Assembly: GCA_947176765.1 (NCBI GenBank)
Contig: CAMWRX010000006.1
Coordinates: forward strand, 1 to 64,000
From: an uncultured bacterium
Lineage (GTDB): Bacteria > Bacillota > Clostridia > Oscillospirales > Oscillospiraceae
DNA: 64,000 bases
Direction of reading: 5' to 3'
Shown: positions 1 through 64,000 of the stretch, piece by piece
Numbering within the stretch: the first letter of the stretch is position 1
Layout: the number at the start of each line of letters is the position of its first letter
Notes under the pieces: generated by a model
What the model saw: the letters and a program-made list of their open reading frames with translations, nothing else
Databases searched by the model: none
Told to the model about the DNA's origin: nothing
Position numbers and translations under genes: made by a program

Positions 1-104
1 AGCTGGCCGGCGCGGCGGACGACGTCATCATGGGCGAGGAAGCCCAGGTCATCTTCAATGACTTCTTTGCCAAGCTGGCAGCGGCTCTGGCCCAGGCGGC
101 GTAA
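1..104 (+). CDS. 3' end of an unidentified protein (5' truncated by window edge)
   Basis: Only the last 33 codons are present, read in the frame starting at base 3 and ending at TAA 102-104. The visible tail is Ala-rich, contains the stretch DDVIMGEEAQVIFNDFF, and ends in repeated Ala/Leu, which looks like a soluble amphipathic C-terminal helix. A strong intrinsic terminator follows directly, so this is the end of a transcription unit. The family cannot be identified from this fragment. Confidence 0.6.
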   Translation, partial: LAGAADDVIMGEEAQVIFNDFFAKLAAALAQAA

Positions 105-132
105 ACCCGCAAGCAAAATCAAACAACGCAAA

Positions 133-164
133 AGGCTCCCGGGCGCAAGTCCGGGAGCCTTTCT
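133..164 (+). terminator. Rho-independent terminator
   Basis: Perfect 10-bp stem AGGCTCCCGG / CCGGGAGCCT with an 8-nt loop followed by TTTCT. It closes the transcription unit that ends at base 104. Confidence 0.85.
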
Positions 165-176
165 ATGTCCGCCCAG

Positions 177-205
177 GCATATCGGTCCGAACCCGCTCAT
201 ATACT
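177..205 (+). promoter_or_regulatory. Predicted sigma-E promoter of sipL
   Basis: GCATATC (177-183), 14-nt spacer, CATATACT (198-205). This matches the known mother-cell sigma-E consensus (KMATATT, N14-15, CATACANT) at all but two defined positions. It lies about 30 nt upstream of the sipL ATG, as expected for an early mother-cell gene. Confidence 0.7.
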
Positions 206-237
206 TGCCACAGAATACGAGCAAGGAGAGGAAGCCT

Positions 238-1749
238 ATGAATATGGAACTGCGGCGCGTCACGCTGGAGGGATACCGGCCCGTGGCGCACACCATGTTC
301 TCCCAGGAGGAGACCCTGGAGAGCATCGTGCCCGACGCCTTCCCGGACATTGCCCGGGTGGTCTCGGCGTCCGGCAAAGCGTTTCTCAAGGATAAGGAGC
401 TGGGGGAGGGCGCCCTCCGCCTGTCCGGCACGGCCAAGGTCAGCGTGCTGTACATACCGGAGGGGGAGGAGCTGCCCCGTTCTCTGGAGGTGTCCATCCC
501 CTTCCAGTGCCAGCGGGACGACCCCAGGTTCCGCGCAGGGTGCCCGGTGCTGGCGGACGTGCAGGCCGCAACCGCGGATGCCCGGACGGTCAATCCCCGG
601 AAGCTGCTGGCGCGGGTCAATATCACCGTGTGGGCGGCGGCCTACGACCGGGAGCGCCGGGAGCTGTCCGCCGACCTGACGGTTGGCGAGGGGGAGGGGC
701 TGCAAAAGCTCATCACCCCCCGGAAGTGCTGCGTGATCCCGGATGTGGTGGAAAAGAGCTTCACCTTTTCCGATGTGCTGCGCCCGCCCGCCTCCCGGCC
801 GGAGCTGGAGGAGCTGTTGTCCTACCGGGCGGAGCTGGGGACGGCGGACGCCAAGTTTATCGGCAAGAAGCTGGTGCTCAAAGGGGACGTGCAGCTCTCG
901 GCGGTGTACCGCTCCGGCGAGGGGGTCTGTCAGACCCGGTTCGAACTGCCCTATTCCCAGATTCTGGACATCGGCGAGCTGCCCGACGAGGCGGAGCCGG
1001 AGGTGGCGGTGACGCTGAAGAGCGTGGACTGCCGCACCCGGGAGGGTGAGCTGGAGGTGGCTCTGGAGGTACTGGCCCAGGCGGCAGTGTGGGAGCGCCG
1101 GTCGGTGAGCCTCATCGGAGACGCCTACTGCGTGGGCGAGCCCATCGATGTGGAGCGCACGACCGTGCGGCTGTGCACCATGGCGGAGCGCTCCTCCCGG
1201 CGGGAGATGGGCCGGAAGCTGTGCGAGTCAGGCATCCCGGCCAAGCAGGTGCTGGACTGCGCCGCGGCGGTGTCGTCCCTGGCCGGTGCGCCCGCGGAGG
1301 GCGGCATGGAGTTCACCGCCCAGGTGAACGCGTCCATCCTGTACCTCAGCGAGGACGACGCCCTGTGCGGCGTGGAGACAGAGATACCCGTGACCTGCCG
1401 GGTGGACGTGCCGGAGGGGTGCCAGTGCGCCTGCCGCTGCCGCCCGGTGGGGGAGTGTACCGCCGTCCCTGTCACCGGCGGATTGGAGGTGCGCTTCGAG
1501 GCGGAGTTTGTCTGGACGGTCACCCGGGAGGAACAGGTGAGCTGTGTCAGCGATGTGAAGCCCGGCGAGGTGCGGGACACGGGCCCCCGGCCCTCGGTGG
1601 TCATCCGCCGGGTGGAGCGGGGGGAGGCACTGTGGGACATCGCCAAGTCCTGCGGCTCCACCGTGGACGACATCCGCGCGGCCAACACTCTGCCCGGGGA
1701 CGAGGCGGCGGCGGGCACGCTGCTGCTCATCCCGGCAAGGAGAAGCTGA
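238..1749 (+). CDS. sipL: SipL-like spore morphogenesis protein (DUF3794 repeats + LysM)
   Basis: 503 aa. The start ATG at 238 is preceded by AAGGAGAGG at 222-230; an upstream in-frame ATG at 58 lies inside the previous gene and is not used. The protein carries repeated DUF3794/SPOCS-type beta-rich segments, recognisable by recurring VKSVDCR- and VNITVWAAA-like strands. It ends in a LysM module of about 45 residues (VERGEALWDIAKSCGS, then DIRAANTL). In Clostridioides difficile the same architecture defines SipL, which anchors the coat to the forespore by binding the SpoIVA ATPase through its LysM domain. Here spoIVA is the very next gene, which supports that role. A sigma-E-type promoter precedes the gene. 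It acts at the mother-cell face of the outer forespore membrane. The family call is firm; the exact orthology is inferred from architecture and neighbour. Confidence 0.85.
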   Translation: MNMELRRVTLEGYRPVAHTMFSQEETLESIVPDAFPDIARVVSASGKAFLKDKELGEGALRLSGTAKVSVLYIPEGEELPRSLEVSIPFQCQRDDPRFRAGCPVLADVQAATADARTVNPRKLLARVNITVWAAAYDRERRELSADLTVGEGEGLQKLITPRKCCVIPDVVEKSFTFSDVLRPPASRPELEELLSYRAELGTADAKFIGKKLVLKGDVQLSAVYRSGEGVCQTRFELPYSQILDIGELPDEAEPEVAVTLKSVDCRTREGELEVALEVLAQAAVWERRSVSLIGDAYCVGEPIDVERTTVRLCTMAERSSRREMGRKLCESGIPAKQVLDCAAAVSSLAGAPAEGGMEFTAQVNASILYLSEDDALCGVETEIPVTCRVDVPEGCQCACRCRPVGECTAVPVTGGLEVRFEAEFVWTVTREEQVSCVSDVKPGEVRDTGPRPSVVIRRVERGEALWDIAKSCGSTVDDIRAANTLPGDEAAAGTLLLIPARRS

Positions 1750-1755
1750 ACAAAA

Positions 1756-1788
1756 AGGGGCGGCGTGGACAAATTCCATGCCGCCCCT
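1756..1788 (+). terminator. Hairpin after sipL
   Basis: Stem AGGGGCGGCGTGG / CCATGCCGCCCCT (13 pairs, one G-U). It has no good U-tract, so it may be a weak terminator or RNA-stabilising structure. It sits immediately before the spoIVA promoter. Confidence 0.5.
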
Positions 1789-1789
1789 G

Positions 1790-1818
1790 TCATATTCCCG
1801 GACAAAACCCCATACAAA
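1790..1818 (+). promoter_or_regulatory. Predicted sigma-E promoter of spoIVA
   Basis: TCATATT (1790-1796), 14-nt spacer, CATACAAA (1811-1818). The upstream box is a perfect match to the sigma-E consensus and the downstream box misses only the last base. The predicted RNA start near 1825 leaves room for the SD at 1836-1843 and so favours the TTG start at 1851 over the ATG at 1830. Confidence 0.8.
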
Positions 1819-1850
1819 TGGAATTGAGTATGCGTGAGGAGGGTTCAGCT

Positions 1851-3326
1851 TTGGAAAACAAACTGTATGAGGATATCGCCCAGCGTACCCAGGGCGACAT
1901 CTATATCGGCGTGGTGGGGCCCGTGCGCACGGGGAAGTCCACCTTCATCAAGCGCTTCATGGAGACCCTGGTGCTGCCCAAAATCGAGAACAATTACATC
2001 CGGGATCGGGCTCGTGACGAGCTGCCCCAGAGCGGTTCGGGCCGGGTGGTCATGACCGCCGAGCCAAAATTCGTCCCCGAGGACGCGGTGGAAATGGCCA
2101 TGGAGGACGGCGGGGTGTTCTCCGTCCGGCTCATCGACTGCGTGGGCTACATGGTGCCCAGCGCCCTGGGCCAGCTGGACGGCGACCAGCCCCGGATGGT
2201 CACCACCCCCTGGTTCGACCACGAGATCCCCATGACCCAGGCGGCGGAGTTCGGCACCAAGAAGGTCATCACCGACCACTCCACCATCGGCATCGTGGTG
2301 ACTACCGACGGCTCGGTCACTGACATCCCCCGGGAGGACTACCTGGAGGCGGAGGAACGGGTCATCGGCGAGCTGAAAGAGCTGGGCAAGCCCTTCATGG
2401 TGCTGCTCAACTCCGCCCAGCCCTACGGCGAACGGGCCCAGACCCTCCAGGCGGACATCGCCGAGCGGTACGACGTGACGTGCCTGGCCGTCAACTGCCT
2501 GACCCTGGACGAGGGGGCGGTGAGCGAGATCATCCGGGCGGTGCTCCATGAGTTCCCGCTGAAGCAGATGGATCTGTTTCTGCCGCCCTGGGTGGACGTT
2601 CTGCCTTTCGACCACCCCATCAAGAGCGGGCTGTACGCCATGATCCGGGAGGAGACGGAGGGCCTGGCGCGCCTGCGGGACGCGGAGGGGGCGGTGCTGG
2701 CCATGGGCGACCGGGAGGAGGTCAGCTCCGCCGTCCTCAACCGCATGGACATGGGCAGCGGGGTGGTTACCGCTACGCTGGAGCTGCCCCGGGGGCTGTT
2801 CTATTCCACAGTGTCCGAGCAGTGCGGGCTGGAGATCAAGGACGACGGCGACCTCATCGACCAGCTCACCCAGATGGCCGCCATGAAGCGTAAGTATGAG
2901 AAAGTGGAGGGGGCGCTCAGCCAGGTGGAGGCCACGGGCTACGGCATCGTCATGCCCAACCCGGAGGAGATGACCCTGGAGGAGCCGGAGATCGTCAAGC
3001 AGGGGGGGCGGTACGGCGTGCGCCTCAAAGCGTCGGCCCCGTCCATCCACATGATGCGGGCGGACATCAAGACAGAGGTGTCCCCCATCATGGGCACCGA
3101 GAAGCAGTCGGAGGAGATGGTGGACTACCTGCTCCGGCAATTCGAGGGGGACACCGGGAAGATCTGGGACTCCAACATCTTCGGCCGCTCCTTCCACGAG
3201 CTGGTAGGGGAGGACCTCAACGGCAAGCTGAAGCGGATGCCGGAGGAGGCCCGTGAGAAGCTGCGGGAGACCCTCCAGCGCATCATCAACGAGGGATCCG
3301 GCGGACTGATCTGCATCATATTGTGA
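1851..3326 (+). CDS. spoIVA: SpoIVA, spore coat basement-layer ATPase
   Basis: 491 aa from TTG 1851, with GAGGAGGG at 1836-1843, matching the family's usual length of about 492. SpoIVA hydrolyses ATP to polymerise on the outer forespore membrane and forms the platform for coat and cortex assembly. The N-terminus NKLYEDIAQRTQGDIYIGVV is the family hallmark. The Walker A loop GPVRTGKST is followed by a TRAFAC-like GTPase-derived fold with RLIDCVGYMVPSALG as the Walker B region. The central and C-terminal coat-targeting regions are intact to the stop. The gene is directly downstream of its partner sipL but has its own sigma-E-type promoter. A strong terminator follows. Confidence 0.95.
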   Translation: MENKLYEDIAQRTQGDIYIGVVGPVRTGKSTFIKRFMETLVLPKIENNYIRDRARDELPQSGSGRVVMTAEPKFVPEDAVEMAMEDGGVFSVRLIDCVGYMVPSALGQLDGDQPRMVTTPWFDHEIPMTQAAEFGTKKVITDHSTIGIVVTTDGSVTDIPREDYLEAEERVIGELKELGKPFMVLLNSAQPYGERAQTLQADIAERYDVTCLAVNCLTLDEGAVSEIIRAVLHEFPLKQMDLFLPPWVDVLPFDHPIKSGLYAMIREETEGLARLRDAEGAVLAMGDREEVSSAVLNRMDMGSGVVTATLELPRGLFYSTVSEQCGLEIKDDGDLIDQLTQMAAMKRKYEKVEGALSQVEATGYGIVMPNPEEMTLEEPEIVKQGGRYGVRLKASAPSIHMMRADIKTEVSPIMGTEKQSEEMVDYLLRQFEGDTGKIWDSNIFGRSFHELVGEDLNGKLKRMPEEAREKLRETLQRIINEGSGGLICIIL

Positions 3327-3330
3327 GAAG

Positions 3331-3360
3331 CGCCCGGTGCTTGCGCACCGGGCGTCCTTT
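3331..3360. terminator. Bidirectional terminator between spoIVA and the minus-strand phosphodiesterase gene
   Basis: Perfect 10-bp stem CGCCCGGTGC / GCACCGGGCG with a TTGC loop followed by a TCCTTTTAT run. The convergent genes end at 3326 (+) and 3385 (-). Confidence 0.8.
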
Positions 3361-3384
3361 TATGCGATGTGTTTCGGGGGTCGA

Positions 3385-4467
3385 TCACGCCTCCAGTGTC
3401 ACCTGAATCAATACCGGGTTGTGGTCGGTATACTCAAATTGGCAATCCAGCGTCTCCACGCTGTTCAGCGCTACGTTGGGGGAGAGGATGAACCCGTCGA
3501 TGACGTAAAACTGGTTGTTCTCAGGATTCGGGTCGTAGGGATGATTCAGCAGGCGGCAGCTGGGAGTGGACAGGTCGCAGGCAAACTGCCAGCCCTCAGG
3601 CAGGATATTTTCCTCCAGCACGCCGGGCGTCCACAGGGAGGCGTCCTGGATGGGGAAGGCGTCCAGCGCCCCGGGGAAGGTCTGGTTGAAGTCGCCTCCG
3701 GCGATGACATAATTGCCTTTTTCGTATTCGGAGGTGAGGAAATCCATGAGCATTTTGGTCTGGGCGGCCTTGCCCTCGCCGTCGTCGTAGGCTTCCAGAT
3801 GGAGGTTCACCAGCACCAGCTGCTTGTCTGAACCCTCCAGCGGCACATAGCTCACCAGCAGGCACCGCTTCAGGTTGGCGGTGGACACCGGCCAGGAGAA
3901 GGGGCAGGGCAGGGCGACGCGCTGGGATTTCTCCACGGGGAAGGTGCTAATGGTCTGCAGTCCGCTGTGTACCTTGCCGATGGGAGGCAGGGGGTAGGGC
4001 ACGAAATCGCAGGAGTAATTCAGCGCGTGAGAGCTGAGATAGAACGTTCCAAGCCGCTCCAGATAGCGCTGGCTTTGGTCAATGCCATAGCTGCGGGAGG
4101 AATCGGTGTCCACTTCCTGGAGGAAATACACATCCGCGCCCTGCTCCGCCAGCTGGGTGGCGAGCCCTTCCCGGTTGATGTCCACCTGTTCACTGGTGGG
4201 TTTCACGTCCTTGCCGCCGTCCATGAAAAAGTCGGAATCCCGGCCAAGCCCGGCGTAGCCCGTGTTCTGGGCCATTACCGTCAGGCTGTCACCCGGCGCG
4301 AGGGGGGGCGTCTGAACGCCCTGATTGAGCACTTCCACGTCCTCTACGGCGGCGGGCTTATACTCCGTCACGGTGAGCCACAAGACCAGCCCCACCACGG
4401 CCAGCAGCACCACGCCGAGTACCACACCGGCGGCGATACCCACGCGTTTGAGTACCTTTTTTGCCAT
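3385..4467 (-). CDS. Membrane-anchored endonuclease/exonuclease/phosphatase (EEP) family protein
   Basis: 360 aa, with AAAGGA just upstream of the ATG. One N-terminal membrane helix (residues about 10-33, after a Lys-rich MAKKVLKR) anchors an extracytoplasmic DNase I-like fold. EEP motifs are visible in order: FLQEVD, VNLHLEA, GGDFNQ, VIDGFIL and TDHNPVL, which supply the metal-binding Glu, catalytic His/Asp and terminal Asp-His. Family members cleave phosphodiesters in nucleic acids, sphingolipids or phosphoinositides; the substrate here cannot be told. The gene starts 25 bp after atpC in the same direction with no visible terminator between, so it probably shares the ATP synthase transcript. 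Confidence 0.85.
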   Translation of the reverse strand: MAKKVLKRVGIAAGVVLGVVLLAVVGLVLWLTVTEYKPAAVEDVEVLNQGVQTPPLAPGDSLTVMAQNTGYAGLGRDSDFFMDGGKDVKPTSEQVDINREGLATQLAEQGADVYFLQEVDTDSSRSYGIDQSQRYLERLGTFYLSSHALNYSCDFVPYPLPPIGKVHSGLQTISTFPVEKSQRVALPCPFSWPVSTANLKRCLLVSYVPLEGSDKQLVLVNLHLEAYDDGEGKAAQTKMLMDFLTSEYEKGNYVIAGGDFNQTFPGALDAFPIQDASLWTPGVLEENILPEGWQFACDLSTPSCRLLNHPYDPNPENNQFYVIDGFILSPNVALNSVETLDCQFEYTDHNPVLIQVTLEA

Positions 4468-4492
4468 GCGGCCACGTCCTTTCTGATGATTG

Positions 4493-4899
4493 CTACAGTC
4501 CCCGGCCCTTCACCCGCAGGCGGTTCAGCGCCCGGGCCAGCGTGGACTGGGCCAGCTGGTACTCCTGGATGCTCTTCTTCTGCAAAATGGCCTCACGGGC
4601 CTCGTCAGCTCTCCGGCGGGCACGGGCCTCGTCGATCTCCTCGGGCCGCTCGGCGGAGTCCACCAGGACGAGAACCTCGTTGGCCTCCACCTTCACCATG
4701 CCGGGGGACACCGCCGCCAGCTGAACCGCCTGTCCCGGCGGCTGCCAGCGGATCATCCCCGGCACAATGGCGGCCATCATGGAGCTGTGGTGGGCCAGGA
4801 TGCCCCGCTCCCCGTCATTGGCGGGGATGGTCAGGCTGACACAGGGCCCCTCGTACAGCGTCTTGTCGGCGGCCAGGATATGCACCTCAAAGGTATCCA

Positions 4900-4900
<1 letters not shown>
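4493..4900 (-). CDS. atpC: F1Fo ATP synthase subunit epsilon
   Basis: 135 aa. The start codon overlaps the atpD stop as TAATG (one shared base), so translation is coupled. The N-terminal beta-sandwich (FEVHILAADKTLYEG..., then the NDGERGILAHHSSMMAAI signature) is followed by a two-helix C-terminal domain (EIDEARARRRADEAREAI). This subunit sits on the central stalk and can inhibit ATP hydrolysis through its C-terminal helices. Length and domains are normal. It is the last canonical gene of the operon. Confidence 0.95.
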
Positions 4901-7211
<2,311 letters not shown>

Positions 7212-7212
7212 G

Positions 7213-8973
7213 TCAGTCCTCCCGTGCTCCGCCGCCCTGGAACCGTTTCAGATAGTCCCGGGCCAGGTTCAAAATCTGCGCCCGGTCGTCCTCGGACAGC
7301 CGCCCGGTTTGGTCGATGCGGGCGCATAGATCCGGGGCCTCCTCTTCAAAAGCGGCCAGCAGTCCGGCGCGGAAGCCGTCCATTTTCGCCAGCGGCACGT
7401 CCTGCATCACGTGATCCATGGCGGCCACCAACACGATGACCTGCTGATGCTGGCTCAGGGGATTGTACTGGGGCTGGCGCAGCAGGCGCATGAGCCCCTG
7501 GCCATAGGCCAACTGGCGCTTGGTGGCGTCATCCAGGTCGCTGGAGAACTGGGTGAACACCTCCATCTCCCGATACTGGGCCAGCTCCAGCCGGATGGGT
7601 CCGGCGGCGGACTTCATGGCCTTTGTCTGGGCGTCGCCGCCCACGCGGGACACGGACAATCCCACGTTGACGGCGGGCCGCTGGCCGGAGAAGAACAGCT
7701 CGCTTTCCAGGAAGATCTGGCCGTCGGTGATGGAGATGATGTTGGTGGGGATATAGGCGGACACGTCTCCCGCCTGGGTCTCCACGATGGGCAGGGCGGT
7801 CATGCTGCCGCCCCCCAGCTCGTCGCTGAGGTGGGCGGAGCGCTCCAGCAGCCGGGAGTGGAGGTAGAACACGTCGCCGGGGAAGGCCTCGCGGCCCGGG
7901 GAGCGCTCCAGCAGCAGGGACAGCGCCCGGTAGGCGATGGCGTGCTTGGAGAGGTCGTCGTACACGATCAGCACGTCCCGGCCCTGGTACATGAAATACT
8001 CGCCCAGGGCGCACCCGGCGTAGGGGGCGATATACTGCAAAGCGGCGGAGGCGCCGGCGGGGGCGGTGACGATGGTGGTGTACTCCATGGCGCCCCGGCG
8101 GGCCAGATTTTCCGCCAGTTGGGCCACCGAGCTGGTTTTCTGCCCAATGGCCACGTAGATGCACACCACGTCCTTGCCCTTTTGGTTGAGGATGGTGTCC
8201 AGGGCGATGGCGGTCTTGCCAGTCTGGCGGTCGCCGATGATGAGCTCACGCTGGCCCCGGCCGATGGGGAACATGGAGTCGATGGCAAGCAAACCCGTCT
8301 CCATGGGGGTGTTCACCGGCTGGCGGTCCAGGATGCCGGGCGCGGGGGTCTCAATGGGGCGGTAGCCCTCCGGCTCGATGGAGCCTTTGCCGTCCACAGG
8401 CAGGCCCAGGGCGTCCACTACCCGGCCCAGATAGTCCCGGCCCACGGGCATACCGGCGGTTTTTAAGGTGCGGCGAACCATGCTGCCCGCGCTGATCTCC
8501 TCTCCGTCGCCGAAGAGGATGCAGCTCAGCCCGTCGGGGCGCAGATCCTGCACCATGCCCTTTACACCGGAGGAGAACACCAGAATCTCCCCGTACTGGG
8601 CGTGGGCCAGGCCGTTCACGGTGGCGATGTCGCCGTCCACGGTGAGCACCTCGCCGATCTCCTCCGGGGCGGGGGCGGGCGCCCACTCCTTCACCGCCTG
8701 ACGGATCAGGGGAACGATGTCGTTTTCTCCGGGCTGGAGTTGGCGCAGGTAGTCCTGGAACTGCCGCGCCCGGCCGTCCAGAGTCCAGTCGTACACATCG
8801 GAGCCCACCTGGAGGCGGAAGCCGTCCTGAAGGGTCTCGTCCAACTCCCAGCGGAGGGGAACCTTCCGCTTGTAGGTGCGGGTGAGGAACTGATCGAAAC
8901 GCTGGAGCTGTGCCTCGGTTGGCTGGGTGGCGCTGCGCAGCTGGGCGGTCAGGCGGCTTCTAGCGGCCCTCAT
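7213..8973 (-). CDS. atpA: Fusion of ATP synthase delta C-terminal domain with subunit alpha
   Basis: 586 aa against about 505 for normal alpha. Residues about 7-80 align with the C-terminal domain of delta (AtpH): SATQPTEAQLQRFDQFL, KRKVPLRWELDETL, then GFRLQVGSDVYDWTLDG match the delta pattern of an SEAQL helix, a KRKV strand, a D-L/G turn and a VxD-G motif. From about residue 83 the alpha N-terminus begins (NDIVPLIRQAV) and is complete: Walker A GDRQTGKT at 247-254, and SVSRVGGDAQTK with the arginine finger. The six-helix N-terminal domain of delta is absent and no separate atpH lies in the operon. The start ATG lies inside atpF (14-bp overlap) behind a GGAGGCGGGG site, so there is no room for a separate delta. 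Alpha function is certain; the delta assignment comes from motif comparison. Confidence 0.9.
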   Translation of the reverse strand: MRAARSRLTAQLRSATQPTEAQLQRFDQFLTRTYKRKVPLRWELDETLQDGFRLQVGSDVYDWTLDGRARQFQDYLRQLQPGENDIVPLIRQAVKEWAPAPAPEEIGEVLTVDGDIATVNGLAHAQYGEILVFSSGVKGMVQDLRPDGLSCILFGDGEEISAGSMVRRTLKTAGMPVGRDYLGRVVDALGLPVDGKGSIEPEGYRPIETPAPGILDRQPVNTPMETGLLAIDSMFPIGRGQRELIIGDRQTGKTAIALDTILNQKGKDVVCIYVAIGQKTSSVAQLAENLARRGAMEYTTIVTAPAGASAALQYIAPYAGCALGEYFMYQGRDVLIVYDDLSKHAIAYRALSLLLERSPGREAFPGDVFYLHSRLLERSAHLSDELGGGSMTALPIVETQAGDVSAYIPTNIISITDGQIFLESELFFSGQRPAVNVGLSVSRVGGDAQTKAMKSAAGPIRLELAQYREMEVFTQFSSDLDDATKRQLAYGQGLMRLLRQPQYNPLSQHQQVIVLVAAMDHVMQDVPLAKMDGFRAGLLAAFEEEAPDLCARIDQTGRLSEDDRAQILNLARDYLKRFQGGGARED

Positions 8974-9451
8974 GCGCCCCGCCTCCCTCCGTCAGCTCCA
9001 GGAACTGGTCGAACGCGTCAGCTCCGGGTTGGGCGGCCAGCTTCTTCGCCGCCTGGGCGGCCAGCTCCCGCATCTCCTTCTGGGACTCCCGGATGGCCCG
9101 CACCTTGCTCTGCTCCGCCTCGGCATGGGCCTTGGCGACGATGTAGCGGGCCTGCTCCTCCGCCTGCTCCACCTGCTCCTGGGCGGCCTGGGCGGCGGCC
9201 TGCTGGGCCTGAGCCCGCTCCTGGCGGATCTCCTCGTCCGCCCGTTCCAGCTTGGCCTGGCAGTCGGCACGGAGCTGCTCCGCCTGGGCCAGCTTGTCCG
9301 CGGCCTGTTGGTCCAGCTCCCGGTAGTGGGCCTCACGCTGTTCCATAAATTTCTTCACCGGCTTGAACAGGAGGAAATAGAGTCCCCCCGTCAGGATGGC
9401 CAGGTTCATCCAATGCAGCAGGATCAGCTGCCAATCGATATTCAGAGGCAT
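8960..9451 (-). CDS. atpF: F1Fo ATP synthase subunit b
   Basis: 163 aa peripheral-stalk subunit. One N-terminal membrane helix (WQLILLHWMNLAILTGGLYF) is followed by a long Ala/Glu/Gln-rich right-handed coiled coil. It ends in a short acidic, Gly-rich tail where delta normally binds. It is of standard length and carries no added delta domain, unlike the b-delta fusions of mycobacteria. It lies 19 bp after atpE and overlaps the alpha gene by 14 bp. Confidence 0.93.
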   Translation of the reverse strand: MPLNIDWQLILLHWMNLAILTGGLYFLLFKPVKKFMEQREAHYRELDQQAADKLAQAEQLRADCQAKLERADEEIRQERAQAQQAAAQAAQEQVEQAEEQARYIVAKAHAEAEQSKVRAIRESQKEMRELAAQAAKKLAAQPGADAFDQFLELTEGGGAHEGR

Positions 9452-9470
9452 AGCATTGTCCTCCCAAACG

Positions 9471-9827
9471 TTACAGTACGAAGATGATGAGGATGACCAC
9501 CAGCAATGCGTAGATGATGGCCGTCTCGATGAACACCAGACCCAGCATCATCGTGGTGCGCACCTTGCCTTCCGCTTCGGGCTGGCGGGCAATGCTCTCG
9601 GCGGACTTGGCGGTAGCCATGCCCATGCCCACCGCACCGCCGGCGGCGGCAATGCCCACGGCGATGCCCGCGCCGATGGCCTTGAGGCCGAGGGTATTGT
9701 CCTCCTGGGTCTGGGCGGCGGGCTCACCGGCCTCGGGGGCCTCGGCGGCGAAGGCGGGGGCGGCCAGGGCCAGGGTGAGCAGCATGACCCCGGCCAGGGC
9801 GATGATTTTTTTCAGCAGCTTATTCAT
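9471..9827 (-). CDS. atpE: F1Fo ATP synthase subunit c with N-terminal signal peptide
   Basis: 118 aa, longer than the usual 75-90. Residues 1-27 form a typical signal peptide (KKIIA, hydrophobic core, APAFA) and residues 28-46 an acidic spacer. The two-helix hairpin with the RQPE loop starts at about 47. The ion-binding carboxylate is Glu101 (FIETAIIY). Compared with sodium-binding c rings (Ilyobacter type), the Thr and Tyr after the Glu are kept, but the helix-1 Gln is Met68 and the preceding Pro is Gly, so a proton ring seems more likely. It lies between atpB and atpF with a GGAGG site. Ion specificity is inference. Confidence 0.93.
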   Translation of the reverse strand: MNKLLKKIIALAGVMLLTLALAAPAFAAEAPEAGEPAAQTQEDNTLGLKAIGAGIAVGIAAAGGAVGMGMATAKSAESIARQPEAEGKVRTTMMLGLVFIETAIIYALLVVILIIFVL

Positions 9828-9893
9828 AGATGATGACCTCCAAATATGTTTTTATAGTGTTTCAGGCGTTTTGGCCTGTCAGGTCTTGTGGTG

Positions 9894-9961
9894 CGTGGGA
9901 CGTCATTCGGTTTCGCCGAACGACTGTGGGCGTGGGACGTCATTCGGCTTCGCCGAACGAC
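9894..9961. repeat. Two 31-bp direct repeats with hairpin cores in the 3' end of atpB
   Basis: Units at 9894-9924 and 9931-9961 start CGTGGGACGTCATTCGG and differ at one base. Each holds an inverted repeat TTCGG(T/C)-TTC-GCCGAA. They overlap the atpB stop at 9903 and the last 20 or so codons. A further hairpin (CGGTC...GACCG) follows at about 9969-9984. The class is unknown; they look like REP-type elements. Confidence 0.8.
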
Positions 9962-11114
9962 CGTCCCGGCGGTCTGAAGGACCGCCCGGCTCAGACACCT
10001 CGCCGTAGTACAGCGCCACCAGCATAGTGAGTACGTAGGTCTGAATCAGGGCGTGAAGCAGGGTGAACAACACCCCCACCACCACCGGCAGCACAAAGCT
10101 GAGATTCACGAAATAATAGACCAGCTCCGTCACCAGCAGGCCGCTGAGCAGCGCGCCGAACAGACGGAAGCTCATGGATATGGGCAGGGAGAACTCTTTC
10201 AGGGCCTTCAGTACGCCCTTGGGGCCATGCTCCGCCACGGCGCCGGAGACGATGACCAGATAGGACAGCACGCCCAGGCCAATGGCGGCATTTACGTCGG
10301 ACAGGGGGGCGGGCAGGGTAATGGGGTGCCCGTGGACAGTGATGGCCTGTAAGCCCAGCAGCTCAAACAGCGTTCCCACGAAGATGAACGCTCCGGCGGA
10401 GAAGATATAGGCCCTCAAAAACCGGTTCCGGTGGGGGCTGCTTCCTTTGGCCATGCCGTCGAACAGGCCCACCGCCTCCTCCAGCACCAGTTGGAGCGTT
10501 CCAGGCTGGAACTTGAAGCGGGGAATGGCGAATATCCGAATCAGCGCGGCGGCGATCAGCAGGATGGCCGTTACCAGGAAGGCGGAGATCATTCCCGGGG
10601 TGACCGTTTTCAGGCCGAACAGGCTGATCCGCCCTGAGTCGTGGAGTACCGCGTCCCGCATGGCCTCCTGAACGGTTTCCGATCGGCCGGGTGAGCCCGC
10701 CAGCAGCGCGGCGATGAGCAGCACCGCCACAGCCGTAAGCCAGACCAGCAGACCCTTTTTGTGCTGCCTGATCCCATTCCTTGCCCACACAAAGACGGCC
10801 GCCCCGGCGGAGATGATGCGGGCCCCTATGGACCGATTCTGATGGGGGCTGCTTCCTTTGGCCACGCCGTCGAACAGGCCCACCGCCTCCTCCAGAGCCA
10901 GTTGGAGCTTTCCCGGCCGGAGCTTGAAGCGGGGAATGGCGAAGATTCGGATCAGCGCGGCGGCGATCAGCAGAACGGCCGTCACCAGAAGGGCGAAGAT
11001 TACCCCTGAGTTGACTGTGATCAACTGGCCGGGTGAGCCCGCCAGCAGCGCGGCGATGAACAACAGCGCCACGACCGCCAGCCAGATCGCCAGGCCCTTT
11101 TTGTGTTGCTTCAT
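9903..11114 (-). CDS. atpB: F1Fo ATP synthase subunit a with internally duplicated N-terminus
   Basis: 403 aa against about 230-290 for the family. Residues about 115-375 are a complete subunit a: R317 in SFRLFG is the essential channel arginine and Q358 in LIQTYVLTM is the conserved last-helix glutamine. Residues 1-110 repeat residues 115-245 (QHKKGL, LLAGSPG, IAAALIRIFAIPRFK, LEEAVGLFDG, KGSSPH) but lack about 23 residues of the loop after SPG. At DNA level the repeat extends into the ribosome-binding site: AAGGAATG precedes both copies, and the ancestral ATG of copy 2 has become AGG. The C-terminal tail after YYGEV (about 29 residues, Gly/Arg/Pro-rich) is encoded by 31-bp hairpin repeats. 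It is the first gene of the operon, and no atpI is seen. Confidence 0.93.
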   Translation of the reverse strand: MKQHKKGLAIWLAVVALLFIAALLAGSPGQLITVNSGVIFALLVTAVLLIAAALIRIFAIPRFKLRPGKLQLALEEAVGLFDGVAKGSSPHQNRSIGARIISAGAAVFVWARNGIRQHKKGLLVWLTAVAVLLIAALLAGSPGRSETVQEAMRDAVLHDSGRISLFGLKTVTPGMISAFLVTAILLIAAALIRIFAIPRFKFQPGTLQLVLEEAVGLFDGMAKGSSPHRNRFLRAYIFSAGAFIFVGTLFELLGLQAITVHGHPITLPAPLSDVNAAIGLGVLSYLVIVSGAVAEHGPKGVLKALKEFSLPISMSFRLFGALLSGLLVTELVYYFVNLSFVLPVVVGVLFTLLHALIQTYVLTMLVALYYGEVSEPGGPSDRRDGRSAKPNDVPRPQSFGETE

Positions 11115-11176
11115 CTAAGCATTCCTTCTTTCGAGCAGCTTGGTGTATTCCGCCGAAATTGGACGGCGGCATCCAT

Positions 11177-11205
11177 ATTATACACCTGCTTTTTGGGAAT
11201 GTCCA
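11177..11205 (-). promoter_or_regulatory. Promoter of the atp operon
   Basis: On the minus strand TGGACA (11205-11200), 17-bp spacer, TATAAT (11182-11177). It is a near-perfect vegetative sigma-A promoter about 60 nt upstream of the atpB ATG. Confidence 0.8.
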
Positions 11206-11522
11206 CCCTTTGAATATATCTAAGATCATTCTCGTGTCTTGTAAAAACTTCCTATTCTTAGGAAATGATGAAGATATGTTTCGGTCAAATTTTACAAAAA
11301 CGTGGACAAGGACGCTGAACTATGTTAAAATAATTTTCAACAGTGAAATAGGAGATCTTTTTTTCGCACCAAACGGAAGCCGGAGCGGCTGTTTATCGGC
11401 TTTGGGCCTGATCGTGGCCATCCGCATATATAACGTATGACGGGGAATTGGCGGCTGACAAATCATCCGCCGTATGATAAATCATCGCAAGCCGGCGGGA
11501 GCCGGGGAGAGGAGGCCGTTTT
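11206..11522. other. AT-rich intergenic region with the mgtC leader
   Basis: Divergent spacer between atpB and the MgtC-like gene. It holds the two facing promoters and a 5' leader of about 185 nt before the ATG at 11523. The leader contains small inverted repeats, but I do not recognise an M-box or other known riboswitch, and no ORF with a ribosome-binding site is seen. Confidence 0.5.
11303..11331 (+). promoter_or_regulatory. Promoter of the mgtC-like gene
   Basis: TGGACA (11303-11308), 17-bp spacer, TAAAAT (11326-11331). It implies a leader of about 185 nt before the start codon. Confidence 0.65.
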
Positions 11523-12182
11523 ATGGGCCCAACCGTCTGGGAATGTATTCTTCGCCTTGTTTTGTCCGCGCTGTTCGGCGGCCTCATCGGCCTGGAGCGG
11601 GAGCTGCGGATGAAGGGCGCGGGCATCCGTACCCACCTCATCGTCTCATTCGCTTCGTGCATGATGACGCTGGTGTCCAAATACGCCTTTTTCGACATGA
11701 TGGAGCTTGAGGCCGTCAAGCTCGACCCCAGCCGCGTCACCGCCGGAGTGGTCACTGCCATCGGCTTTATCGGCGCGGGCGCCATCTCCGCCCGCAGGCG
11801 GAGCATCACCGGCATGACCACCGCCGCCGGGCTCTGGGCCACGGTGGGCATCGGCATGGCCATGGGGGCGGGTATGTACTACGTCAGCACCTTTGGGGCG
11901 GTGTTTATTGTGGTTATCCAGGCCGTTCTCCACCGGGATCACACGCTGGGCAGCTCCGCCGTCATCTGCATCCAGATTGACGATCAGCCCGAGGCTCTGG
12001 ACTGCCTCCAGGCGGAGCTGGCCAAGTTGAATCTGGAGTCCTCCTCCTCCAAATTTGAGCGGGAGGACGGGGTGCTGTCCATTGAGCTTCAAATTAGCCG
12101 TCTGTCCTGCTCTGAGCGGAAGCTGGATTGCCTGCTGGCCCCCTTGATGAAGCAGCCATATGTCAAATCCGTTCTCTGGTGA
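11523..12182 (+). CDS. MgtC/SapB family membrane protein
   Basis: 219 aa, with GGGGAGAGGAGG ahead of the ATG. The N-terminal half has four or five membrane helices and the MgtC/SapB signature GLIGLERELRMKGAGIRTH, followed by GVVTAIGFIGAGAI and GMTTAAGLWATVGIGMAMG. The C-terminal 80 residues form a soluble ACT-like domain. MgtC proteins are linked to growth in low Mg2+ and to modulation of P-type or F-type ATPases. In Salmonella, MgtC inhibits F1Fo ATP synthase, and here the gene is divergent from the atp operon. That link is suggestive only. A long leader could carry regulation. Confidence 0.85.
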   Translation: MGPTVWECILRLVLSALFGGLIGLERELRMKGAGIRTHLIVSFASCMMTLVSKYAFFDMMELEAVKLDPSRVTAGVVTAIGFIGAGAISARRRSITGMTTAAGLWATVGIGMAMGAGMYYVSTFGAVFIVVIQAVLHRDHTLGSSAVICIQIDDQPEALDCLQAELAKLNLESSSSKFEREDGVLSIELQISRLSCSERKLDCLLAPLMKQPYVKSVLW

Positions 12183-12188
12183 AAAAGA

Positions 12189-12224
12189 AGCGGGGCGCTG
12201 AGCAGTGTCAGCGCCCCGTTCCTT
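12189..12224. terminator. Bidirectional terminator
   Basis: Stem CGGGGCGCTG (12191-12200) / CAGCGCCCCG (12209-12218) flanked by A- and T-rich runs between the convergent mgtC-like and crp-like genes. Confidence 0.8.
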
Positions 12225-12225
12225 T

Positions 12226-12864
12226 TTATGCCTCAAATGCCAAATCCTCCAGCCGCGTTCGATCCAGAACGGTGATGGAGCGGTATCCCAGCCCCACCAG
12301 TCCCTGGGCCGCCAGCTCCCCCAGCACCCGGCTCACCGTCACCCGGGACAGGCCCACCGCCTGGCCGATGCCCTCGTGGGTGGCGCGGATGGCGCTGCTT
12401 TCTTGAGCGGTGCTTACGCCGGCATCGCTTGCGACGCCTGGCTGTCCCAGCAGCCACCGCGCCACCCGCTGCTGGGCGGGCAGGGAGGAGGACTCCACAT
12501 GGTCGGACAGCATCCGCACCGTCCGGGCCAGATACTGGAGCATGGGCAGGGCCAGCTCCGGGTGGCGCTGGAAGGCGGCGTCCAGCTGGGCCCGGTCAAT
12601 GGTCAAGATCCGGCAGTCTTCCAGCGTCATGGCGGAGGTGACCCGGGGACAGCCGTCGAAGAAGGAAGCCTCCCCCATCAGGTCTCCGGCGCGGTGGACG
12701 GTGAGCACCCGCTCCTCCCCGGACGGGGTGCTGATGAAGCTGCGCACCGAACCGGAGATCAGATAATAAAAGCACTCCGGGCGGGCGCCCTGGAGATAGA
12801 CTAGCTGCCCGGCCCGATACTTCCGAGGGCTGCGGCCCTCTGTCAGCAGATCCCAAACCGCCAC
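12226..12864 (-). CDS. Crp/Fnr family transcriptional regulator
   Basis: 212 aa from a GTG start behind GGGAGG. The N-terminal cyclic-nucleotide-binding beta-barrel (about residues 10-120) includes GSVRSFISTPSGEERVLTVHRAGDLMGEASFF. The long dimerisation helix spans about 110-135, and a winged helix at about 150-205 carries the recognition helix GIGQAVGLSRVTVSRVLGEL. No Fnr-type N-terminal Cys cluster is present, so it is not an iron-sulfur oxygen sensor; the ligand is unknown. It is divergent from leuC across 143 bp that contain an 8-bp palindrome, so control of the leu operon or of itself is possible. Confidence 0.88.
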   Translation of the reverse strand: MAVWDLLTEGRSPRKYRAGQLVYLQGARPECFYYLISGSVRSFISTPSGEERVLTVHRAGDLMGEASFFDGCPRVTSAMTLEDCRILTIDRAQLDAAFQRHPELALPMLQYLARTVRMLSDHVESSSLPAQQRVARWLLGQPGVASDAGVSTAQESSAIRATHEGIGQAVGLSRVTVSRVLGELAAQGLVGLGYRSITVLDRTRLEDLAFEA

Positions 12865-12891
12865 GCGGTTCGCCTCCCGTCTTTGAGCGTT

Positions 12892-12910
12892 CCCCGCCCG
12901 CAGGGCGGGG
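12892..12910. other. GC-rich palindrome between crp-like gene and leuC
   Basis: CCCCGCCC-GCA-GGGCGGGG, a perfect 8-bp inverted repeat in the divergent intergenic region. It has no T-run on either side, so it is unlikely to be a terminator. It may be an operator or a 5' UTR hairpin of the regulator gene. Confidence 0.5.
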
Positions 12911-13007
12911 AAAATTACGTCATCAACATTGTATCATGGTTTGCATTTTTAGTTCAGAAGTTCTGGCATAATGAGTGCATCAAATTTGGACATAGGAGGA
13001 ATTTTTC

Positions 13008-14267
13008 ATGGGCATGACCATGACCCAGAAGATCCTGGCCCGCTCCGCCGGACTTGACCGGGTGGAGCCCGGCCAGCTCATCGAGGGCAAGCTGGATCTG
13101 GTGCTGGGCAACGACATCACCACCCCGGTGGCCATCACGGAGTTCCACAAGGCGGGGCTGTCCTCGGTGTTTGACAAGGACAAAATCGCCATTGTGCTGG
13201 ATCACTCCACCCCCTGTAAGGACATCAAGTCCGCCCAGCTCTGCGCCGCCTGCCGGGAGTTTGCCAAAGCCCACTCCATCACCCACTTCTATGACGTGGG
13301 CCAGATGGGCATTGAGCACGCGCTCCTGCCGGAGAAGGGCCTTACCGCCCCCGGCGAGGTCATCATCGGCGCCGACTCCCACACCTGCACCTACGGGGCT
13401 CTGGGGGCCTTCTCCACCGGCGTGGGCTCCACCGACATGGCCGCGGGTATGGCCACGGGGCTGGCCTGGTTCAAGGTGCCCTCCGCCATCCGTGTGAACC
13501 TCACCGGCAGGCTGGGCCAGTACGTCAGCGGCAAGGACGTGATCCTCCACCTGATCGGCATGATCGGGGTGGACGGGGCGCTGTACCAGTCCCTGGAGTT
13601 TACGGGGGAGGGGGTTGCCTCCCTGGAGATGGACGACCGCTTCACCATCTGCAACATGGCCATCGAGGCCGGGGCCAAGAACGGTATCTTCCCGGTGGAT
13701 GAGAAAACCGTCGCCTACTTAAAGGGCCGGGTCAGCCGGGAGTGGCAGGCGTTTGAGGCCGACTCCGACGCCGAGTATGCCCAGGAGGTCACCATCGACC
13801 TGTCCGCCCTGCGGCCCACGGTGGCGTTTCCCCATCTGCCCTCCAACACCAAGAGCGTGGACGAGGCGGCGGGCAAGCCCATCCAGCAGGTGGTCATCGG
13901 CTCCTGCACCAACGGGCGGCTGAAGGATCTGCGGGAGGCCGCCGCCGTCCTCCGTGGCCGGAAGGTGGCCGACGGGGTGCGGTGCATCGTCATCCCCGCC
14001 ACCCAGCAGATCTACCTGGACGCCATGGCCGAGGGCCTGGTGGCCGACTTCATCCAGGCGGGCGCGGTGGTGTCCACCCCCACCTGCGGCCCCTGCCTGG
14101 GCGGGCACATGGGCGTGCTCAGCGATAACGAGTGGGCCATCTCCACCACCAACCGCAACTTTGTGGGCCGCATGGGCCCCACCAGCTCCATGATTATCCT
14201 GGCCAGCCCCGCCGTGGCGGCGGCGTCCGCAGTTACCGGCGTGGTCACGGATCCTGCGACATTATAA
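13008..14267 (+). CDS. leuC: 3-isopropylmalate dehydratase large subunit
   Basis: 419 aa, with AGGAGGA 7 nt before the ATG. With LeuD it isomerises 2- to 3-isopropylmalate in leucine synthesis. The aconitase-fold protein binds a [4Fe-4S] cluster through cysteines seen in [13 protein letters not shown] and in [13 protein letters not shown]. The [11 protein letters not shown] and [23 protein letters not shown] motifs line the active site. The length fits the bacterial/archaeal two-subunit (LeuC2/HacA-like) type. It is the first gene of leuC-leuD-unknown-leuB; leuA is not in the window. The substrate call is supported by the flanking leuD and leuB. Confidence 0.93.
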
Positions 14268-14282
14268 GGGAGGGGAAGCAAC

Positions 14283-14768
14283 ATGAAAATTTATAAATAC
14301 GGCGACAACGTGGACACCGACGTCATCATCCCCGCCCGGTATCTCAACGCCCCGGATGAGAAGTCCCTGGCATCCCACTGCATGGAGGACATCGACGCAG
14401 ACTTTGCCTCCACTGTGGAGGCGGGGGACATCGTGGTGGGCGGCGCAAACTTCGGCTGCGGCTCCTCCCGGGAGCACGCTCCCCTGGCCATCAAGGCCTG
14501 CGGTGTGAAGTGCGTCATTGCCAAGAGCTTCGCCCGCATCTTCTACCGCAACGCCATCAACATCGGCTTCCCCATCCTGGAGTGCCCGGAGGCGGTGGAC
14601 GGCATCAGCGCCGGGGATTCCGTCAGCGTGGATTTTGGCACCGGTGTGATCGTCAATGAGACGACGGGGGAGAAGTTCCAGGCCGCGCCCTTCCCGGAGT
14701 TCGTCAACGGCATCATTGAGAACGGCGGGCTGCTGAAATCGTTAAAGGCGAGGGGAGTGGCGAAATGA
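14283..14768 (+). CDS. leuD: 3-isopropylmalate dehydratase small subunit
   Basis: 161 aa swivel-domain partner of LeuC. The N-terminus [15 protein letters not shown] and the [15 protein letters not shown] signature are conserved. It begins 15 bp after leuC behind AGGGAGGGG and overlaps the next gene by four bases (ATGA), so translation is coupled to it. Length and motifs are normal. Confidence 0.94.
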
Positions 14769-15268
14769 GCGGGGAACCCCGGTTCCAGTTCCGCGCCCTG
14801 CAAGGGGCGGAGGCGGAAAAAGCTGACCTCAGCGGCTCCTCCAAGATTCGAAATATCTGCGAGGACTTGGGTTCCCCGCGGTGGGCGGAGGAGCTGACTT
14901 TGGCCTATGGGCGGCTGCTCACCCTGTTCGGCCCGGCGCTCTACGTCTCCAAGGATATGGAAAACGAGTACGGCTACCACGTCCTGGGCGAGGACGGGCA
15001 GGGAAACACAGTTTATCTGAACGTGTACTCCGGGCCCAGCGGCCCCGCCATCGGCGGAAAGAAGGGGGAAGCGGAGCGGCAGGCGGCGGACGAGCTGGCG
15101 GAGCTGATCCTTTCCACGCCGCCAGCGGACTATGAGTATACCGGGTACTATATGGACGGGCCGTCCAGGGTCCACAAGGGTGTGAGGGGCGGTAAACCCT
15201 TCATGCAGGAGCAGACCATGGGCGAGGGAGAGTTCAACAAGGCCATAGAAGAACTCTATGGCAAATGA
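14765..15268 (+). CDS. Unrecognised 167-aa protein in the leu operon
   Basis: It overlaps leuD by ATGA and ends 20 bp before the leuB ATG, so it is translated as part of the leuCDB message. The protein is soluble and acidic, with no signal peptide or membrane helix. The N-terminal third is helical ([29 protein letters not shown]). The middle has beta-like [25 protein letters not shown], and the end is [19 protein letters not shown] followed by an amphipathic helix. It matches no family I recognise. Base composition matches its neighbours, so recent transfer is unlikely. Position suggests a role tied to leucine synthesis, but that is guesswork. Confidence 0.8.
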
Positions 15269-15287
15269 AACGGAAGGGATCAGAGAT

Positions 15288-16364
15288 ATGAATTACAAAA
15301 TCGCGCTGATCCGGGGCGACGGCATCGGCCCGGAGATCGTCAACGAAACGGTGAAGGTCATCGACAGGGTGGGCGAAAAATTTGGCCACACCTTTGAGTA
15401 TGTGGATGTGCTGATGGGCGGCTGCGCCACCGACGCGGTGGGCAAGAGCTACCCAGACGGCACGGCGGAACTGTGCAAAGGCTGCGACGCGGTACTGCTG
15501 GGCGCGGTGGGCGGCCCCAAGTGGGGCAGCGACAAGCCCGCCGATCAGCGCCCGGAGACCGCCCTGCTGGCCATCCGCAAGGACCTGGGGCTGTATGCCA
15601 ATCTGCGCCCCGCCGCCCTGCGGCCTGCCCTGGCGGAGGCCTGCCCGCTGAAAAAGGAGACGGCGGAGCGCGGCATCGACCTGCTGATGGTACGGGAGCT
15701 GACCGGCGGCATCTACTTCGGCAAACGGGACAAATACCAGACCAAGGATCGGGGCATGGAGGCCACCGACCTGATGGCCTACTCCGAGATGGAGATCGAG
15801 CGCATCGGCCGCAGGGCCTTTGAGATGGCCCGCTTGCGCCGGAGCAAGGTGTCCAGCGTGGACAAGGCCAACGTGCTGGAGACCTCCCGCCTGTGGCGCT
15901 CCGTTATGCACAAGCTGGCGGAGGAGTACTCCGACGTGGAGTACGAGGACGTGCTGGTGGACAACTGCGCCATGCAGCTGGTGCGGGACCCGGGGCAGTT
16001 CGACGTGGTGGTCACCGAGAATATGTTCGGCGACATCCTGTCCGACGAGGCCTCCATGATCACCGGCTCCATCGGCCTGCTGCCCTCCGCCTCCATGGGG
16101 GACGGCGCCCCGGCGCTGTACGAGCCCATCCACGGCTCCGCCCCGGACATCGCGGGCCAGGACAAGGCCAACCCCATCGCCACCATCCTGTCCGCGGCCA
16201 TGATGTTCCGCTACTCCTTCAAGCTGGCCGCCGAGGCGGATGCCATCGAGGCCGCCGTGGATCAGGCGCTGGCCGACGGCTGGCGCACCGCCGACATCGC
16301 CCGGGCGGGGGAGAGTGTTATTGGGACCAAGCAGATGGGCGAGATCATCCGGGGGAATATCTGA
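15288..16364 (+). CDS. leuB: 3-isopropylmalate dehydrogenase
   Basis: 358 aa. The ATG at 15288 has AAGGGA 8 nt upstream; an earlier in-frame ATG at 15258 overlaps the previous gene and lacks such a site. It oxidises and decarboxylates 3-isopropylmalate with NAD+. Motifs: GDGIGPEIV at the N-terminus, [10 protein letters not shown], the substrate arginines in [12 protein letters not shown] and [10 protein letters not shown], and the metal/NAD segment [26 protein letters not shown]. The NAD adenine loop [14 protein letters not shown] is intact. The gene is complete and follows leuC and leuD with one unknown gene between. Confidence 0.95.
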
Positions 16365-16400
16365 AAGTGGGGTTCTTCTGTCCTGAAGGAGAATAATACC

Positions 16401-16859
16401 ATGAACACGATAAATTATTGCTTCAAAAGGCTGGATAAGAGTGCAAAGGAAGCGATCAAAAAACTGTTTGCCAGCGTATTTACAAAAGAACCATGGAATG
16501 ACGACTGGTCTGATGAACAGCAATTGGAGCAGTATATGCACGACTTGATTGGGCAGAGCAATTCCCTAACCTTCGGGTTATATGAGGGAACCGAGCTGAT
16601 TGGCGTATCAATGGGGCGGATCAAGCACTGGTATACAGGCACAGAATACTATGTGGACGAGCTGTGTATCAGTACGCCAAAGCAGGGGCAGGGAATTGGG
16701 ACGCTATTCTTGCGGGAAATTGAAAGAGCCTGCGTGGAATTGGGACTGAATCATATCTTCCTGCTGACAGAGGACGATGTACCGGCCTTTCAATTTTACA
16801 AAAAGCAGGGATTTTATGAGCTGGAGCACAATGCCGCATTCGCGAAAAAGTTATCATAA
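16401..16859 (+). CDS. GNAT family N-acetyltransferase
   Basis: 152 aa, with a GAAGGAG site. The acetyl-CoA loop is Q/R-x-x-G-x-G/A-like: PKQGQGIGTLFLREIE, followed by the C-terminal DVPAFQFYKKQGFYEL typical of GNAT fold beta-6/alpha-4. The acceptor substrate is not predictable. The gene is clearly more AT-rich than the leu genes before it and coaX after it, suggesting a recent arrival. It is 36 bp downstream of leuB with no terminator between, and a strong terminator follows. Confidence 0.85.
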   Translation: MNTINYCFKRLDKSAKEAIKKLFASVFTKEPWNDDWSDEQQLEQYMHDLIGQSNSLTFGLYEGTELIGVSMGRIKHWYTGTEYYVDELCISTPKQGQGIGTLFLREIERACVELGLNHIFLLTEDDVPAFQFYKKQGFYELEHNAAFAKKLS

Positions 16860-16884
16860 TTTCCAAATTCGACACTAAAGCGTT

Positions 16885-16918
16885 AAAGAAACCGCCCCGT
16901 ACGGGCGGTTTCTTTTTT
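16885..16918 (+). terminator. Rho-independent terminator after the GNAT gene
   Basis: GAAACCGCCC / GGGCGGTTTC stem followed by TTTTTTATTTT. It ends the leuC...GNAT transcription unit. Confidence 0.9.
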
Positions 16919-16920
16919 AT

Positions 16921-16950
16921 TTTACAAGTGGGGGAGTTTGGTGGTATAAT
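16921..16950 (+). promoter_or_regulatory. Promoter of the coaX-like gene
   Basis: TTTACA (16921-16926), 18-bp spacer, TATAAT (16945-16950), about 25 nt ahead of the ATG. Confidence 0.65.
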
Positions 16951-16975
16951 ATAAAGATAAAGGGGGAGAGGCACC

Positions 16976-17749
16976 ATGATCCTGGCCATCGACATCGGTA
17001 ACATCCGCACCACCATTGCCCTGTTCACGGAAGAGGGGGCGCTGTCCTTCCAGTCGGAGCTGGAGACGGACGCCAAAATCACCGACGACCGCTGCGCCAT
17101 CGACCTGATGGGGGTGTTTCACCTCTACCGGGCGGAGCTGGGCGGGGTGGACGGGGCCATTTTGTCCAGCGTGGTGCCCCCCATCACCGGCACCTACGCC
17201 CGCACCCTGCGGCGGCTCACCGGCAAGCCCCCCCTGGTGGTTGGGCCGGGTCTGAAAACCGGGCTGAACATTAAAGCGGAGATCCACAACCAGCTGGGCA
17301 GCGACATCGTGGCCTCCGCCGTGGCGGCCTCCGCACTCTATCCCACCCCCGCCATTATCATCAACTCCCGCACCGCCGTCACCTTCTCCTATTTGAGCGA
17401 AAACGCGTTTGAGGGCTGTGCCATTATGCCCGGCATCGATATTGCCCTGGAGGCGCTGTCCCGGAATGGGGCGCAGCTGCCCCAGATTTCCATGGCCCAG
17501 GTGGACACGCCTCTGGGCCGGAACACGGTGGACTCCATGCGGGCCGGGGTGCTGTACGGTTACAGCGGGGCCTTTGACCGGGTTATTGAGTCCCTGGAGG
17601 AGGCCGCTGGGGCTCCCGCCGCCACGGTGGTGGCCACAGGGGGCCGTGCCCCCGCCCTCTACCGCATGTGCCGCAGGGAGATCAAGTATGACCATGACCT
17701 TTTGGTGAAGGGGCTGTACCACCTCTACCGCAAAAATACCCGCCGATGA
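16976..17749 (+). CDS. Divergent type III pantothenate kinase-like protein (CoaX family)
   Basis: 257 aa, the right length for CoaX, with a GGGGGAGAGG site. It has the ASKHA fold pattern. The first phosphate loop reads DIGNIRTTIALF where CoaX has DxGNT; the PPLVVGPGLKTGLNI segment and LGSDIVASAVAA (with the catalytic Asp of GADR) are present. But the usual DFGTATT is INSRTAVTF, so two of the three signature loops are changed. It may be a catalytically altered paralogue rather than the cell's pantothenate kinase. It stands alone with its own promoter. Family membership is firm; activity is doubtful. Confidence 0.75.
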   Translation: MILAIDIGNIRTTIALFTEEGALSFQSELETDAKITDDRCAIDLMGVFHLYRAELGGVDGAILSSVVPPITGTYARTLRRLTGKPPLVVGPGLKTGLNIKAEIHNQLGSDIVASAVAASALYPTPAIIINSRTAVTFSYLSENAFEGCAIMPGIDIALEALSRNGAQLPQISMAQVDTPLGRNTVDSMRAGVLYGYSGAFDRVIESLEEAAGAPAATVVATGGRAPALYRMCRREIKYDHDLLVKGLYHLYRKNTRR

Positions 17750-17853
17750 GTTCTTCCTTCCCCGTCCGCTTCGGCGGATGGGGAAATTTTTCGCCCAAAT
17801 GCAATCCTGTTTAGCTGGAATTGCAAAAGCTTTGAAATTTTCCCAAAGCGCAC

Positions 17854-17882
17854 TTGCATTTTTGCAAGATTGAGAATATAAT
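17854..17882 (+). promoter_or_regulatory. Promoter of the aminotransferase gene
   Basis: TTGCAT (17854-17859), 17-bp spacer, TATAAT (17877-17882). It supports the TTG start at 17913 rather than the ATG at 17883, which overlaps the expected RNA start. Confidence 0.75.
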
Positions 17883-17912
17883 ATGCGCGAAACGACAATT
17901 GGAGGGATCCTC

Positions 17913-19103
17913 TTGAAAGAACTTGCTCAAATCGCGTCCGCAGTGCAGGTGTCCAGCACCATGGCCATAGACGCCCTGGCCAAGCAGATGAAGGCGGACG
18001 GCATTGACGTGATCGGCTTCGGCGCGGGCGAACCGGATTTTAATACCCCTGACCATATCAAGGCGGCGGCGGACAGGGCCATCGCCGAAAACGTCACCCG
18101 CTACACCCCCGCCTCCGGTACGGTGGCGCTGAAAGAGGCTGTCTGCAAGCGGATGCGCGAGGACTGCGGCCTGGATTACAAGCCCTCCCAGGTGGTGATC
18201 TCTAGCGGCGCCAAGCACTGCGTGTACATCGCCCTGCGGGCGCTGGTGAACCCCGGCGACGAGGTGATCCTGCCCGCGCCCTTCTGGGTCAGCTATCTGG
18301 AGATGGTCAGGATGGTGGGCGGCGTGCCTGTGGTGGTCACCGCCCAGGAGTCCGCCGGATTCAAAATGACCGCCGAGCAGCTTGCCGCCGCCATTACCCC
18401 TAAGACAAAGGCGCTGATCCTCAATAACCCCTGCAACCCCACCGGCATGGTGTACTCCAAGGAGGAGCTGGAGGCCATCGCCCGGGTGTGCGTGGAGCGT
18501 GACATCTACATCATCTCCGACGAGATCTACTATGGCCTAGTGTACGATGGCAGGGAGTTCGCGTCCGTCGCCTCCTTCGGGGCGGACGTGAAGGAGCGCA
18601 CCATCCTCATCAACGGCGTGTCCAAGTCCTATGCCATGACTGGCTGGCGGATCGGTTACCTGCTGTCCAGCGAGAAAATCGCCAAGGTGATGGCCAATTA
18701 CCTCAGCAACTCCACCGGCTCCCCCAGCTCCATCTCCCAAGCGGCGTCCGTAGCGGCGCTGAACGGCTCCCAGCACTGCGTGAAGGAGATGCGCCAGTCC
18801 TTTGAGGAGCGGCGGAACTATATCGTGGGGCGGGTGAACGCCATGGAGGGCGTCAGCTGTATCAAGCCCGAGGGCGCGTTCTACATCATGATGAACGTGG
18901 AGAAGCAGTTGGGCCGCACCATCTGCGGCGAGACCATCAACAGCAGCGATGACTTCGCCGCCGCCCTGCTTAGGCACGGCCTGGTGGCGGCGGTGCCCGG
19001 CACCGGCTTCGGCGCGCCTAACTTCGTGCGCTGGTCCTACGCTGTCTCGATGGACAGCATCAAAAAGGGCATGGATCGCCTGGAAGAGTTCCTGAAAGGA
19101 TAA
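17913..19103 (+). CDS. Pyridoxal-phosphate aspartate-type aminotransferase (class I)
   Basis: 396 aa from TTG 17913, with GGAGGG at 17901-17906. Fold type I aminotransferase: GFGAGEPDFNTPDHIK at the N-terminus, YTPASGTVALKEAV, the PLP-stacking PAPFWVSY, NNPCNPTGMVYS, ISDEIYYGLVY, and the Schiff-base lysine in NGVSKSYAMTGWRIGY. The C-terminal Arg that binds the alpha-carboxylate lies in NFVRWSYAVS. Closest to the AspB/AspC subgroup making aspartate from oxaloacetate and glutamate; related enzymes act on aromatic or prephenate substrates. It is monocistronic with its own promoter. Confidence 0.9.
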   Translation: MKELAQIASAVQVSSTMAIDALAKQMKADGIDVIGFGAGEPDFNTPDHIKAAADRAIAENVTRYTPASGTVALKEAVCKRMREDCGLDYKPSQVVISSGAKHCVYIALRALVNPGDEVILPAPFWVSYLEMVRMVGGVPVVVTAQESAGFKMTAEQLAAAITPKTKALILNNPCNPTGMVYSKEELEAIARVCVERDIYIISDEIYYGLVYDGREFASVASFGADVKERTILINGVSKSYAMTGWRIGYLLSSEKIAKVMANYLSNSTGSPSSISQAASVAALNGSQHCVKEMRQSFEERRNYIVGRVNAMEGVSCIKPEGAFYIMMNVEKQLGRTICGETINSSDDFAAALLRHGLVAAVPGTGFGAPNFVRWSYAVSMDSIKKGMDRLEEFLKG

Positions 19104-19183
19104 TGCTGACAGACCGCGCGGCCCGTATCTCGGTGCCGTGCGGTTTTGCCGCAAGAAAAAACACAAAATATTGCGGAAAATGT

Positions 19184-19212
19184 TTGACATTTCCGGCCAG
19201 GTCTAGTATAAT
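19184..19212 (+). promoter_or_regulatory. Promoter of yceD-rpmF
   Basis: Perfect consensus: TTGACA (19184-19189), 17-bp spacer, TATAAT (19207-19212). Confidence 0.9.
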
Positions 19213-19241
19213 ACCAGTCGTGCCATTATGCGAGGTGTGCC

Positions 19242-19754
19242 ATGAAACTGGATTTAAAGCCTTTAGCCCAACAGCCCGGCGCGGTACTGCCCTTCGAACT
19301 CCGGCTGGATTTGTCCGGCGTGGAGTGGAACGGCGCGAAACCCTTTACCCGGCCTGTCCAGGTCAGGGGAGCGGTGCGCAACCGGGCGGGGGCCATGGAG
19401 CTGAACGCCAGGCTGGACACAGTCCTGTCGCTGATCTGCGACCGATGCGCCAAGCCCTTTGAGCGGGAGAAAACGGTGGAGTACGAGACCCTGCTGGCCC
19501 TTGAGCTGGCAAACGGGGAGAACGACGACATCGTCCTGCTGAACAAGGACGGCGAGCTGGAGCTGGACGAGCTGATGCGGGAGGTATTCCTCCTTGAAAT
19601 GGACACGAAAAATCTCTGCTCTGAAGATTGTAAGGGCCTTTGCTCCGGCTGCGGTGTGGACTTGAATGTGGAGCCCTGCCGCTGCAAGAAGGAGATCGAC
19701 CCCCGGCTGGCCAAGCTGGCCCAGCTGCTGGAGCCGGAGAAAGCAGACCAGTAG
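19242..19754 (+). CDS. DUF177/YceD family protein
   Basis: 170 aa. YceD proteins are almost always encoded just before rpmF, as here, and have been linked to 23S rRNA handling. The Cys motif LICDRCAKPF in the middle is the DUF177 signature. The C-terminal CSEDCKGLCSGCGVDLNVEPCRC supplies more cysteines, probably for zinc. It is separated from rpmF by 40 bp and shares the strong promoter at 19184. Confidence 0.9.
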   Translation: MKLDLKPLAQQPGAVLPFELRLDLSGVEWNGAKPFTRPVQVRGAVRNRAGAMELNARLDTVLSLICDRCAKPFEREKTVEYETLLALELANGENDDIVLLNKDGELELDELMREVFLLEMDTKNLCSEDCKGLCSGCGVDLNVEPCRCKKEIDPRLAKLAQLLEPEKADQ

Positions 19755-19794
19755 TCTCATGTCCGCGGACATTGACCAATAAGGAGGTGTCAAA

Positions 19795-19977
19795 ATGGCC
19801 GTCCCGAAGAGTAAAGTATCCAAGCAGCGCAGGAACAAGCGCCGCAGCTCCGTGTGGAAGCTGGAGACTCCCGGTATCAACACCTGCCCCAAGTGCGGTA
19901 CCGTCACCCTGCCCCACCGCGTGTGCAAGAACTGCATGACCTACAATGGCCGTGAGGTCGCCCCTGCCGAGAAGTGA
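19795..19977 (+). CDS. rpmF: Ribosomal protein L32
   Basis: 60 aa, behind AAGGAGGTG. The [20 protein letters not shown]-terminus is diagnostic. The zinc-ribbon form is used: two CxxC pairs (CPKCG and CKNC). Normal length. A terminator follows within 10 bp. Confidence 0.97.
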
Positions 19978-19984
19978 TAAGCAA

Positions 19985-20016
19985 AAAAAGCTGCCGTTGA
20001 TACGGCGGCTTTTTTG
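19985..20016 (+). terminator. Rho-independent terminator after rpmF
   Basis: AAGCTGCCGT / ACGGCGGCTT stem (one G-U) followed by TTTTTTG. Confidence 0.85.
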
Positions 20017-20061
20017 TTGCTTTCTTCCTAGAAAATTTCCCATTTTCCCCCTATCTTTTTT

Positions 20062-20090
20062 TTGACAAATTTGGTATACTACCTTATAAT
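20062..20090 (+). promoter_or_regulatory. Promoter of der
   Basis: Perfect consensus: TTGACA (20062-20067), 17-bp spacer, TATAAT (20085-20090). Confidence 0.9.
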
Positions 20091-20167
20091 GACTGAAATA
20101 TTGCCCGCCGCCCTGTTTAAGCTTGTGCCGGGCTTCCAATTGTTACCGTCTGATAGGAGGGATACCC

Positions 20168-21496
20168 ATGGCAAAGCCCCTGGTGGCCATCGTGGGCCGC
20201 CCCAATGTGGGCAAATCCATGCTGTTCAATAAGCTGACAGGCAAGCGCCTGTCCATTGTGGAGGACACCCCCGGCGTCACCCGTGACAGATTATACGCCC
20301 AGGCGGAGTGGCGGGGCCGCACCTTCGACCTGGTGGATACCGGCGGCATCGAGCCGGGTACCGACGACCAGATTCTGTCCTTCATGCGGGAGCAGGCGGA
20401 GATCGCCATCGCCGCCGCCACGGTGATCGTGTTCGTGTGCGACATCCGCACCGGCATGACCGCCGCCGACCAGGAGGTGGCCGGGATGCTCCAGCGCTCC
20501 CGGAAGCCGGTGGTGCTGGCGGTGAACAAGATGGACTCCACCGGGCACAACGACCCGGATATGTACGAGTTTTACAATCTGGGGCTGGGTGACCCGTACC
20601 CCGTCTCCGCCGTCCACGGCCACGGCACCGGCGACCTGCTGGACGCCTGTTTCGAGTTCTTCCCTCCGGCGGACGATGAGGAAGAGGAGGACGATGTGGT
20701 GAAAGTCGCCATCATTGGCAAGCCCAACGTGGGCAAGTCCTCCCTGGTGAATCGGATTTTGGGCCAGGAGCGGGTCATCGTGTCCGACGTGGCGGGCACC
20801 ACCCGAGACGCGGTGGACAGCTACCTGGAAAACGACTGGGGAAAGTTCCTCATTATCGACACCGCCGGTATGCGGAAAAAGTCCAAGGTGGACGACCGGG
20901 TGGAGAAGTTTTCCGTCCTGCGGGCCACCATGGCCATTGAGCGCAGCGACGTGTGCGTCATCATGATCGACGCCCAGGAGGGGGTCACCGAGCAGGACAC
21001 CAAGGTGGCCGGACTGGCCCATGAGGCGGGCAAGGCGTGCATCATTGTGGTGAACAAGTGGGATGCCATCGAGAAGGACGGCAAGACCATGCAGCGCATG
21101 GAGGAGGACGTCCGCCGGGATCTGAGCTACATGACTTATGCCCCGGTGCTGTTCATCTCCGCCCTGACGGGCCAGCGGGTGGACAGGCTGTTCGGCCTGA
21201 TTGACAACGTGGTGAACCAGGCCGCCATGCGCATCCCCACCGGTGTACTCAACCAGGTGCTGAGCGACGCCCAGGCCAGGGTCCAGCCCCCTACCGACAA
21301 GGGGCGGCGGCTGAAAATCTACTATATGACCCAGATCGGGGTAAAGCCCCCCCATTTTGTCATCTTCTGCAATGACGCGAAGCTGTTCCACTTTTCCTAC
21401 CAGCGCTATCTGGAGAATCAGATCCGGGCCACCTTCGGCCTGACGGGCACTCCGGTGCGCATCACCATCCGACAAAAGGGCGATAAGGAGGATTGA
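20168..21496 (+). CDS. der: Ribosome biogenesis GTPase Der (EngA)
   Basis: 442 aa from the ATG at 20168 with AGGAGGG upstream. Two tandem GTPase domains: G1 motifs GRPNVGKSM and GKPNVGKSS, G3 DTGG and DTAGM, G4 NKMD and NKWD. They are followed by a C-terminal KH-like domain. It is essential for 50S subunit maturation. It overlaps or abuts plsY downstream (TGACCATG), giving a der-plsY-methyltransferase unit. Length and motifs are normal. Confidence 0.97.
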   Translation: MAKPLVAIVGRPNVGKSMLFNKLTGKRLSIVEDTPGVTRDRLYAQAEWRGRTFDLVDTGGIEPGTDDQILSFMREQAEIAIAAATVIVFVCDIRTGMTAADQEVAGMLQRSRKPVVLAVNKMDSTGHNDPDMYEFYNLGLGDPYPVSAVHGHGTGDLLDACFEFFPPADDEEEEDDVVKVAIIGKPNVGKSSLVNRILGQERVIVSDVAGTTRDAVDSYLENDWGKFLIIDTAGMRKKSKVDDRVEKFSVLRATMAIERSDVCVIMIDAQEGVTEQDTKVAGLAHEAGKACIIVVNKWDAIEKDGKTMQRMEEDVRRDLSYMTYAPVLFISALTGQRVDRLFGLIDNVVNQAAMRIPTGVLNQVLSDAQARVQPPTDKGRRLKIYYMTQIGVKPPHFVIFCNDAKLFHFSYQRYLENQIRATFGLTGTPVRITIRQKGDKED

Positions 21497-21498
21497 CC

Positions 21499-22359
21499 AT
21501 GAATTCTCATATGCTTGAGGCCGCCGGCGTGAACCCCGTCTGGCTGGCGGTGGCAGCCGCTGGCGTGGCTGTGGTATCCTATTTTCTAGGGTGCTTTAAC
21601 GGTGCTGTGGTGGTGTCCCGCTACATCCTGCGGGACGATATCCGGGATCATGGCAGCGGCAATGCCGGCCTGAGCAACTTCTACCGGGTGTTCGGCGGGC
21701 CGCTGACGGCAGTGGTTATCCTCAGCGACGTGGTCAAGGCGGTGCTGGCGGTGCTCTTCGCCGTGTTTATCGCCGGGCACATCTCGCCGGAGCTGGTTGT
21801 CCTGTCCAGATATTGGGCGGGCGCGTTCTGTGTGATCGGCCATATGTATCCCTGCACCTTCCAGTTCCGGGGAGGCAAGGGGGTTCTGTCCGGCGGCGCG
21901 CTGGCCGTGATGGTCGGCATTGGCGGAGGCGGCGTGCTTCCCAGCTGGATCATCCCGGTGGTGGCTTTGGGAGGGTTTATTGTGCTGGCGGCATCCACCA
22001 AGTATATATCCCTGGGCTCCTGCTGGGGCGGAGCGTCCTTTATCGTCACGTCCTGGCTGGTGTACCGGGACCCGCTGATCCTGCTGCTGGCCGCTGTGGC
22101 GGGCGGGCTGCTGCTGTGGAAGCACCGGGGGAACATGGTTCGCGTTGCCAAGGGCACTGAGTCCAAGTTCGTACTCCATGGCGGAAGCCAGTCCAAAGCG
22201 GCCAAGGTGGCTGCCGCGGCGCAGGGAACCGAAGCTCAGCCAACGGACGGGGAAGCGGCTGAGGCTGAGGCCGCGCCCGCGCCGGAGGAGGAGCCTGTTC
22301 CGGCAGAAGAAGCCGCCGAGGATGAGGCTGCCTCCCAGTCAGAGCAGGAAGTCAAATAG
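21499..22359 (+). CDS. plsY: Acyl-phosphate:glycerol-3-phosphate acyltransferase with acidic tail
   Basis: 286 aa from ATG 21499, with AAGGAGGATT spanning the end of der. PlsY makes lysophosphatidate from acyl-phosphate and glycerol-3-phosphate. Its signatures are DIRDHGSGNAGLSNFYRVFG and FRGGKGV, with about five to seven membrane helices in residues 10-210. The final 70 or so residues form an Ala/Glu/Pro-rich acidic tail not found in typical PlsY of about 200 aa; it is probably disordered and cytoplasmic. Its location after der is common in Firmicutes. Confidence 0.92.
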   Translation: MNSHMLEAAGVNPVWLAVAAAGVAVVSYFLGCFNGAVVVSRYILRDDIRDHGSGNAGLSNFYRVFGGPLTAVVILSDVVKAVLAVLFAVFIAGHISPELVVLSRYWAGAFCVIGHMYPCTFQFRGGKGVLSGGALAVMVGIGGGGVLPSWIIPVVALGGFIVLAASTKYISLGSCWGGASFIVTSWLVYRDPLILLLAAVAGGLLLWKHRGNMVRVAKGTESKFVLHGGSQSKAAKVAAAAQGTEAQPTDGEAAEAEAAPAPEEEPVPAEEAAEDEAASQSEQEVK

Positions 22360-22372
22360 GGGGCGGGTAGGA

Positions 22373-22987
22373 ATGGTTCTTGGGCATATGAAGCTGTACC
22401 GGAAGTGGAAGGACCGGTGGGCCACCGGCCTAAAAAAGCGGCGGTTCCGGCGGCTGATGGAGCTGGCCCCCCAGCGGTCGGACCGCCCCCTGCGGGTGCT
22501 GGAGGTGGGCTGTGGCAACGGCAAGGACATGATGCAGTTCATGTCGGACGCCTCCAAGTACCAGCTCTGGGGGGCGGACGTGCGCTACCAGGGGTTCACC
22601 CAGGACAACTTCACCTTCTGTCAGGCCGACGGCGAAAATCTGCCCTTCCAGGACAAGCAGTTTGACCTGGTGCTGACGGTGGGCGTGCTGGAGCACATCG
22701 AGCCCATGGAGAAGCTGTGCCGGATGATCCGTGAGATGGACCGGGTGGGGGAGCATCTGATCTCCGTGGTTCCCTGTGTCTCCACCTTTGTGGAGCCCCA
22801 CTGTGGGGGCATCCGCTGGCCGCTGAAGCTCCATCCGCAGTACATGGGGGAGCAGCCGGGCATCCCGCTGCACCTGAATTTTTTCTCCGACCACACCTGG
22901 ACCAAGTTTGAGGGATTTGCCGACTGCAAGGTAAAGCGTTTTTTCTATCTCGCGCCCTTCATCCGCAACACGGTGATTTACCGCTGA
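22373..22987 (+). CDS. Class I SAM-dependent methyltransferase
   Basis: 204 aa. The start chosen is ATG 22373, 13 bp after plsY; a second in-frame ATG lies five codons on. Motif I is VLEVGCGNGKDMMQF, the acidic loop is LWGADVRYQGF, motif II is FDLVLTVGVLEHIEP, and the lid region follows. It resembles small-molecule or lipid methyltransferases of the Methyltransf_11/25 group. Being downstream of plsY hints at a lipid or quinone substrate, but this is only context. A strong terminator follows. Confidence 0.85.
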   Translation: MVLGHMKLYRKWKDRWATGLKKRRFRRLMELAPQRSDRPLRVLEVGCGNGKDMMQFMSDASKYQLWGADVRYQGFTQDNFTFCQADGENLPFQDKQFDLVLTVGVLEHIEPMEKLCRMIREMDRVGEHLISVVPCVSTFVEPHCGGIRWPLKLHPQYMGEQPGIPLHLNFFSDHTWTKFEGFADCKVKRFFYLAPFIRNTVIYR

Positions 22988-22992
22988 AAAAT

Positions 22993-23026
22993 GCAGACCC
23001 CGCGCCATGCGGCGCGGGGTCTGCTT
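22993..23026. terminator. Bidirectional terminator
   Basis: Perfect 14-bp stem GCAGACCCCGCGCC / GGCGCGGGGTCTGC with flanking A and T runs, between the convergent methyltransferase gene and rpmB. Confidence 0.85.
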
Positions 23027-23041
23027 TGCTTCCTTATGGAA

Positions 23042-23230
23042 TCACACGGCGCGGGTGACCTTGCCGGAGCGGAGGCAGCGGGTGCACACATAGACGTGCT
23101 TGGGCGCGCCGTCCACCACAGCCTTAACGCGCTTGACGTTGGGCTTCCAAGGACGGTTGGAGCGGCGATGGGAGTGGGAAACCTGGATGCCGAAGTTTAC
23201 GCCCTTGCCGCAGAACTCGCATTTGGCCAT
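23042..23230 (-). CDS. rpmB: Ribosomal protein L28
   Basis: 62 aa, behind GCAAGGAGG. Zinc-type L28: MAKCEFCGKG at the N-terminus and VCTRCLRSGKV at the C-terminus give the four cysteines, with SHSHRRSNRPWKPN between. Monocistronic. Confidence 0.96.
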   Translation of the reverse strand: MAKCEFCGKGVNFGIQVSHSHRRSNRPWKPNVKRVKAVVDGAPKHVYVCTRCLRSGKVTRAV

Positions 23231-23280
23231 ATTGACTAACCTCCTTGCTGGTTGGAATTTGTTCAAACGATAACTATGAT

Positions 23281-23309
23281 ATGCTATCATAGGAAAGAGG
23301 AAAAATCAA
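23281..23309 (-). promoter_or_regulatory. Promoter of rpmB
   Basis: Minus strand TTGATT (23309-23304), 17-bp spacer, TAGCAT (23286-23281). Confidence 0.55.
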
Positions 23310-23399
23310 GTGCGAATTTGCTGAATCCACTATTTTTTTCGGGGCCGATATGTGGTAAAATATCAGAAGACCAATGATGACAAAGGAGTGTGGACAAAA

Positions 23400-24353
23400 G
23401 TGGCGAATAAGGCAGGCATTAAGCTGGGCACCATCATCGACAAGTTCCATCTGGAGGTATTGTACGGCCCGGAGGGCTACCGGGATCGGCTGATTACCAT
23501 TGAGGACGTGAATCGGCCCGGCCTCCAGCTCACCGGCTTTTTCGACTATTTTGACAAGGAGCGGATGCAGCTGCTGGGCCTGGTGGAGATCTCCTACCTG
23601 GAGGGGATTTCCTCGGAAAAGCGGGCCTCGGTGTTTGATACGCTGTTCTCCTACCACACCCCGGCGGTCATTTTCGCCCGGGGGTTGAAGCCGTACCCCG
23701 AGTGCATGGAGATGGCGAAAAAGCACGACCAGGTGATCCTCAGCACCCAGGAGAATACCGCCACCATCATGAGTACCATGATCGCCTATCTGCGCACGGC
23801 GCTGTCCCCCACCATCACCCGCTCCGGCGTGCTGGTGGAGGTGTACGGCGAGGGCGTGATGCTGGCGGGGGAGTCCGGCATCGGCAAGAGCGAGACAGCC
23901 ATTGAGCTGGTCAAGCGGGGCCACCGGCTCATTGCCGACGACGCGGTGGAGATCCGGCGTAACCCCAGCGGGGGACTGGTGGGCACCGCCCCCGAGCTGA
24001 TCCGCCACTATATCGAGCTGCGGGGCATCGGCGTGGTGGACGTGCGGCGACTGTTCGGTATGTCCGCCGTCAAGTTCGACAGCGCCATCGACATGATGAT
24101 CCAGATGGAGGTCTGGCAGGACGGCAAGGCGTATGACCGCCTGGGCGCGGAGGAGCATTTCACAACCCTGCTGGACGTTCGTATCCCCACCATCACCATC
24201 CCGGTGAAGCCGGGGCGGAACCTGGCCGTGGTCATCGAGGTGGCCGCCATGAACAACCGAAACAAGAAGATGGGCTATAACGCCGCCCTGGAATTCTCCC
24301 GCCAGGTGGACAGCCACATCGACCAAAAGTACCTGGAGATGAACCCTCAATGA
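23400..24353 (+). CDS. hprK: HPr kinase/phosphorylase
   Basis: 317 aa from GTG 23400, 11 nt after AAAGGAG; the family is about 310 aa. It phosphorylates and dephosphorylates HPr Ser46 for carbon catabolite control. The N-terminal domain (residues 1-130) leads to Walker A GESGIGKSETAIEL, ADDAVEIRR, and the signature IELRGIGVVDVRRLFG. The C-terminal segment LLDVRIPTITIPVKPGRN is also typical. It overlaps the ogt-like gene by four bases (ATGA). This places the organism in the HPr-Ser-P/CcpA group of Firmicutes. Confidence 0.95.
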   Translation: MANKAGIKLGTIIDKFHLEVLYGPEGYRDRLITIEDVNRPGLQLTGFFDYFDKERMQLLGLVEISYLEGISSEKRASVFDTLFSYHTPAVIFARGLKPYPECMEMAKKHDQVILSTQENTATIMSTMIAYLRTALSPTITRSGVLVEVYGEGVMLAGESGIGKSETAIELVKRGHRLIADDAVEIRRNPSGGLVGTAPELIRHYIELRGIGVVDVRRLFGMSAVKFDSAIDMMIQMEVWQDGKAYDRLGAEEHFTTLLDVRIPTITIPVKPGRNLAVVIEVAAMNNRNKKMGYNAALEFSRQVDSHIDQKYLEMNPQ

Positions 24354-24847
24354 GCGGGGGGAAGCCGCAAACCGGCCCGGTGCTGTACCGGACGTATCCC
24401 ATCGGCACGCTGGGCCTGATGGACGACGGACAGGGCTTGAGCCGGGTGTTCCTCTATCGGGAGGATGTCCGGCCCGACACAGGGGAAGGGGAGACCCCGC
24501 TGACTCTCTGGGCGGCGGCGGAGCTGGAGGAGTACTTTGCCGGAAAAAGGAAGTCGTTTACCGTGCCGTTGTCCCCCTGGGGGACGGAGTTCCAATTGGC
24601 GGTGTGGCAGGCGCTGCGGGACATCCCCTACGGACAGACCCGCACCTACGGGGAGATCGCGGCGGCGATAGGCCGTCCCCGGGCCGCCAGGGCGGTGGGG
24701 ATGGCAAATCACGACAATCCGCTGATGATCTTCACCCCCTGCCACCGGGTGGTGGGGAAGGACGGCTCCCTCACCGGGTTCGCCTGCGGCCTGGAGGTCA
24801 AGCGCCGGCTGCTGGAGCTGGAACAAATGGATGGCACAGCGCTGTGA
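24350..24847 (+). CDS. ogt: Methylated-DNA-[protein]-cysteine S-methyltransferase
   Basis: 165 aa. It removes O6-alkyl groups from guanine by suicidal transfer to its own Cys. The active site FTPCHRVVGKDGSLTGFACGLEVKR is complete, and the preceding helix IPYGQTRTYGEIAAAIGRPRAARAVG is the HTH that inserts into the minor groove. The N-terminal domain is short, as in Ogt. It is translationally coupled to hprK by ATGA overlap, probably only a transcriptional convenience. Confidence 0.94.
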   Translation: MSGGKPQTGPVLYRTYPIGTLGLMDDGQGLSRVFLYREDVRPDTGEGETPLTLWAAAELEEYFAGKRKSFTVPLSPWGTEFQLAVWQALRDIPYGQTRTYGEIAAAIGRPRAARAVGMANHDNPLMIFTPCHRVVGKDGSLTGFACGLEVKRRLLELEQMDGTAL

Positions 24848-24868
24848 GCGGCGCGGAACAGCACACAA

Positions 24869-24903
24869 AAGCCCGGAGCCCCTGGATGGGGCCCCGGGCT
24901 TGT
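24869..24903. terminator. Bidirectional terminator
   Basis: AGCCCGG-A-GCCCC / GGGGC-C-CCGGGCT stem, between convergent ogt and queA. Confidence 0.75.
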
Positions 24904-24913
24904 CATATGCCGG

Positions 24914-25936
24914 CTATCCGATGAACATGGCGTCCCCGAAGGAGAAAAAGCGGTATCGCTCCCGCACCGCCTCCTCATAGGCGGCCAGCACCTGTTCCCG
25001 GCCCGCCAGGGCGGACACCAGCATGATGAGAGTGGACTCGGGCAGATGGAAGTTGGTGACCAAAGCGTCCAGTACCTTGAAGCGGTAGCCGGGGTAGATG
25101 AAGATGTTCGTCCAACCGGCGGATGCCTTCAGCGTGCCATCATCTGCCGCCCAGCTCTCGACGGTGCGGCAGGAGGTGGTGCCCACGCAGATCACCCGGC
25201 CCCCGTTCCGCTTTGTTTCATTGATGGTGTCAGCGGTCTCCTGGGGAATGACGCAGTATTCCGAGTGCATCTCGTGTTCGTCCAGGTTTTCCGCCTTCAC
25301 CGGGCGGAAGGTGCCCAAGCCCACGTGGAGGGTCACATAGCACACCTTCACCCCCATGGCCTGGATCTGATCCAGCAGTCTGGGGGTGAAGTGCAGCCCC
25401 GCCGTGGGTGCGGCGGCGGAGCCCACCACCTTGGAATATACTGTCTGATAGCGCTCCCCGTCCTCCAACTCCTCCTTGATGTAGGGGGGCAGGGGCATTT
25501 TGCCCAGCCGCTCCAGGGTCTCCAGGAAGATGCCGTCGTAGTCGAAGCGAACCAGGCGGTTGCCGCCCTCCACCTCGCCTACCACCTCCGCCGTAAGCTC
25601 GTTGTCCCCGAAGGCGATTTTCGCACCGGGGCGCAGCTTCTTGCCGGGGCGCACCAGGCACTCCCACACCTTGTCCCCCCGGTCGATGAGCAGCAGCACC
25701 TCGCAGGCGCCGCCCCCCGCCCTGCGGCCGATGAGCCGGGCGGGGAGCACCCGGCTGTCGTTGAGCACCAGGCAGTCGCCGGGGCGCAGAAGGGAGGGCA
25801 GGTCGTAGAAATGCATATGCCGCGTCTCGCCCGTGGCCCTGTCCAGGGCCAGCAGGCGGGAGGCGTCCCGCCGCTCCAGCGGGGTCTGGGCGATCAGCTC
25901 TTGGGGAAGGTCGAAATAAAAATCTGAGGTTTTCAC
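24914..25936 (-). CDS. queA: S-adenosylmethionine:tRNA ribosyltransferase-isomerase
   Basis: 340 aa from a GTG that overlaps the stop of the spoIID-like gene (GTGA). QueA transfers and isomerises the ribosyl of SAM onto 7-aminomethyl-7-deazaguanine tRNA to make epoxyqueuosine. Family motifs: [22 protein letters not shown] at the N-terminus, [11 protein letters not shown], the central [12 protein letters not shown] and the C-terminal [17 protein letters not shown]. Length is normal. Other queuosine genes are not in the window. Confidence 0.96.
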
Positions 25937-27687
25937 GTATATCCCACCGTAATGCCAGTATAGTAGAATTGCAGAATCTGCAAGTAAGTATGCCCCTGTT
26001 CAGCCATAGCTTTCGCGCCGAACTGGCTCATGCCCACGTTGTGGCCCCAGCCCTTGCCCACAAAGGTGAATGCCCCGTTGCTCCCGGTGGTGCTGCTGAG
26101 GCCGCCCAGGCCATTCCCGCCCGCGCCCGTTGTGCCGCCGCTCTGGCTCAGCGGGGACGTGCCGCTGTCGGTGATGACATAGGCGTCCGCCGCCACGGGG
26201 ACCACATTGCCGGAGCTGTCAATGGCGTACAGCCCGTCGGTGCCGCTGACGGCGGTGGTGCCATTGACGCTGAACGCCGGGGCGGCGGGCGGCTGCTGCT
26301 GGGTCGCCGCCGCGTCAAAGCCGTAGCGGTAAGACCGCAGGCCCAGCATATTTACCACGTATCGGCTGTCTATGGTGAAGTTCTTCCCGTTGCTGTCGGT
26401 GAAGGTGATCTGCCTGGGGTTGCCGGAATCCGTCAGGGAGGCCACGGCGATGGAGATGATGGAGCTGCCCACGCTGTTATAGCCGATGCCCCTCAGCTTG
26501 GCCGCCAGGGAGGTGCCGCTGATGGAATAGGTCCAGCTGTTGTTGATGTTTGCGGCGGCCTCATAGGGGTCGATCTTGCCAACGAGATAGGGGTAGCTGG
26601 CCTGATTACTGCCCCATACGGTCGACACACTCTCGCTGGCCCCGCCGTTGCTGGAATAGTAAAAGGTCTGGGCTAGTTTGCCGTTGTAGATGGCCACCTG
26701 TCCGGCGGTCTGATCCACCGCCGCGTCGGAGTTGGCCCCCGCCTTGGCCCGGCCGTAATAGGCTTGGCAGTCGACATCGAAGCAGATGTCAAAATGGTGG
26801 GCGCTGTGCTTTGTGCCCAGGGAGAGGGCGTAGCTGCGGGCCGCCACCGCCTGGGCCTTCAGCGCCTCAATGGGCCAGCTGTTGCTCATCTCGTTGGGGA
26901 CTACGCCTTTCACGTAGTCCTCCAGCCCCAGGATGTTCACCACAGTGAGCTTGCCGCCTTTGATGCGCTCGAAGCGGAAACCGCCGTTGTACAGCCGCTC
27001 TTTGCTCCAGGTGGTGCACTTTTCGCCGTTGGGTGAAGCCGGCTCAACGCCCAGGCCGGTGCCGCTCCCGTTGTCGTCGTACTGGAATAGAATGGTGTTG
27101 GTGCCGGTGATCACCACGCTGACGCCGTACTCCGAGGTGCCCCGCAGCTCGGTGTACACCCCCTGGGCGGCCAGATTGCTTTGGGCTGCCACCGCCCCGT
27201 CCCGGGTGGTGTAATTGCCCACGCGGGCATAGAAGGCCCCGCCGATGTATGCGGGGAAGCCGCCGGGATAGGCGGATGCCGCCGCCTGGGCCTCGGCAAA
27301 AGTGTTGTACACGCCCGGCAGCTGGAGGTGATACTCGCCCACCGCCACGGCAGAGGAGGTGAGGGCGGTATAGTAGCAGGCATAGCCGCTGTAGGCGCCG
27401 TAGTAGACGTTCATGGTTTCCACCACGGAGATGGCCTTCTGCTGGGTGGAGCCAAGCTCCACAAACCGGTTGGCGCTGTCATAATAGCCGAAGCGGAAGC
27501 CGGAGCCCACGTCGTTGAGCAGATTCAGCCCTTCCATGGCGCCGGTGCCGTAGTGGAGGCCCACCCGGATGATCCGGTCAGTGGAGGCGGAGGGCAGGGG
27601 GGCGGCGGTGGCTTTTTCTCCACCGAGGGCAAGCAAAAGGGCCGCTGAAAGGCATAGGGATACAATTTGCACGAATTTTCGCTTCAT
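25933..27687 (-). CDS. SpoIID/LytB-domain secreted protein
   Basis: 584 aa, with a signal peptide ([21 protein letters not shown], cut near ATAAP) and GGAGG upstream. Residues about 30-200 contain two SPOR-like repeats ([29 protein letters not shown]), then the SpoIID/LytB lytic-transglycosylase domain. The latter has the catalytic region [39 protein letters not shown] and, at the C-terminus, [23 protein letters not shown] Ser/Gly/Thr-rich insert of about 80 residues splits the domain near its end. SpoIID proteins trim peptidoglycan during engulfment; the longer length and SPOR repeats fit the LytB/SpoIID-related group rather than the compact membrane-bound SpoIID. It overlaps queA. Confidence 0.88.
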
Positions 27688-27726
27688 TTAGTCCTCCATT
27701 TCTCCACTTGCGAGGGCAACGGAAAA

Positions 27727-27755
27727 TTGACACTTTAGTGTGTTGATGTTATCAT
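27727..27755 (+). promoter_or_regulatory. Promoter of asd
   Basis: TTGACA (27727-27732), 17-bp spacer, TATCAT (27750-27755). The spacer contains the inverted repeat ACACT-TT-AGTGT, a possible operator. The leader to the asd ATG is about 130 nt. Confidence 0.7.
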
Positions 27756-27781
27756 GATAGATACCATTGCATTATGGTCAA
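27754..27781 (-). promoter_or_regulatory. Divergent promoter of the spoIID/lytB-like gene
   Basis: Minus strand TTGACC (27781-27776), 16-bp spacer, TATCAT (27759-27754). Its -10 box overlaps the -10 of the asd promoter through the palindrome TATCATGATA. Confidence 0.5.
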
Positions 27782-27893
27782 AGCCTGCATTTTCCGGCTT
27801 CTTTCGACAATATTCATATTATAGCGCATCCGCCAACCGGCCGCAACCCCTAAATTCCTGCCGGATGGGACGGCGCGCGGGAGGTAGAACAAT

Positions 27894-28979
27894 ATGGAAA
27901 AGTATAAAGTGGGCGTCATCGGCGCCACCGGCATGGTGGGCCAGCGCTTCGTCACCCTGCTGGAAAACCATCCTTGGTTCCAGCTCACCGTGGTGGCCGC
28001 CAGCCCCCGCTCCGCGGGCAAGCGGTATGAGGACGCGGTGGCCGGCCGCTGGGCCATGGACACCCCCATCCCCGCTGAGGCCCGCGATTTGGTGCTCCTC
28101 AGCGCCCAGGACGACGTGGACAAGATCGCGTCCCAGGTGGATTTTGTGTTCTCCGCCGTGGACATGAAGAAGGACGAGATTAAGGCGCTGGAAGAGGACT
28201 ACGCCCGGCATGAGTGCCCGGTGGTGTCCAACAACTCCGCCCACCGCTGGACGCCCGACGTGCCCATGGTCATCCCCGAGGTGAACCCGGAGCACATTGA
28301 GGTCATCAAGTCCCAGCGGGCCCGCCTGGGCACCAAGCGGGGCTTTATCGCCGTCAAGTCCAACTGCTCCATCCAGAGCTATGTCCCCGCCCTGTCACCC
28401 CTGCGCCAGTTCGGCATCGAGAAGGTGCTGGTGTGCACCTACCAGGCCATCTCCGGCGCGGGCAAGACCTTCCAGACCTGGCCTGAAATGGTGGATAACC
28501 TGATCCCCTACATCGGCGGCGAGGAGGAAAAGAGCGAGCAGGAGCCGCTGAAGGTGTGGGGCAGGGTGGAGAACGGCGTCATCGTCAACGCCGAGGGCAC
28601 CTCCATCACCGCCCAGTGCCTGCGGGTGCCCGTGTCCAACGGCCACACCGCCGCCGCCTTCGTCACCTTTAAGAACAAGCCCACCATGGAGCAGATGAAG
28701 GAGGCGTGGGCCAGCTTCAAGGGCCGCGCCCAGGAGCTGGACCTGCCCACGGCCCCCAAACAGTTCCTGAACTACTTCGAGGAGCCTGACCGGCCCCAGG
28801 CCAAGCTGGACCGGGATCTGGAGGGAGGCATGGCCGTGTCCATCGGCCGCCTGCGCCCGGACACCCAGTACGACTACAAGTTCGTCTCTCTGTCCCACAA
28901 CACCCTCCGGGGCGCCGCCGGCGGCGGCGTGCTGCTGGCGGAGCTGCTGTGCGCCGAGGGATATATTGAGCACAAATAA
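27894..28979 (+). CDS. asd: Aspartate-semialdehyde dehydrogenase
   Basis: 361 aa, with GGGAGG upstream. It reduces aspartyl phosphate to aspartate semialdehyde. The NADP loop is GVIGATGMVGQRFV, the active-site Cys lies in KSNCSIQ, and substrate residues lie in VSNGHTAAAFV and SIGRLRPD. This length and the SNCSIQ motif mark the archaeal/fungal-type branch rather than the Gram-negative type. It starts the asd-dapA-dapB cluster for lysine and diaminopimelate, though a terminator-like hairpin separates it from dapA. Confidence 0.95.
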   Translation: MEKYKVGVIGATGMVGQRFVTLLENHPWFQLTVVAASPRSAGKRYEDAVAGRWAMDTPIPAEARDLVLLSAQDDVDKIASQVDFVFSAVDMKKDEIKALEEDYARHECPVVSNNSAHRWTPDVPMVIPEVNPEHIEVIKSQRARLGTKRGFIAVKSNCSIQSYVPALSPLRQFGIEKVLVCTYQAISGAGKTFQTWPEMVDNLIPYIGGEEEKSEQEPLKVWGRVENGVIVNAEGTSITAQCLRVPVSNGHTAAAFVTFKNKPTMEQMKEAWASFKGRAQELDLPTAPKQFLNYFEEPDRPQAKLDRDLEGGMAVSIGRLRPDTQYDYKFVSLSHNTLRGAAGGGVLLAELLCAEGYIEHK

Positions 28980-28982
28980 TTT

Positions 28983-29014
28983 TCGGGCCCGCCCGGCGGG
29001 CGGGCCCTCTTTTA
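28983..29014 (+). terminator. Terminator/attenuator between asd and dapA
   Basis: Perfect stem GGGCCCGCCC / GGGCGGGCCC followed by TCTTTTAT. Only 57 bp separate the genes and no promoter is obvious, so partial read-through into dapA is likely. Confidence 0.8.
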
Positions 29015-29036
29015 TCATGTGAAAGGATGCTGATTT

Positions 29037-29927
29037 ATGAGAACTCCCGTCTTTACCGGCTCCTGTCCCGCTCTGGTCACCCCTTTTGACCAGAACAACA
29101 TCATCAATTACGACGCCTTCGGCAAGCTCATCGACGCCCAGATCGAGGCCGGGGTGGACGCGGTGTGCGTGTGCGGCACCACCGGCGAGTCCGCCACTAT
29201 GTCCATCCGGGAACACATCGCCGCCGTGGAGTTCTGCGTGAAGCGGGTGAACCACCGGGTGAAGGTCATCGCGGGCGCGGGGAGCAATGACACCTCCGCC
29301 GCCGTCTACCTGTCCCAGCACGCCCAGGACTCCGGGGCGGATGCCCTGCTCCACGTCACCCCCTACTATAACAAGGCCAGCCAGACCGGCCTCATCAAGC
29401 ACTACGAGTACATCGCCGACCGGGTGGAGCTGCCCATCATCCTGTATAATGTGCCCAGCCGCACCGGCGTGTCCTTCACCGCCGAAACCTACAAGGTACT
29501 CTCCCAGAATCCCAAGATCAACGGCGTGAAGGAGGCCAGCGGCAATTTCTCCCTGCTGGCCCACACCCGGTTCCTGTGTGGGGACGACTTCTACATCTGG
29601 TCGGGTAACGACGACCAAGTGGTGCCTATGATGGCCCTGGGGGCCAAGGGGGTCATCTCCGTGGCCTCCAACATCGTCCCCGAGGTGATGGTGAAAATGA
29701 CCCGGCTGTGCCTGGACAACGACTTCGCCGCCGCCTCAAAGCTCCAGATCCAGTACATGGACCTCATCGACGCGCTGTTCACCGAGGTCAACCCCATCCC
29801 CATCAAGGCGGCCATGAACCTGCTGGGCATGGAGGCCGGCCCCCTGCGCCTGCCGCTGTGCGACATCTCGGAGAAGAACCTGGAGGTTCTGCGCCAGGCC
29901 ATGACCCGGGCGGGTCTGCTAAAGTAA
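29037..29927 (+). CDS. dapA: 4-hydroxy-tetrahydrodipicolinate synthase
   Basis: 296 aa, with GAAAGGA upstream. It condenses pyruvate with aspartate semialdehyde. Schiff-base lysine in INGVKEASGN, the tyrosine in ILYNVPSRTG, and pyruvate-binding CGTTGESATM are all present in a TIM barrel of normal length. It is 10 bp before dapB. Confidence 0.96.
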   Translation: MRTPVFTGSCPALVTPFDQNNIINYDAFGKLIDAQIEAGVDAVCVCGTTGESATMSIREHIAAVEFCVKRVNHRVKVIAGAGSNDTSAAVYLSQHAQDSGADALLHVTPYYNKASQTGLIKHYEYIADRVELPIILYNVPSRTGVSFTAETYKVLSQNPKINGVKEASGNFSLLAHTRFLCGDDFYIWSGNDDQVVPMMALGAKGVISVASNIVPEVMVKMTRLCLDNDFAAASKLQIQYMDLIDALFTEVNPIPIKAAMNLLGMEAGPLRLPLCDISEKNLEVLRQAMTRAGLLK

Positions 29928-29936
29928 GGTGGCGTT

Positions 29937-30695
29937 ATGCAAAAGATAATCATCTCCGGCTGCTGCGGCCACATGGGCCGGGTGGTGTCGGACATCTGCG
30001 CCAACGACCCGGACGTGGAGGTTGTGGCGGGCATTGATCTGCTGCCCCAGCCCATGGATGGCTTCCCGGTGTTCTCCACCCCCGCCGCCTGCGGTGTGGA
30101 GGCGGACGCGGTGATCGACTTCTCCCATCCCGCCGCGCTGGAGGGACTGCTGGATTTCTGCGTTACCTGCAAGCTGCCCATCGTGCTGGCTACCACGGGC
30201 TATTCGGAGGAGCAGCTTGCCCGGGTCGGGGAAGCTGCCAAGTCCATCCCTGTCTTCCGCTCCGCCAATATGTCCCTGGGCATCAACGTGCTGATGGACC
30301 TGATCCGCCGCGCCGCCTCTCTGTTGGGGGAGGATTTCGATGTGGAGATCGAGGAGCGCCACCACCGCCGCAAGCTGGACGCCCCCAGCGGCACCGCTCT
30401 GATGCTGGCGGACGCCGCCGCTCAGGCGCTCCCCTACGAGGCGGAATACGTCTATGACCGCCACAGTGTCCGCAAGCCCCGGGACAAGCGGGAGATCGGC
30501 ATCTCCTCTCTGCGTGGGGGCACCATTGTGGGCGACCATACGGTGGTGTTCGCCGGGCGGGACGAGGTGATTGAAATCAGCCACCACGCCGCCAGCCGGG
30601 AAGTATTCGCCGTGGGCGCGGTGAAGGCGGCCAAGTTCCTGGCCGGGGTGGACGCGCCGGGACTGTACGATATGTCTAACCTCATCAGCAAATAA
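29937..30695 (+). CDS. dapB: 4-hydroxy-tetrahydrodipicolinate reductase
   Basis: 252 aa. The NAD(P) loop is ISGCCGHMGRVV. The signature ERHHRRKLDAPSGTAL contains the catalytic His and Lys. It is the last gene of asd-dapA-dapB and is closed by a strong terminator. In a spore former the pathway also feeds dipicolinate and peptidoglycan. Confidence 0.96.
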   Translation: MQKIIISGCCGHMGRVVSDICANDPDVEVVAGIDLLPQPMDGFPVFSTPAACGVEADAVIDFSHPAALEGLLDFCVTCKLPIVLATTGYSEEQLARVGEAAKSIPVFRSANMSLGINVLMDLIRRAASLLGEDFDVEIEERHHRRKLDAPSGTALMLADAAAQALPYEAEYVYDRHSVRKPRDKREIGISSLRGGTIVGDHTVVFAGRDEVIEISHHAASREVFAVGAVKAAKFLAGVDAPGLYDMSNLISK

Positions 30696-30733
30696 TAAAA
30701 TCCCCTCCAGCGGCGCTGGAGGGGATTTTATTA
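30694..30733. terminator. Bidirectional terminator after dapB
   Basis: Stem AATAAAATCCCCTCCAG / CTGGAGGGGATTTTATT, 17 bp with T-runs on both strands. It serves dapB (+) and the AT-rich gene (-). Confidence 0.92.
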
Positions 30734-31084
30734 TTCTATCTTATCACAATAATAATGGTTTTCCTTCAACATATCCTTTAGTGAATTGAATTTGCGTTCA
30801 CAAAGATTTTCACACAAAGATAGGACTTCATCATTATTAAAATCTTTTACAACATATCTCCTTAACCCATCTTCAAGATGGAATAAGAAAATGACCCCAT
30901 CGTCTGAAAGATACTCATTCCAATAACCTAACTCTAAATATTGGCTTATAAATTGTTCCCATTCATCAGCTTTTCCGTTCGGAAATGCGACACCATAATT
31001 GCCACCAAATTGCTCAATGATAAAACCGCTGTCTCTCAAAGTAAGGATTCTATCGCTAATTCCCATCACATAAGAATAAAACAT
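30731..31084 (-). CDS. AT-rich orphan protein, 117 aa
   Basis: A soluble protein, rich in Asp, Asn, Phe and Tyr, with segments like GNYGVAFPNGKADEWEQFISQYLELGYWNEYL. No signal peptide, membrane helix or known motif. Codon use is strongly AT-biased (about one-third GC) against GC-rich neighbours, a sign of horizontal acquisition. It lies between the dapB terminator and tyrS on the minus strand, starting 18 bp after the tyrS stop, so it could be read through from the Tyr T-box operon. Composition is reminiscent of SMI1/KNR4-like or immunity proteins, but I cannot assign a family. Confidence 0.6.
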   Translation of the reverse strand: MFYSYVMGISDRILTLRDSGFIIEQFGGNYGVAFPNGKADEWEQFISQYLELGYWNEYLSDDGVIFLFHLEDGLRRYVVKDFNNDEVLSLCENLCERKFNSLKDMLKENHYYCDKIE

Positions 31085-31102
31085 GATGATTACCTCTAGT
31101 CT

Positions 31103-32335
31103 TCAAGAAAAGGTTGCCCGGTGGAACACCTTTTTGCCCTTCTTGATGATGACGCCATCCCCGGCAAACTTCTCCTTGGAGAACTGGGCGGCAGGGTCGG
31201 TCACCTTTTCATCGGCCACAGCGATGCCGCCCTGCTGGATGAGCCGCCGGGCCTCGCCGTTGGAGGCGGCCAGCCCGCACTTCACCAGCAGCGTCAGCGC
31301 GCCGATGGAGCCGTCGGTAAAGTCGGCGTCGGTCAGCTCGGTGGACGGCATATTGCCGGCGTCCCCGCCGCCGGAGAACAGCGCCCGGGCGGCGGCCTGG
31401 GCCTTGTCCGCCTCCTCCTTGCCGTGGACCATGTTGGTGAGCTCCCAGGCCAGAATCTCCTTGGCCTGGTTGAGCTGGGCGTCCTTCCAGTGGTCCATCT
31501 CGTCGATCTGCTCCAGAGGCAGGAAGGTGAGCCAGCGGATGCACTTCATTACGTCCGCGTCGCCCACGTTGCGCCAGTACTGGTAGAAGTCGTAGGGGCT
31601 GGTCTTGTTGGGATCCAGCCACACGGCGTTGCCCGCCGTCTTGCCCATCTTGTTGCCCTGGGAGTCGGTGAGCAGGTTGATGGTCATGCAGTGGGAGTCC
31701 TTGCCCAGCTTGCGGCGGATCAGCTCCGTGCCGCCCAGCATATTGCTCCACTGGTCGTTGCCGCCGCACTGGAGGTTGCAGCCCACCGTCTGGAACATAT
31801 GGTAGAAGTCGTAGGACTGCATAATCATATAGTTGAACTCCAGGAAGGAGAGGCCCTTTTCCATGCGCTGCTTGTAGCAGTCCGCCCGGAGCATATTGTT
31901 TACGGAGAAGCAGGCGCCCACCTCCCGCAGCAGCTCCACATAGTTCAGATTCAGCAGCCAGTCGGCGTTGTTGAGCATCATGGCCTGGCCGGGGCCCTCG
32001 CCGAAGTCGATGAAACGCTCCATCTGCTTTTTGAAGCAGGCGGCGTTGTGGTCGATGTCCTCCCGGGAGAGCATCTTGCGCATATCGGTGCGGCCGGAGG
32101 GGTCGCCGATGGTGGTGGTGCCGCCGCCGATGAGGGCGATGGGCTTGTTGCCCGCCTGCTGGAGCCGCTTCATCAGGGTCAGGGTCACAAAGTGGCCCGC
32201 CGTCAGGCTGTCGGCAGTGCAGTCGTAGCCGATATAGAAGGTGGCCTTGCCGTTGTTGATGAGGTCTTTGATCTCGTCCTCACTGGTCACCTGGGCCACC
32301 AGGCCGCGGGCAACCAATTCGTCGTAAAGCGTCAT
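31103..32335 (-). CDS. tyrS: Tyrosyl-tRNA synthetase
   Basis: 410 aa, with AAAGGAG upstream. The class I signatures are YDCTADSLTAGHF (HIGH-like) and GNKMGKTAGN (KMSKS variant KMGKT). The tyrosine pocket includes YDFYHMFQ and GGNDQWSNM. The C-terminal S4 domain contains SNGEARRLIQQGGI. It is the last recognised gene of a T-box operon whose specifier is UAC (Tyr), with two small genes between the leader and tyrS. Confidence 0.97.
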   Translation of the reverse strand: MTLYDELVARGLVAQVTSEDEIKDLINNGKATFYIGYDCTADSLTAGHFVTLTLMKRLQQAGNKPIALIGGGTTTIGDPSGRTDMRKMLSREDIDHNAACFKKQMERFIDFGEGPGQAMMLNNADWLLNLNYVELLREVGACFSVNNMLRADCYKQRMEKGLSFLEFNYMIMQSYDFYHMFQTVGCNLQCGGNDQWSNMLGGTELIRRKLGKDSHCMTINLLTDSQGNKMGKTAGNAVWLDPNKTSPYDFYQYWRNVGDADVMKCIRWLTFLPLEQIDEMDHWKDAQLNQAKEILAWELTNMVHGKEEADKAQAAARALFSGGGDAGNMPSTELTDADFTDGSIGALTLLVKCGLAASNGEARRLIQQGGIAVADEKVTDPAAQFSKEKFAGDGVIIKKGKKVFHRATFS

Positions 32336-32348
32336 GGTTTTTTCTCCT

Positions 32349-32816
32349 TTACTTTTTATAGAATATCAATGTCATTTTGTCGTTGATCTCCAGGATTCCC
32401 CCGGTCGGGCGGTACCCCATCTTTTCATACAGATGGCAGTTTCCCTTCTCCTGTAGGATCGTGCCCAGCTCCCAGTCCTCGTCTCCATAGAGCTCCTCCG
32501 CCAGTCTGATCGCCTGTTGGGCGATTCCTTTGTTGCGGTACTGGGGCAGGATGAACAGCGGAGAGATGCGTTTGCTTTCCCCCTTCCGGAATACGACCCG
32601 AATACCTCCGACCAGATCTTCTCCCGATTTGATCCAGTAAAAAGAGCTGTCCGGCTGCGCCGCCTTTTCCCGGACACGTTCCAGCGTTTCACAGGCGGGA
32701 TTAGTATCCGTATCCTGATACTTTTCCAGAAGTTCCGAAAACGCTGTTCTCTGCATCCGCCAAAGCTGTTCGGCGTCATCCAAAGAAACCTTTTCCAGCT
32801 TTATTTTGCCCTTCAT
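32349..32816 (-). CDS. GNAT family N-acetyltransferase
   Basis: 155 aa, with GGGGTGA upstream. Acetyl-CoA motif FILPQYRNKGIAQQAIRLAEE, and C-terminal GNCHLYEKMGYRPTG typical of the fold. Substrate unknown. It is 13 bp upstream of tyrS, and downstream of the Tyr T-box, so it should be induced when charged tRNA-Tyr falls. GC content is somewhat lower than the flanking core genes. Confidence 0.85.
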   Translation of the reverse strand: MKGKIKLEKVSLDDAEQLWRMQRTAFSELLEKYQDTDTNPACETLERVREKAAQPDSSFYWIKSGEDLVGGIRVVFRKGESKRISPLFILPQYRNKGIAQQAIRLAEELYGDEDWELGTILQEKGNCHLYEKMGYRPTGGILEINDKMTLIFYKK

Positions 32817-32867
32817 AAAATCACCCCAGCGTCAGGGCTGCGGGCGCCCTGCCGTTATTGATAAAGT

Positions 32868-33332
32868 TTAGTTTTCCTTCCGCATTTTTGCTATCGTCCG
32901 GCGCTCTGTGTCTTTGCAGTACGCCATAATTTCAATGCTGTCCATATAATGATCGAAAACGTGATCCCCATGCTCTTTAAAATACTGCGGAAATGGCGAA
33001 AACAGCCTCACCAGCCTTGTCTGGTTGAAGAACTCTACTTGAAGCGCGCATTCCATGATCTGGCTGACGCCCGTTACCGTCAAAACGCCGTGCTCCTCGG
33101 CCACAGACGGACATTCGCGCAGGTGGTTTCCGCAGGCCCTGACCTGATCGAGCTGCTCCATATCCTCCGCTCCCGCGACCTCCGCCACCGCGACGCCCTG
33201 CAGTTTATCCTGAAAGTCCGTGTCAATGATGACCTGTGCCGCGTCCAGCATGAAATCATACCCATATGGCCAGGTGGTCTTGTATTCAACGATCACCCAG
33301 CCGTTCTGTTCCGCCGCGCCTTGAAAAACCAT
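32868..33332 (-). CDS. Unrecognised 154-aa protein, first gene after the Tyr T-box
   Basis: The ATG at 33332 follows GGAAAGGAGCAG; the longer open frame to 33419 runs into the T-box and is not used. Soluble, mixed alpha/beta, with Cys residues in RACGNHLRECPS, QIMECALQVEFF and AYCKDTERR. No family is recognised. It is 36 bp from the T-box terminator and 51 bp ahead of the GNAT gene. Regulation by tRNA-Tyr is therefore expected, but no link with tyrosine is visible in the protein. Confidence 0.7.
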   Translation of the reverse strand: MVFQGAAEQNGWVIVEYKTTWPYGYDFMLDAAQVIIDTDFQDKLQGVAVAEVAGAEDMEQLDQVRACGNHLRECPSVAEEHGVLTVTGVSQIMECALQVEFFNQTRLVRLFSPFPQYFKEHGDHVFDHYMDSIEIMAYCKDTERRTIAKMRKEN

Positions 33333-33367
33333 ACCTTTCTGCTCCTTTCCATTTTTTATTAGACAAT

Positions 33368-33642
33368 CAAAACGCCCCCTGTCCCATTCAGGACAGAGGG
33401 CGAAGGTTCGCGGTACCACCTCTGTTTTGCCGTCCTCTCGCGAAGCACGGCCTCAAGGGGTTCCCAACAGAACCCCGGCGCTGTATCGGGCGCACCCGTC
33501 CAACCCTACTGGAGAATGGTAAAATTCCCGTTCAGGCGGCTGCTCCGAGGGGTATTCGCCAATGGTTCCTGTCCCCCTTCCACCAAACGGGGGCTCTCTG
33601 GGCAGGAGGGCCTTTGGTTACTGATCCTCATCCTCGCATTGA
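33368..33642 (-). promoter_or_regulatory. T-box leader, tyrosine-specific
   Basis: The T-box sequence TGGTACCGCG reads on the minus strand at 33418-33409. The competing terminator is at 33402-33373 (CGCCCTCTGTCC / GGACAGGGGGCG, then TTTTGATT). Stem I shows the AGTA motif on its 5' side, and the specifier loop GAATACC has UAC (Tyr) at 33554-33552. This fits tyrS in the same operon. Uncharged tRNA-Tyr would stabilise the antiterminator. Confidence 0.9.
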
Positions 33643-33646
33643 CAGG

Positions 33647-33675
33647 ATCATATCACAAGATATGGCCGTTGTCAA
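33647..33675 (-). promoter_or_regulatory. Promoter of the Tyr T-box operon
   Basis: Minus strand TTGACA (33675-33670), 17-bp spacer, TATGAT (33652-33647). It begins 8 bp after the stop of the HAD gene. Confidence 0.85.
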
Positions 33676-33682
33676 ACCCTTT

Positions 33683-34474
33683 TTAATCAGGCAGCAGTCC
33701 GAAATGCCGCAGGGCCTTGGACACGCCGTCATTTTCCACCGTGTCCGTGACATAATCGGCCATGGCCTTCACCTTGTCCTCGCCGTTGCCCATGGCTACG
33801 CTGAGCCCGGCCTGGGCCATCATGCTCATGTCGTTCTCCCCGTCGCCAAAGGCCATGACCTCGTCCCGGGTAAAGCCGTACCGCCCCATGGCTGCGAGGA
33901 CGCCCACGCCCTTGCCGCCGTCCCTGGGCATGATGTCGATGCCCTTCGGGTGCCAGCGGGTATAGGTGCAGCCCGGCATGGCATCCAGGAACAGCTTTTC
34001 CTCCCCAGAGGCGACAAAGGGGACGAACTGGTACACCTTTCCCTCCAGCAACTGCTCCAAGGGGCACACTGGGTACAGCTCTGTGTGAAGAAACTCATAG
34101 ATTTCCCTCACCCGGTCATTGATCTGTGTGAGATAGCTCTCCCCGTTGCCTTCCAGCAGGGCGGGGAGGTTGGGGTTGTCCAGCAGCACCTGGTAGGCCC
34201 CCCGCATATCGTCCAAACCGATGGGCTCGTCCCGGAAGGGGGTGCCGTCCCCATCGCAGCAGAACTGGCCGTTGATGGTCACATAGCCGTCGAACTGCGC
34301 CCCCCGCAGCATCCCGGTGTTCTCCAGGTCCTGCAATGCCCGGCCTGAGCAGATAAAAATCTTGATCCCCTGCTTCCGCAGGGCGGACAGGTCGGCCAGC
34401 AGCTGGTCGGAGAGAAACTTCTGCCGGAAAGACACCAGCGTGCCGTCAATGTCAAAAAATATGGCCTTAATCAT
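33683..34474 (-). CDS. HAD superfamily phosphatase, Cof subfamily
   Basis: 263 aa. Motif I FFDIDGTLVS, motif II FICSGRAL, motif III Lys in GKGVGVLAAM, motif IV MAFGDGENDMSMMAQAG. A C2B cap lies between motifs II and III. Cof enzymes dephosphorylate sugar phosphates, FMN or nucleotide phosphates; specificity cannot be read. It overlaps recN by four bases, at the place where spoIVB usually follows recN in spore-forming Firmicutes. Confidence 0.92.
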   Translation of the reverse strand: MIKAIFFDIDGTLVSFRQKFLSDQLLADLSALRKQGIKIFICSGRALQDLENTGMLRGAQFDGYVTINGQFCCDGDGTPFRDEPIGLDDMRGAYQVLLDNPNLPALLEGNGESYLTQINDRVREIYEFLHTELYPVCPLEQLLEGKVYQFVPFVASGEEKLFLDAMPGCTYTRWHPKGIDIMPRDGGKGVGVLAAMGRYGFTRDEVMAFGDGENDMSMMAQAGLSVAMGNGEDKVKAMADYVTDTVENDGVSKALRHFGLLPD

Positions 34475-36171
34475 GATTTAGTCAGCGCTCCCGTCTTGTA
34501 TTGTTCTGCCGTGGACAGCAGCTCTTCCGCGCCTTCCAGCATGACGGCGGTGGTCTGGCCGCCGCTGAGGCGGGCCAGCTCCTCCCGGCGCTGGGCGCGA
34601 TCCAGCCGCTCCACACGGGTGAACGTCCGCCCATCGGCCTCGCCCTTTTCCACGGAGAAATGGATGTCTCCCATGGCGGCGATCTGGGGCAGGTGGGTGA
34701 CGCACAGGACCTGCCGCCCCTTGGAGACTTCAAACAGCTTCCGGGCCACCTTCACCGCCGCCCGTCCGGACACGCCGGTATCCACCTCGTCGAAAATCAG
34801 GGTAGACACCTGCTCCGTCTCCGCCAGCACGTTTTTCAGCGCCAGCATGATCCGGGACAGCTCGCCGCCGGAGGCGATCTTGTTGATGGGCTTCAGCGCC
34901 TCGCCCACATTGGCGGACATGAGGAAGCGCACCGTGTCCATGCCGGTGGCGTCCATGCCGTCGGGGGCGTCCTTGGGGGCGAACTCCACCTGGAACTGCA
35001 CCCGGGGCATATCCAGCTGCTTCAGCTCGGACTGGATGCGTTTGGCCAGCTCCTCTGCCGCGCGGTGCCGCTGAGTGGAAAGCGTTTTTCCCTGCTCCCT
35101 GGCGTTTTTCAACGCTTTTTCAAGCTCCTTGTCCAGCCGGGCCATGCGGTCCTCCGAGAATTGGATGGCGTCCAGCTCCTGACGGCACTTGTCCAGATAG
35201 GCCAGCATCTCCTCCGCGCTGCTTCCATACTTTTTTTTCAGGCGGTACAGCAGATCCAGCCGCTCCTCAATCTCGTCCAGCTCCCCAGGGTAGAAGTCCA
35301 GGGTGCCACGCAGGTCCCGCACCAGTTCCGCCAGGTCGTCCACGTCGCAGCGCAGCTGTTCCGCCTTTTCCGACAGCTCCTTCAAATCGCCGCTGTACCG
35401 GCCCCCCTGGGCCAGATGGCTTTTCGCCTCCATGAGCAGGGACACGGCCCCTTCGCCGTCCTCCCCGCCAGTGAGGGCTTGCCAGGCCCCGTCCACCGCG
35501 TCGGTGAGGCGCTCGGCGTTGCGCAGCACCTCCCGCCGCTGGGACAGCTCCTCGTCCTCGCCCTCCCGCAGCTGGGCGCGCTCCAGCTCCTCGATCTGAT
35601 AGGTCAGGGTGTCCATCCGCCGGGCCTTCTCGCCGTCGTCCATTTGGAGCCGCTCCAGCTCCCGGCGCAGTTCCCGCACCTGGGTGTAGGCGGCGGAAAA
35701 GGCGGTCAAACTCTCCTCCGTGCCGCCGAAACTGTCCAGATAGTCCAGGTGGCACTCCTCATCCAGAAGCTGCTGGCCGTCGTGCTGGCCGTGGACGTTC
35801 ACCAGCTGGCAGCCCAGCTCCCGGAGCTGGGTGACCAGCAGGGGCCGTCCGTTTATCCGACACGTGTTTTTGCCGTCCCCCTGGATGGCGCGCTCAATGA
35901 GCAGCTCCCCGTTTTCATCGGGGCCGACGCCCTGCTCCTCAAACCAGGGCAGGGGAGGGAGGTTCCGAAACAGGGCGGACACCCGGGCGGACTTGGCCCC
36001 GGTGCGGATGAGATCCCGGCTGGTGCGCTCCCCCATGATGGCCCCGATGGCATCGATGACAATGGATTTGCCCGCGCCGGTCTCGCCGGTGAGCACGTTG
36101 AAGCCCTTGTCAAAGGTGATGTCCGCCTGGGAGATCACCGCGATATTCTCGATATGCAGCAAGCTGAGCAA
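34471..36171 (-). CDS. recN: DNA repair protein RecN
   Basis: 566 aa SMC-like ATPase acting in double-strand-break repair. Walker A NVLTGETGAGKSIVIDAI, long central coiled coil (residues about 160-370), ABC signature ASGGELSRIMLALK and Walker B LIFDEVDTGVSGRAA. Length is normal. It follows argR by 6 bp in the conserved nusB...argR-recN order. Confidence 0.96.
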   Translation of the reverse strand: MLSLLHIENIAVISQADITFDKGFNVLTGETGAGKSIVIDAIGAIMGERTSRDLIRTGAKSARVSALFRNLPPLPWFEEQGVGPDENGELLIERAIQGDGKNTCRINGRPLLVTQLRELGCQLVNVHGQHDGQQLLDEECHLDYLDSFGGTEESLTAFSAAYTQVRELRRELERLQMDDGEKARRMDTLTYQIEELERAQLREGEDEELSQRREVLRNAERLTDAVDGAWQALTGGEDGEGAVSLLMEAKSHLAQGGRYSGDLKELSEKAEQLRCDVDDLAELVRDLRGTLDFYPGELDEIEERLDLLYRLKKKYGSSAEEMLAYLDKCRQELDAIQFSEDRMARLDKELEKALKNAREQGKTLSTQRHRAAEELAKRIQSELKQLDMPRVQFQVEFAPKDAPDGMDATGMDTVRFLMSANVGEALKPINKIASGGELSRIMLALKNVLAETEQVSTLIFDEVDTGVSGRAAVKVARKLFEVSKGRQVLCVTHLPQIAAMGDIHFSVEKGEADGRTFTRVERLDRAQRREELARLSGGQTTAVMLEGAEELLSTAEQYKTGALTKS

Positions 36172-36177
36172 GATGTC

Positions 36178-36645
36178 TCACCTCTCCAGCATGGATTCAA
36201 TCGCCTGGGCCAGTTCCTCCGCTATCTGGTTGGTGCGCATGATGAGGATTGCCGTGTCGTCCCCCGCCAGGGAGCCCACCAGCCCACTCAGCTCCATGCC
36301 GTCCAGCGCGGCGGCGGCGGCGGGGGCCAGACCGGGCATGGTCTTGACCACCACGATATTCTGGGCCACGTCGCAGGCGATGACGCCCTCCTTGAAAATA
36401 TTCTGGAGCCGGCCTGCCAGAGCCTGCTTCGCGGGCCGGGCGGCGGACGCCACGTAGTGGTAGCTTCCGCCTTCTCCGGGCTGCTTGACCAGATTCAGTT
36501 CCTTGATGTCCCGGGAGATGGTGGCCTGGGTGGCCCGGATGCCGCATTTGCGCAGCTGATCCAGCATCTGTTCCTGGGTCTCGATGTCCTGTTCGCCGAT
36601 GATGCGCAGGATCTCCGCTTGTCGTTTGGACTTCAACGCGTTCAC
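36178..36645 (-). CDS. argR: Arginine repressor ArgR/AhrC
   Basis: 155 aa from a GTG that overlaps the nadK stop (GTGA); GGGAAAGG is upstream. N-terminal winged helix (SKRQAEILRIIGEQDIETQEQ, then TQATISRDIKEL) and C-terminal oligomerisation/Arg-binding domain with LVGSLAGDDTAILIM, holding the Asp-Asp pair that binds arginine. Normal length. Confidence 0.95.
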   Translation of the reverse strand: MNALKSKRQAEILRIIGEQDIETQEQMLDQLRKCGIRATQATISRDIKELNLVKQPGEGGSYHYVASAARPAKQALAGRLQNIFKEGVIACDVAQNIVVVKTMPGLAPAAAAALDGMELSGLVGSLAGDDTAILIMRTNQIAEELAQAIESMLER

Positions 36646-37508
36646 GCCTTTCCCAGTTTTTGATTGATCCGCTCGTAAAAGCTCCGCCCGGTGAGCTTGA
36701 CCAGCTGAGTGGCCTGCCGGGATCGGCGGCACTCCACCCAGTCCCCGGGCTGAACCCGGAAGGCCCTGCCCCCGTCCACCGACAGATAGGCGGTCTTTTT
36801 CCCCCCCGGTGTCAGCCGCGCGCCCACCGTCCGGTTTGCCCCCAGGACGAAGGGTTTGGCGTGGAGGGAGTGGGCGCAGATGGGGGCGATGATGATGTTT
36901 TCCGCGGTGGGCTCCACGATGGGCCCGCCCGCCGCCATGGAGTAGGCGGTGGAGCCGGTGGGGGTAGCCACCACCAGCCCGTCCCCGGAAAAGGAGGAGA
37001 TGACCACCCGGTCGCCCGTCACCTCCAGATCCAGCACCCGGGCCACCGCTCCCTTGGTGAGCACCGCATCGTTGAGGGCCTGATCCGAGAACACGCAGCG
37101 CCCCTCCCGGCGGACGCAGATGTCCAGCATCATCCGCCGCTCAATGCCGAATTTGCCCCCGGCCAGCCGGGACAGCAGGGACAGCTCCCCATGCTCCAGC
37201 TCGGCCATGAAGCCGATGCTGCCCAGGTTCACCCCCAGGATGGGGATGCCTCGGGCGTTGGCCTCGTGGGCGGCGTGGAGGATGGTGCCGTCCCCGCCGA
37301 AGCACACCAGCACGTCGGCGTCCTCCAGCTCCTCCTCCAACTGGCCCAGGGCCACCCCGGAGGGCAGTTCCATTTTGCTGCCCTGATCCAGGTCAAAGGG
37401 GAGGCAGATGGCGGTCTGCGCCCCGGCATTCTCCAGGATGCGCTGGGCGGATTGGGCCGAGCGCAGGCCCCGGTCGCGGTATGGGTTGGGGCTGAGTACG
37501 ATTTTCAT
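36642..37508 (-). CDS. nadK: NAD kinase
   Basis: 288 aa; makes NADP from NAD. Motifs GGDGTILHAAH and GVNLGSIGFMAE, then VATPTGSTAYSMAAGGPIV. It overlaps tlyA and argR by four bases each. Normal length and motifs. Confidence 0.96.
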   Translation of the reverse strand: MKIVLSPNPYRDRGLRSAQSAQRILENAGAQTAICLPFDLDQGSKMELPSGVALGQLEEELEDADVLVCFGGDGTILHAAHEANARGIPILGVNLGSIGFMAELEHGELSLLSRLAGGKFGIERRMMLDICVRREGRCVFSDQALNDAVLTKGAVARVLDLEVTGDRVVISSFSGDGLVVATPTGSTAYSMAAGGPIVEPTAENIIIAPICAHSLHAKPFVLGANRTVGARLTPGGKKTAYLSVDGGRAFRVQPGDWVECRRSRQATQLVKLTGRSFYERINQKLGKA

Positions 37509-38311
37509 GGTTCTTCTCTCCTCAGCGTCTGGTGGGAGCGTTCCACCAGTTCCTTCAGATCACAGTCAAAGTGTTCCCCGGCGCCGGCGTGCAGATAGCC
37601 CAGGTACTCGATATTTCCCTCCGGGCCCCGGATAGGGGAGAAGTCCAGCCCCCGGACAGAGAAGTCCGCCTGGGCGGCATGGTCCAAAAAGTGCTCCAGA
37701 ACTTCCAGATGGACCGCGGGATCCCGGACGACGCCTTTTTTGCCCACTTTGTCGCGTCCGGCCTCGAACTGGGGCTTCACCAGGGCGGCGATTTGGCCGT
37801 CCAAGGCCATCAGCGGCCGCAGGGCGGGCAGGATCAGCCCCAGGGAGATGAAGGATACGTCAATGGAGGCGAAGTCCAGCGGCTCGGGGATTTGTTCTGT
37901 AGTGAGATACCGGGCGTTGGTGCGCTCCAAACACACCACCCGGGGGTCGCTGCGGATGGACCAGGCAAGCTGGCCGTAGCCCACGTCCACGGCGTATACC
38001 TTAGCCGCGCCGTTTTGCAGCATACAGTCGGTGAAGCCGCCGGTGGACGCGCCGATGTCGGCGGCGATTTTATCCGTCAACGTGATGGGGAAACACTGCA
38101 TGGCCTTCTCCAGCTTCAGCCCACCCCGGCTGACATAGCGCGGCTGGCCGCGCACCTCCAAAGGGGCGGCATCGTCCAGGGTGAGGCCGGGCTTGTCGCA
38201 CCGCCGCTCCCCGGAGTACACCAGGCCCGCCATGATGATGGCCTGAGCCTTTTGGCGGCTCTCCATGAGGCCCCGCTCTACCAGCAGCAGATCCACCCGT
38301 TTTTTAGCCAT
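37505..38311 (-). CDS. tlyA: TlyA family rRNA (cytidine-2'-O)-methyltransferase
   Basis: 268 aa. N-terminal S4 RNA-binding domain (RVDLLLVERGLMESRQKAQAIIMAGLV), then an RrmJ-like SAM methyltransferase fold with ADIGASTGGFTDCMLQNGA. The KLD/K-type residues of ribose methylases are visible as Lys in VKPQFEAG. It overlaps dxs by eight bases and nadK by four. Confidence 0.94.
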   Translation of the reverse strand: MAKKRVDLLLVERGLMESRQKAQAIIMAGLVYSGERRCDKPGLTLDDAAPLEVRGQPRYVSRGGLKLEKAMQCFPITLTDKIAADIGASTGGFTDCMLQNGAAKVYAVDVGYGQLAWSIRSDPRVVCLERTNARYLTTEQIPEPLDFASIDVSFISLGLILPALRPLMALDGQIAALVKPQFEAGRDKVGKKGVVRDPAVHLEVLEHFLDHAAQADFSVRGLDFSPIRGPEGNIEYLGYLHAGAGEHFDCDLKELVERSHQTLRREEP

Positions 38312-40139
38312 TTGCCATCACCTCCAGCGCCCTGTGGGCGATGGACGCACCGTCGATGCCGCACAGCGCGCGCAGCTCCGCCACCGTGCCATGCTGTACA
38401 AAGCGGTCGCCCAGGTTCACCAGGGCAAGCCTGATGCCGTTCACGCCCCGCAAGGCCAGCTCGGCGGCGATCCGCCGGCCCACGCACCCCGCGTCCACGC
38501 ACTCCTCCGCCACCAGCAGGATCCCGGTTTTTTGGGCGCAGGCGGACACTGTGTCCACGTCCAGGGGGGAGATGCTGTTCCACTTTACCACCTGGGCAGA
38601 TTTTCCCTTTTCCTCCAAAAGCCGCGCCGCCGCCAGGGCCTCGTTGACCATGGTTCCATAAGCGGCGATGGTCACGTCCGTGCCGGGGCGGATCACGCTG
38701 GCGCCCTCGATGCCGCACAGGGCGGAGAACTCCCCCTCGCCCCCTCTGGGGTAGCGCACCGCCACCGGGCCGCGCACCTTCTCCACGGCATAGCGGAGCA
38801 TGGAGCGCAGCTCCTCAAAGCTGGCGGGGCAGTAGATCTTCATTCCGGGCACGGAGCTGAGGTAGGCCGCGTCGAATACACCGTGGTGGGTCTCGCCGTC
38901 CTCCCCGGACAGTCCCGCCCGATCCACGCCGAAGACCACATGGAGTCCCTGGATGGCCACGTCGTGTATGAGCATATCATAGGCCCGCTGTAAAAAGGTG
39001 GAATAGATGGCCGCCACCGGGATGACGCGCTGCTTGGCCATGCCCGCCGCCATGGCGACGGCGTGGCCCTCGGCGATGCCCACGTCAAAGAAGCGATCCG
39101 GGTACTCCCGGGCGAACTCCGTCAGCCCCGTGCCGTCCGGCATGGCGGCGGTAATGGCGGCCACGTCGTCCCGCTCCCGTGCCAACTGCCGCATGGTGTC
39201 GCCAAAGACGGAGGAGAAGCTTTCCCCGGCCTGGTTCAGCGGAGTGCCGTCCTCTTTGTTGAAGGGGCCTACGCCGTGGAAGTGATCCGGCTCCTTCTCC
39301 GCGGGTGAATAGCCTTTTCCCTTTACAGTCTTGATGTGAAGCAGGACAGGGCAGTTCAGCTCCTTGGCGTACCGCAGCAGCCGGGTCAGGTAGTTCACAT
39401 CGTGGCCGTCTACCGGCCCCAGATATGTAAAGCCCATATCCTCGAACATACTGCAGTGGAGCACCGCGTCCTTCACCGCCTGCTTGGCCCGGTGGGTAAA
39501 GCGGTACAGCCCACGGCCCGCGGCGGTGCAGCCGGTTACCTTGCGGTAGAACTTTTTGAATTGGAGATATTGAGGCTTCAGCCGCTGCTGAGCCAGGTGG
39601 CGGGCCACGCCGCCCACGTTTTTGGTGATGGACATTCCGTTGTCATTGAGGATGACCACCAGCTGCTCGCCGCTCTGCCCCGCGTCGGACAGGCCCTCAT
39701 AGGCCAGCCCGCCCGTCATGGCCCCGTCCCCCAGCATAGCCAGGACGCAGTAGTCCTCCTTGTTCTGGGTTCGGGCCCGGGCCATGCCCAGGGCAACCGA
39801 CACCGCGTTGGAGGCGTGTCCGGCGATAAAGGCGTCCGCCCGATGCTCTCTCGGCTTGGGGAAGCCGGACAGGCCGCCCAGCTTGCGCAGGGTGTCCATC
39901 TGTCCGCCCCGCTGGGTCAGGATCTTGTGGGCATAGCACTGGTGGCCCACGTCGAACACCAGCCGGTCGGTTTCCAGGTCAAATACCCGGTGGACGGCCA
40001 CGGTGGCCTCCACAACCCCCAGGCTGGAGGCCAGGTGGCCTCCTGTCTTGGAGACGCTGTCGATGATTTGCTCCCGCAGCTGGTCGCACAGCAGCTTTGC
40101 CTGGAGGTCGGTGAGGGTATTCAGCTGCTCCGGGCTCAT
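38304..40139 (-). CDS. dxs: 1-deoxy-D-xylulose-5-phosphate synthase
   Basis: 611 aa from ATG 40139 with GAAAGGAAG upstream; longer frame upstream is not used. It makes DXP from pyruvate and glyceraldehyde-3-phosphate, the first step of the non-mevalonate isoprenoid pathway. TPP-binding GDGAMTGGLAYEGL...NDN, N-terminal FDVGHQCYAHKILTQR, and the transketolase-like Pyr domain DVGIAEGHAVAMAAGMA. It lies between ispA and tlyA, as in many Firmicutes. Confidence 0.96.
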   Translation of the reverse strand: MSPEQLNTLTDLQAKLLCDQLREQIIDSVSKTGGHLASSLGVVEATVAVHRVFDLETDRLVFDVGHQCYAHKILTQRGGQMDTLRKLGGLSGFPKPREHRADAFIAGHASNAVSVALGMARARTQNKEDYCVLAMLGDGAMTGGLAYEGLSDAGQSGEQLVVILNDNGMSITKNVGGVARHLAQQRLKPQYLQFKKFYRKVTGCTAAGRGLYRFTHRAKQAVKDAVLHCSMFEDMGFTYLGPVDGHDVNYLTRLLRYAKELNCPVLLHIKTVKGKGYSPAEKEPDHFHGVGPFNKEDGTPLNQAGESFSSVFGDTMRQLARERDDVAAITAAMPDGTGLTEFAREYPDRFFDVGIAEGHAVAMAAGMAKQRVIPVAAIYSTFLQRAYDMLIHDVAIQGLHVVFGVDRAGLSGEDGETHHGVFDAAYLSSVPGMKIYCPASFEELRSMLRYAVEKVRGPVAVRYPRGGEGEFSALCGIEGASVIRPGTDVTIAAYGTMVNEALAAARLLEEKGKSAQVVKWNSISPLDVDTVSACAQKTGILLVAEECVDAGCVGRRIAAELALRGVNGIRLALVNLGDRFVQHGTVAELRALCGIDGASIAHRALEVMANG

Positions 40140-40230
40140 GGCCGCACTTCCTTTCTGTTCATTGGCGCGCTCGGTTCCCGAAGGCAATGAGACTGCCTCC
40201 AGTGCTGAGAAGGGTGTCAAAAACGTTCCC

Positions 40231-41115
40231 TCAGTTTTTTCGCTCCGCCAGGGAATCGGCCAGAGCGCATAGGAATTCCGGGCGCTCAAACGCCCCGGAC
40301 ACGCTCTGTTTGGCAAGCTGGGTGTGTTCCGCCACCAGCTGAGCACATTTGTCCAACCCAAACAGGGTGACGAAGGTGGTTTTTCCATTGTCCGCGTCGG
40401 AGCCGATGGGCTTGCCCAGCTCCCCGGCGGTGGAGGTCACATCCAGCATATCGTCCCGGATTTGAAAGGCCAGCCCCAGTTCCTTGGCGTATCGCTCCGC
40501 CGCCGCCCACTGCTGGGGGGAGGGTTCCACGGTGGAGGCTGTCAGCCCCAGCAGGCAGGCCGCCTCCAGCAGGGCGGAGGTTTTCCAAAGGTGGGTCTGG
40601 GTCAGGCGATCCAGATCCACGCTTTTGCCCTCGTCCACCATGTCCAGGTACTGTCCGCCGCACATCCCGCCGCGTCCCACGGCTTTGGCCAGGACGGCGC
40701 AGGCCCTGCCGTTTGCCGCCGGGGCGGTTCGCCGGGAGGTGGCCAGCCGCTCAAAGGCGGCGGTTTGCAGCGCATCCCCCGCCAGCAGGGCCAGCCACTC
40801 GCCGTATTTCACATGGCAGGTGAGCTTGCCCCGGCGCAGCTCGTCGTCGTCCATGCAGGGAAGGTCATCATGGATGAGGGAGTAGGTATGAAGCATTTCC
40901 ACGCCGCAGGCATAGTCCAGGGCGGGCTCCATCTCGCCGCACAGCGCCTCGCAGAACTTCAGCGCCAGCACAGGCCGCACCCGTTTGCCGCCCGCCAGCA
41001 GGCTGTACCGCATGGCATCCAGCAGCTCCCCCTGGGGGCCGCCCTCCCGGAAGCAGCCGTCTAATTCTCCCTCCACAAGAGACAACGCCTCCTGATATTC
41101 CTGCTCAAAGTTCAT
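40231..41115 (-). CDS. ispA: Polyprenyl (farnesyl) diphosphate synthase
   Basis: 294 aa from ATG 41115, with GAGGAGGAG upstream. Chain-elongating prenyltransferase. First Asp-rich motif is LIHDDLPCMDDDELRRG (with the two-residue insertion typical of bacterial FPP synthase) and the second is QIRDDMLD. GGKRVRP and KTSALLEAA are also present. It overlaps xseB by 11 bp. Confidence 0.95.
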   Translation of the reverse strand: MNFEQEYQEALSLVEGELDGCFREGGPQGELLDAMRYSLLAGGKRVRPVLALKFCEALCGEMEPALDYACGVEMLHTYSLIHDDLPCMDDDELRRGKLTCHVKYGEWLALLAGDALQTAAFERLATSRRTAPAANGRACAVLAKAVGRGGMCGGQYLDMVDEGKSVDLDRLTQTHLWKTSALLEAACLLGLTASTVEPSPQQWAAAERYAKELGLAFQIRDDMLDVTSTAGELGKPIGSDADNGKTTFVTLFGLDKCAQLVAEHTQLAKQSVSGAFERPEFLCALADSLAERKN

Positions 41116-41335
41116 TTGTCTCCTCCTCAAAGGGAATCTCCTGGTCGTTTGCCAGCAGCAGGTTCACTTTCTGCTCCGCCTTATCCAACAGCTCCTCGCA
41201 CGTGCTTGCCAACTTGGCGCCCTCCTCGAACAGTTTCAGGGACTGGTCCAGGCCGCACTCGCCCTTTTCCAACTGGGCGACGATGGCCTCCAGACGGGCC
41301 ATAGACTCCTCAAAGGACTGCTTTTTTACCGCCAT
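41105..41335 (-). CDS. xseB: Exodeoxyribonuclease VII small subunit
   Basis: 76 aa helical protein with the family pattern SFEESMARLEAIVAQLEKGECGLDQSLKLFEEG. It overlaps xseA and ispA, so the three are translationally coupled. Confidence 0.95.
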   Translation of the reverse strand: MAVKKQSFEESMARLEAIVAQLEKGECGLDQSLKLFEEGAKLASTCEELLDKAEQKVNLLLANDQEIPFEEETNEL

Positions 41336-42612
41336 GTCCTCTCCTCCTTATCCTCTACAACGCACTTCAACGCGCCGTCGGACACCAGTACATCCAGCTT
41401 ATCCCCGGGCTGTGCCTGGGTGATAGACGACACCACATCCTCGCCCGCCCGGGCGATAGCATAACCCCGGCCCAGTACCTTCAGCGGGCTCATGGCGTCC
41501 AGGCCCGCCGCCAGACGGCCCAGCCGCCCCCGCTGGGCGGCCAGTCTTGCCCGCGCCGCCAGGGGGAGCCGTTCCTTCTGGGCGCTCAGCCCCTGCCGCG
41601 CCCGATCGGTTTTCCCCCGCAGGGCCAGGCCCATGCGCCGCCGCAGGTCGTCCAGTGCCAAGCGCCGATCCTGAATGGGGGCTTTGATGTTGGTCAGCGC
41701 GCGACTGCGCTTCAGCCGGTCCAGCTCCCGCCGGGCCCCACCTAAGCGGCTTTGCAGTGCCCGGGCCAGCCGCCGGTTTAACTGCTCCAGCCGGGCGTGT
41801 TCCTCGGTCTGGTCGGGCACCGCAAGCTCCGCCCCGTTAGAAGGGGTGGCCGCCCGCACGTCCGCCACATAGTCGGCGATGGTCACGTCCGGCTCATGGC
41901 CCACGGCGGAGATCACCGGGATGTTGGACAGGTAGATGGCCCGGGCCACCACCTCTTCGTTAAAGGCCCACAGATCCTCCTTGGAGCCGCCGCCCCGGCC
42001 GGTGATGATGAGGTCGATGTCCGCCCGGTTGTTCAGGCGGTGGATGGCGGCGGCGATTTCTCCCGCGGCCTCCTGGCCCTGCACCCGGACGGGGACCACC
42101 AGTACCTCCGACAGCGGCCACCGTGAGCCTAAAACGCGCAGCATATCCCGCACCGCCGCCCCCGCCGGGGAGGTGACCAGGGCAATCTTTTTCGGGTAGC
42201 GGGGGAGGGGCTGTTTGTTTTCGGGGGCGAACAGGCCCTCCGCCTCCAGGCGGCGGCGCAGACGCTCAAAGGCTTCGTCCAGCGCCCCCCGGCCGTCCTG
42301 CATCAGCTCATTGCAGTAGAGCTGGTACTGCCCGTCGCGAGGGAACACGGATACCCGGCCAAAGGCCACCACCCGCATCCCGTTGGCGGGGCGGAAGCGC
42401 AGCCTCGCCGCCTCCCCCCGGAACATGACGCACCGCAGGGAGCCCTGCTCGTCTTTCAGCGAGAAGTAGTGGTGGCCGGAGGGGTAGCATTTATAGTTGG
42501 AGATCTCCCCCCGCACCAGCAGTCCGGTGAGCAGGGGATTGTCGTCCATCAGCGACTTCACATAGCCGTTGACCTGAGATACAGTATAGACAGGAAAATT
42601 GGCAATATTCAC
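41326..42612 (-). CDS. xseA: Exodeoxyribonuclease VII large subunit
   Basis: 428 aa from GTG 42612, in a four-base GTGA overlap with the TsaD-like gene; GTG 42615 is equally possible. OB-fold N-terminus (VYTVSQVNGYVKSLMDD...LVRGEISNYK), HHYFSLKD, the nuclease core (IALVTSPAGAAVRDM, ITGRGGGSKEDLWAFN, SAVGHEPDVTIADYVADVRA) and a long C-terminal coiled coil binding XseB. Complete. Confidence 0.95.
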   Translation of the reverse strand: MNIANFPVYTVSQVNGYVKSLMDDNPLLTGLLVRGEISNYKCYPSGHHYFSLKDEQGSLRCVMFRGEAARLRFRPANGMRVVAFGRVSVFPRDGQYQLYCNELMQDGRGALDEAFERLRRRLEAEGLFAPENKQPLPRYPKKIALVTSPAGAAVRDMLRVLGSRWPLSEVLVVPVRVQGQEAAGEIAAAIHRLNNRADIDLIITGRGGGSKEDLWAFNEEVVARAIYLSNIPVISAVGHEPDVTIADYVADVRAATPSNGAELAVPDQTEEHARLEQLNRRLARALQSRLGGARRELDRLKRSRALTNIKAPIQDRRLALDDLRRRMGLALRGKTDRARQGLSAQKERLPLAARARLAAQRGRLGRLAAGLDAMSPLKVLGRGYAIARAGEDVVSSITQAQPGDKLDVLVSDGALKCVVEDKEERTWR

Positions 42613-43553
42613 CACGGCACCCCCCGCTCCAGCGCCCGGTGGGTGAGGATGGCCACCCCCAGGGCGTTGTCGGTGGCATATTGGGGCAGGGCAAACACCG
42701 CGCCGCAGGTTTTCTCCATGGCGTCCCGAATCTGCCGGTTGGAGGCCACCCCGCCGGAGCACAGCACCGGAAGCCCCGGCCAGCGCTTCTGTGCCTCCTG
42801 GGTGGCCCGCAGCAGCACGTTCATGATGGTGTCGATGGTAAACCGGGCAATGTTGGCGGGAGTTTCGCCTTTTTCCGCCAGCCCCTTCACCTGGTTCTCC
42901 ATGCCGGACAGGGAGAAGGTCAGATCGTTCAGCTTCACCCGGAAAAAGCTGGTGTCGTCCGCCTCGGGATACAGCGCGTCCAGCGCCTTGCCCGCCGGGA
43001 AGGGCAGGCCCAGCAACACCCCGGCGCGGTCGATGAGCTGGCCCGCCGCGATGTCAGCAGTGCCGCCCACTATTTCCGCCCGGACGGTGTGGCCCTCCGG
43101 TTCCACCCGCAGCAGCTCGGTGGTGCCGCCGGACAGGTGCCAGGCCAGATGGGGCCTGTCCAGCAAGTCCTCCCGGCCCGCCGACCAGGCCGCCGCCGCC
43201 ACATGGCCCTGCTGGTGGGAACAGGGGTAGAAGGGAACCCCCAGCGCGGAGGCCAGGGCGCGGCCCTCTCCCTCGCCCACCAGGAAGCAGGGCATATAGG
43301 AGCCATCCACCTCCCGGGGCCGGGTGGAGGCGCCCACGGCGGCGATTTGGCCGATGCCCCCGTCAGACCGCAATTGCTCCACCATCAGGTGCAGCCGCTT
43401 CACGTGCTGGAACAAAGCGTCGCTCTGCCGCAGGCCCAGCGCCCCCTCGGGGACGGTGAGCAGCTTGCCCCGGTTTTCCGCCGTGCCGTTGCCAAACACG
43501 GCGGCGGAGGTGGTGTAGTTGCTGGTATCGAACCCGATGCACTGCGCGCCCAT
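42609..43553 (-). CDS. TsaD/Kae1-like (M22 family) paralogue
   Basis: 314 aa ASKHA-fold protein. The metal-binding HxxxH of TsaD is kept (CSHQQGH), as is the C-terminal Asp (YATDNALGVA). But the family's GPGLxGSL loop is replaced by GSYMPCFLVGEGEGR, and SGGHTEL reads SGGTTELL. It is therefore probably not the t6A synthase itself but the divergent paralogue that some Clostridia keep between nusB and xseA. Function unknown; a role tied to translation or nucleic acids is suggested only by operon context. Confidence 0.8.
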   Translation of the reverse strand: MGAQCIGFDTSNYTTSAAVFGNGTAENRGKLLTVPEGALGLRQSDALFQHVKRLHLMVEQLRSDGGIGQIAAVGASTRPREVDGSYMPCFLVGEGEGRALASALGVPFYPCSHQQGHVAAAAWSAGREDLLDRPHLAWHLSGGTTELLRVEPEGHTVRAEIVGGTADIAAGQLIDRAGVLLGLPFPAGKALDALYPEADDTSFFRVKLNDLTFSLSGMENQVKGLAEKGETPANIARFTIDTIMNVLLRATQEAQKRWPGLPVLCSGGVASNRQIRDAMEKTCGAVFALPQYATDNALGVAILTHRALERGVPW

Positions 43554-43558
43554 ACCGT

Positions 43559-44014
43559 TTACTCCTGCTCCGGCAGCTCTGAGCGGACAAAGGAGCCCAG
43601 AATGCCGTTGATAAACTTCACCACGTCATCGTCCACGTATTTTTTGGCGATTTCCACCGCCTCATTAATGGCCACCTTGTTGGGGATGTCGGGCATATAC
43701 AGGATCTCGTACATGGTCACCCGCATGATGGCGGAGGCCACCCGGTCAATGCGGGCAAACTTCCACCCCTTGGCGTACTTGGCGATGTAGCCGTCCAGCT
43801 CCGCTCCGTGGCTGCCCACGCCCCGGACCAGCCGGGAGATATAGTCCTGCTCCCCCTCTCCGGGAAACTCGGCATACATGGGCTCGTCCTTGGCCCGCAG
43901 GGCGAAAGACTCCGGGGTAAACACCCGATCCAGGAGCTGCTGGGCCTTTTCATCGGAAAAGGCCAGCTCAAAGGCGAAATGGACGGCGATCTCCCGCGCG
44001 GTGCTTCTGTTCAT
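43559..44014 (-). CDS. nusB: Transcription antitermination factor NusB
   Basis: 151 aa from ATG 44014 behind GAGGAGGAG. Helical NusB fold: RSTAREIAVHFAFELAF at the N-terminus, RIDRVASAIMRVTMYEIL and NKVAINEAVEIAKKY with the conserved NEAVE, then FINGILG. It starts the long minus-strand operon down to the HAD gene. Confidence 0.95.
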   Translation of the reverse strand: MNRSTAREIAVHFAFELAFSDEKAQQLLDRVFTPESFALRAKDEPMYAEFPGEGEQDYISRLVRGVGSHGAELDGYIAKYAKGWKFARIDRVASAIMRVTMYEILYMPDIPNKVAINEAVEIAKKYVDDDVVKFINGILGSFVRSELPEQE

Positions 44015-44093
44015 GGGAACTCCTCCTCTTCCGGCGGGCTGCCGCCGGCACACATCTCATTGGGCACAACAACCCATTTTGTATATTCGCCCT

Positions 44094-44099
44094 ATTATA
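44094..44099 (-). promoter_or_regulatory. -10 element of the nusB operon promoter
   Basis: Minus strand TATAAT about 80 nt upstream of the nusB ATG. No convincing -35 is seen at the right distance. Confidence 0.45.
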
Positions 44100-44162
44100 C
44101 ACGAAACCCGGGGAAAAAGAAAGCCCCTTTTCAAGTTTTATACAGGCATAACCTCATACGAA

Positions 44163-44197
44163 AAGCGCCCCCGGGGCATAACACCCAGGGGGCCGTT
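44163..44197 (-). terminator. Terminator after the HD-GYP gene
   Basis: GCCCCCTGGG / CCCCGGGGGC stem (one mismatch) followed by GCTTTTC on the minus strand. Confidence 0.65.
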
Positions 44198-44206
44198 CTC
44201 GAACAG

Positions 44207-46066
44207 TCAAGCTTTTGGCGGCTTGGACTGGCGGGCGCCGTCGTACATCTGGAGGTAGGCGTTCTGCGCGCCCGTCTCCAGGGCGCGCTTCAGGAGCTCG
44301 GCTGTCTGTGCGTCCCGAAGACGGGCGGTGAGCAGGGGAGAGAAACGCGTTCCCTCCAGCTCGGCGGCGCCGAGCACCGCCTCCTCAAAGGTCTGCTCTA
44401 TCCTGTTGTAGGCCTGGTTGGAATTGACAGCAATTTCCAGCCAATCGACAAGACCGATAATATCCACCATCTGCCGCTCGGGGCACTCCAGCCGCTTGTA
44501 AGACGAGGGGTAGCCCCGGGTGCCGTCGTACCAGGCATGGTGGCCCAGGGCGGCGGGGGCGTACCGGCTGGTGGAGGGTCGGGGCTCCAGCAGGATCTGG
44601 CCGGCCAGCGTGTGGAGGTGGGCCATCTCGTACTCATTCTCAAACCACTGGCGGGCCGTGCGGTTGTAAAGCTCGATGACGCTGATCTTGCCCACGTCGT
44701 GAAAAACGCCGCAGCCCATGGCGTAATCCAGCACCGCCTGACGCTTCTCTCCCGGGTCGGCGATGGCCCGGATAAAGTCAATATCGTCAAAATAGGAGGG
44801 GTCGTCATCCATAATGGCGGCGCATAGGGCCTTTGCCGCCTCCCCCACAATATGAGAGTGGCGATAGATTTCCGGGGCAAAGCGGGGCATCAGCCGCAGC
44901 AAAAACTCCCCATAGGAAAGGCCGCCGTCTGTCTCAATAAAGGTAAAGCAGAGCTGACGCAGATAGAGGAAGAGGTTGTCGCCGCTCAGTTCTTTGGGGT
45001 AGGCGTCCGCATAGTCCAGCATTCGCCGGTAGAGGCTTTGAATATATTCTGTCCGCGGCGGGATCTGGTCAGGGTACTGGGAGAGATATTGGCTGTAAAA
45101 GGCGGGCAGGGAGATCATGCTGTACATCCCGTCGGCGGAGTAGTCGGCGGGGTCGGCGGCGTCCAGCAGATCCTCCAGATTCTGGAGCAGGGTATCCAGG
45201 CCGTAAAGGCCGCAGTAGAACTCAATGGTGTAGTAGCCGAAAGCGGATTTGGCGGGGGGCTGGCTGCCTTGGGTTTGCGCCTCCTGGAACCGCCGGGTAT
45301 AGACGATGTACGCGGATTCCATGATGCTGGCGATGTCCTCGGGGCTCATGGTGTTTTCCCGGCTGTGGGAGGTGCTGGAGGTCATATTCTGGTGGGTGAG
45401 GTAGAGGAACCGCTCCCAGGGCAGGCCGGGAGCCGCTTTCTGATAGCCTGTGTCCTGGAGGATTTCCAAGGTATGCCGCACCAGTTGGATCTTTTCACCG
45501 GGGGAGTTGAACTGCCCGAGGGACATATTGGCCCGCGCGCGGATGATATATCCCTGGGTCTCGGTATTCCCAATCTCGTCAAAATATTTTAGATAGGCCG
45601 CCGCCTCGGCAAAGCACAGCCGCATATGGGTCATGTATTCCGCCACATCGGACAGCGGGAGGCCAACCAGCTTGCTGCAAAGGCTGTTACGGCCCATGCC
45701 CAGCCAGTACAGCTCCCGGATCATGGCGTTTCGATCCTTTTTCTGCCGGGCCAGAGTGAGCAGGGCCTGACGAATCTGGCAGAACAGCCCTACGTCCAGC
45801 TCCCTGCGGGCGTCGAAGAGCTGGAAGGAGAACTCCTCCAGTTCCTTCAGATCCTCCTCGCCGGCGTCAAACAGGTTGTCCAACACCGGGAACAGCCCGG
45901 TTCGGAGCAGCTCCATATTTCGCCGGCCCAGGCGGATGATCTGGGCACGATTCTCCGCCATCTGGGTGGCATATTCCTCGCACGTCAACTCCCCGGGCCG
46001 CTTGCGCTGGGAGAGGATGGCGAACTGCCGCAGATTGTCCAGATATTCCGCTTGATATGGCCTCAT
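44207..46066 (-). CDS. HD-GYP-like domain protein with long helical N-terminus
   Basis: 619 aa if it starts at ATG 46066; no clear ribosome-binding site. Residues 1 to about 390 are alpha-helical, TPR-like, with no membrane helix. From about 400 an HD-type phosphohydrolase appears: RHSHIVGEAAK, GVFHDVGKIS, HLHTLAGQILL and GHHAWYDGTRGYP, which matches the HD-GYP pattern except for an extra Arg before GYP. HD-GYP proteins hydrolyse cyclic di-GMP. It begins 34 bp after a hybrid histidine kinase on the same strand, suggesting a signalling pair. Catalysis is inferred. Confidence 0.8.
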   Translation of the reverse strand: MRPYQAEYLDNLRQFAILSQRKRPGELTCEEYATQMAENRAQIIRLGRRNMELLRTGLFPVLDNLFDAGEEDLKELEEFSFQLFDARRELDVGLFCQIRQALLTLARQKKDRNAMIRELYWLGMGRNSLCSKLVGLPLSDVAEYMTHMRLCFAEAAAYLKYFDEIGNTETQGYIIRARANMSLGQFNSPGEKIQLVRHTLEILQDTGYQKAAPGLPWERFLYLTHQNMTSSTSHSRENTMSPEDIASIMESAYIVYTRRFQEAQTQGSQPPAKSAFGYYTIEFYCGLYGLDTLLQNLEDLLDAADPADYSADGMYSMISLPAFYSQYLSQYPDQIPPRTEYIQSLYRRMLDYADAYPKELSGDNLFLYLRQLCFTFIETDGGLSYGEFLLRLMPRFAPEIYRHSHIVGEAAKALCAAIMDDDPSYFDDIDFIRAIADPGEKRQAVLDYAMGCGVFHDVGKISVIELYNRTARQWFENEYEMAHLHTLAGQILLEPRPSTSRYAPAALGHHAWYDGTRGYPSSYKRLECPERQMVDIIGLVDWLEIAVNSNQAYNRIEQTFEEAVLGAAELEGTRFSPLLTARLRDAQTAELLKRALETGAQNAYLQMYDGARQSKPPKA

Positions 46067-46100
46067 CGTTTCATCACATCTTTTCCCGGAACTATGGCCC

Positions 46101-47753
46101 TCAATGCTTGCTCCCCTGGCCGCCCAGACGTCCCCGGAGGATTTCCGTGAGCCGATCCACGTCCACCGGCTTTGAGATATGCTCATTCATTCCCGCCTCC
46201 CGGGACAATCGCATATCTTCCATAAAGGCGTTGGCTGTCATGGCCACAATCCAGACACTTTCGGCATCTGGCCTGGGCAGCTTTCGAATGGCGCGGGTGG
46301 CGTCATAGCCGTTCATCACGGGCATCTGGATGTCCATGAGAATGATCTCGTACCAGCCCTCCGGGGAGTTCTGGAACATCTCCACCGCCTGGGTGCCGTC
46401 CCCGGCCACATCTGTCTGGACGCCGGTCATGCCCAACAACTCCAGGGCGATCTCTTGGTTGAGTTCATTGTCCTCCACCAGCAGAACGTGGTGCTGGCTG
46501 TAGTCTACCGCGCCGCCGCTCGGTGCCTGTTCCGGCTGGCCCTGTCCGGCGGTGAGGGAAGAGAGGGTTTCCAGCAGGCGGCTGCGGAACAGCGGGCAGG
46601 GGACAAAGGCGCTGATCCCGGCCCGAACCGCCCGGTACTCGATCTGCGCCCAATCGTCCTCGGACACCAGAAGGATGGGGAACGCGGATCCGGCCAGCTG
46701 CCGCACATGAGCGGCGGCGTCCAGCGGGGACATATCCGCCAGCTCGTGTCCCAGCAGCAGGGCGCAGGGCATATGGTTTTCGTACTGCGCCTCTGTCAGC
46801 CGGGTGACGGCCTCCACGCCGCGGGTCAGGCGGATGGGTTCCAGGCCGGCATCCCGGAGGTAGGTCATGACCTGTCCGGCCCGGTCGTCTCGGGGCTCCG
46901 CCACCAGTACGGTCTGTCCCACAGGCAGGGCCAGCTCTTTGTGGCTGATCGGGGAGACGGAGAAGGGGAGCGATACCCGGAAGCGGCTGCCCACGCCCTC
47001 CTGGCTCTCCACGGTGATGTCGCCGCCCATGCTGTCCACCAGCTTTTTCACGATGGACATACCGAGGCCCGTGCCCTCGATTTTGCTGATGGTGGTGTTC
47101 CGCACCCGCTCGAAGGGAAGAAAAATGCGCTTCAGAAATTCCTGGCTCATGCCAATGCCGTTGTCCTGGCAGGAGAAGTCCAGCCACACAGCGGGGCCGC
47201 CCTTGCGGTCAGGGGCGGTGCGCTGGGTGAAGCGGATCCGGATCTCGCCCTCCTCCTGGGTATACTTGACTGCGTTGCCGATAATATTCACCAGAATCTG
47301 GCGCAGGCGCAGAGGATCGCCCACCAGATTTTCCTCGAAGATATCGCCGATGTCCGTGTGGAGTGCCTGCCGCTTTTGGGCCGCTTGTGGCCCCACAATC
47401 ACCGCCACCTCATGAACCAGATCGGGAAGGGAGAAGTCCTCTTCGCTGAGCGCCATGCGCCCGCTGTCAATGCGGGACATATCCAGCACGTCGTTGACCA
47501 GGCTCATCAGGTGGGAGGAGGCGGTTTGGATCTTGCGCAGGCAGTCCTGCACCCGGGCCTTTTCATCAATGTGGGACAGGGCGATGGAAGTCATGCCCAC
47601 AATGGCGTTCATGGGGGTGCGGATGTCGTGGGACATACTGGATAGGAAACGGCTTTTGGCCTGGTTGGCCTCCTCGGCAGCTTTCAGCGCTTCCTCCAGG
47701 GCGGCGTTTACCCGGGCCAGCTCCTCCATATAGGCCTGATCCATTGGTTCCAT
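46101..47753 (-). CDS. Hybrid histidine kinase without sensor domain
   Basis: 550 aa from ATG 47753; a GTG at 47768 would add five residues. Order: short coiled coil (1-33), HisKA with FLSSMSHDIRTPMNAI (His near 42), HATPase with NIIGNAVKYT, DNGIGM and GTGLGMSIVKKL. A degenerate receiver follows, lacking the Asp/Lys set, then a canonical receiver at the C-terminus (VLLVEDNELNQEIA, phospho-Asp in ILMDIQMPVMNGYDA, Lys in HISKPVD). There is no membrane helix and no PAS/GAF domain, so input must come through a partner. It follows ilvD by 41 bp on the same strand and precedes the HD-GYP gene. Confidence 0.88.
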   Translation of the reverse strand: MEPMDQAYMEELARVNAALEEALKAAEEANQAKSRFLSSMSHDIRTPMNAIVGMTSIALSHIDEKARVQDCLRKIQTASSHLMSLVNDVLDMSRIDSGRMALSEEDFSLPDLVHEVAVIVGPQAAQKRQALHTDIGDIFEENLVGDPLRLRQILVNIIGNAVKYTQEEGEIRIRFTQRTAPDRKGGPAVWLDFSCQDNGIGMSQEFLKRIFLPFERVRNTTISKIEGTGLGMSIVKKLVDSMGGDITVESQEGVGSRFRVSLPFSVSPISHKELALPVGQTVLVAEPRDDRAGQVMTYLRDAGLEPIRLTRGVEAVTRLTEAQYENHMPCALLLGHELADMSPLDAAAHVRQLAGSAFPILLVSEDDWAQIEYRAVRAGISAFVPCPLFRSRLLETLSSLTAGQGQPEQAPSGGAVDYSQHHVLLVEDNELNQEIALELLGMTGVQTDVAGDGTQAVEMFQNSPEGWYEIILMDIQMPVMNGYDATRAIRKLPRPDAESVWIVAMTANAFMEDMRLSREAGMNEHISKPVDVDRLTEILRGRLGGQGSKH

Positions 47754-47794
47754 GTTGCGAAATCCCACCTTGCGTCACAGATTGGGGAAGGGGA

Positions 47795-49456
47795 TCACTC
47801 CAGCACCGCGCCCCGGGCGGCGGAGGTGACAAGCTTGGCGTACCGGGCCAGATAGCCGGTCTTGATCTTGGGCTCAGGGCACACCCACGCGGCCTTCCGG
47901 GCGGCCAGAGTGGCGTCGTCCACCAGCAGCTCGATCTTGCAGGAGGGGATGTCGATGGAGATCTGGTCGCCCTCCTCCACAAAGGCGATGGGCCCGCCCT
48001 GGGCGGCTTCGGGACAGACATGGCCGATGGAGGCGCCCCGGGTGGCGCCGGAGAAACGCCCGTCGGTAATGAGGGCCACGTCTTTGTCCAGCCCCATGCC
48101 CGCGATGGCGGAGGTGGGGTTGAGCATCTCCCGCATACCGGGGCCTCCCTTGGGGCCCTCGTAGCGGATGACGACAACGTCGCCGGCCACGATCTTGCCG
48201 GCGTAGATGGCCTCGATGGCCTCTTCCTCGGAGTTGAATACCCGAGCGGGGCCTTGATGTTTCATCATCTCGGGGGCCACGGCGGAGCGCTTCACTACGC
48301 AGCCCTCGGGAGCCAGATTGCCCTTGAGCACCGCGATGCCGCCGTCGGCGGAGTAGGGGTTCTCAATGGGGCGGATCAGGTTGTGGTCGCGGTTGACCAC
48401 GCCCTCCAGATTCTCGCCCAGGGTCTTGCCGGTGCAGGTGAGAACGCTGGTGTCCAGCAGGCCCTTTTTGTTCAGCTCCATCATGACGGCATGGACGCCG
48501 CCCGCGCCCTCCAGATCCTCCATATAAGTGTCCCCGGCGGGGGCCAGGTGGCAAAGGTTGGGGGTTTTGCTGGAGATCTCGTTGGACATATCCAGATCCA
48601 GCTCAATGCCGCACTCGTGGGCAATGGCGGGCAGGTGGAGCATGGTGTTGGTGGAGCAGCCCAGGGCCATGTCCACCGTCTCGGCGTTGTGGAACGCGGC
48701 CTCGGTCATGATGTCCCGGGGCTTGATGTCCTTTTTCACCAGCTCCATGATCTGCATACCGGCGTGCTTGGCCAGCCGCAGACGGGCGGACCACACGGCT
48801 GGGATGGTGCCGTTGCCCTTCAAACCCATGCCGATGGCCTCGGTGAGGCAGTTCATGGAGTTGGCAGTGTACATCCCGGAGCAGGAGCCACAGGTGGGGC
48901 AGGCGCTGTTTTCGTATTCCTCCACGCCCGCCTCGTCCAGCTTGCCGGCGTAGTAGCCGCCCACGGCCTCGAACATATGGGACAGGCAGGTGCGGCGGCC
49001 GTCGTTAAGCTTACCCGCCAGCATGGGCCCGCCGGAGCAGAAGATGGTGGGGATGTTCACCCGGGCCGCCGCCATCAGCAGGCCGGGGACGTTCTTGTCG
49101 CAGTTGGGAATCATCACCAGCCCGTCGAACTGGTGGGCCATGGCCATGGCCTCGGTGGAGTCGGCGATGAGGTCACGGGTGACCAGAGAATATTTCATGC
49201 CCACGTGGCCCATGGCGATGCCGTCGCACACGGCGATGGCGGGAAATTCGATGGGGGTGCCACCCGCGGCGCGCACGCCCGCCTTGACCGCCTCGGCGAT
49301 CTTGTCCAGGTTCATGTGGCCGGGGACAATCTCGTTATAGGAGCATACCACGCCGATGAGGGGCCGCTCCAGCTCTTCGCGGGTGTAGCCCAGGGCGTAG
49401 AACAGGGAGCGGTTGGGGGCGGTGGGGATGCCTTTTTTTACATGGTCGGAACGCAT
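47795..49456 (-). CDS. ilvD: Dihydroxy-acid dehydratase
   Basis: 553 aa from ATG 49456, AAAGGAG upstream. Dehydrates dihydroxy acids in valine and isoleucine synthesis. Iron-sulfur cysteines lie in [10 protein letters not shown] and [41 protein letters not shown] and [19 protein letters not shown] are conserved. Length is normal. It is on the same strand as ilvBNC but separated from ilvC by a strong terminator and a repeat-like insert. Confidence 0.96.
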
Positions 49457-49477
49457 AGCGCAAGTCTCCTTTGCGGT

Positions 49478-49483
49478 ATTATA
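49478..49483 (-). promoter_or_regulatory. Possible -10 element of ilvD
   Basis: TATAAT on the minus strand, just after the ilvC terminator and about 20 nt ahead of the ilvD ATG. The -35 at 17 bp is poor. Confidence 0.4.
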
Positions 49484-49502
49484 TATGTTGAAGCATTGTA
49501 TC

Positions 49503-49555
49503 ATAAAAAGGGCGGGAGCGCAATGGGAAATCCCTTGATTCCCATGCGCTCCCGG
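49503..49555 (-). terminator. Terminator after ilvC
   Basis: Long stem GGGAGCGCATGGGAA / TTTCCCATTGCGCTCCC with a bulge, followed by CCCTTTTTAT on the minus strand. It isolates ilvBNC from ilvD. Confidence 0.85.
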
Positions 49556-49567
49556 CGTTTTACACGT

Positions 49568-49603
49568 TTAGTTGGACGCGGTGTCCAGGTCGGAGTCGCC
49601 GCC
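49568..49603 (-). pseudogene. Duplicate 3' end of ilvC
   Basis: Read on the minus strand, these 36 bases encode [11 protein letters not shown] and a TAA, the same peptide as the real IlvC C-terminus at 49719-49754. The two copies differ only at synonymous positions. The copy sits between a GC-rich insert and the terminator. Confidence 0.8.
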
Positions 49604-49718
49604 CCTCGTCGCCGCAAGCTGCATATCCCTCGCTTCCGCCTGTGGCGAAAGCTCACTCATTTCGCTGCGGCTCCTCTCCCCACAAAGCCTGAAGGGCGGC
49701 TTTGCGGGGCCCTGCTTC
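49604..49718. repeat. GC-rich insert between the two ilvC ends
   Basis: About 115 bp with several short inverted repeats (for example GCAAAGCCGCCCTTCAGGCTTTG) and no gene. It looks like a small repeat element or the scar of a larger insertion. No second copy is seen in this window. Confidence 0.5.
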
Positions 49719-50738
49719 TCAGTTAGAGGCCGTATCCAAATCGGAATCCCCGCCCCAAATCATATTTTTCCTGAGTTCGCCGCCCACCAGCTCCATCTGG
49801 TGCTTCTTGAGCTGGGCCCGCTTGGAGTTGAAGAAGGTGCGGCCGTTCTTGTTCTCGGCGATCCACTTGCCGGCGAAGGTGCCGTCCTGGATGTCGGAGA
49901 GGACGGCGCGCATCCGGGCCTTGGTCTCCTCATGGGGGATGACCCGGGGACCGCTGACGTACTCGCCGAACTCGGCGGTGTCGGAGATGGAGTAGTTCAT
50001 GGCCGCCACGCCGCCCTTGTTGATGAGGTCGATGATAAGCTTCATCTCGTGGATGCACTCGAAGTAGGCGTTCTCCGGCTCGTAACCGGCCTCCACCAGC
50101 ACCTCGAAGCCGCAGCGCATCAGGTCCACCACGCCGCCGCACAGCACGGTCTGCTCGCCGAACAGGTCGGTCTCGGTCTCGTCGTGGAAGGTGGTCTCCA
50201 TCACGCCGGCGCGGGCGCCGCCGATGCCCGCGATGTAGGCCAGGGCGATCTGGTAGGCGTGGCCGGTGGCGTCCTGCTCCACGGCCACCAGGCAGGGCAC
50301 GCCCTTACCGGCGACGTAGGTGGAACGCACGGTGTGGCCGGGACCCTTGGGGGCGGCCATAAACACGTCTACCCCGGCGGGAGGGACGATCTGCTGGTAG
50401 CGGATGTTGAAGCCGTGGGCGAACGCCAGGGCCTTGCCCTCGGTCATGTAGGGGGCGATGTCCTTCTTGTAGACCTCGGCCTGCACCTCGTCGTTGATGA
50501 GCATCATCACGATGTCCGCCCACTCGGCGGCGGCGGGGACGGTCTTGACCGCCAGGCCGGCCTTTTCGGCGTTGGCCCAGTTCTTGGAGCCCTCGCGCAG
50601 GCCGACGCACACGTCGCAGCCGGAATCCTTCAGGTTCAGCGCGTGGGCGTGGCCCTGGGAGCCGTAGCCGATGATGGCGATCTTCTTGCCCTTCAGATAG
50701 CTCAGGTCGCAGTCCTTCTCGTAGTACATTTTTGCCAT
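49719..50738 (-). CDS. ilvC: Ketol-acid reductoisomerase
   Basis: 339 aa from ATG 50738, GAGGAG upstream. Class I enzyme: NADP loop [34 protein letters not shown] and the metal-binding C-terminal knotted domain ([16 protein letters not shown]). The final 17 or so codons use AT-rich synonyms (for example TTG, GAT, TCT) unlike the GC-rich body of the gene, and a GC-rich duplicate of the same C-terminal peptide follows downstream. The protein itself is complete. Confidence 0.95.
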
Positions 50739-50877
50739 GGTAAACACTCCTCATAAAATATAAATTAGGGGCGGGAGAACTAAGAAAACTTACGCGCGTC
50801 TTTGGTATGCGTTTCCAAATATCATAGCACAGCCGCCGCCAAAAGAATGATAACTGTGATACAATCTGGGAAAGGAT

Positions 50878-51438
50878 TTACAGGATATTCTTGCCCAGGT
50901 CAAACTCATCCCGGACCTTGTTGCCGGAGTTGTTGCGGATGGTGGCCTCGCCGCGCTCCAGAGCCACCATGCCGGTGCGCACCAGCTCCAGGATGCCGAA
51001 CTCGGCCAGCAGCTTTTCCAGGGCGTCGTCCTTGGACTCCTGGCCGATGATGGCCAGGGTCAGGCTCTGGGTGGAGACGTCGATGATGGAAGCGCGGAAG
51101 ATGTTGGCGATCTGAATGACCTCATTGCGCACCTCCCGGCTCTCCGCCTTCACCTTGATGAGTACCAGCTCCCGGCGGATGGACTCCTCCGGCGGCAGCA
51201 GACGGACGGAATATACGGAAAACTGCTTGCGCAGCTGGTTGATGATCTGGTTAATCTGCTGCTCCCCGCACAGCAGCTCGATGGTGATGCGGGACACCGC
51301 CGGGTCGTCGGTGGTACCCACCGCCAGGGATTCGATGTTGTAGCCCTTCCGGGAGAACAGCCGGGACACCTGGCTGAGCACGCCGGCGGTGTTCTCCACC
51401 AGGACGGACAGGGTATGGCGTTTGATGGTGGTATTCAT
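50878..51438 (-). CDS. ilvN: Acetolactate synthase small (regulatory) subunit
   Basis: 186 aa. N-terminal ACT domain (TLSVLVENTAGVLSQVSRLFSRKGYNIESLAVG, the valine-binding fold) and C-terminal ACT-like domain. It lies 15 bp after ilvB and 140 bp before ilvC, in the T-box operon. Length is slightly above the minimal type. Confidence 0.95.
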   Translation of the reverse strand: MNTTIKRHTLSVLVENTAGVLSQVSRLFSRKGYNIESLAVGTTDDPAVSRITIELLCGEQQINQIINQLRKQFSVYSVRLLPPEESIRRELVLIKVKAESREVRNEVIQIANIFRASIIDVSTQSLTLAIIGQESKDDALEKLLAEFGILELVRTGMVALERGEATIRNNSGNKVRDEFDLGKNIL

Positions 51439-51453
51439 GGCTTTCCTCCCTCC

Positions 51454-53163
51454 TTAATGCAGCAGAAAATCGGTGACGGGGGTGCCGCCGCCCACCATGG
51501 GGTGAACCATGGCGTCGATGTCGATGGCGCAGTCGATGACGCAGCCGCAGCCCGCCTCCAGCGCCTGCTTGAAGGCCTCCTCGAACTCCGCCTGGTTCTT
51601 GGCCCTAAAACCCTTCAGGCCATACGCCTCCGCCAGCTTGACGAAGTCGGGGCCCCGATCCAGGGTGGTCTGGGAAAACCGCTTGCCGTAGATCAGGTTC
51701 TGCCACTGGCGAACCATGCCTAGGGTGCGGTTATCGAAGATGACGGTGATGACGGGGATGTTGTAGTGCTCCACCGTGGCCAGTTCGTGGCAGTTCATGC
51801 GGAAGCAGCCGTCCCCGGTGCAGTGGACAACGACTTTATCCGGGTTGCCCACTTTCGCGCCCATGGCGGCCCCCAGGCCGAAGCCCATGGTGCCGAAGCC
51901 GCCGCTGGTGAGGAGCTGGCCGGGCCGGGAGAAGTGGTAGTACTGGCAGGACCACATCTGATGCTGGCCCACGTCGGTGGCGATGATGGCGTCGCCGTTT
52001 GTCAGGTCGGAAATCGTCTCCAAAATCTCGTGGGCGTGGAGGATATTGTCTTTTTTCAGCGGCAGCTCCTTGCGGGCGAACACCTGGGCCTTCCAGGCGG
52101 TGTAGTCGTGCGGCTCCAGCTTGGCGTTGAGCAGCTCCAGCACCCGGCGGGCGTCGCCGATGATGTGGTGATAGGTCTGCACGTTTTTGTCGATCTCCGC
52201 CCGGTCGATGTCGATGTGGACGATTTTGGCGTTTTTAGCAAAGGAGGGGGGATCGGTGGCCACGCGGTCGGAGAACCGGCAGCCGATGGCGATGAGAAGG
52301 TCGCACTCGGCGGTGGCCATGTTGGAGGCATGGGAGCCGTGCATACCCACCATGCCGGTGAACAGAGGGTGATTGCCCGGGCAGGCCCCGCCGCCCATGA
52401 TGGTGGAGCCCACGGGGGCGTCCAGCGTCTCGATGAACTTGCGGAATTCGGGCACCGCGCCCTTGGAGCGGATCACGCCGCCCCCCACCAACACCATGGG
52501 CCGCTGGGACTGGGAGATCAGATCCAGCAGCTTGTCGATGTCCTCCCGGTTGGGCTCGGGGTTTTTCAGATCCCGGTTGGAGCGGCGCAGCAGGGTGGCC
52601 AGCCGCCCGTGGTTGGGGTGTTCGGACACGGGAAGGTATTCGTACTCGCCCTCGAGAGCGGTGACATTTTTGGCGATGTCCACCAGTACCGGGCCGGGGC
52701 GGCCGGAACGGGCGATGGCAAAGGCTTCCCGGATCACGTCGGCCAGCTCGTTGACGTCTTTCACCAGGAAATTGCACTTGGTGATGGGCATGGTGATGCC
52801 GGTGATGTCCACCTCTTGGAAGGAGTCCTTGCCGATGAGGTTCTCGCTGACGTTGCAGGTGATGAACACCACGGGGGAGGAGTCGTAGTAGGCGGTGGCG
52901 ATGCCGGTGACCAGATTGGTGGCCCCGGGGCCGGAGGTGGCGAAGCACACGCCCACCTTGCCGGTGGAGCGGGCATAGCCGTCGGCGGCGTGGGACGCGC
53001 CCTGCTCATGGGCGGTGAGGTAGTGGTGAATCTTCTGGTTGTAGCCGTGAAGCTCAAACTCGTCGTAGATGTTCAAAATTGTGCCGCCGGGATAGCCGAA
53101 CACCGTGTCCACGCCCTGCTCCAGCAGGCACTCCATCACGATCTGGGATCCTCTCATCAACAT
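51454..53163 (-). CDS. ilvB: Acetolactate synthase large (catalytic) subunit
   Basis: 569 aa from ATG 53163, AAGGAGG 9 nt upstream. TPP enzyme: catalytic Glu in LTAHEQGASHAADGYARSTGK, FAD domain in the middle, and TPP-binding GDGCFRMNCHELATVEHYNIPVI, then IFDNRTLGMVRQWQ typical of AHAS. Forms acetolactate or acetohydroxybutyrate. First gene after the valine-type T-box. Confidence 0.96.
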   Translation of the reverse strand: MLMRGSQIVMECLLEQGVDTVFGYPGGTILNIYDEFELHGYNQKIHHYLTAHEQGASHAADGYARSTGKVGVCFATSGPGATNLVTGIATAYYDSSPVVFITCNVSENLIGKDSFQEVDITGITMPITKCNFLVKDVNELADVIREAFAIARSGRPGPVLVDIAKNVTALEGEYEYLPVSEHPNHGRLATLLRRSNRDLKNPEPNREDIDKLLDLISQSQRPMVLVGGGVIRSKGAVPEFRKFIETLDAPVGSTIMGGGACPGNHPLFTGMVGMHGSHASNMATAECDLLIAIGCRFSDRVATDPPSFAKNAKIVHIDIDRAEIDKNVQTYHHIIGDARRVLELLNAKLEPHDYTAWKAQVFARKELPLKKDNILHAHEILETISDLTNGDAIIATDVGQHQMWSCQYYHFSRPGQLLTSGGFGTMGFGLGAAMGAKVGNPDKVVVHCTGDGCFRMNCHELATVEHYNIPVITVIFDNRTLGMVRQWQNLIYGKRFSQTTLDRGPDFVKLAEAYGLKGFRAKNQAEFEEAFKQALEAGCGCVIDCAIDIDAMVHPMVGGGTPVTDFLLH

Positions 53164-53189
53164 AATTGGGAACCTCCTTATGGGAAATG

Positions 53190-53432
53190 AAAAAGAGCAC
53201 GACCCGTCCAAAATTAGGACGAAGCCACGCTCCGCGGTACCACCTAAATTTCCCCCGAGGGGGACGCTCAAGGCCCGGTAACGGCGGGCTGCCGTCCCGG
53301 CCTACTTAAACTGCTCGTTCAGCCGGACTGCTCACAGGGGACGTTCATCCGCCTCGCTCACGAAGGCTCGCACCGGCCGCCTTCTCTCTGGGCTTTCGCG
53401 TGGGGACTACTGGCCTGATCATCGCATATTTT
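53190..53432 (-). promoter_or_regulatory. T-box leader of the ilvBNC operon, probably valine-specific
   Basis: T-box sequence TGGTACCGCG at 53242-53233 (minus). The terminator is at 53232-53190 (GAGCGTGGCTTCGTCC / GGACGGGTCGTGCTC, then TTTTT). Stem I has the AGTA motif. Aligned to the Tyr T-box in this window by the conserved 3' GAGCAG, the specifier triplet is GUC (Val) at 53342-53340. Confidence 0.85.
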
Positions 53433-53446
53433 TGCGTATTGAAATT

Positions 53447-53475
53447 ATAATAATGCTTGAAACCGAGTTTGTCAA
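53447..53475 (-). promoter_or_regulatory. Promoter of the ilvBNC T-box operon
   Basis: Minus strand TTGACA (53475-53470), 17-bp spacer, TATTAT (53452-53447). Confidence 0.8.
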
Positions 53476-53559
53476 TGTAAAAAGTCCAAAAGCCTGCAAA
53501 TTCCGCTACACAGACAAAGTTCAGGTGGTTTTGGACGGATTTTTAGGGGAAATATCAAG

Positions 53560-53594
53560 AAGCGGGGAGGGCTTCCGCCCGCCCCGCTTCTCCG
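53560..53594. terminator. Hairpin downstream of the DUF1540 gene
   Basis: GAAGCGGGG / CCCCGCTTC stem with a short internal loop, then a moderately T-rich stretch on the minus strand. It may end the DUF1540 transcript. Confidence 0.5.
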
Positions 53595-53732
53595 CGCTTC
53601 ATGTTGTCACGCTGCGAAGCGGTCAGGCCGCTCGGTCGCTTTCCCGACGACTCGGCCTGGTAGGCAGTCCTTGGACTGCCCTCACGGCCTCGCTCCGCTC
53701 CATCCGCGCTGCTCGCGACGGCTCCGCGCTTC
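53595..53732. repeat. GC-rich, hairpin-dense intergenic segment
   Basis: About 140 bp with short palindromes such as GGCAGTCC-TT-GGACTGCC and GCGAAGCGGTCAGGCCGCTCGG. No ribosome-binding site or supported gene. It resembles an intergenic repeat element. Confidence 0.45.
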
Positions 53733-53918
53733 TTACTTGCAGCCGCAGCTGGTGCCGTGGTCGCCCAGCTTGAAGGACGCGCACTCGGTCTCCTTGCAGT
53801 CGCACACGCTGTTCTGGCAGTGACCCACCTGGATCTCGTTCAGGGTGCAGCGCTGGTCCTTGTGGTGGGCGCAGCTGTTCACCGTACACTTGATGCTGGG
53901 ATTGGTCTGGTCAAACAT
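53733..53918 (-). CDS. DUF1540 domain protein
   Basis: 61 aa from ATG 53918, with AAGGAGGAAACG upstream; a longer upstream frame lacks such a site. Eight cysteines in the DUF1540 spacing (IKCTVNSCAHHKDQRCTLNEI...HCQNSVCDCKETECASF), plus CGCK at the end. DUF1540 proteins are small Cys-rich, probably metal-binding, and common in spore-forming Clostridia. Function unknown. Confidence 0.9.
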   Translation of the reverse strand: MFDQTNPSIKCTVNSCAHHKDQRCTLNEIQVGHCQNSVCDCKETECASFKLGDHGTSCGCK

Positions 53919-53984
53919 AGTCGTTTCCTCCTTGTATCCTGATGTTTCGAATACCAAGAGGAGTATGCCCGGGGGCGGTGAGAG

Positions 53985-54881
53985 TTATTCAGGCTTTTCG
54001 CCTGGGTCCGCGGTCTGCCCGTGATTGTCCGAAGCAGGCGTTTCCTGAGCCGCTTCCACCTGAGCGGCGGGCTTGCGCTGGAGGCGGGGGATGAACCGGG
54101 TGACAAAGTTCCCCTTGCCCCGGCCCTTCACGTAGAAGTAGCCGATGGTGGAGAACACCACCGCGCCGATGAAGTTGACGAACAGATCCTTCATGGTGTC
54201 GATGATGCCCACGTCCAGGTAGCCGCCCAGGCCCAGCGGCTGCTGGGTGCCGTCCTCCAGAACCAGGATCACGTCCTGGATGCCCTTGACAACAACGGCG
54301 TTGGTGCCGTGGCTGGGATCCAGATTGACGGTGGAGATGGTGTTGACAATGGTGTCCTTCTGCATATCAAAGAGCAGGAACTGATCCATGGAGAACTCAA
54401 AAAACTCCCACAGCACACCGATGGTCATGGAGAAGCAGAAGGCCACCACCGCCATAAAGAAGGGGGACAGGTGGAGGGACACCTTTTCCTCCCGATTGAG
54501 GATGTCCACCAGGGCGAAGCCGATGGCGGCGCAGAGGAAGCCATTCATGGTGTGGAGCATGGTGTCCCAGAAGGGGAATTCAATGTAGTAGTCGCTGATC
54601 TCGCCCAAAATTTCGGCGGCATAGATGAACAGGAGGATGATGATCTCCAGCGTGTCCGGCAGGTCGATGTGCAGCCGCCGCTCAAAGGCGGAGGGCAGCA
54701 TGAACAGCACCAGGGTGAGCACGCACAGCGAGACGTTCTCATAGTTCCGATTGAAGAACTGGGCGATGAGCATGCCCACCACCGACAGCCGCAGCACAAA
54801 GTAGACGGCATACACCAGCTTTTTGTTTTCCACGTGCCGCCACTCATGGCCGACGGGTTTTTTCTTTTCTCGCTTTGACAT
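53985..54881 (-). CDS. Multi-pass membrane protein, YjdF/DUF2238-like
   Basis: 298 aa with about six or seven membrane helices between residues 22 and 250, a Lys-rich N-terminus and a hydrophilic C-terminal tail (about 35 residues, Gln/Ala/Glu-rich). The segments PFWDTMLHTMNGFLCAAIGFALVD and GVLWEFFEFSMDQFL resemble the DUF2238/YjdF family. An insert of about 50 residues (TVNLDPSHGTNAVVV...) lies in the last loop. Function unknown; monocistronic. Confidence 0.75.
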   Translation of the reverse strand: MSKREKKKPVGHEWRHVENKKLVYAVYFVLRLSVVGMLIAQFFNRNYENVSLCVLTLVLFMLPSAFERRLHIDLPDTLEIIILLFIYAAEILGEISDYYIEFPFWDTMLHTMNGFLCAAIGFALVDILNREEKVSLHLSPFFMAVVAFCFSMTIGVLWEFFEFSMDQFLLFDMQKDTIVNTISTVNLDPSHGTNAVVVKGIQDVILVLEDGTQQPLGLGGYLDVGIIDTMKDLFVNFIGAVVFSTIGYFYVKGRGKGNFVTRFIPRLQRKPAAQVEAAQETPASDNHGQTADPGEKPE

Positions 54882-54985
54882 GGTGCGCTCCTTTCCTCTT
54901 TTCTGTACGGTTGGCAGGTTTTGTCAATGAAACAATGTCAGTCTGCGCACCTTGGCGCATAGTATGTTCCTGGAGGTGATTTTTG

Positions 54986-55198
54986 ATGGACTTACGTAAC
55001 AACCAGATCACGCTGGGCGAACTGTGGGACGATCCGAGGAGCCGGGCGGTGTTTCAGAAGCGCATCCCCATGCTGGCCAAACACCCGGTGAAGGGAGCAG
55101 CCCGGACGGTGACCCTGGAGCAGCTGCGGGACTTCATGGCCGGCTGGGTGCCGGGCATGATGATCAATGGGGTCATATCGGATCTAAAAAAGCTGTGA
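54986..55198 (+). CDS. Small unrecognised protein (70 aa), possible stand-alone helical module
   Basis: ATG 54986 with TGGAGGTGA upstream. The protein MDLRNNQITLGELWDDPRSR..., with LEQLRDFMAG, resembles the small helical module found at the C-terminus of some clostridial hydrolases (LGELL-DNP...-TLEQL pattern), here on its own. That resemblance is from memory and weak. Followed by a strong terminator. Confidence 0.7.
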   Translation: MDLRNNQITLGELWDDPRSRAVFQKRIPMLAKHPVKGAARTVTLEQLRDFMAGWVPGMMINGVISDLKKL

Positions 55199-55228
55199 CG
55201 CCGCGTTGAGATTATAGCATACCATACC

Positions 55229-55273
55229 AAAAAACGGCCCTTCTGTCAATTGACAGAGGGGCCGCTTTTTTGA
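55229..55273. terminator. Bidirectional terminator
   Basis: AAAAACGGCCC(TTC)TGTCAA / TTGACAGAGGGGCCGCTTTTT-type hairpin, between the small gene (+) and sdaAA (-). Confidence 0.8.
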
Positions 55274-55276
55274 AAC

Positions 55277-56122
55277 TTACCGCCGCTCCGCGATCCTCCG
55301 TCCGGTGGGGGTGGCGGCCAGCCCGCCCAGGCCGGTCTCCCGCAGGGCGGAGGGCAGGGCGCGGCCCACCGCACCCATGGCGTCGATGACCTCGTCACAG
55401 GGGATGCCGCCCTCCAGCCCCGCCAGGGCCATGTCGGCGCAGGACAGGGCGTTTACCGCGCCCATGACGTTGCGCTTTACGCAGGGCACTTCAACCAGCC
55501 CCGCCACCGGGTCGCATACCAGCCCCATCACGTTTTGCAATGCCATGGCGCAGGCGGCGGCCATCTGCTTCCCCGTGCCGCCCCGGGCGTGGACCAGCGC
55601 GGCGGCGGCCATGCCGGAGGCGGAGCCCACCTCCGCCTGACAGCCCCCCTCCGCGCCGGAGATGGAGGCGCGGGTGGCAATGACCTGCCCAAACCCGGCG
55701 GCCACGTACAGGCATTTTACCATTTCCTCATCAGCCAGCCTGTCCTTGCGCTGGAGGGGGATGAGCACCGCGGGCATCACACCGCAGGCCCCGGCGGTGG
55801 GAGCGGCCACAATGCGGCCCATGCAGGCGTTTTGCTCCCCCATTTTCAAGGCGGTGGCGATGACCTCTTGGATGAACGGCCCGCAGATGGAGTTGGCTTG
55901 GCTGGCCATCTTTGCCCCCTGTCCGCCGGACAGCCCACAGGGGGAGCGGCGGGTGGGGTCGTAGTCCAGCACGGACTGCTTCATGGTCTGCCACAGCTTG
56001 CCCATGCGGGCCTGACTGGCCTCGGGGTCTGCGTCCCGATCCTGGCAGTCATCCTCCAAAACAGCCTGCCACAGCGGCTTTTCCGCCGACGCGGACAGCA
56101 ACGCTTCCACAGAACCAAACAT
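55277..56122 (-). CDS. sdaAA: L-serine dehydratase, alpha (iron-sulfur) subunit
   Basis: 281 aa. Deaminates serine to pyruvate with a [4Fe-4S] cluster. Motifs SGGQGAKMASQ, GRIVAAPTAGACGVMPAVLI, SGAEGGCQAEVGSASGMAAAAL and VCDPVAGLVEVPCVKRN, with the cluster cysteines. Two bases after sdaAB. Normal for the split two-subunit Firmicute enzyme. Confidence 0.95.
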   Translation of the reverse strand: MFGSVEALLSASAEKPLWQAVLEDDCQDRDADPEASQARMGKLWQTMKQSVLDYDPTRRSPCGLSGGQGAKMASQANSICGPFIQEVIATALKMGEQNACMGRIVAAPTAGACGVMPAVLIPLQRKDRLADEEMVKCLYVAAGFGQVIATRASISGAEGGCQAEVGSASGMAAAALVHARGGTGKQMAAACAMALQNVMGLVCDPVAGLVEVPCVKRNVMGAVNALSCADMALAGLEGGIPCDEVIDAMGAVGRALPSALRETGLGGLAATPTGRRIAERR

Positions 56123-56124
56123 AA

Positions 56125-56790
56125 TCAGCTCTCCTCCAGATTCAGATAGATGCAGCGCACCACGCCGCCCAGCAGTTGGATATCGTCAATGATTTCCGGG
56201 CTGAGCGGCTGGTCGCATTCCAAAACCATGACGGACAGACCTTCCCGGCGATCCCGGTAGAGCTGCATGGTGGCGATGTTCACCGCACGGCGGGCCAGAC
56301 AGTAGCTCACTTCGGACACGATACCGGGCTTGTCCTGGTTGCGGATGATGAGGGTGGGCATATCGCCGGAAAAGGAGGCCGCCATGCCGTCGATGGAGTT
56401 GACCCGGATGCGTCCGCCGCCTAGGGAGGAGGCGTTGACCACTACGGTGCGGCCCCGCTCGCCGATGAGGGTCATGACGGCGGTGTTGGGGTGGGCGTCC
56501 CGCAGATCCACGGTCTGGATGTGAACCTCCATCCCGGCTTCCTTGGCAAGCTGGAAACTGCGGGGGATGTTGGGATCGTCGGGCTTCATGGCCAGCAGGC
56601 CGGCCACAATGGCCTTGTCGGTGCCGTGGCCCGCGCCGGTGGCGGCAAAGGAGCCGTGCAGGGCGATGTTCGCCCGGGCGGGCTGGAACCCCAGCAGCTT
56701 CCGGGCCACATAGCCCATCCGGGCGGCTCCGGCGGTGTGGGAGGAGGAGGGCCCTACCATGATGGGGCCCATGATATCGAAGATGTTCAA
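56125..56790 (-). CDS. sdaAB: L-serine dehydratase, beta subunit
   Basis: 221 aa from a TTG start (GGGGGTG upstream). Signature GPSSSHTAGAARMGYVARKL, then a C-terminal ACT domain (IRNQDKPGIVSEVSYCLARRAVNIATMQLYRD), which probably binds serine or another amino acid. Pairs with sdaAA directly downstream. Confidence 0.95.
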   Translation of the reverse strand: MNIFDIMGPIMVGPSSSHTAGAARMGYVARKLLGFQPARANIALHGSFAATGAGHGTDKAIVAGLLAMKPDDPNIPRSFQLAKEAGMEVHIQTVDLRDAHPNTAVMTLIGERGRTVVVNASSLGGGRIRVNSIDGMAASFSGDMPTLIIRNQDKPGIVSEVSYCLARRAVNIATMQLYRDRREGLSVMVLECDQPLSPEIIDDIQLLGGVVRCIYLNLEES

Positions 56791-56829
56791 AAAAGCACCC
56801 CCATAGAGCTTGTAATTTGTATATTTCTC

Positions 56830-56858
56830 ATTATAGCACCTTTCGGACGCCGCCGCAA
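56830..56858 (-). promoter_or_regulatory. Promoter of sdaAB-sdaAA
   Basis: Minus strand TTGCGG (56858-56853), 17-bp spacer, TATAAT (56835-56830). Confidence 0.6.
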
Positions 56859-56931
56859 GCCGCCAGATGGAAAGTCCACGCTGCCTTTTATGTCCCTGGG
56901 ATCTGGCATCGGAGACTTTCTGAATTGTGCC

Positions 56932-56961
56932 TTGAAGTTCAAAGCCGGGCCGTGATATAAT
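56932..56961 (+). promoter_or_regulatory. Promoter of the downstream GNAT gene
   Basis: TTGAAG (56932-56937), 18-bp spacer, TATAAT (56956-56961). Confidence 0.65.
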
Positions 56962-56997
56962 CAGGGCGGTAAACCGGGGTTTGTGGAGGTGGTATCG

Positions 56998-57432
56998 TTG
57001 GTAGAATTGCGGGCAATTAACGAAGATAATTATGAGCAGTGCTTTCGCTTAAAGGCAAGCGTTGAAAAGGAAAGCTTTGTGGATTCAGTTACTTACTCCC
57101 TGGCGGAAGCATGGGTCTTTCATAAGGATACCAGGCCGTTTGCAATTTATGATAATGATAAAATGATAGGATTTGTTTCCATGTATGTGGGAGAGGAAAA
57201 TGATCAAATTATCAACTTTTTGATTGACGATGCTTTTCAGAAAAAGGGGCTGGGAACAAGGGCCGCAAAGGAGTGCATCCGTTATTTACAAGAAGAATAT
57301 CACGCCAGCAGGATTTCAGTTCCGGTAGAGCTGGAAAACGCGGCCGCGCAGAGGTTTTGGGAAAGGTTAGGATTTTATTTTTCCAATAATATTGAAGACG
57401 GATATGTTTTTATGAGATTGAACTTAGTATGA
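56998..57432 (+). CDS. GNAT family N-acetyltransferase
   Basis: 144 aa from TTG 56998 behind TGGAGGTGG. Fold segments FVSMYVGEENDQIINFLIDDAFQKKGLGTRAAKECIRYL (acetyl-CoA loop) and NAAAQRFWERLGF. The pattern resembles spermidine/spermine acetyltransferase-like (BltD/PaiA) enzymes, but the acceptor is uncertain. AT-rich relative to neighbours; probably acquired. Own promoter and a terminator-like hairpin follow. Confidence 0.85.
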   Translation: MVELRAINEDNYEQCFRLKASVEKESFVDSVTYSLAEAWVFHKDTRPFAIYDNDKMIGFVSMYVGEENDQIINFLIDDAFQKKGLGTRAAKECIRYLQEEYHASRISVPVELENAAAQRFWERLGFYFSNNIEDGYVFMRLNLV

Positions 57433-57469
57433 CTTTTTTAAAGTCAAAGCATACTGATCCCCAAAAGGC

Positions 57470-57501
57470 AGGCACAAGCCGGAAAGCCCCGGCTTGTGCC
57501 T
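57470..57501. terminator. Hairpin between the GNAT and CNNM-like genes
   Basis: AGGCACAAGCCGG / CCGGCTTGTGCCT, perfect 13-bp stem, between convergent genes. Confidence 0.65.
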
Positions 57502-57513
57502 GAATCTGTTTGA

Positions 57514-58197
57514 TCAATCCTGCGTATCCTCCCCGGCGGCGCTGGAGCGGAAGATGCGTTCAATCAGTTCCCGCTCGGAGGGCTTGATAATCCCCTGCTC
57601 CTCGCCCAGGCTCACCATCGTGAGGATTTCTTCCCTGCTGACCTCCTCCTGACCGGCGTTGGGGTCGATGTGCAGCAGCCGCAGCACGCCGTTGGTGGAC
57701 TTGGACAGCAGACAGATGACGGGCCGGAACACCGCCGCCACGGCGCAGACAGGGCCCAGGACAAACCGGGCCACCGCCTGGGGCTTTTTCATGGCGATGC
57801 GCTTGGGCACCAGCTCGCCCAGCACCAGGCTGAAGTAGGACAGCACGACGGTGATGAGCACCACCATGATGCTGTTGAGGGCGCGGGAGTCCAGGGCGGT
57901 GACGCCCCGCTCCTCCACCAGCCACTTCACCAGCGGGTCGGAAAAGGTGTCGGCAGCGAAGGCGGAGGACAGAAACCCGGCCAGAGTGACGGCGATTTGG
58001 ATGGCGGCCAGAAAATGGTCGGGGGCCTGGGTGAGCTTAAGGAGCTGCCGGGCCTCTTTATCCCCATCCTCGGCCTGCCTTTTCAGCCTGGTCTCGGACA
58101 GGGAGATGACGGCAATCTCCGCCGCGGCAAAAAAAGCGTTGATCAGGATCAGGATGGCCAGAATCATCAGCTTTGGTAATAACGGGTCGTCGGGCAA
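57514..58197 (-). CDS. Truncated CNNM/hemolysin-C-like membrane protein (DUF21 only)
   Basis: 227 aa from a TTG (GGGAGG upstream). The transmembrane DUF21 domain is complete: INAFFAAAEIAVISLSETRLKRQAEDGD, PDHFLAAIQIAVTLAGFLSSAFAA, LSYFSLVLGELVPKRIAM. It stops right after the linker (EEQGIIKPSERELIERIF), where family members normally continue with a CBS pair and CorC domain of about 200 residues. No remnant lies downstream; only a terminator does. CNNM/CorB proteins export Mg2+ or Na+; this one would lack its cytosolic regulatory part. Confidence 0.85.
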   Translation of the reverse strand: MPDDPLLPKLMILAILILINAFFAAAEIAVISLSETRLKRQAEDGDKEARQLLKLTQAPDHFLAAIQIAVTLAGFLSSAFAADTFSDPLVKWLVEERGVTALDSRALNSIMVVLITVVLSYFSLVLGELVPKRIAMKKPQAVARFVLGPVCAVAAVFRPVICLLSKSTNGVLRLLHIDPNAGQEEVSREEILTMVSLGEEQGIIKPSERELIERIFRSSAAGEDTQD

Positions 58198-58303
58198 GAT
58201 GGATAACCTCCCATCAAGTCAGTCGGTCTGTTGGATTTGCCGCTCCATTCTATGCGGCGCGGACCGAAACAGACCACAGTATACCGGCTTTCCCGAAAAA
58301 ATC

Positions 58304-58330
58304 AATAGCCGCCCCTATGGGGCGGCTATT
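58304..58330 (-). terminator. Terminator after trxA
   Basis: Perfect 12-bp stem AATAGCCGCCCC / GGGGCGGCTATT, then GATTTTTTC on the minus strand. Confidence 0.85.
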
Positions 58331-58336
58331 AGACCG

Positions 58337-58648
58337 TTATGCGTCCAGAAGAGCCAGCAGCTCCTCCTTGGGCCGGGCACCTATGGCAGTCTGCGCCAGT
58401 TCGCCGGCTTTAAACACCAGGAGGGTGGGAATGCTCATCACGCCGAACCGCATGGCCAGCTCGGGCTGCTCATCCACATTGACCTTGCCCACCACGATGT
58501 CGCCGCGCTCCTCGGCGATCTCGTCCACCAGGGGGGACACCATGCGGCAGGGCCCGCACCAGGGGGCCCAGAAGTCCACCAGCACAGGCTTACCGGATTG
58601 AAGCACCAGCTCGTCAAAATTCTCGCGGGTTATGGTCTGTACGGACAT
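58337..58648 (-). CDS. trxA: Thioredoxin
   Basis: 103 aa, with AAAGGAGAG upstream. Active site FWAPWCGPCRM, cis-Pro in MSIPTLLVF and the buried Asp in VLVDFWA. A normal cytoplasmic disulfide reductant. It starts 15 bp after the glycosyltransferase gene and may be transcribed with it. Confidence 0.96.
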   Translation of the reverse strand: MSVQTITRENFDELVLQSGKPVLVDFWAPWCGPCRMVSPLVDEIAEERGDIVVGKVNVDEQPELAMRFGVMSIPTLLVFKAGELAQTAIGARPKEELLALLDA

Positions 58649-58663
58649 AGCGGCATCTCTCCT

Positions 58664-59692
58664 TTAGTTGAATTTATAGATTTTCTGGGCCACCCGGTAG
58701 AGCTTCACAGACAGCTTTCTGCCCTGATAGCCGGGGATGTTGGTGCCCAGGTTGGTCACCCGGTAGCGGCAGCGGCGGTAGAGGGCGGGACTCTTCTGGC
58801 GCAGGTACTCCCACAGCTCGGTGCGCAGGCCCAGGGCCTCCGGCGTGGCGGCGATGACGGCGAAGATGGACGAGATGGTCATCATCATGGACAGGCAGTT
58901 GAACATATACCGGCCCAGCTTGGGCTGAACGGCTTTGAGGGCTATGACGTCGTGGGCGTCGATCATGCAGCGGGTGACCCGCACCTGCTGGTCGATGCGC
59001 CCGGCCATCACCGACTCGTTGACGCTCTGGTCCGCCCGGCCGATGAAGTAGCGGTACAGATTCAGGTTCATATAATACAGCGTTTTGACGTAGGGCAGGG
59101 GCTGGTAGACAAAGATATTGTCCACGTAGAAGGTGTGCTTGGGCAGCTCCAGCCCGCAGTCCCGCAGCAGCTGGGTGCGGTAGATCACTGAGTGCATCAG
59201 CAGGCACTGGGAGGTGCGGAAACGGCGGATGTTGTCCCAGGTGATGATCTGCTCCTGGGGGAACACGTTTTTGTACCCCATGACCTTCTGGGTGTTGTCC
59301 TCCACGTGCTCGTAGACATAGTTGGCGATAACGAGATCCACCGGGGCGGGCATGGCGGAAAACTCCCGCAGCTTGGCCATGACGCGGGCCAAAGCATTGG
59401 TGTCCAGCCAGTCGTCGGAGTCCACCACCTTGTAGTACAGGCCCCGGGCGTTGCGGATGCCCTGGTTGACTCCCTCGCCGTGACCGCCGTTCTCCTGGTG
59501 AATGGCCCGGATGATGTCAGGATATTTTTCCGCCCACTGGTCGCACTTGGCGGGGGTGTCGTCTTTGGTGGAGCCGTCGTCCACCAAAATGATCTCCGCG
59601 TCCTCTCCCGCGGTCAGCAGAGTCTCCACACAGTGATCCATATAGGCGGCGGAGTTGTAGCAGGGGACGGCAAAGGTGATGAGCTTGTCCAT
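58664..59692 (-). CDS. Family 2 glycosyltransferase
   Basis: 342 aa. GT-A fold: TFAVPCYNSAAYMDHCVETLL, EIILVDDGSTKDDTP and the metal-binding VVDSDDW. The C-terminal 100 residues are helical and Arg-rich, without a clear membrane span. Directly downstream of glf on the same strand, so galactofuranose or another cell-surface sugar is a likely context, but the donor is not certain. Confidence 0.9.
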   Translation of the reverse strand: MDKLITFAVPCYNSAAYMDHCVETLLTAGEDAEIILVDDGSTKDDTPAKCDQWAEKYPDIIRAIHQENGGHGEGVNQGIRNARGLYYKVVDSDDWLDTNALARVMAKLREFSAMPAPVDLVIANYVYEHVEDNTQKVMGYKNVFPQEQIITWDNIRRFRTSQCLLMHSVIYRTQLLRDCGLELPKHTFYVDNIFVYQPLPYVKTLYYMNLNLYRYFIGRADQSVNESVMAGRIDQQVRVTRCMIDAHDVIALKAVQPKLGRYMFNCLSMMMTISSIFAVIAATPEALGLRTELWEYLRQKSPALYRRCRYRVTNLGTNIPGYQGRKLSVKLYRVAQKIYKFN

Positions 59693-59739
59693 ATTCTTCT
59701 CTCCAAATCTGTTTCAGGTCTAATATTTCCCGGATGGGG

Positions 59740-60903
59740 TCAAATCATGCTGTCGGTGAGGGCTAACGCTCTGGCGGCGATGGCATCCATGTTGTAGTAC
59801 TTGTACTCCGCCAGCCGGCCCAGCAGATGCAGGTTGGGGTATTTGTCCGCCTCCGCCTTGTACTTGGCGTACAGGGCGTTGTTGTCCGGGTTAATGATGG
59901 CATAATAGGGGATCTCACCATCCGCGCCGGTGTAAGCCCGGGAGTGTTCCTTCATGATGGTGGTGACGCCGGGCTTCTCCTGGCCGCTGAGGCGCTTGAA
60001 CTCGGTGATGCGGGTGAACTCCTCGTCCACGGTGTAATTCACGGTGCCGTGGCTCTGGAAATAGTCCCAATCCAGCGTTTCGTACTGGAAATCCAAGGTG
60101 CGGTAGGGCAGGGGGCCGAATTGGAAGCCGAACAGCTCGTCAGCCTGCCCGGTGTAGATCACAGGGCCGCCAAACACCTCGCCGTCCAGCTTAATGACAC
60201 CGTCCGCCAGCTCCAGCCGGCGCAAAGCGTCCACCCCCAGCTCCACGGTGATGTTGGGATGATCCAGCATCTTTTCAAACATGGGGGTGTAGCCGTCAGC
60301 CGGCATGGCCTGATAGGCGTCCTGGAAATACCGGGGATCCCGGGACAGGAACACGGGCACCCGGGCGGTGGTGTTGGGGTCGATCTCCTCCGGCTTCTGC
60401 CCCCACTGCTTCATGGTGTAGTGGACAAACACGTACTCGTACACATAGTCCGCGATGGCGGCGATTTCCGGGTCTGGGTTCTGCCGCAGCTCCAGGATGG
60501 TCACCTTTTTCTCCGCGCCGTAGGCGGCGATGAGCTTATCGCCCAGCCGCTTCCCCTCCTCGAGGCCAAAGGCGATCTCCATAGAGTCCAGGTTGAAGGG
60601 GACGGGGAAGTTCATCCGCCCGCCCTTTCCGTCGGGGAGGTCGGCCACCACGGTGTGCTCATAGGGCGTCCACTTGGTAAAACGGCCCAGATAGTCGTAT
60701 ACCCGTTTGTCGTTGGTGTGAAAGACGTGGGGGCCGTACTGGTGGATGAGGATGCCGGCGCCGTCCAGGCAGTCGTAGGCGTTGCCCGCCACATGGGGGC
60801 GGCGCTCCAGCACCAGAACCTTCTTGCCGGCTTCCTCCGCCAGCCGCCGGGCAGCCACGGCCCCGGCATAGCCCGCGCCCACGATCAAAGCGTCATAGTT
60901 CAT
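59740..60903 (-). CDS. glf: UDP-galactopyranose mutase
   Basis: 387 aa from ATG 60903 (weak ribosome-binding site). FAD-binding IVGAGYAGAVAARRLAEEAGKKVLVLERR, HQYGPHVFHTNDKRVYDYLGRF, and C-terminal YKYYNMDAIAARAL that closes the FAD site. Converts UDP-Galp to UDP-Galf for surface glycans. Paired with a GT2 gene 47 bp downstream. Confidence 0.95.
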   Translation of the reverse strand: MNYDALIVGAGYAGAVAARRLAEEAGKKVLVLERRPHVAGNAYDCLDGAGILIHQYGPHVFHTNDKRVYDYLGRFTKWTPYEHTVVADLPDGKGGRMNFPVPFNLDSMEIAFGLEEGKRLGDKLIAAYGAEKKVTILELRQNPDPEIAAIADYVYEYVFVHYTMKQWGQKPEEIDPNTTARVPVFLSRDPRYFQDAYQAMPADGYTPMFEKMLDHPNITVELGVDALRRLELADGVIKLDGEVFGGPVIYTGQADELFGFQFGPLPYRTLDFQYETLDWDYFQSHGTVNYTVDEEFTRITEFKRLSGQEKPGVTTIMKEHSRAYTGADGEIPYYAIINPDNNALYAKYKAEADKYPNLHLLGRLAEYKYYNMDAIAARALALTDSMI

Positions 60904-61085
60904 CAAAAGCGTCACATCATTTCTGTCAAAGTGTTGCAGCGGGCAGAGATAGCCTGCGCCCAAACTGGATGTAATTATATCATGAAATTCCTGGTGGGGG
61001 AAGGGACAATTGATAAAATTTGATAAAATTTCTCAACACGTCCGGGGAAAAGACAGATAAAAAACAGACAGCGGCGGAATTGGCA

Positions 61086-61114
61086 TTGCCAGGGGCGGCA
61101 AAATGTGATAAAAT
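61086..61114 (+). promoter_or_regulatory. Promoter of the DivIVA-like/hydro-lyase pair
   Basis: TTGCCA (61086-61091), 17-bp spacer, TAAAAT (61109-61114). Confidence 0.6.
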
Positions 61115-61150
61115 CATCCAAGAGCGCATCAGACAGAAAGAGGGGATCGG

Positions 61151-61789
61151 ATGGAAACCACCGCCGTCGTTCAAAAATTCCGCTCCGCCCTGGCAGGCTT
61201 CAACCGCCAGGACGTGCAGCAGTACATCGAGCAGACCGCCGCCGCCCACCGGCGGGAGCTGGCCAAGCTCCAGGCGCGGCTGGAAGAGAGCGAGGGGAGG
61301 GCCGCTGAGCTGGAGGCCGCCCTGTCCGGCGCGGAGAGCGCCAAAAGCGGCGCCGCGGCAGAGGAGGCCAAGGCCCGGGCCTGCCTGGAGGAGTCCACCC
61401 GGACGCTGGCAAAGCTGCGGGGGGAGCTGTCCCAGACCGAGTCCAAGCTGACGGTGGCCAAGCGGGAGCTGTCCCGGCTCCAGGCCCAGGTGGGCTCCTT
61501 GGAGCCCATGGCGGAAAGCTACGCCCAGTTGAAGGACCGGGTGGCCACCGTGGAGCTGGACGCCCATCGCAAGGCTCAGGACATTGTGAGCGAGGCTCAG
61601 GCGGAGGCGGACCGTGTCCGGGCGGAGACCCGGGAGTGGCTGGAGGGCGTGCTGGCGCAGTATAGCCGGATGCGCCAGGGAATGGGCGGCCTGCTGAAGC
61701 AGGTGCAGCTGCTCAGCCGGGATTCGGAGGGTCTGGGGGCATTGGACAAGACCGCGCAGGCGCTCCGGGAGCGGGGTGGCCTGGAATGA
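61151..61789 (+). CDS. DivIVA-like coiled-coil protein
   Basis: 212 aa. N-terminal VQKFRSALAGFNRQDVQQYIEQTA matches the DivIVA/GpsB membrane-curvature-binding head. A continuous coiled coil (residues 30-165) follows, rich in Ala/Glu/Lys/Arg, then a short amphipathic tail. Could act in septum, pole or spore placement. It overlaps the next gene by four bases (ATGA), an unexpected pairing with a hydro-lyase subunit. Confidence 0.75.
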   Translation: METTAVVQKFRSALAGFNRQDVQQYIEQTAAAHRRELAKLQARLEESEGRAAELEAALSGAESAKSGAAAEEAKARACLEESTRTLAKLRGELSQTESKLTVAKRELSRLQAQVGSLEPMAESYAQLKDRVATVELDAHRKAQDIVSEAQAEADRVRAETREWLEGVLAQYSRMRQGMGGLLKQVQLLSRDSEGLGALDKTAQALRERGGLE

Positions 61790-62343
61790 GCGCCTTGAGC
61801 TTAAACACCGGGGAACTTGCCGCCCGCCTGCCCGGGCTGCGTGCCGGGGACCGGGTGCTGCTGTCCGGGACCATCTACACCGCCCGGGACGCCGCCCATA
61901 AGCGGATATTTGAGCTGCTGGATCAGGGCAGGCCCCTGCCCTTTGAACTGAAGGGGGCCGTCATCTATTACGCCGGGCCCACCCCCGGCCAGCAGGGGAT
62001 GGCGGTGGGGGCCTGCGGCCCCACCACGGCGGGACGTATGGACGGCTTCGCCCCCAGGCTGCTGGATCTGGGCCTGACCGCCATGATCGGCAAGGGGGAG
62101 CGGAACCAGCCTGTCATTGACGCCATTGTCCGTAACGGGGCGTGCTACTTTGCCGCCGTAGGCGGCGCGGGGGCCCTCATCGCCCGGTGCATCGAGACGG
62201 CGGAGGTCATCGCCTTCGACGATCTGGGCTGCGAGTCCATTAAGCGCATGACGGTGCGCGATCTGCCCCTCACTGTGGCAATTGACAGCCGGGGGAACGA
62301 CCTATTTCGTCAGGGCAGGGCGGAGTACCGCCAGGAGAATTGA
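61786..62343 (+). CDS. Fe-S hydro-lyase (fumarate/tartrate type) beta subunit
   Basis: 185 aa. Beta/C-terminal domain of class I fumarase: LSGTIYTARDAAHKRIFELL, YYAGPTPGQQGMAVGACGPTTAGRMDGFAP and LGLTAMIGKGERN. The N-terminal iron-sulfur alpha subunit that should accompany it is not in this window. Translation is coupled to the DivIVA-like gene. Substrate is probably fumarate/malate, but tartrate or a related acid is possible. Confidence 0.88.
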   Translation: MSALSLNTGELAARLPGLRAGDRVLLSGTIYTARDAAHKRIFELLDQGRPLPFELKGAVIYYAGPTPGQQGMAVGACGPTTAGRMDGFAPRLLDLGLTAMIGKGERNQPVIDAIVRNGACYFAAVGGAGALIARCIETAEVIAFDDLGCESIKRMTVRDLPLTVAIDSRGNDLFRQGRAEYRQEN

Positions 62344-62347
62344 ATGT

Positions 62348-62385
62348 GAAAAAGCCTCCGTTTCCATGGAAGCGGAGGCTTTTTA
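62348..62385 (+). terminator. Terminator after the hydro-lyase gene
   Basis: AAAAAGCCTCCG-TTT / GAAGCGGAGGCTTTTT stem, then TATAGG. Confidence 0.85.
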
Positions 62386-62458
62386 TAGGATTCGCCATTT
62401 TTGGGGTGTACAAATTCGGTTTGAACGGATATCCTGAGAGCGAAAAGGGGGCCTAATG

Positions 62459-63202
62459 ATGGATCAGGCAAAGATAGGAGCTTTTATCGCTGCCCTGCGG
62501 CGGGAGAAGAGCTGGACGCAGGAGGAGCTTGGGGAACGGCTGGGTGTGACCAACAAGACCATCTCCCGCTGGGAGAACGGGAACTATATGCCCAGCGTCG
62601 AGATGCTGACCTTGCTGGGGAAGGAGTTCGGCGTTACCCTCAACGAACTACTGGAGGGCCGCAAGCTGGGTGAGGCGGACTTTCGGGCGGCGGCAGACGA
62701 AAAGCTGGCGCAGGCCATGGCGCGCTCCGGAGAACGGTTTCGCCGGTGGATGAACCGGTATGGGGCCTTTGCGGCGATTGTGTTGGTGCTGTTTCTTGTG
62801 ATAGGGATGTTCATATATGCGAACTGGCAGTACCGGCAGGAACATCCGAAGGACGTTGCGCCCCTGGGAACCTTTGCCTGTCGGGATCTGTGGTACGACG
62901 GTGGTCTGCGATGGCTCTACTTGACCTTTGCCCATGATGGCCGGTATGCTATTTTCGATTCTGCCGGCCGGCTTTTTGAGTACGGAACCTACAACAGAGA
63001 GGGGAATGTGGTGCGGTTGGACAGCGGCAAAGAGACCCGCTGGGCCGTTGTCAAGGGAACGCGCATCTTTGACCGAAGCGCCCTTGGGGAAGGGTTGATG
63101 GACTACGAATTCATCTCGCGGCAGCCGGTATTTGTTAATTCCGATCTTTGGCCGCCGGAGGCGCAGTCATTTCTATGGTCGGCAAAGGCGCTGCCGGAAT
63201 GA
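62459..63202 (+). CDS. Membrane-anchored XRE-family HTH regulator
   Basis: 247 aa from the second ATG (62459; the first at 62456 is equally placed). HTH at residues 8-62 (QEELGERLGVTNKTISRWENG). One membrane helix near 105-125 (FAAIVLVLFLVIGMFIYANW), then an extracytoplasmic domain of about 125 residues (LWYDGGLRWLYLTFAHDGRYAIFDSAGRLFEYGTY), which looks like a small beta-rich sensor. This makes it a one-component membrane regulator. Ligand and targets are unknown; it is flanked by terminators. Confidence 0.85.
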   Translation: MDQAKIGAFIAALRREKSWTQEELGERLGVTNKTISRWENGNYMPSVEMLTLLGKEFGVTLNELLEGRKLGEADFRAAADEKLAQAMARSGERFRRWMNRYGAFAAIVLVLFLVIGMFIYANWQYRQEHPKDVAPLGTFACRDLWYDGGLRWLYLTFAHDGRYAIFDSAGRLFEYGTYNREGNVVRLDSGKETRWAVVKGTRIFDRSALGEGLMDYEFISRQPVFVNSDLWPPEAQSFLWSAKALPE

Positions 63203-63204
63203 AA

Positions 63205-63241
63205 GAAAGCACCCACTTCCAGATGGAAGCGGGTGCTTTTG
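63205..63241 (+). terminator. Terminator after the HTH gene
   Basis: AAAGCACCCACTTCC / GGAAGCGGGTGCTTT stem (one mismatch) followed by TGTATAG. Confidence 0.8.
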
Positions 63242-63268
63242 TATAGTGCGGACTTTGCTCCAACGCGA

Positions 63269-64000
63269 TTAGCCGCCAAACACAGCGATAAGGAAGCCCG
63301 CCGCGATGGCGGAGCCGATGACGCCGGCCACATTGGGGCCCATGGCGTGCATCAGCAGGAAGTTGTTGGGATTGGCCTCCCGGCCCACGTCCTGGGACAC
63401 ACGGGCCGCCATGGGGACGGCGGATACGCCCGCGGAGCCAATCAGCGGGTTGATCTTGCCGCCGGACAGCTTATACATCAGCTTGCCCACCAGCAGGCCG
63501 CCGATGGTGGAGAAGCCGAAGGCGATGACGCCCAGCACCACGATGGCGATGGTCTGAAGGGTGAGGAAGCGGGTGGCCACGGTGGTGGCGCCCACGCTGA
63601 TGCCCAAGAACAAAGTGACGATGTTCATCAGGGCGTTCTGGGCGGTGTCAGACAAGCGCTCGGTGACGCCGGTCTCCTTCAGCAGGTTGCCGAACATCAG
63701 GCAGCCAATGAGGGGGGCGGTGGAGGGGATCAGCAGAATGACGAACACGGCCACGATGATGGGGAAGAGGATCTTCTCCACCTTGGACACCGCGCGGGCC
63801 TGCTCCATCTTCACCTTCCGCTCGGTCTCCGTGGTCAGCATCCGCATCAGCGGCTTCTGGATCATGGGGATGAGCGCCATGTAGGAGTAAGCCGCGATGG
63901 CGATTGGGCCAAGGAGATGCGGGGCCAGCTTACTGGTGGTGAGGATGGCCGTGGGGCCGTCCGCGCCGCCGATGATACCGATGGAGCCGGCCTCGGGGCC
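63269..64000 (-). CDS. Sodium-pumping decarboxylase beta subunit (5' end beyond window)
   Basis: 3' 244 codons of a membrane carboxybiotin decarboxylase of the OadB/GcdB/MmdB family. The signature [12 protein letters not shown] is next to the window edge, and [14 protein letters not shown] and [21 protein letters not shown] near the end carry conserved Na+-site residues. These proteins couple decarboxylation of carboxybiotin to export of Na+. The decarboxylase (oxaloacetate, glutaconyl-CoA or methylmalonyl-CoA) cannot be chosen without the other subunits, which should lie beyond base 64000. It shows that the cell builds a Na+ gradient. Confidence 0.93.

Follow-up and report, generated by a model that had tools for sequence, protein, structure and literature searches.

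One F-type ATP synthase with one stalk has been taken as a fixed design rule. In canonical enzymes the C-terminal domain of the delta subunit (deltaCTD) holds b, and the delta N-terminal domain (NTD) occupies the threefold axis of F1, thereby permitting only a single stalk. According to Ueno et al. 2025 (PMC12229609), this rule was broken by engineering in Bacillus PS3: a deltaDeltaN-alpha FoF1 (PDB 9jc1 and 9jc2) assembled with one, two, or three b2 stalks and as many as three a subunits. The stalks that were observed bore an a subunit, and the H+/ATP ratio was 5.8 versus 3.0. Particles averaged about two stalks; those with three were rare, a scarcity that the authors put down to loss during preparation, and they called for natural cases to be verified. 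The same paper names a natural deltaDeltaN-alpha in Acidaminococcus fermentans (UniProt G4Q3K6 and A0A1I2C5T3) and predicts that it forms a multi-stalk enzyme. Judged by chain counts in the PDB, the F-ATP synthase of Chloroflexus aurantiacus (PDB 9itj and kin) is apparently a natural multi-stalk F-ATPase as well, since 12 delta chains in 6 entries, 6 gamma chains in 6, 72 b chains in 18, and 36 a chains in 18 correspond to 2 delta, 4 b, and 2 a per gamma. No paper on this enzyme was among the open-access literature matches listed. In mycobacteria, delta is joined to b and keeps its NTD. This b-delta protein (PDB 7jg5 and 8j0s; PMC5709465) is likewise a stator fusion that holds deltaCTD, and that report places delta/b fusions in Gordonia and some Mycobacterium and a so-called alpha-beta chimera in Tenericutes.

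The window (the whole 64,000-nucleotide stretch of DNA analyzed here) contains an F-type ATP synthase operon on the minus strand at 4493-11114, in the order a-c-b-[delta-alpha]-gamma-beta-epsilon (Table 1), in which one frame encodes the C-terminal half of delta followed by a complete alpha with its own N-terminal helix. The OSCP family PF00213 matches residues 2-75 of this protein (model positions 97-171 of 172; E = 1.6e-8) with 35.2 bits against a cut-off of 22.3, identifying the C-terminal b-binding domain, and TIGR00962 matches residues 84-577 (model positions 5-500 of 503) with 706.7 bits against a curated cut-off of 484.45. An earlier note, made from the sequence alone, had placed deltaCTD at residues ~7-80 and the start of alpha at ~83, both close to the boundaries found here, and the search of the N-terminal part against the OSCP/delta family that it proposed gave the PF00213 match. 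The amphipathic N-terminal helix kept in the fusion is also borne by free alphas of the same family. The fused deltaCTD has the fold and signature residues of canonical atpH/OSCP, and its profile gave no match when compared with the NTD profile; unlike canonical atpH/OSCP, the window protein lacks the NTD, and the gene fusion gives three deltaCTD copies instead of one. An AlphaFold model of the full fusion had a mean pLDDT of 67.9 with a poor nucleotide domain, and its good part was residues ~11-70, with pLDDT of 76-94 per block of ten in two models.

Table 1. Coordinates of the ATP synthase genes in the window and of the parts of the fusion protein
Feature	Position	Strand	Remarks
deltaCTD-alpha fusion	7213..8973	-	586 aa, ATG at 8973
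Delta/OSCP C-terminal domain, residues 2-75	8749..8970	-	PF00213 model 97-171; predicted b-a-b-b-b-a fold
Linker (residues ~79-85), then alpha's own N-terminal amphipathic helix, residues 86-96	8686..8718 (helix)	-	
Alpha proper, residues 84-577	7243..8724	-	TIGR00962; P-loop GDRQTGKT present
atpC, epsilon	4493..4900	-	Both domains; start taken as the ATG overlapping the beta stop (inferred)
atpD, beta	4900..6303	-	Start taken as the ATG overlapping the gamma stop (inferred)
atpG, gamma	6303..7211	-	
atpF, subunit b	8960..9451	-	163 aa; 14-nt overlap with fusion start
atpE, subunit c	9471..9827	-	118 aa; leader-like N-terminal extension
atpB, subunit a	9903..11114	-	403 aa; N-terminal half duplicated

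Among the known systems, the engineered PS3 protein is the closest in layout: it has the same order of parts (delta residues 105-178, a short linker, and the alpha N-terminus, with the NTD deleted) and a length of 580 aa versus 586 aa in the window (PMC12229609). The linker and sequence differ, with 19-24% identity over the N-terminal part, and the PS3 fusion is man-made in an enzyme from which the epsilon C-terminal domain was removed, whereas the window epsilon keeps both domains. Foldseek with the 586-aa model returned 9jc1_I as the first PDB match (577 columns, E = 5.3e-51) and placed chains J and K third and sixth, albeit with a small margin to the next alpha (1.6e-50), and a profile of 47 natural N-termini also placed 9jc1_I first among PDB sequences, with an alignment running across the join (8.5e-10). 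VIA-align on the full model returned ordinary alphas, and 9jc1 was not among the best 50 matches listed. Acidaminococcus fermentans, by the description in that paper (PMC12229609), likewise has a natural delta-alpha fusion without the NTD, and because this case had already been named, the window represents a further case of a known fusion type. The earlier note had offered the mycobacterial b-delta protein as the known analogue; the PS3 and A. fermentans fusions (PMC12229609) are closer precedents. In mycobacteria delta is joined to b, and the b-delta chain is present in one copy per PDB entry. Chloroflexus aurantiacus provides the best PDB match to the b subunit of the window (2.5e-9), but its delta is a separate 157-aa chain that is not fused to alpha.

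The operon leaves no room for atpH, because the fusion start at 8973 lies inside b, whose end is at 8960. In a PF00430 profile search of the genome, no b gene other than atpF was convincing. Two candidates for a second b were rejected: a 315-aa frame on contig C27, which exceeded the PF00430 cut-off only when its pieces were summed and which adjoins a FliI-like ATPase and is probably FliH, and a 606-aa frame on contig C57, which stayed below the cut-off. Subunit c has a leader-like N-terminal stretch of ~45 residues ahead of the usual hairpin. In subunit a, the repeats of the duplicated N-terminal half are 82-84% identical in DNA; in L092-L094, the nearest relatives, a measures 274-277 aa and lacks the duplication, and at L158, L152, L153/L066, L068, and L081 the locus's own a gives two matches to the same segment. 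The same genome also encodes two paired V/A-type ATPase subunits on a single contig and the FliI-like ATPase (named by frame lengths and pairing). It has RnfC as two pieces, each scoring below the family cut-off, one of which lies at the end of a contig. We considered other assignments for the operon and rejected them: for the N-ATPase type, which lacks delta, the fusion scored 614.7 bits with the alternate alpha model TIGR03324, below the cut-off of 750.5, and the gene order is a-c-b-alpha-gamma-beta-epsilon rather than beta-epsilon-...-a-c-b-alpha-gamma; the mycobacterial b-delta type does not fit because b is a separate 163-aa ORF; and a plasmid origin had a single weak match without an annotated gene.

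To the join itself bear 80 named loci, the best 80 of 91 relatives fetched by similarity to fusion residues 1-100, all 80 of which have deltaCTD and alpha in one frame without an NTD. Because they were fetched through these residues, they are evidence that the join is real and not of its frequency. Isolates with the fusion include Flintibacter muris DSM 110149, Colidextribacter sp. OB.20, Acutalibacter sp. 1XD8-36, Anaeromassilibacillus senegalensis An867, and Faecalibacterium sp. An122. The genome of the window is in 122 contigs, which could favor an assembly or sequencing artefact, but the recurrence of the same in-frame join in all of these loci, isolates included, refutes this explanation as nearly as any could be refuted; a frameshift near 8725, which the earlier note had named as a finding that would split the two parts, is likewise not supported. 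Across 47 rows (the window and 46 named loci), P18, R25, Y34, W42, G51, F52, G57-D59, and Y61-W63 of deltaCTD are invariant. The dN/dS of deltaCTD was 0.065-0.340 in 9 of 9 comparisons with relatives, versus 0.051-0.162 for alpha, so the delta part is under purifying selection and is not a relic; the linker and helix, with only 26 codons, gave 0.123-0.626.

We searched the genome (2.67 Mb, 96.1% complete) for another delta. The fusion was the only PF00213 match genome-wide at E <= 0.001, and a profile of 14 NTDs had a best genome match of only E = 0.285, which speaks against a hidden delta elsewhere in a genome of this completeness and bears out the claims of the earlier note that the operon has no atpH, that the six-helix NTD is missing, and that a separate full-length atpH, which would have spoken against its reading, is not to be found. 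The NTD is absent from both the fusion ORF and the operon, so the fusion is not a complete delta; by ORF and genome searches, the locus is of the deltaDeltaN-alpha type, with deltaCTD immediately preceding a complete alpha and with neither an NTD nor a free delta. That an NTD or a stand-in is encoded elsewhere and restores the single-stalk cap seems highly improbable to us: a diverged domain could escape detection in a fragmented genome at this completeness, but neither PF00213 nor the NTD profile found one, and the 80 named loci bear the same fusion without it. Within the same genus, two genomes have a full-length delta frame of 176 aa, one of which (L071, fetched) is a free delta, and three more genomes gave no OSCP match.

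The survey of atp operons in the family that the earlier note had suggested recovered the same join repeatedly. OSCP matches at E <= 0.1 were present in 180 of 300 same-family genomes, in several architectures, although not all matches are listed. We fetched 60 regions, 59 picked for unusual frames plus the free-delta operon of the same genus; alongside these, the 30 best OSCP matches are free full-length deltas. Because the regions were picked for unusual frames, the counts are not frequencies: full-length delta-alpha, 5 (L087-L091); deltaCTD-alpha, 16 plus the window; tandem deltaCTD-deltaCTD-alpha, 1 (L051 in genome G015; 681 aa, i.e., six deltaCTD per F1); b'-deltaCTD-alpha with a separate b, 21 (L032-L050, L065, and L069); b-deltaCTD with a free alpha, 8 (L072-L079); and free mini-deltaCTD frames of 76-102 aa beside alpha, 6 (L080-L085). 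L086 has deltaCTD within a 178-aa frame without alpha, L001 was left out as a copy of the window, and L070, cut by the contig inside b', was relabelled b'-deltaCTD-alpha and stands outside the count of 30 given below. Profile searches found uninterrupted frames of deltaCTD and the start of alpha in 36 of 295 genomes of the order (E <= 1.1e-44), in 25 of 291 of the class (E <= 1e-33), and, for the phylum, in 4 of 348, every one of them from the same class, where 9 other rows had a stop between the parts; these counts include full-length delta-alpha and are lower bounds because triple fusions are mostly missed at these cuts. Another 20 regions from outside the family, picked for their frames, comprised 9 b'-deltaCTD-alpha, 4 full-length delta-alpha, and 7 deltaCTD-alpha. 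In these samples, delta-alpha fusions recur in many families of the class and are not peculiar to this genome. Acidaminococcus fermentans itself belongs to the Negativicutes.

The separate mini-deltaCTD genes of L080-L085 could be taken to favor a post-translational cut of the fusion into a free mini-delta and an ordinary alpha. We regard this as very unlikely, given that the mini-delta operons sit in other parts of the alpha tree, that the linker is short with conserved elements on both sides, and that the NTD would still be missing after such a cut. Two of these loci, L083 and L084, are nearly identical to each other, encode a free mini-deltaCTD in a 76-aa frame, and come from one genome, G098, which consists of a single contig; the alpha match of L084 spans a shorter frame. 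At L111, no c or b gene could be identified in the interval separating a from the deltaCTD-alpha frame (797 aa between stops), which may be an assembly fault or a real loss.

Some loci have a gamma frame that runs into beta without a stop (L072-L079 and L202, 767-814 aa; L056, 649 aa, in a frame that holds Ns). In L072-L079 the gamma-beta linker is ~20-25 aa, and AGGAGG stands just before an in-frame beta start (ATG in seven, TTG in L074). Tethering gamma to beta would link rotor to stator. One possibility is that translation from the inner start supplies free beta and that F1, no longer capped by the delta NTD, tolerates the tether. The gamma-beta fusion was found in 10 of 131 operons without the NTD and in 0 of 9 operons with it, numbers that speak neither for nor against this idea.

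The 30 triple-fusion operons, each with a separate b, have an N-terminal b-like segment with a membrane helix (b') continuous with deltaCTD and alpha, and b-profile matches to these segments ranged from E = 8.6e-29 to 5.9e-7. Because b' is welded to alpha and there are three alphas per F1, there should be three b' per F1 unless the chain is cut. L067 represents an unfused form, with two side-by-side b genes before deltaCTD-alpha. In L190-L198, which are b'-deltaCTD-alpha loci, the epsilon frame is only 86-96 aa in 7 of 9, too short for the C-terminal inhibitory helices; the engineered PS3 enzyme likewise has an epsilon without its C-terminal domain. Of the genetic hints at the reality of multi-stalk enzymes, we consider the triple fusion the strongest. 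Neither b'-delta-alpha fusions nor delta-alpha fusions in Clostridia were reported among the open-access literature matches listed, a scope that mostly excludes subscription journals and preprints; as far as print could be checked, the class-wide recurrence, the repeated loss of the NTD, and the triple fusion are new.

To follow the history of the fusion, we built unrooted alpha-only trees with the delta and b parts cut off, in 93-row and 89-row versions; these are quick searches with many weak inner branches. L080 and L085 (long branches, both free mini-deltaCTD) and near-identical rows were left out, as was the long L155 from the 93-row tree, and 14 and 15 of the 80 named loci are included in the 93-row and 89-row trees, respectively. 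The 93-row tree requires at least 7 changes in NTD presence and at least 4 in fusion, and minimum changes in the 89-row tree are 4 and 3. A single group of all 67 NTD-less rows was rejected (p-AU 0.00037), as was one of all 39 deltaCTD-alpha rows (p-AU 1.9e-5). Because delta is complete in most bacteria, the changes are read as loss of the NTD and not gain, and our reading of the trees is that it was lost more than once. The window's clade has full-length delta-alpha near its base and deltaCTD-alpha above it in the 93-row tree, suggesting that here the loss of the NTD probably came after the fusion. Gene transfer is likely, because two genomes of the same genus carry a full-length delta frame and the alpha of one of them (G066, with the 176-aa frame) falls in another sub-clade of the 93-row tree. 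For the class as a whole, we propose a scenario that could about equally well prove right or wrong, in which Clostridia repeatedly fused delta to alpha and lost the NTD, and one branch added b' and kept a separate b, covalently fixing three b/b' stalks per F1, to give a natural series of enzymes with a two- to threefold ion/ATP ratio.

The reading we favor with reasonable confidence is that the window encodes a natural multi-stalk F-type ATP synthase free of the one-stalk rule, with a stalk number predicted from the fusion and its precedents. Each alpha carries deltaCTD, the module that holds b in canonical enzymes, and no NTD to cap the axis was found; each of the three fused alphas could then dock a b2 dimer and each b2 would bring an a subunit to the c ring, so that the native enzyme would have two or three a-b2 stalks on one rotor. 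The retention and conservation of both the alpha helix and deltaCTD, together with the relatives that join b' covalently to deltaCTD-alpha, speak for this reading; the free full-length delta in the same genus (L071) speaks against it, and because full-length delta-alpha fusions with the NTD exist (L087-L091 and four more), fusion alone need not mean many stalks. The suggestion of the earlier note that a b-binding module on each of three alphas implies a different stator gains strong support from the engineered PS3 enzyme (PMC12229609).

An enzyme with a single stalk, in which one deltaCTD-alpha binds b2, the fusion replaces the NTD anchor, and the other two deltaCTDs are idle by-products, appears unlikely but carries some weight, as the operon has no feature that would increase the supply of b or a, with a single convincing b gene, and the engineered enzyme averaged only about two stalks. 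Against it, nothing distinguishes the three sites from one another without the NTD, two or three of them were used in PS3 (PMC12229609), and b'-deltaCTD-alpha operons would carry three b'. Under the multi-stalk reading, as many as three stalks can probably be accommodated, and more ions would be used per ATP: ions per turn equal the number of c times the number of a (PMC12229609), a relation by which the ion/ATP ratio would be doubled or tripled. A higher ratio would therefore permit ATP synthesis at low ion-motive force, or reverse pumping only to a low force; for an assumed c10 ring and ATP at 50 kJ/mol, we compute ~155, 78, and 52 mV with one, two, and three a subunits, respectively.

Together with its cultured gut relatives (Flintibacter, Colidextribacter, Acutalibacter, Anaeromassilibacillus, and Faecalibacterium An122), the window offers many natural cases in which the multi-stalk prediction is directly testable. 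If the prediction holds, these gut anaerobes would spend two to three times as many ions on each ATP as a one-stalk model gives, which would bear on energy conservation in low-energy fermenters having Rnf and a V/A-type ATPase as well.
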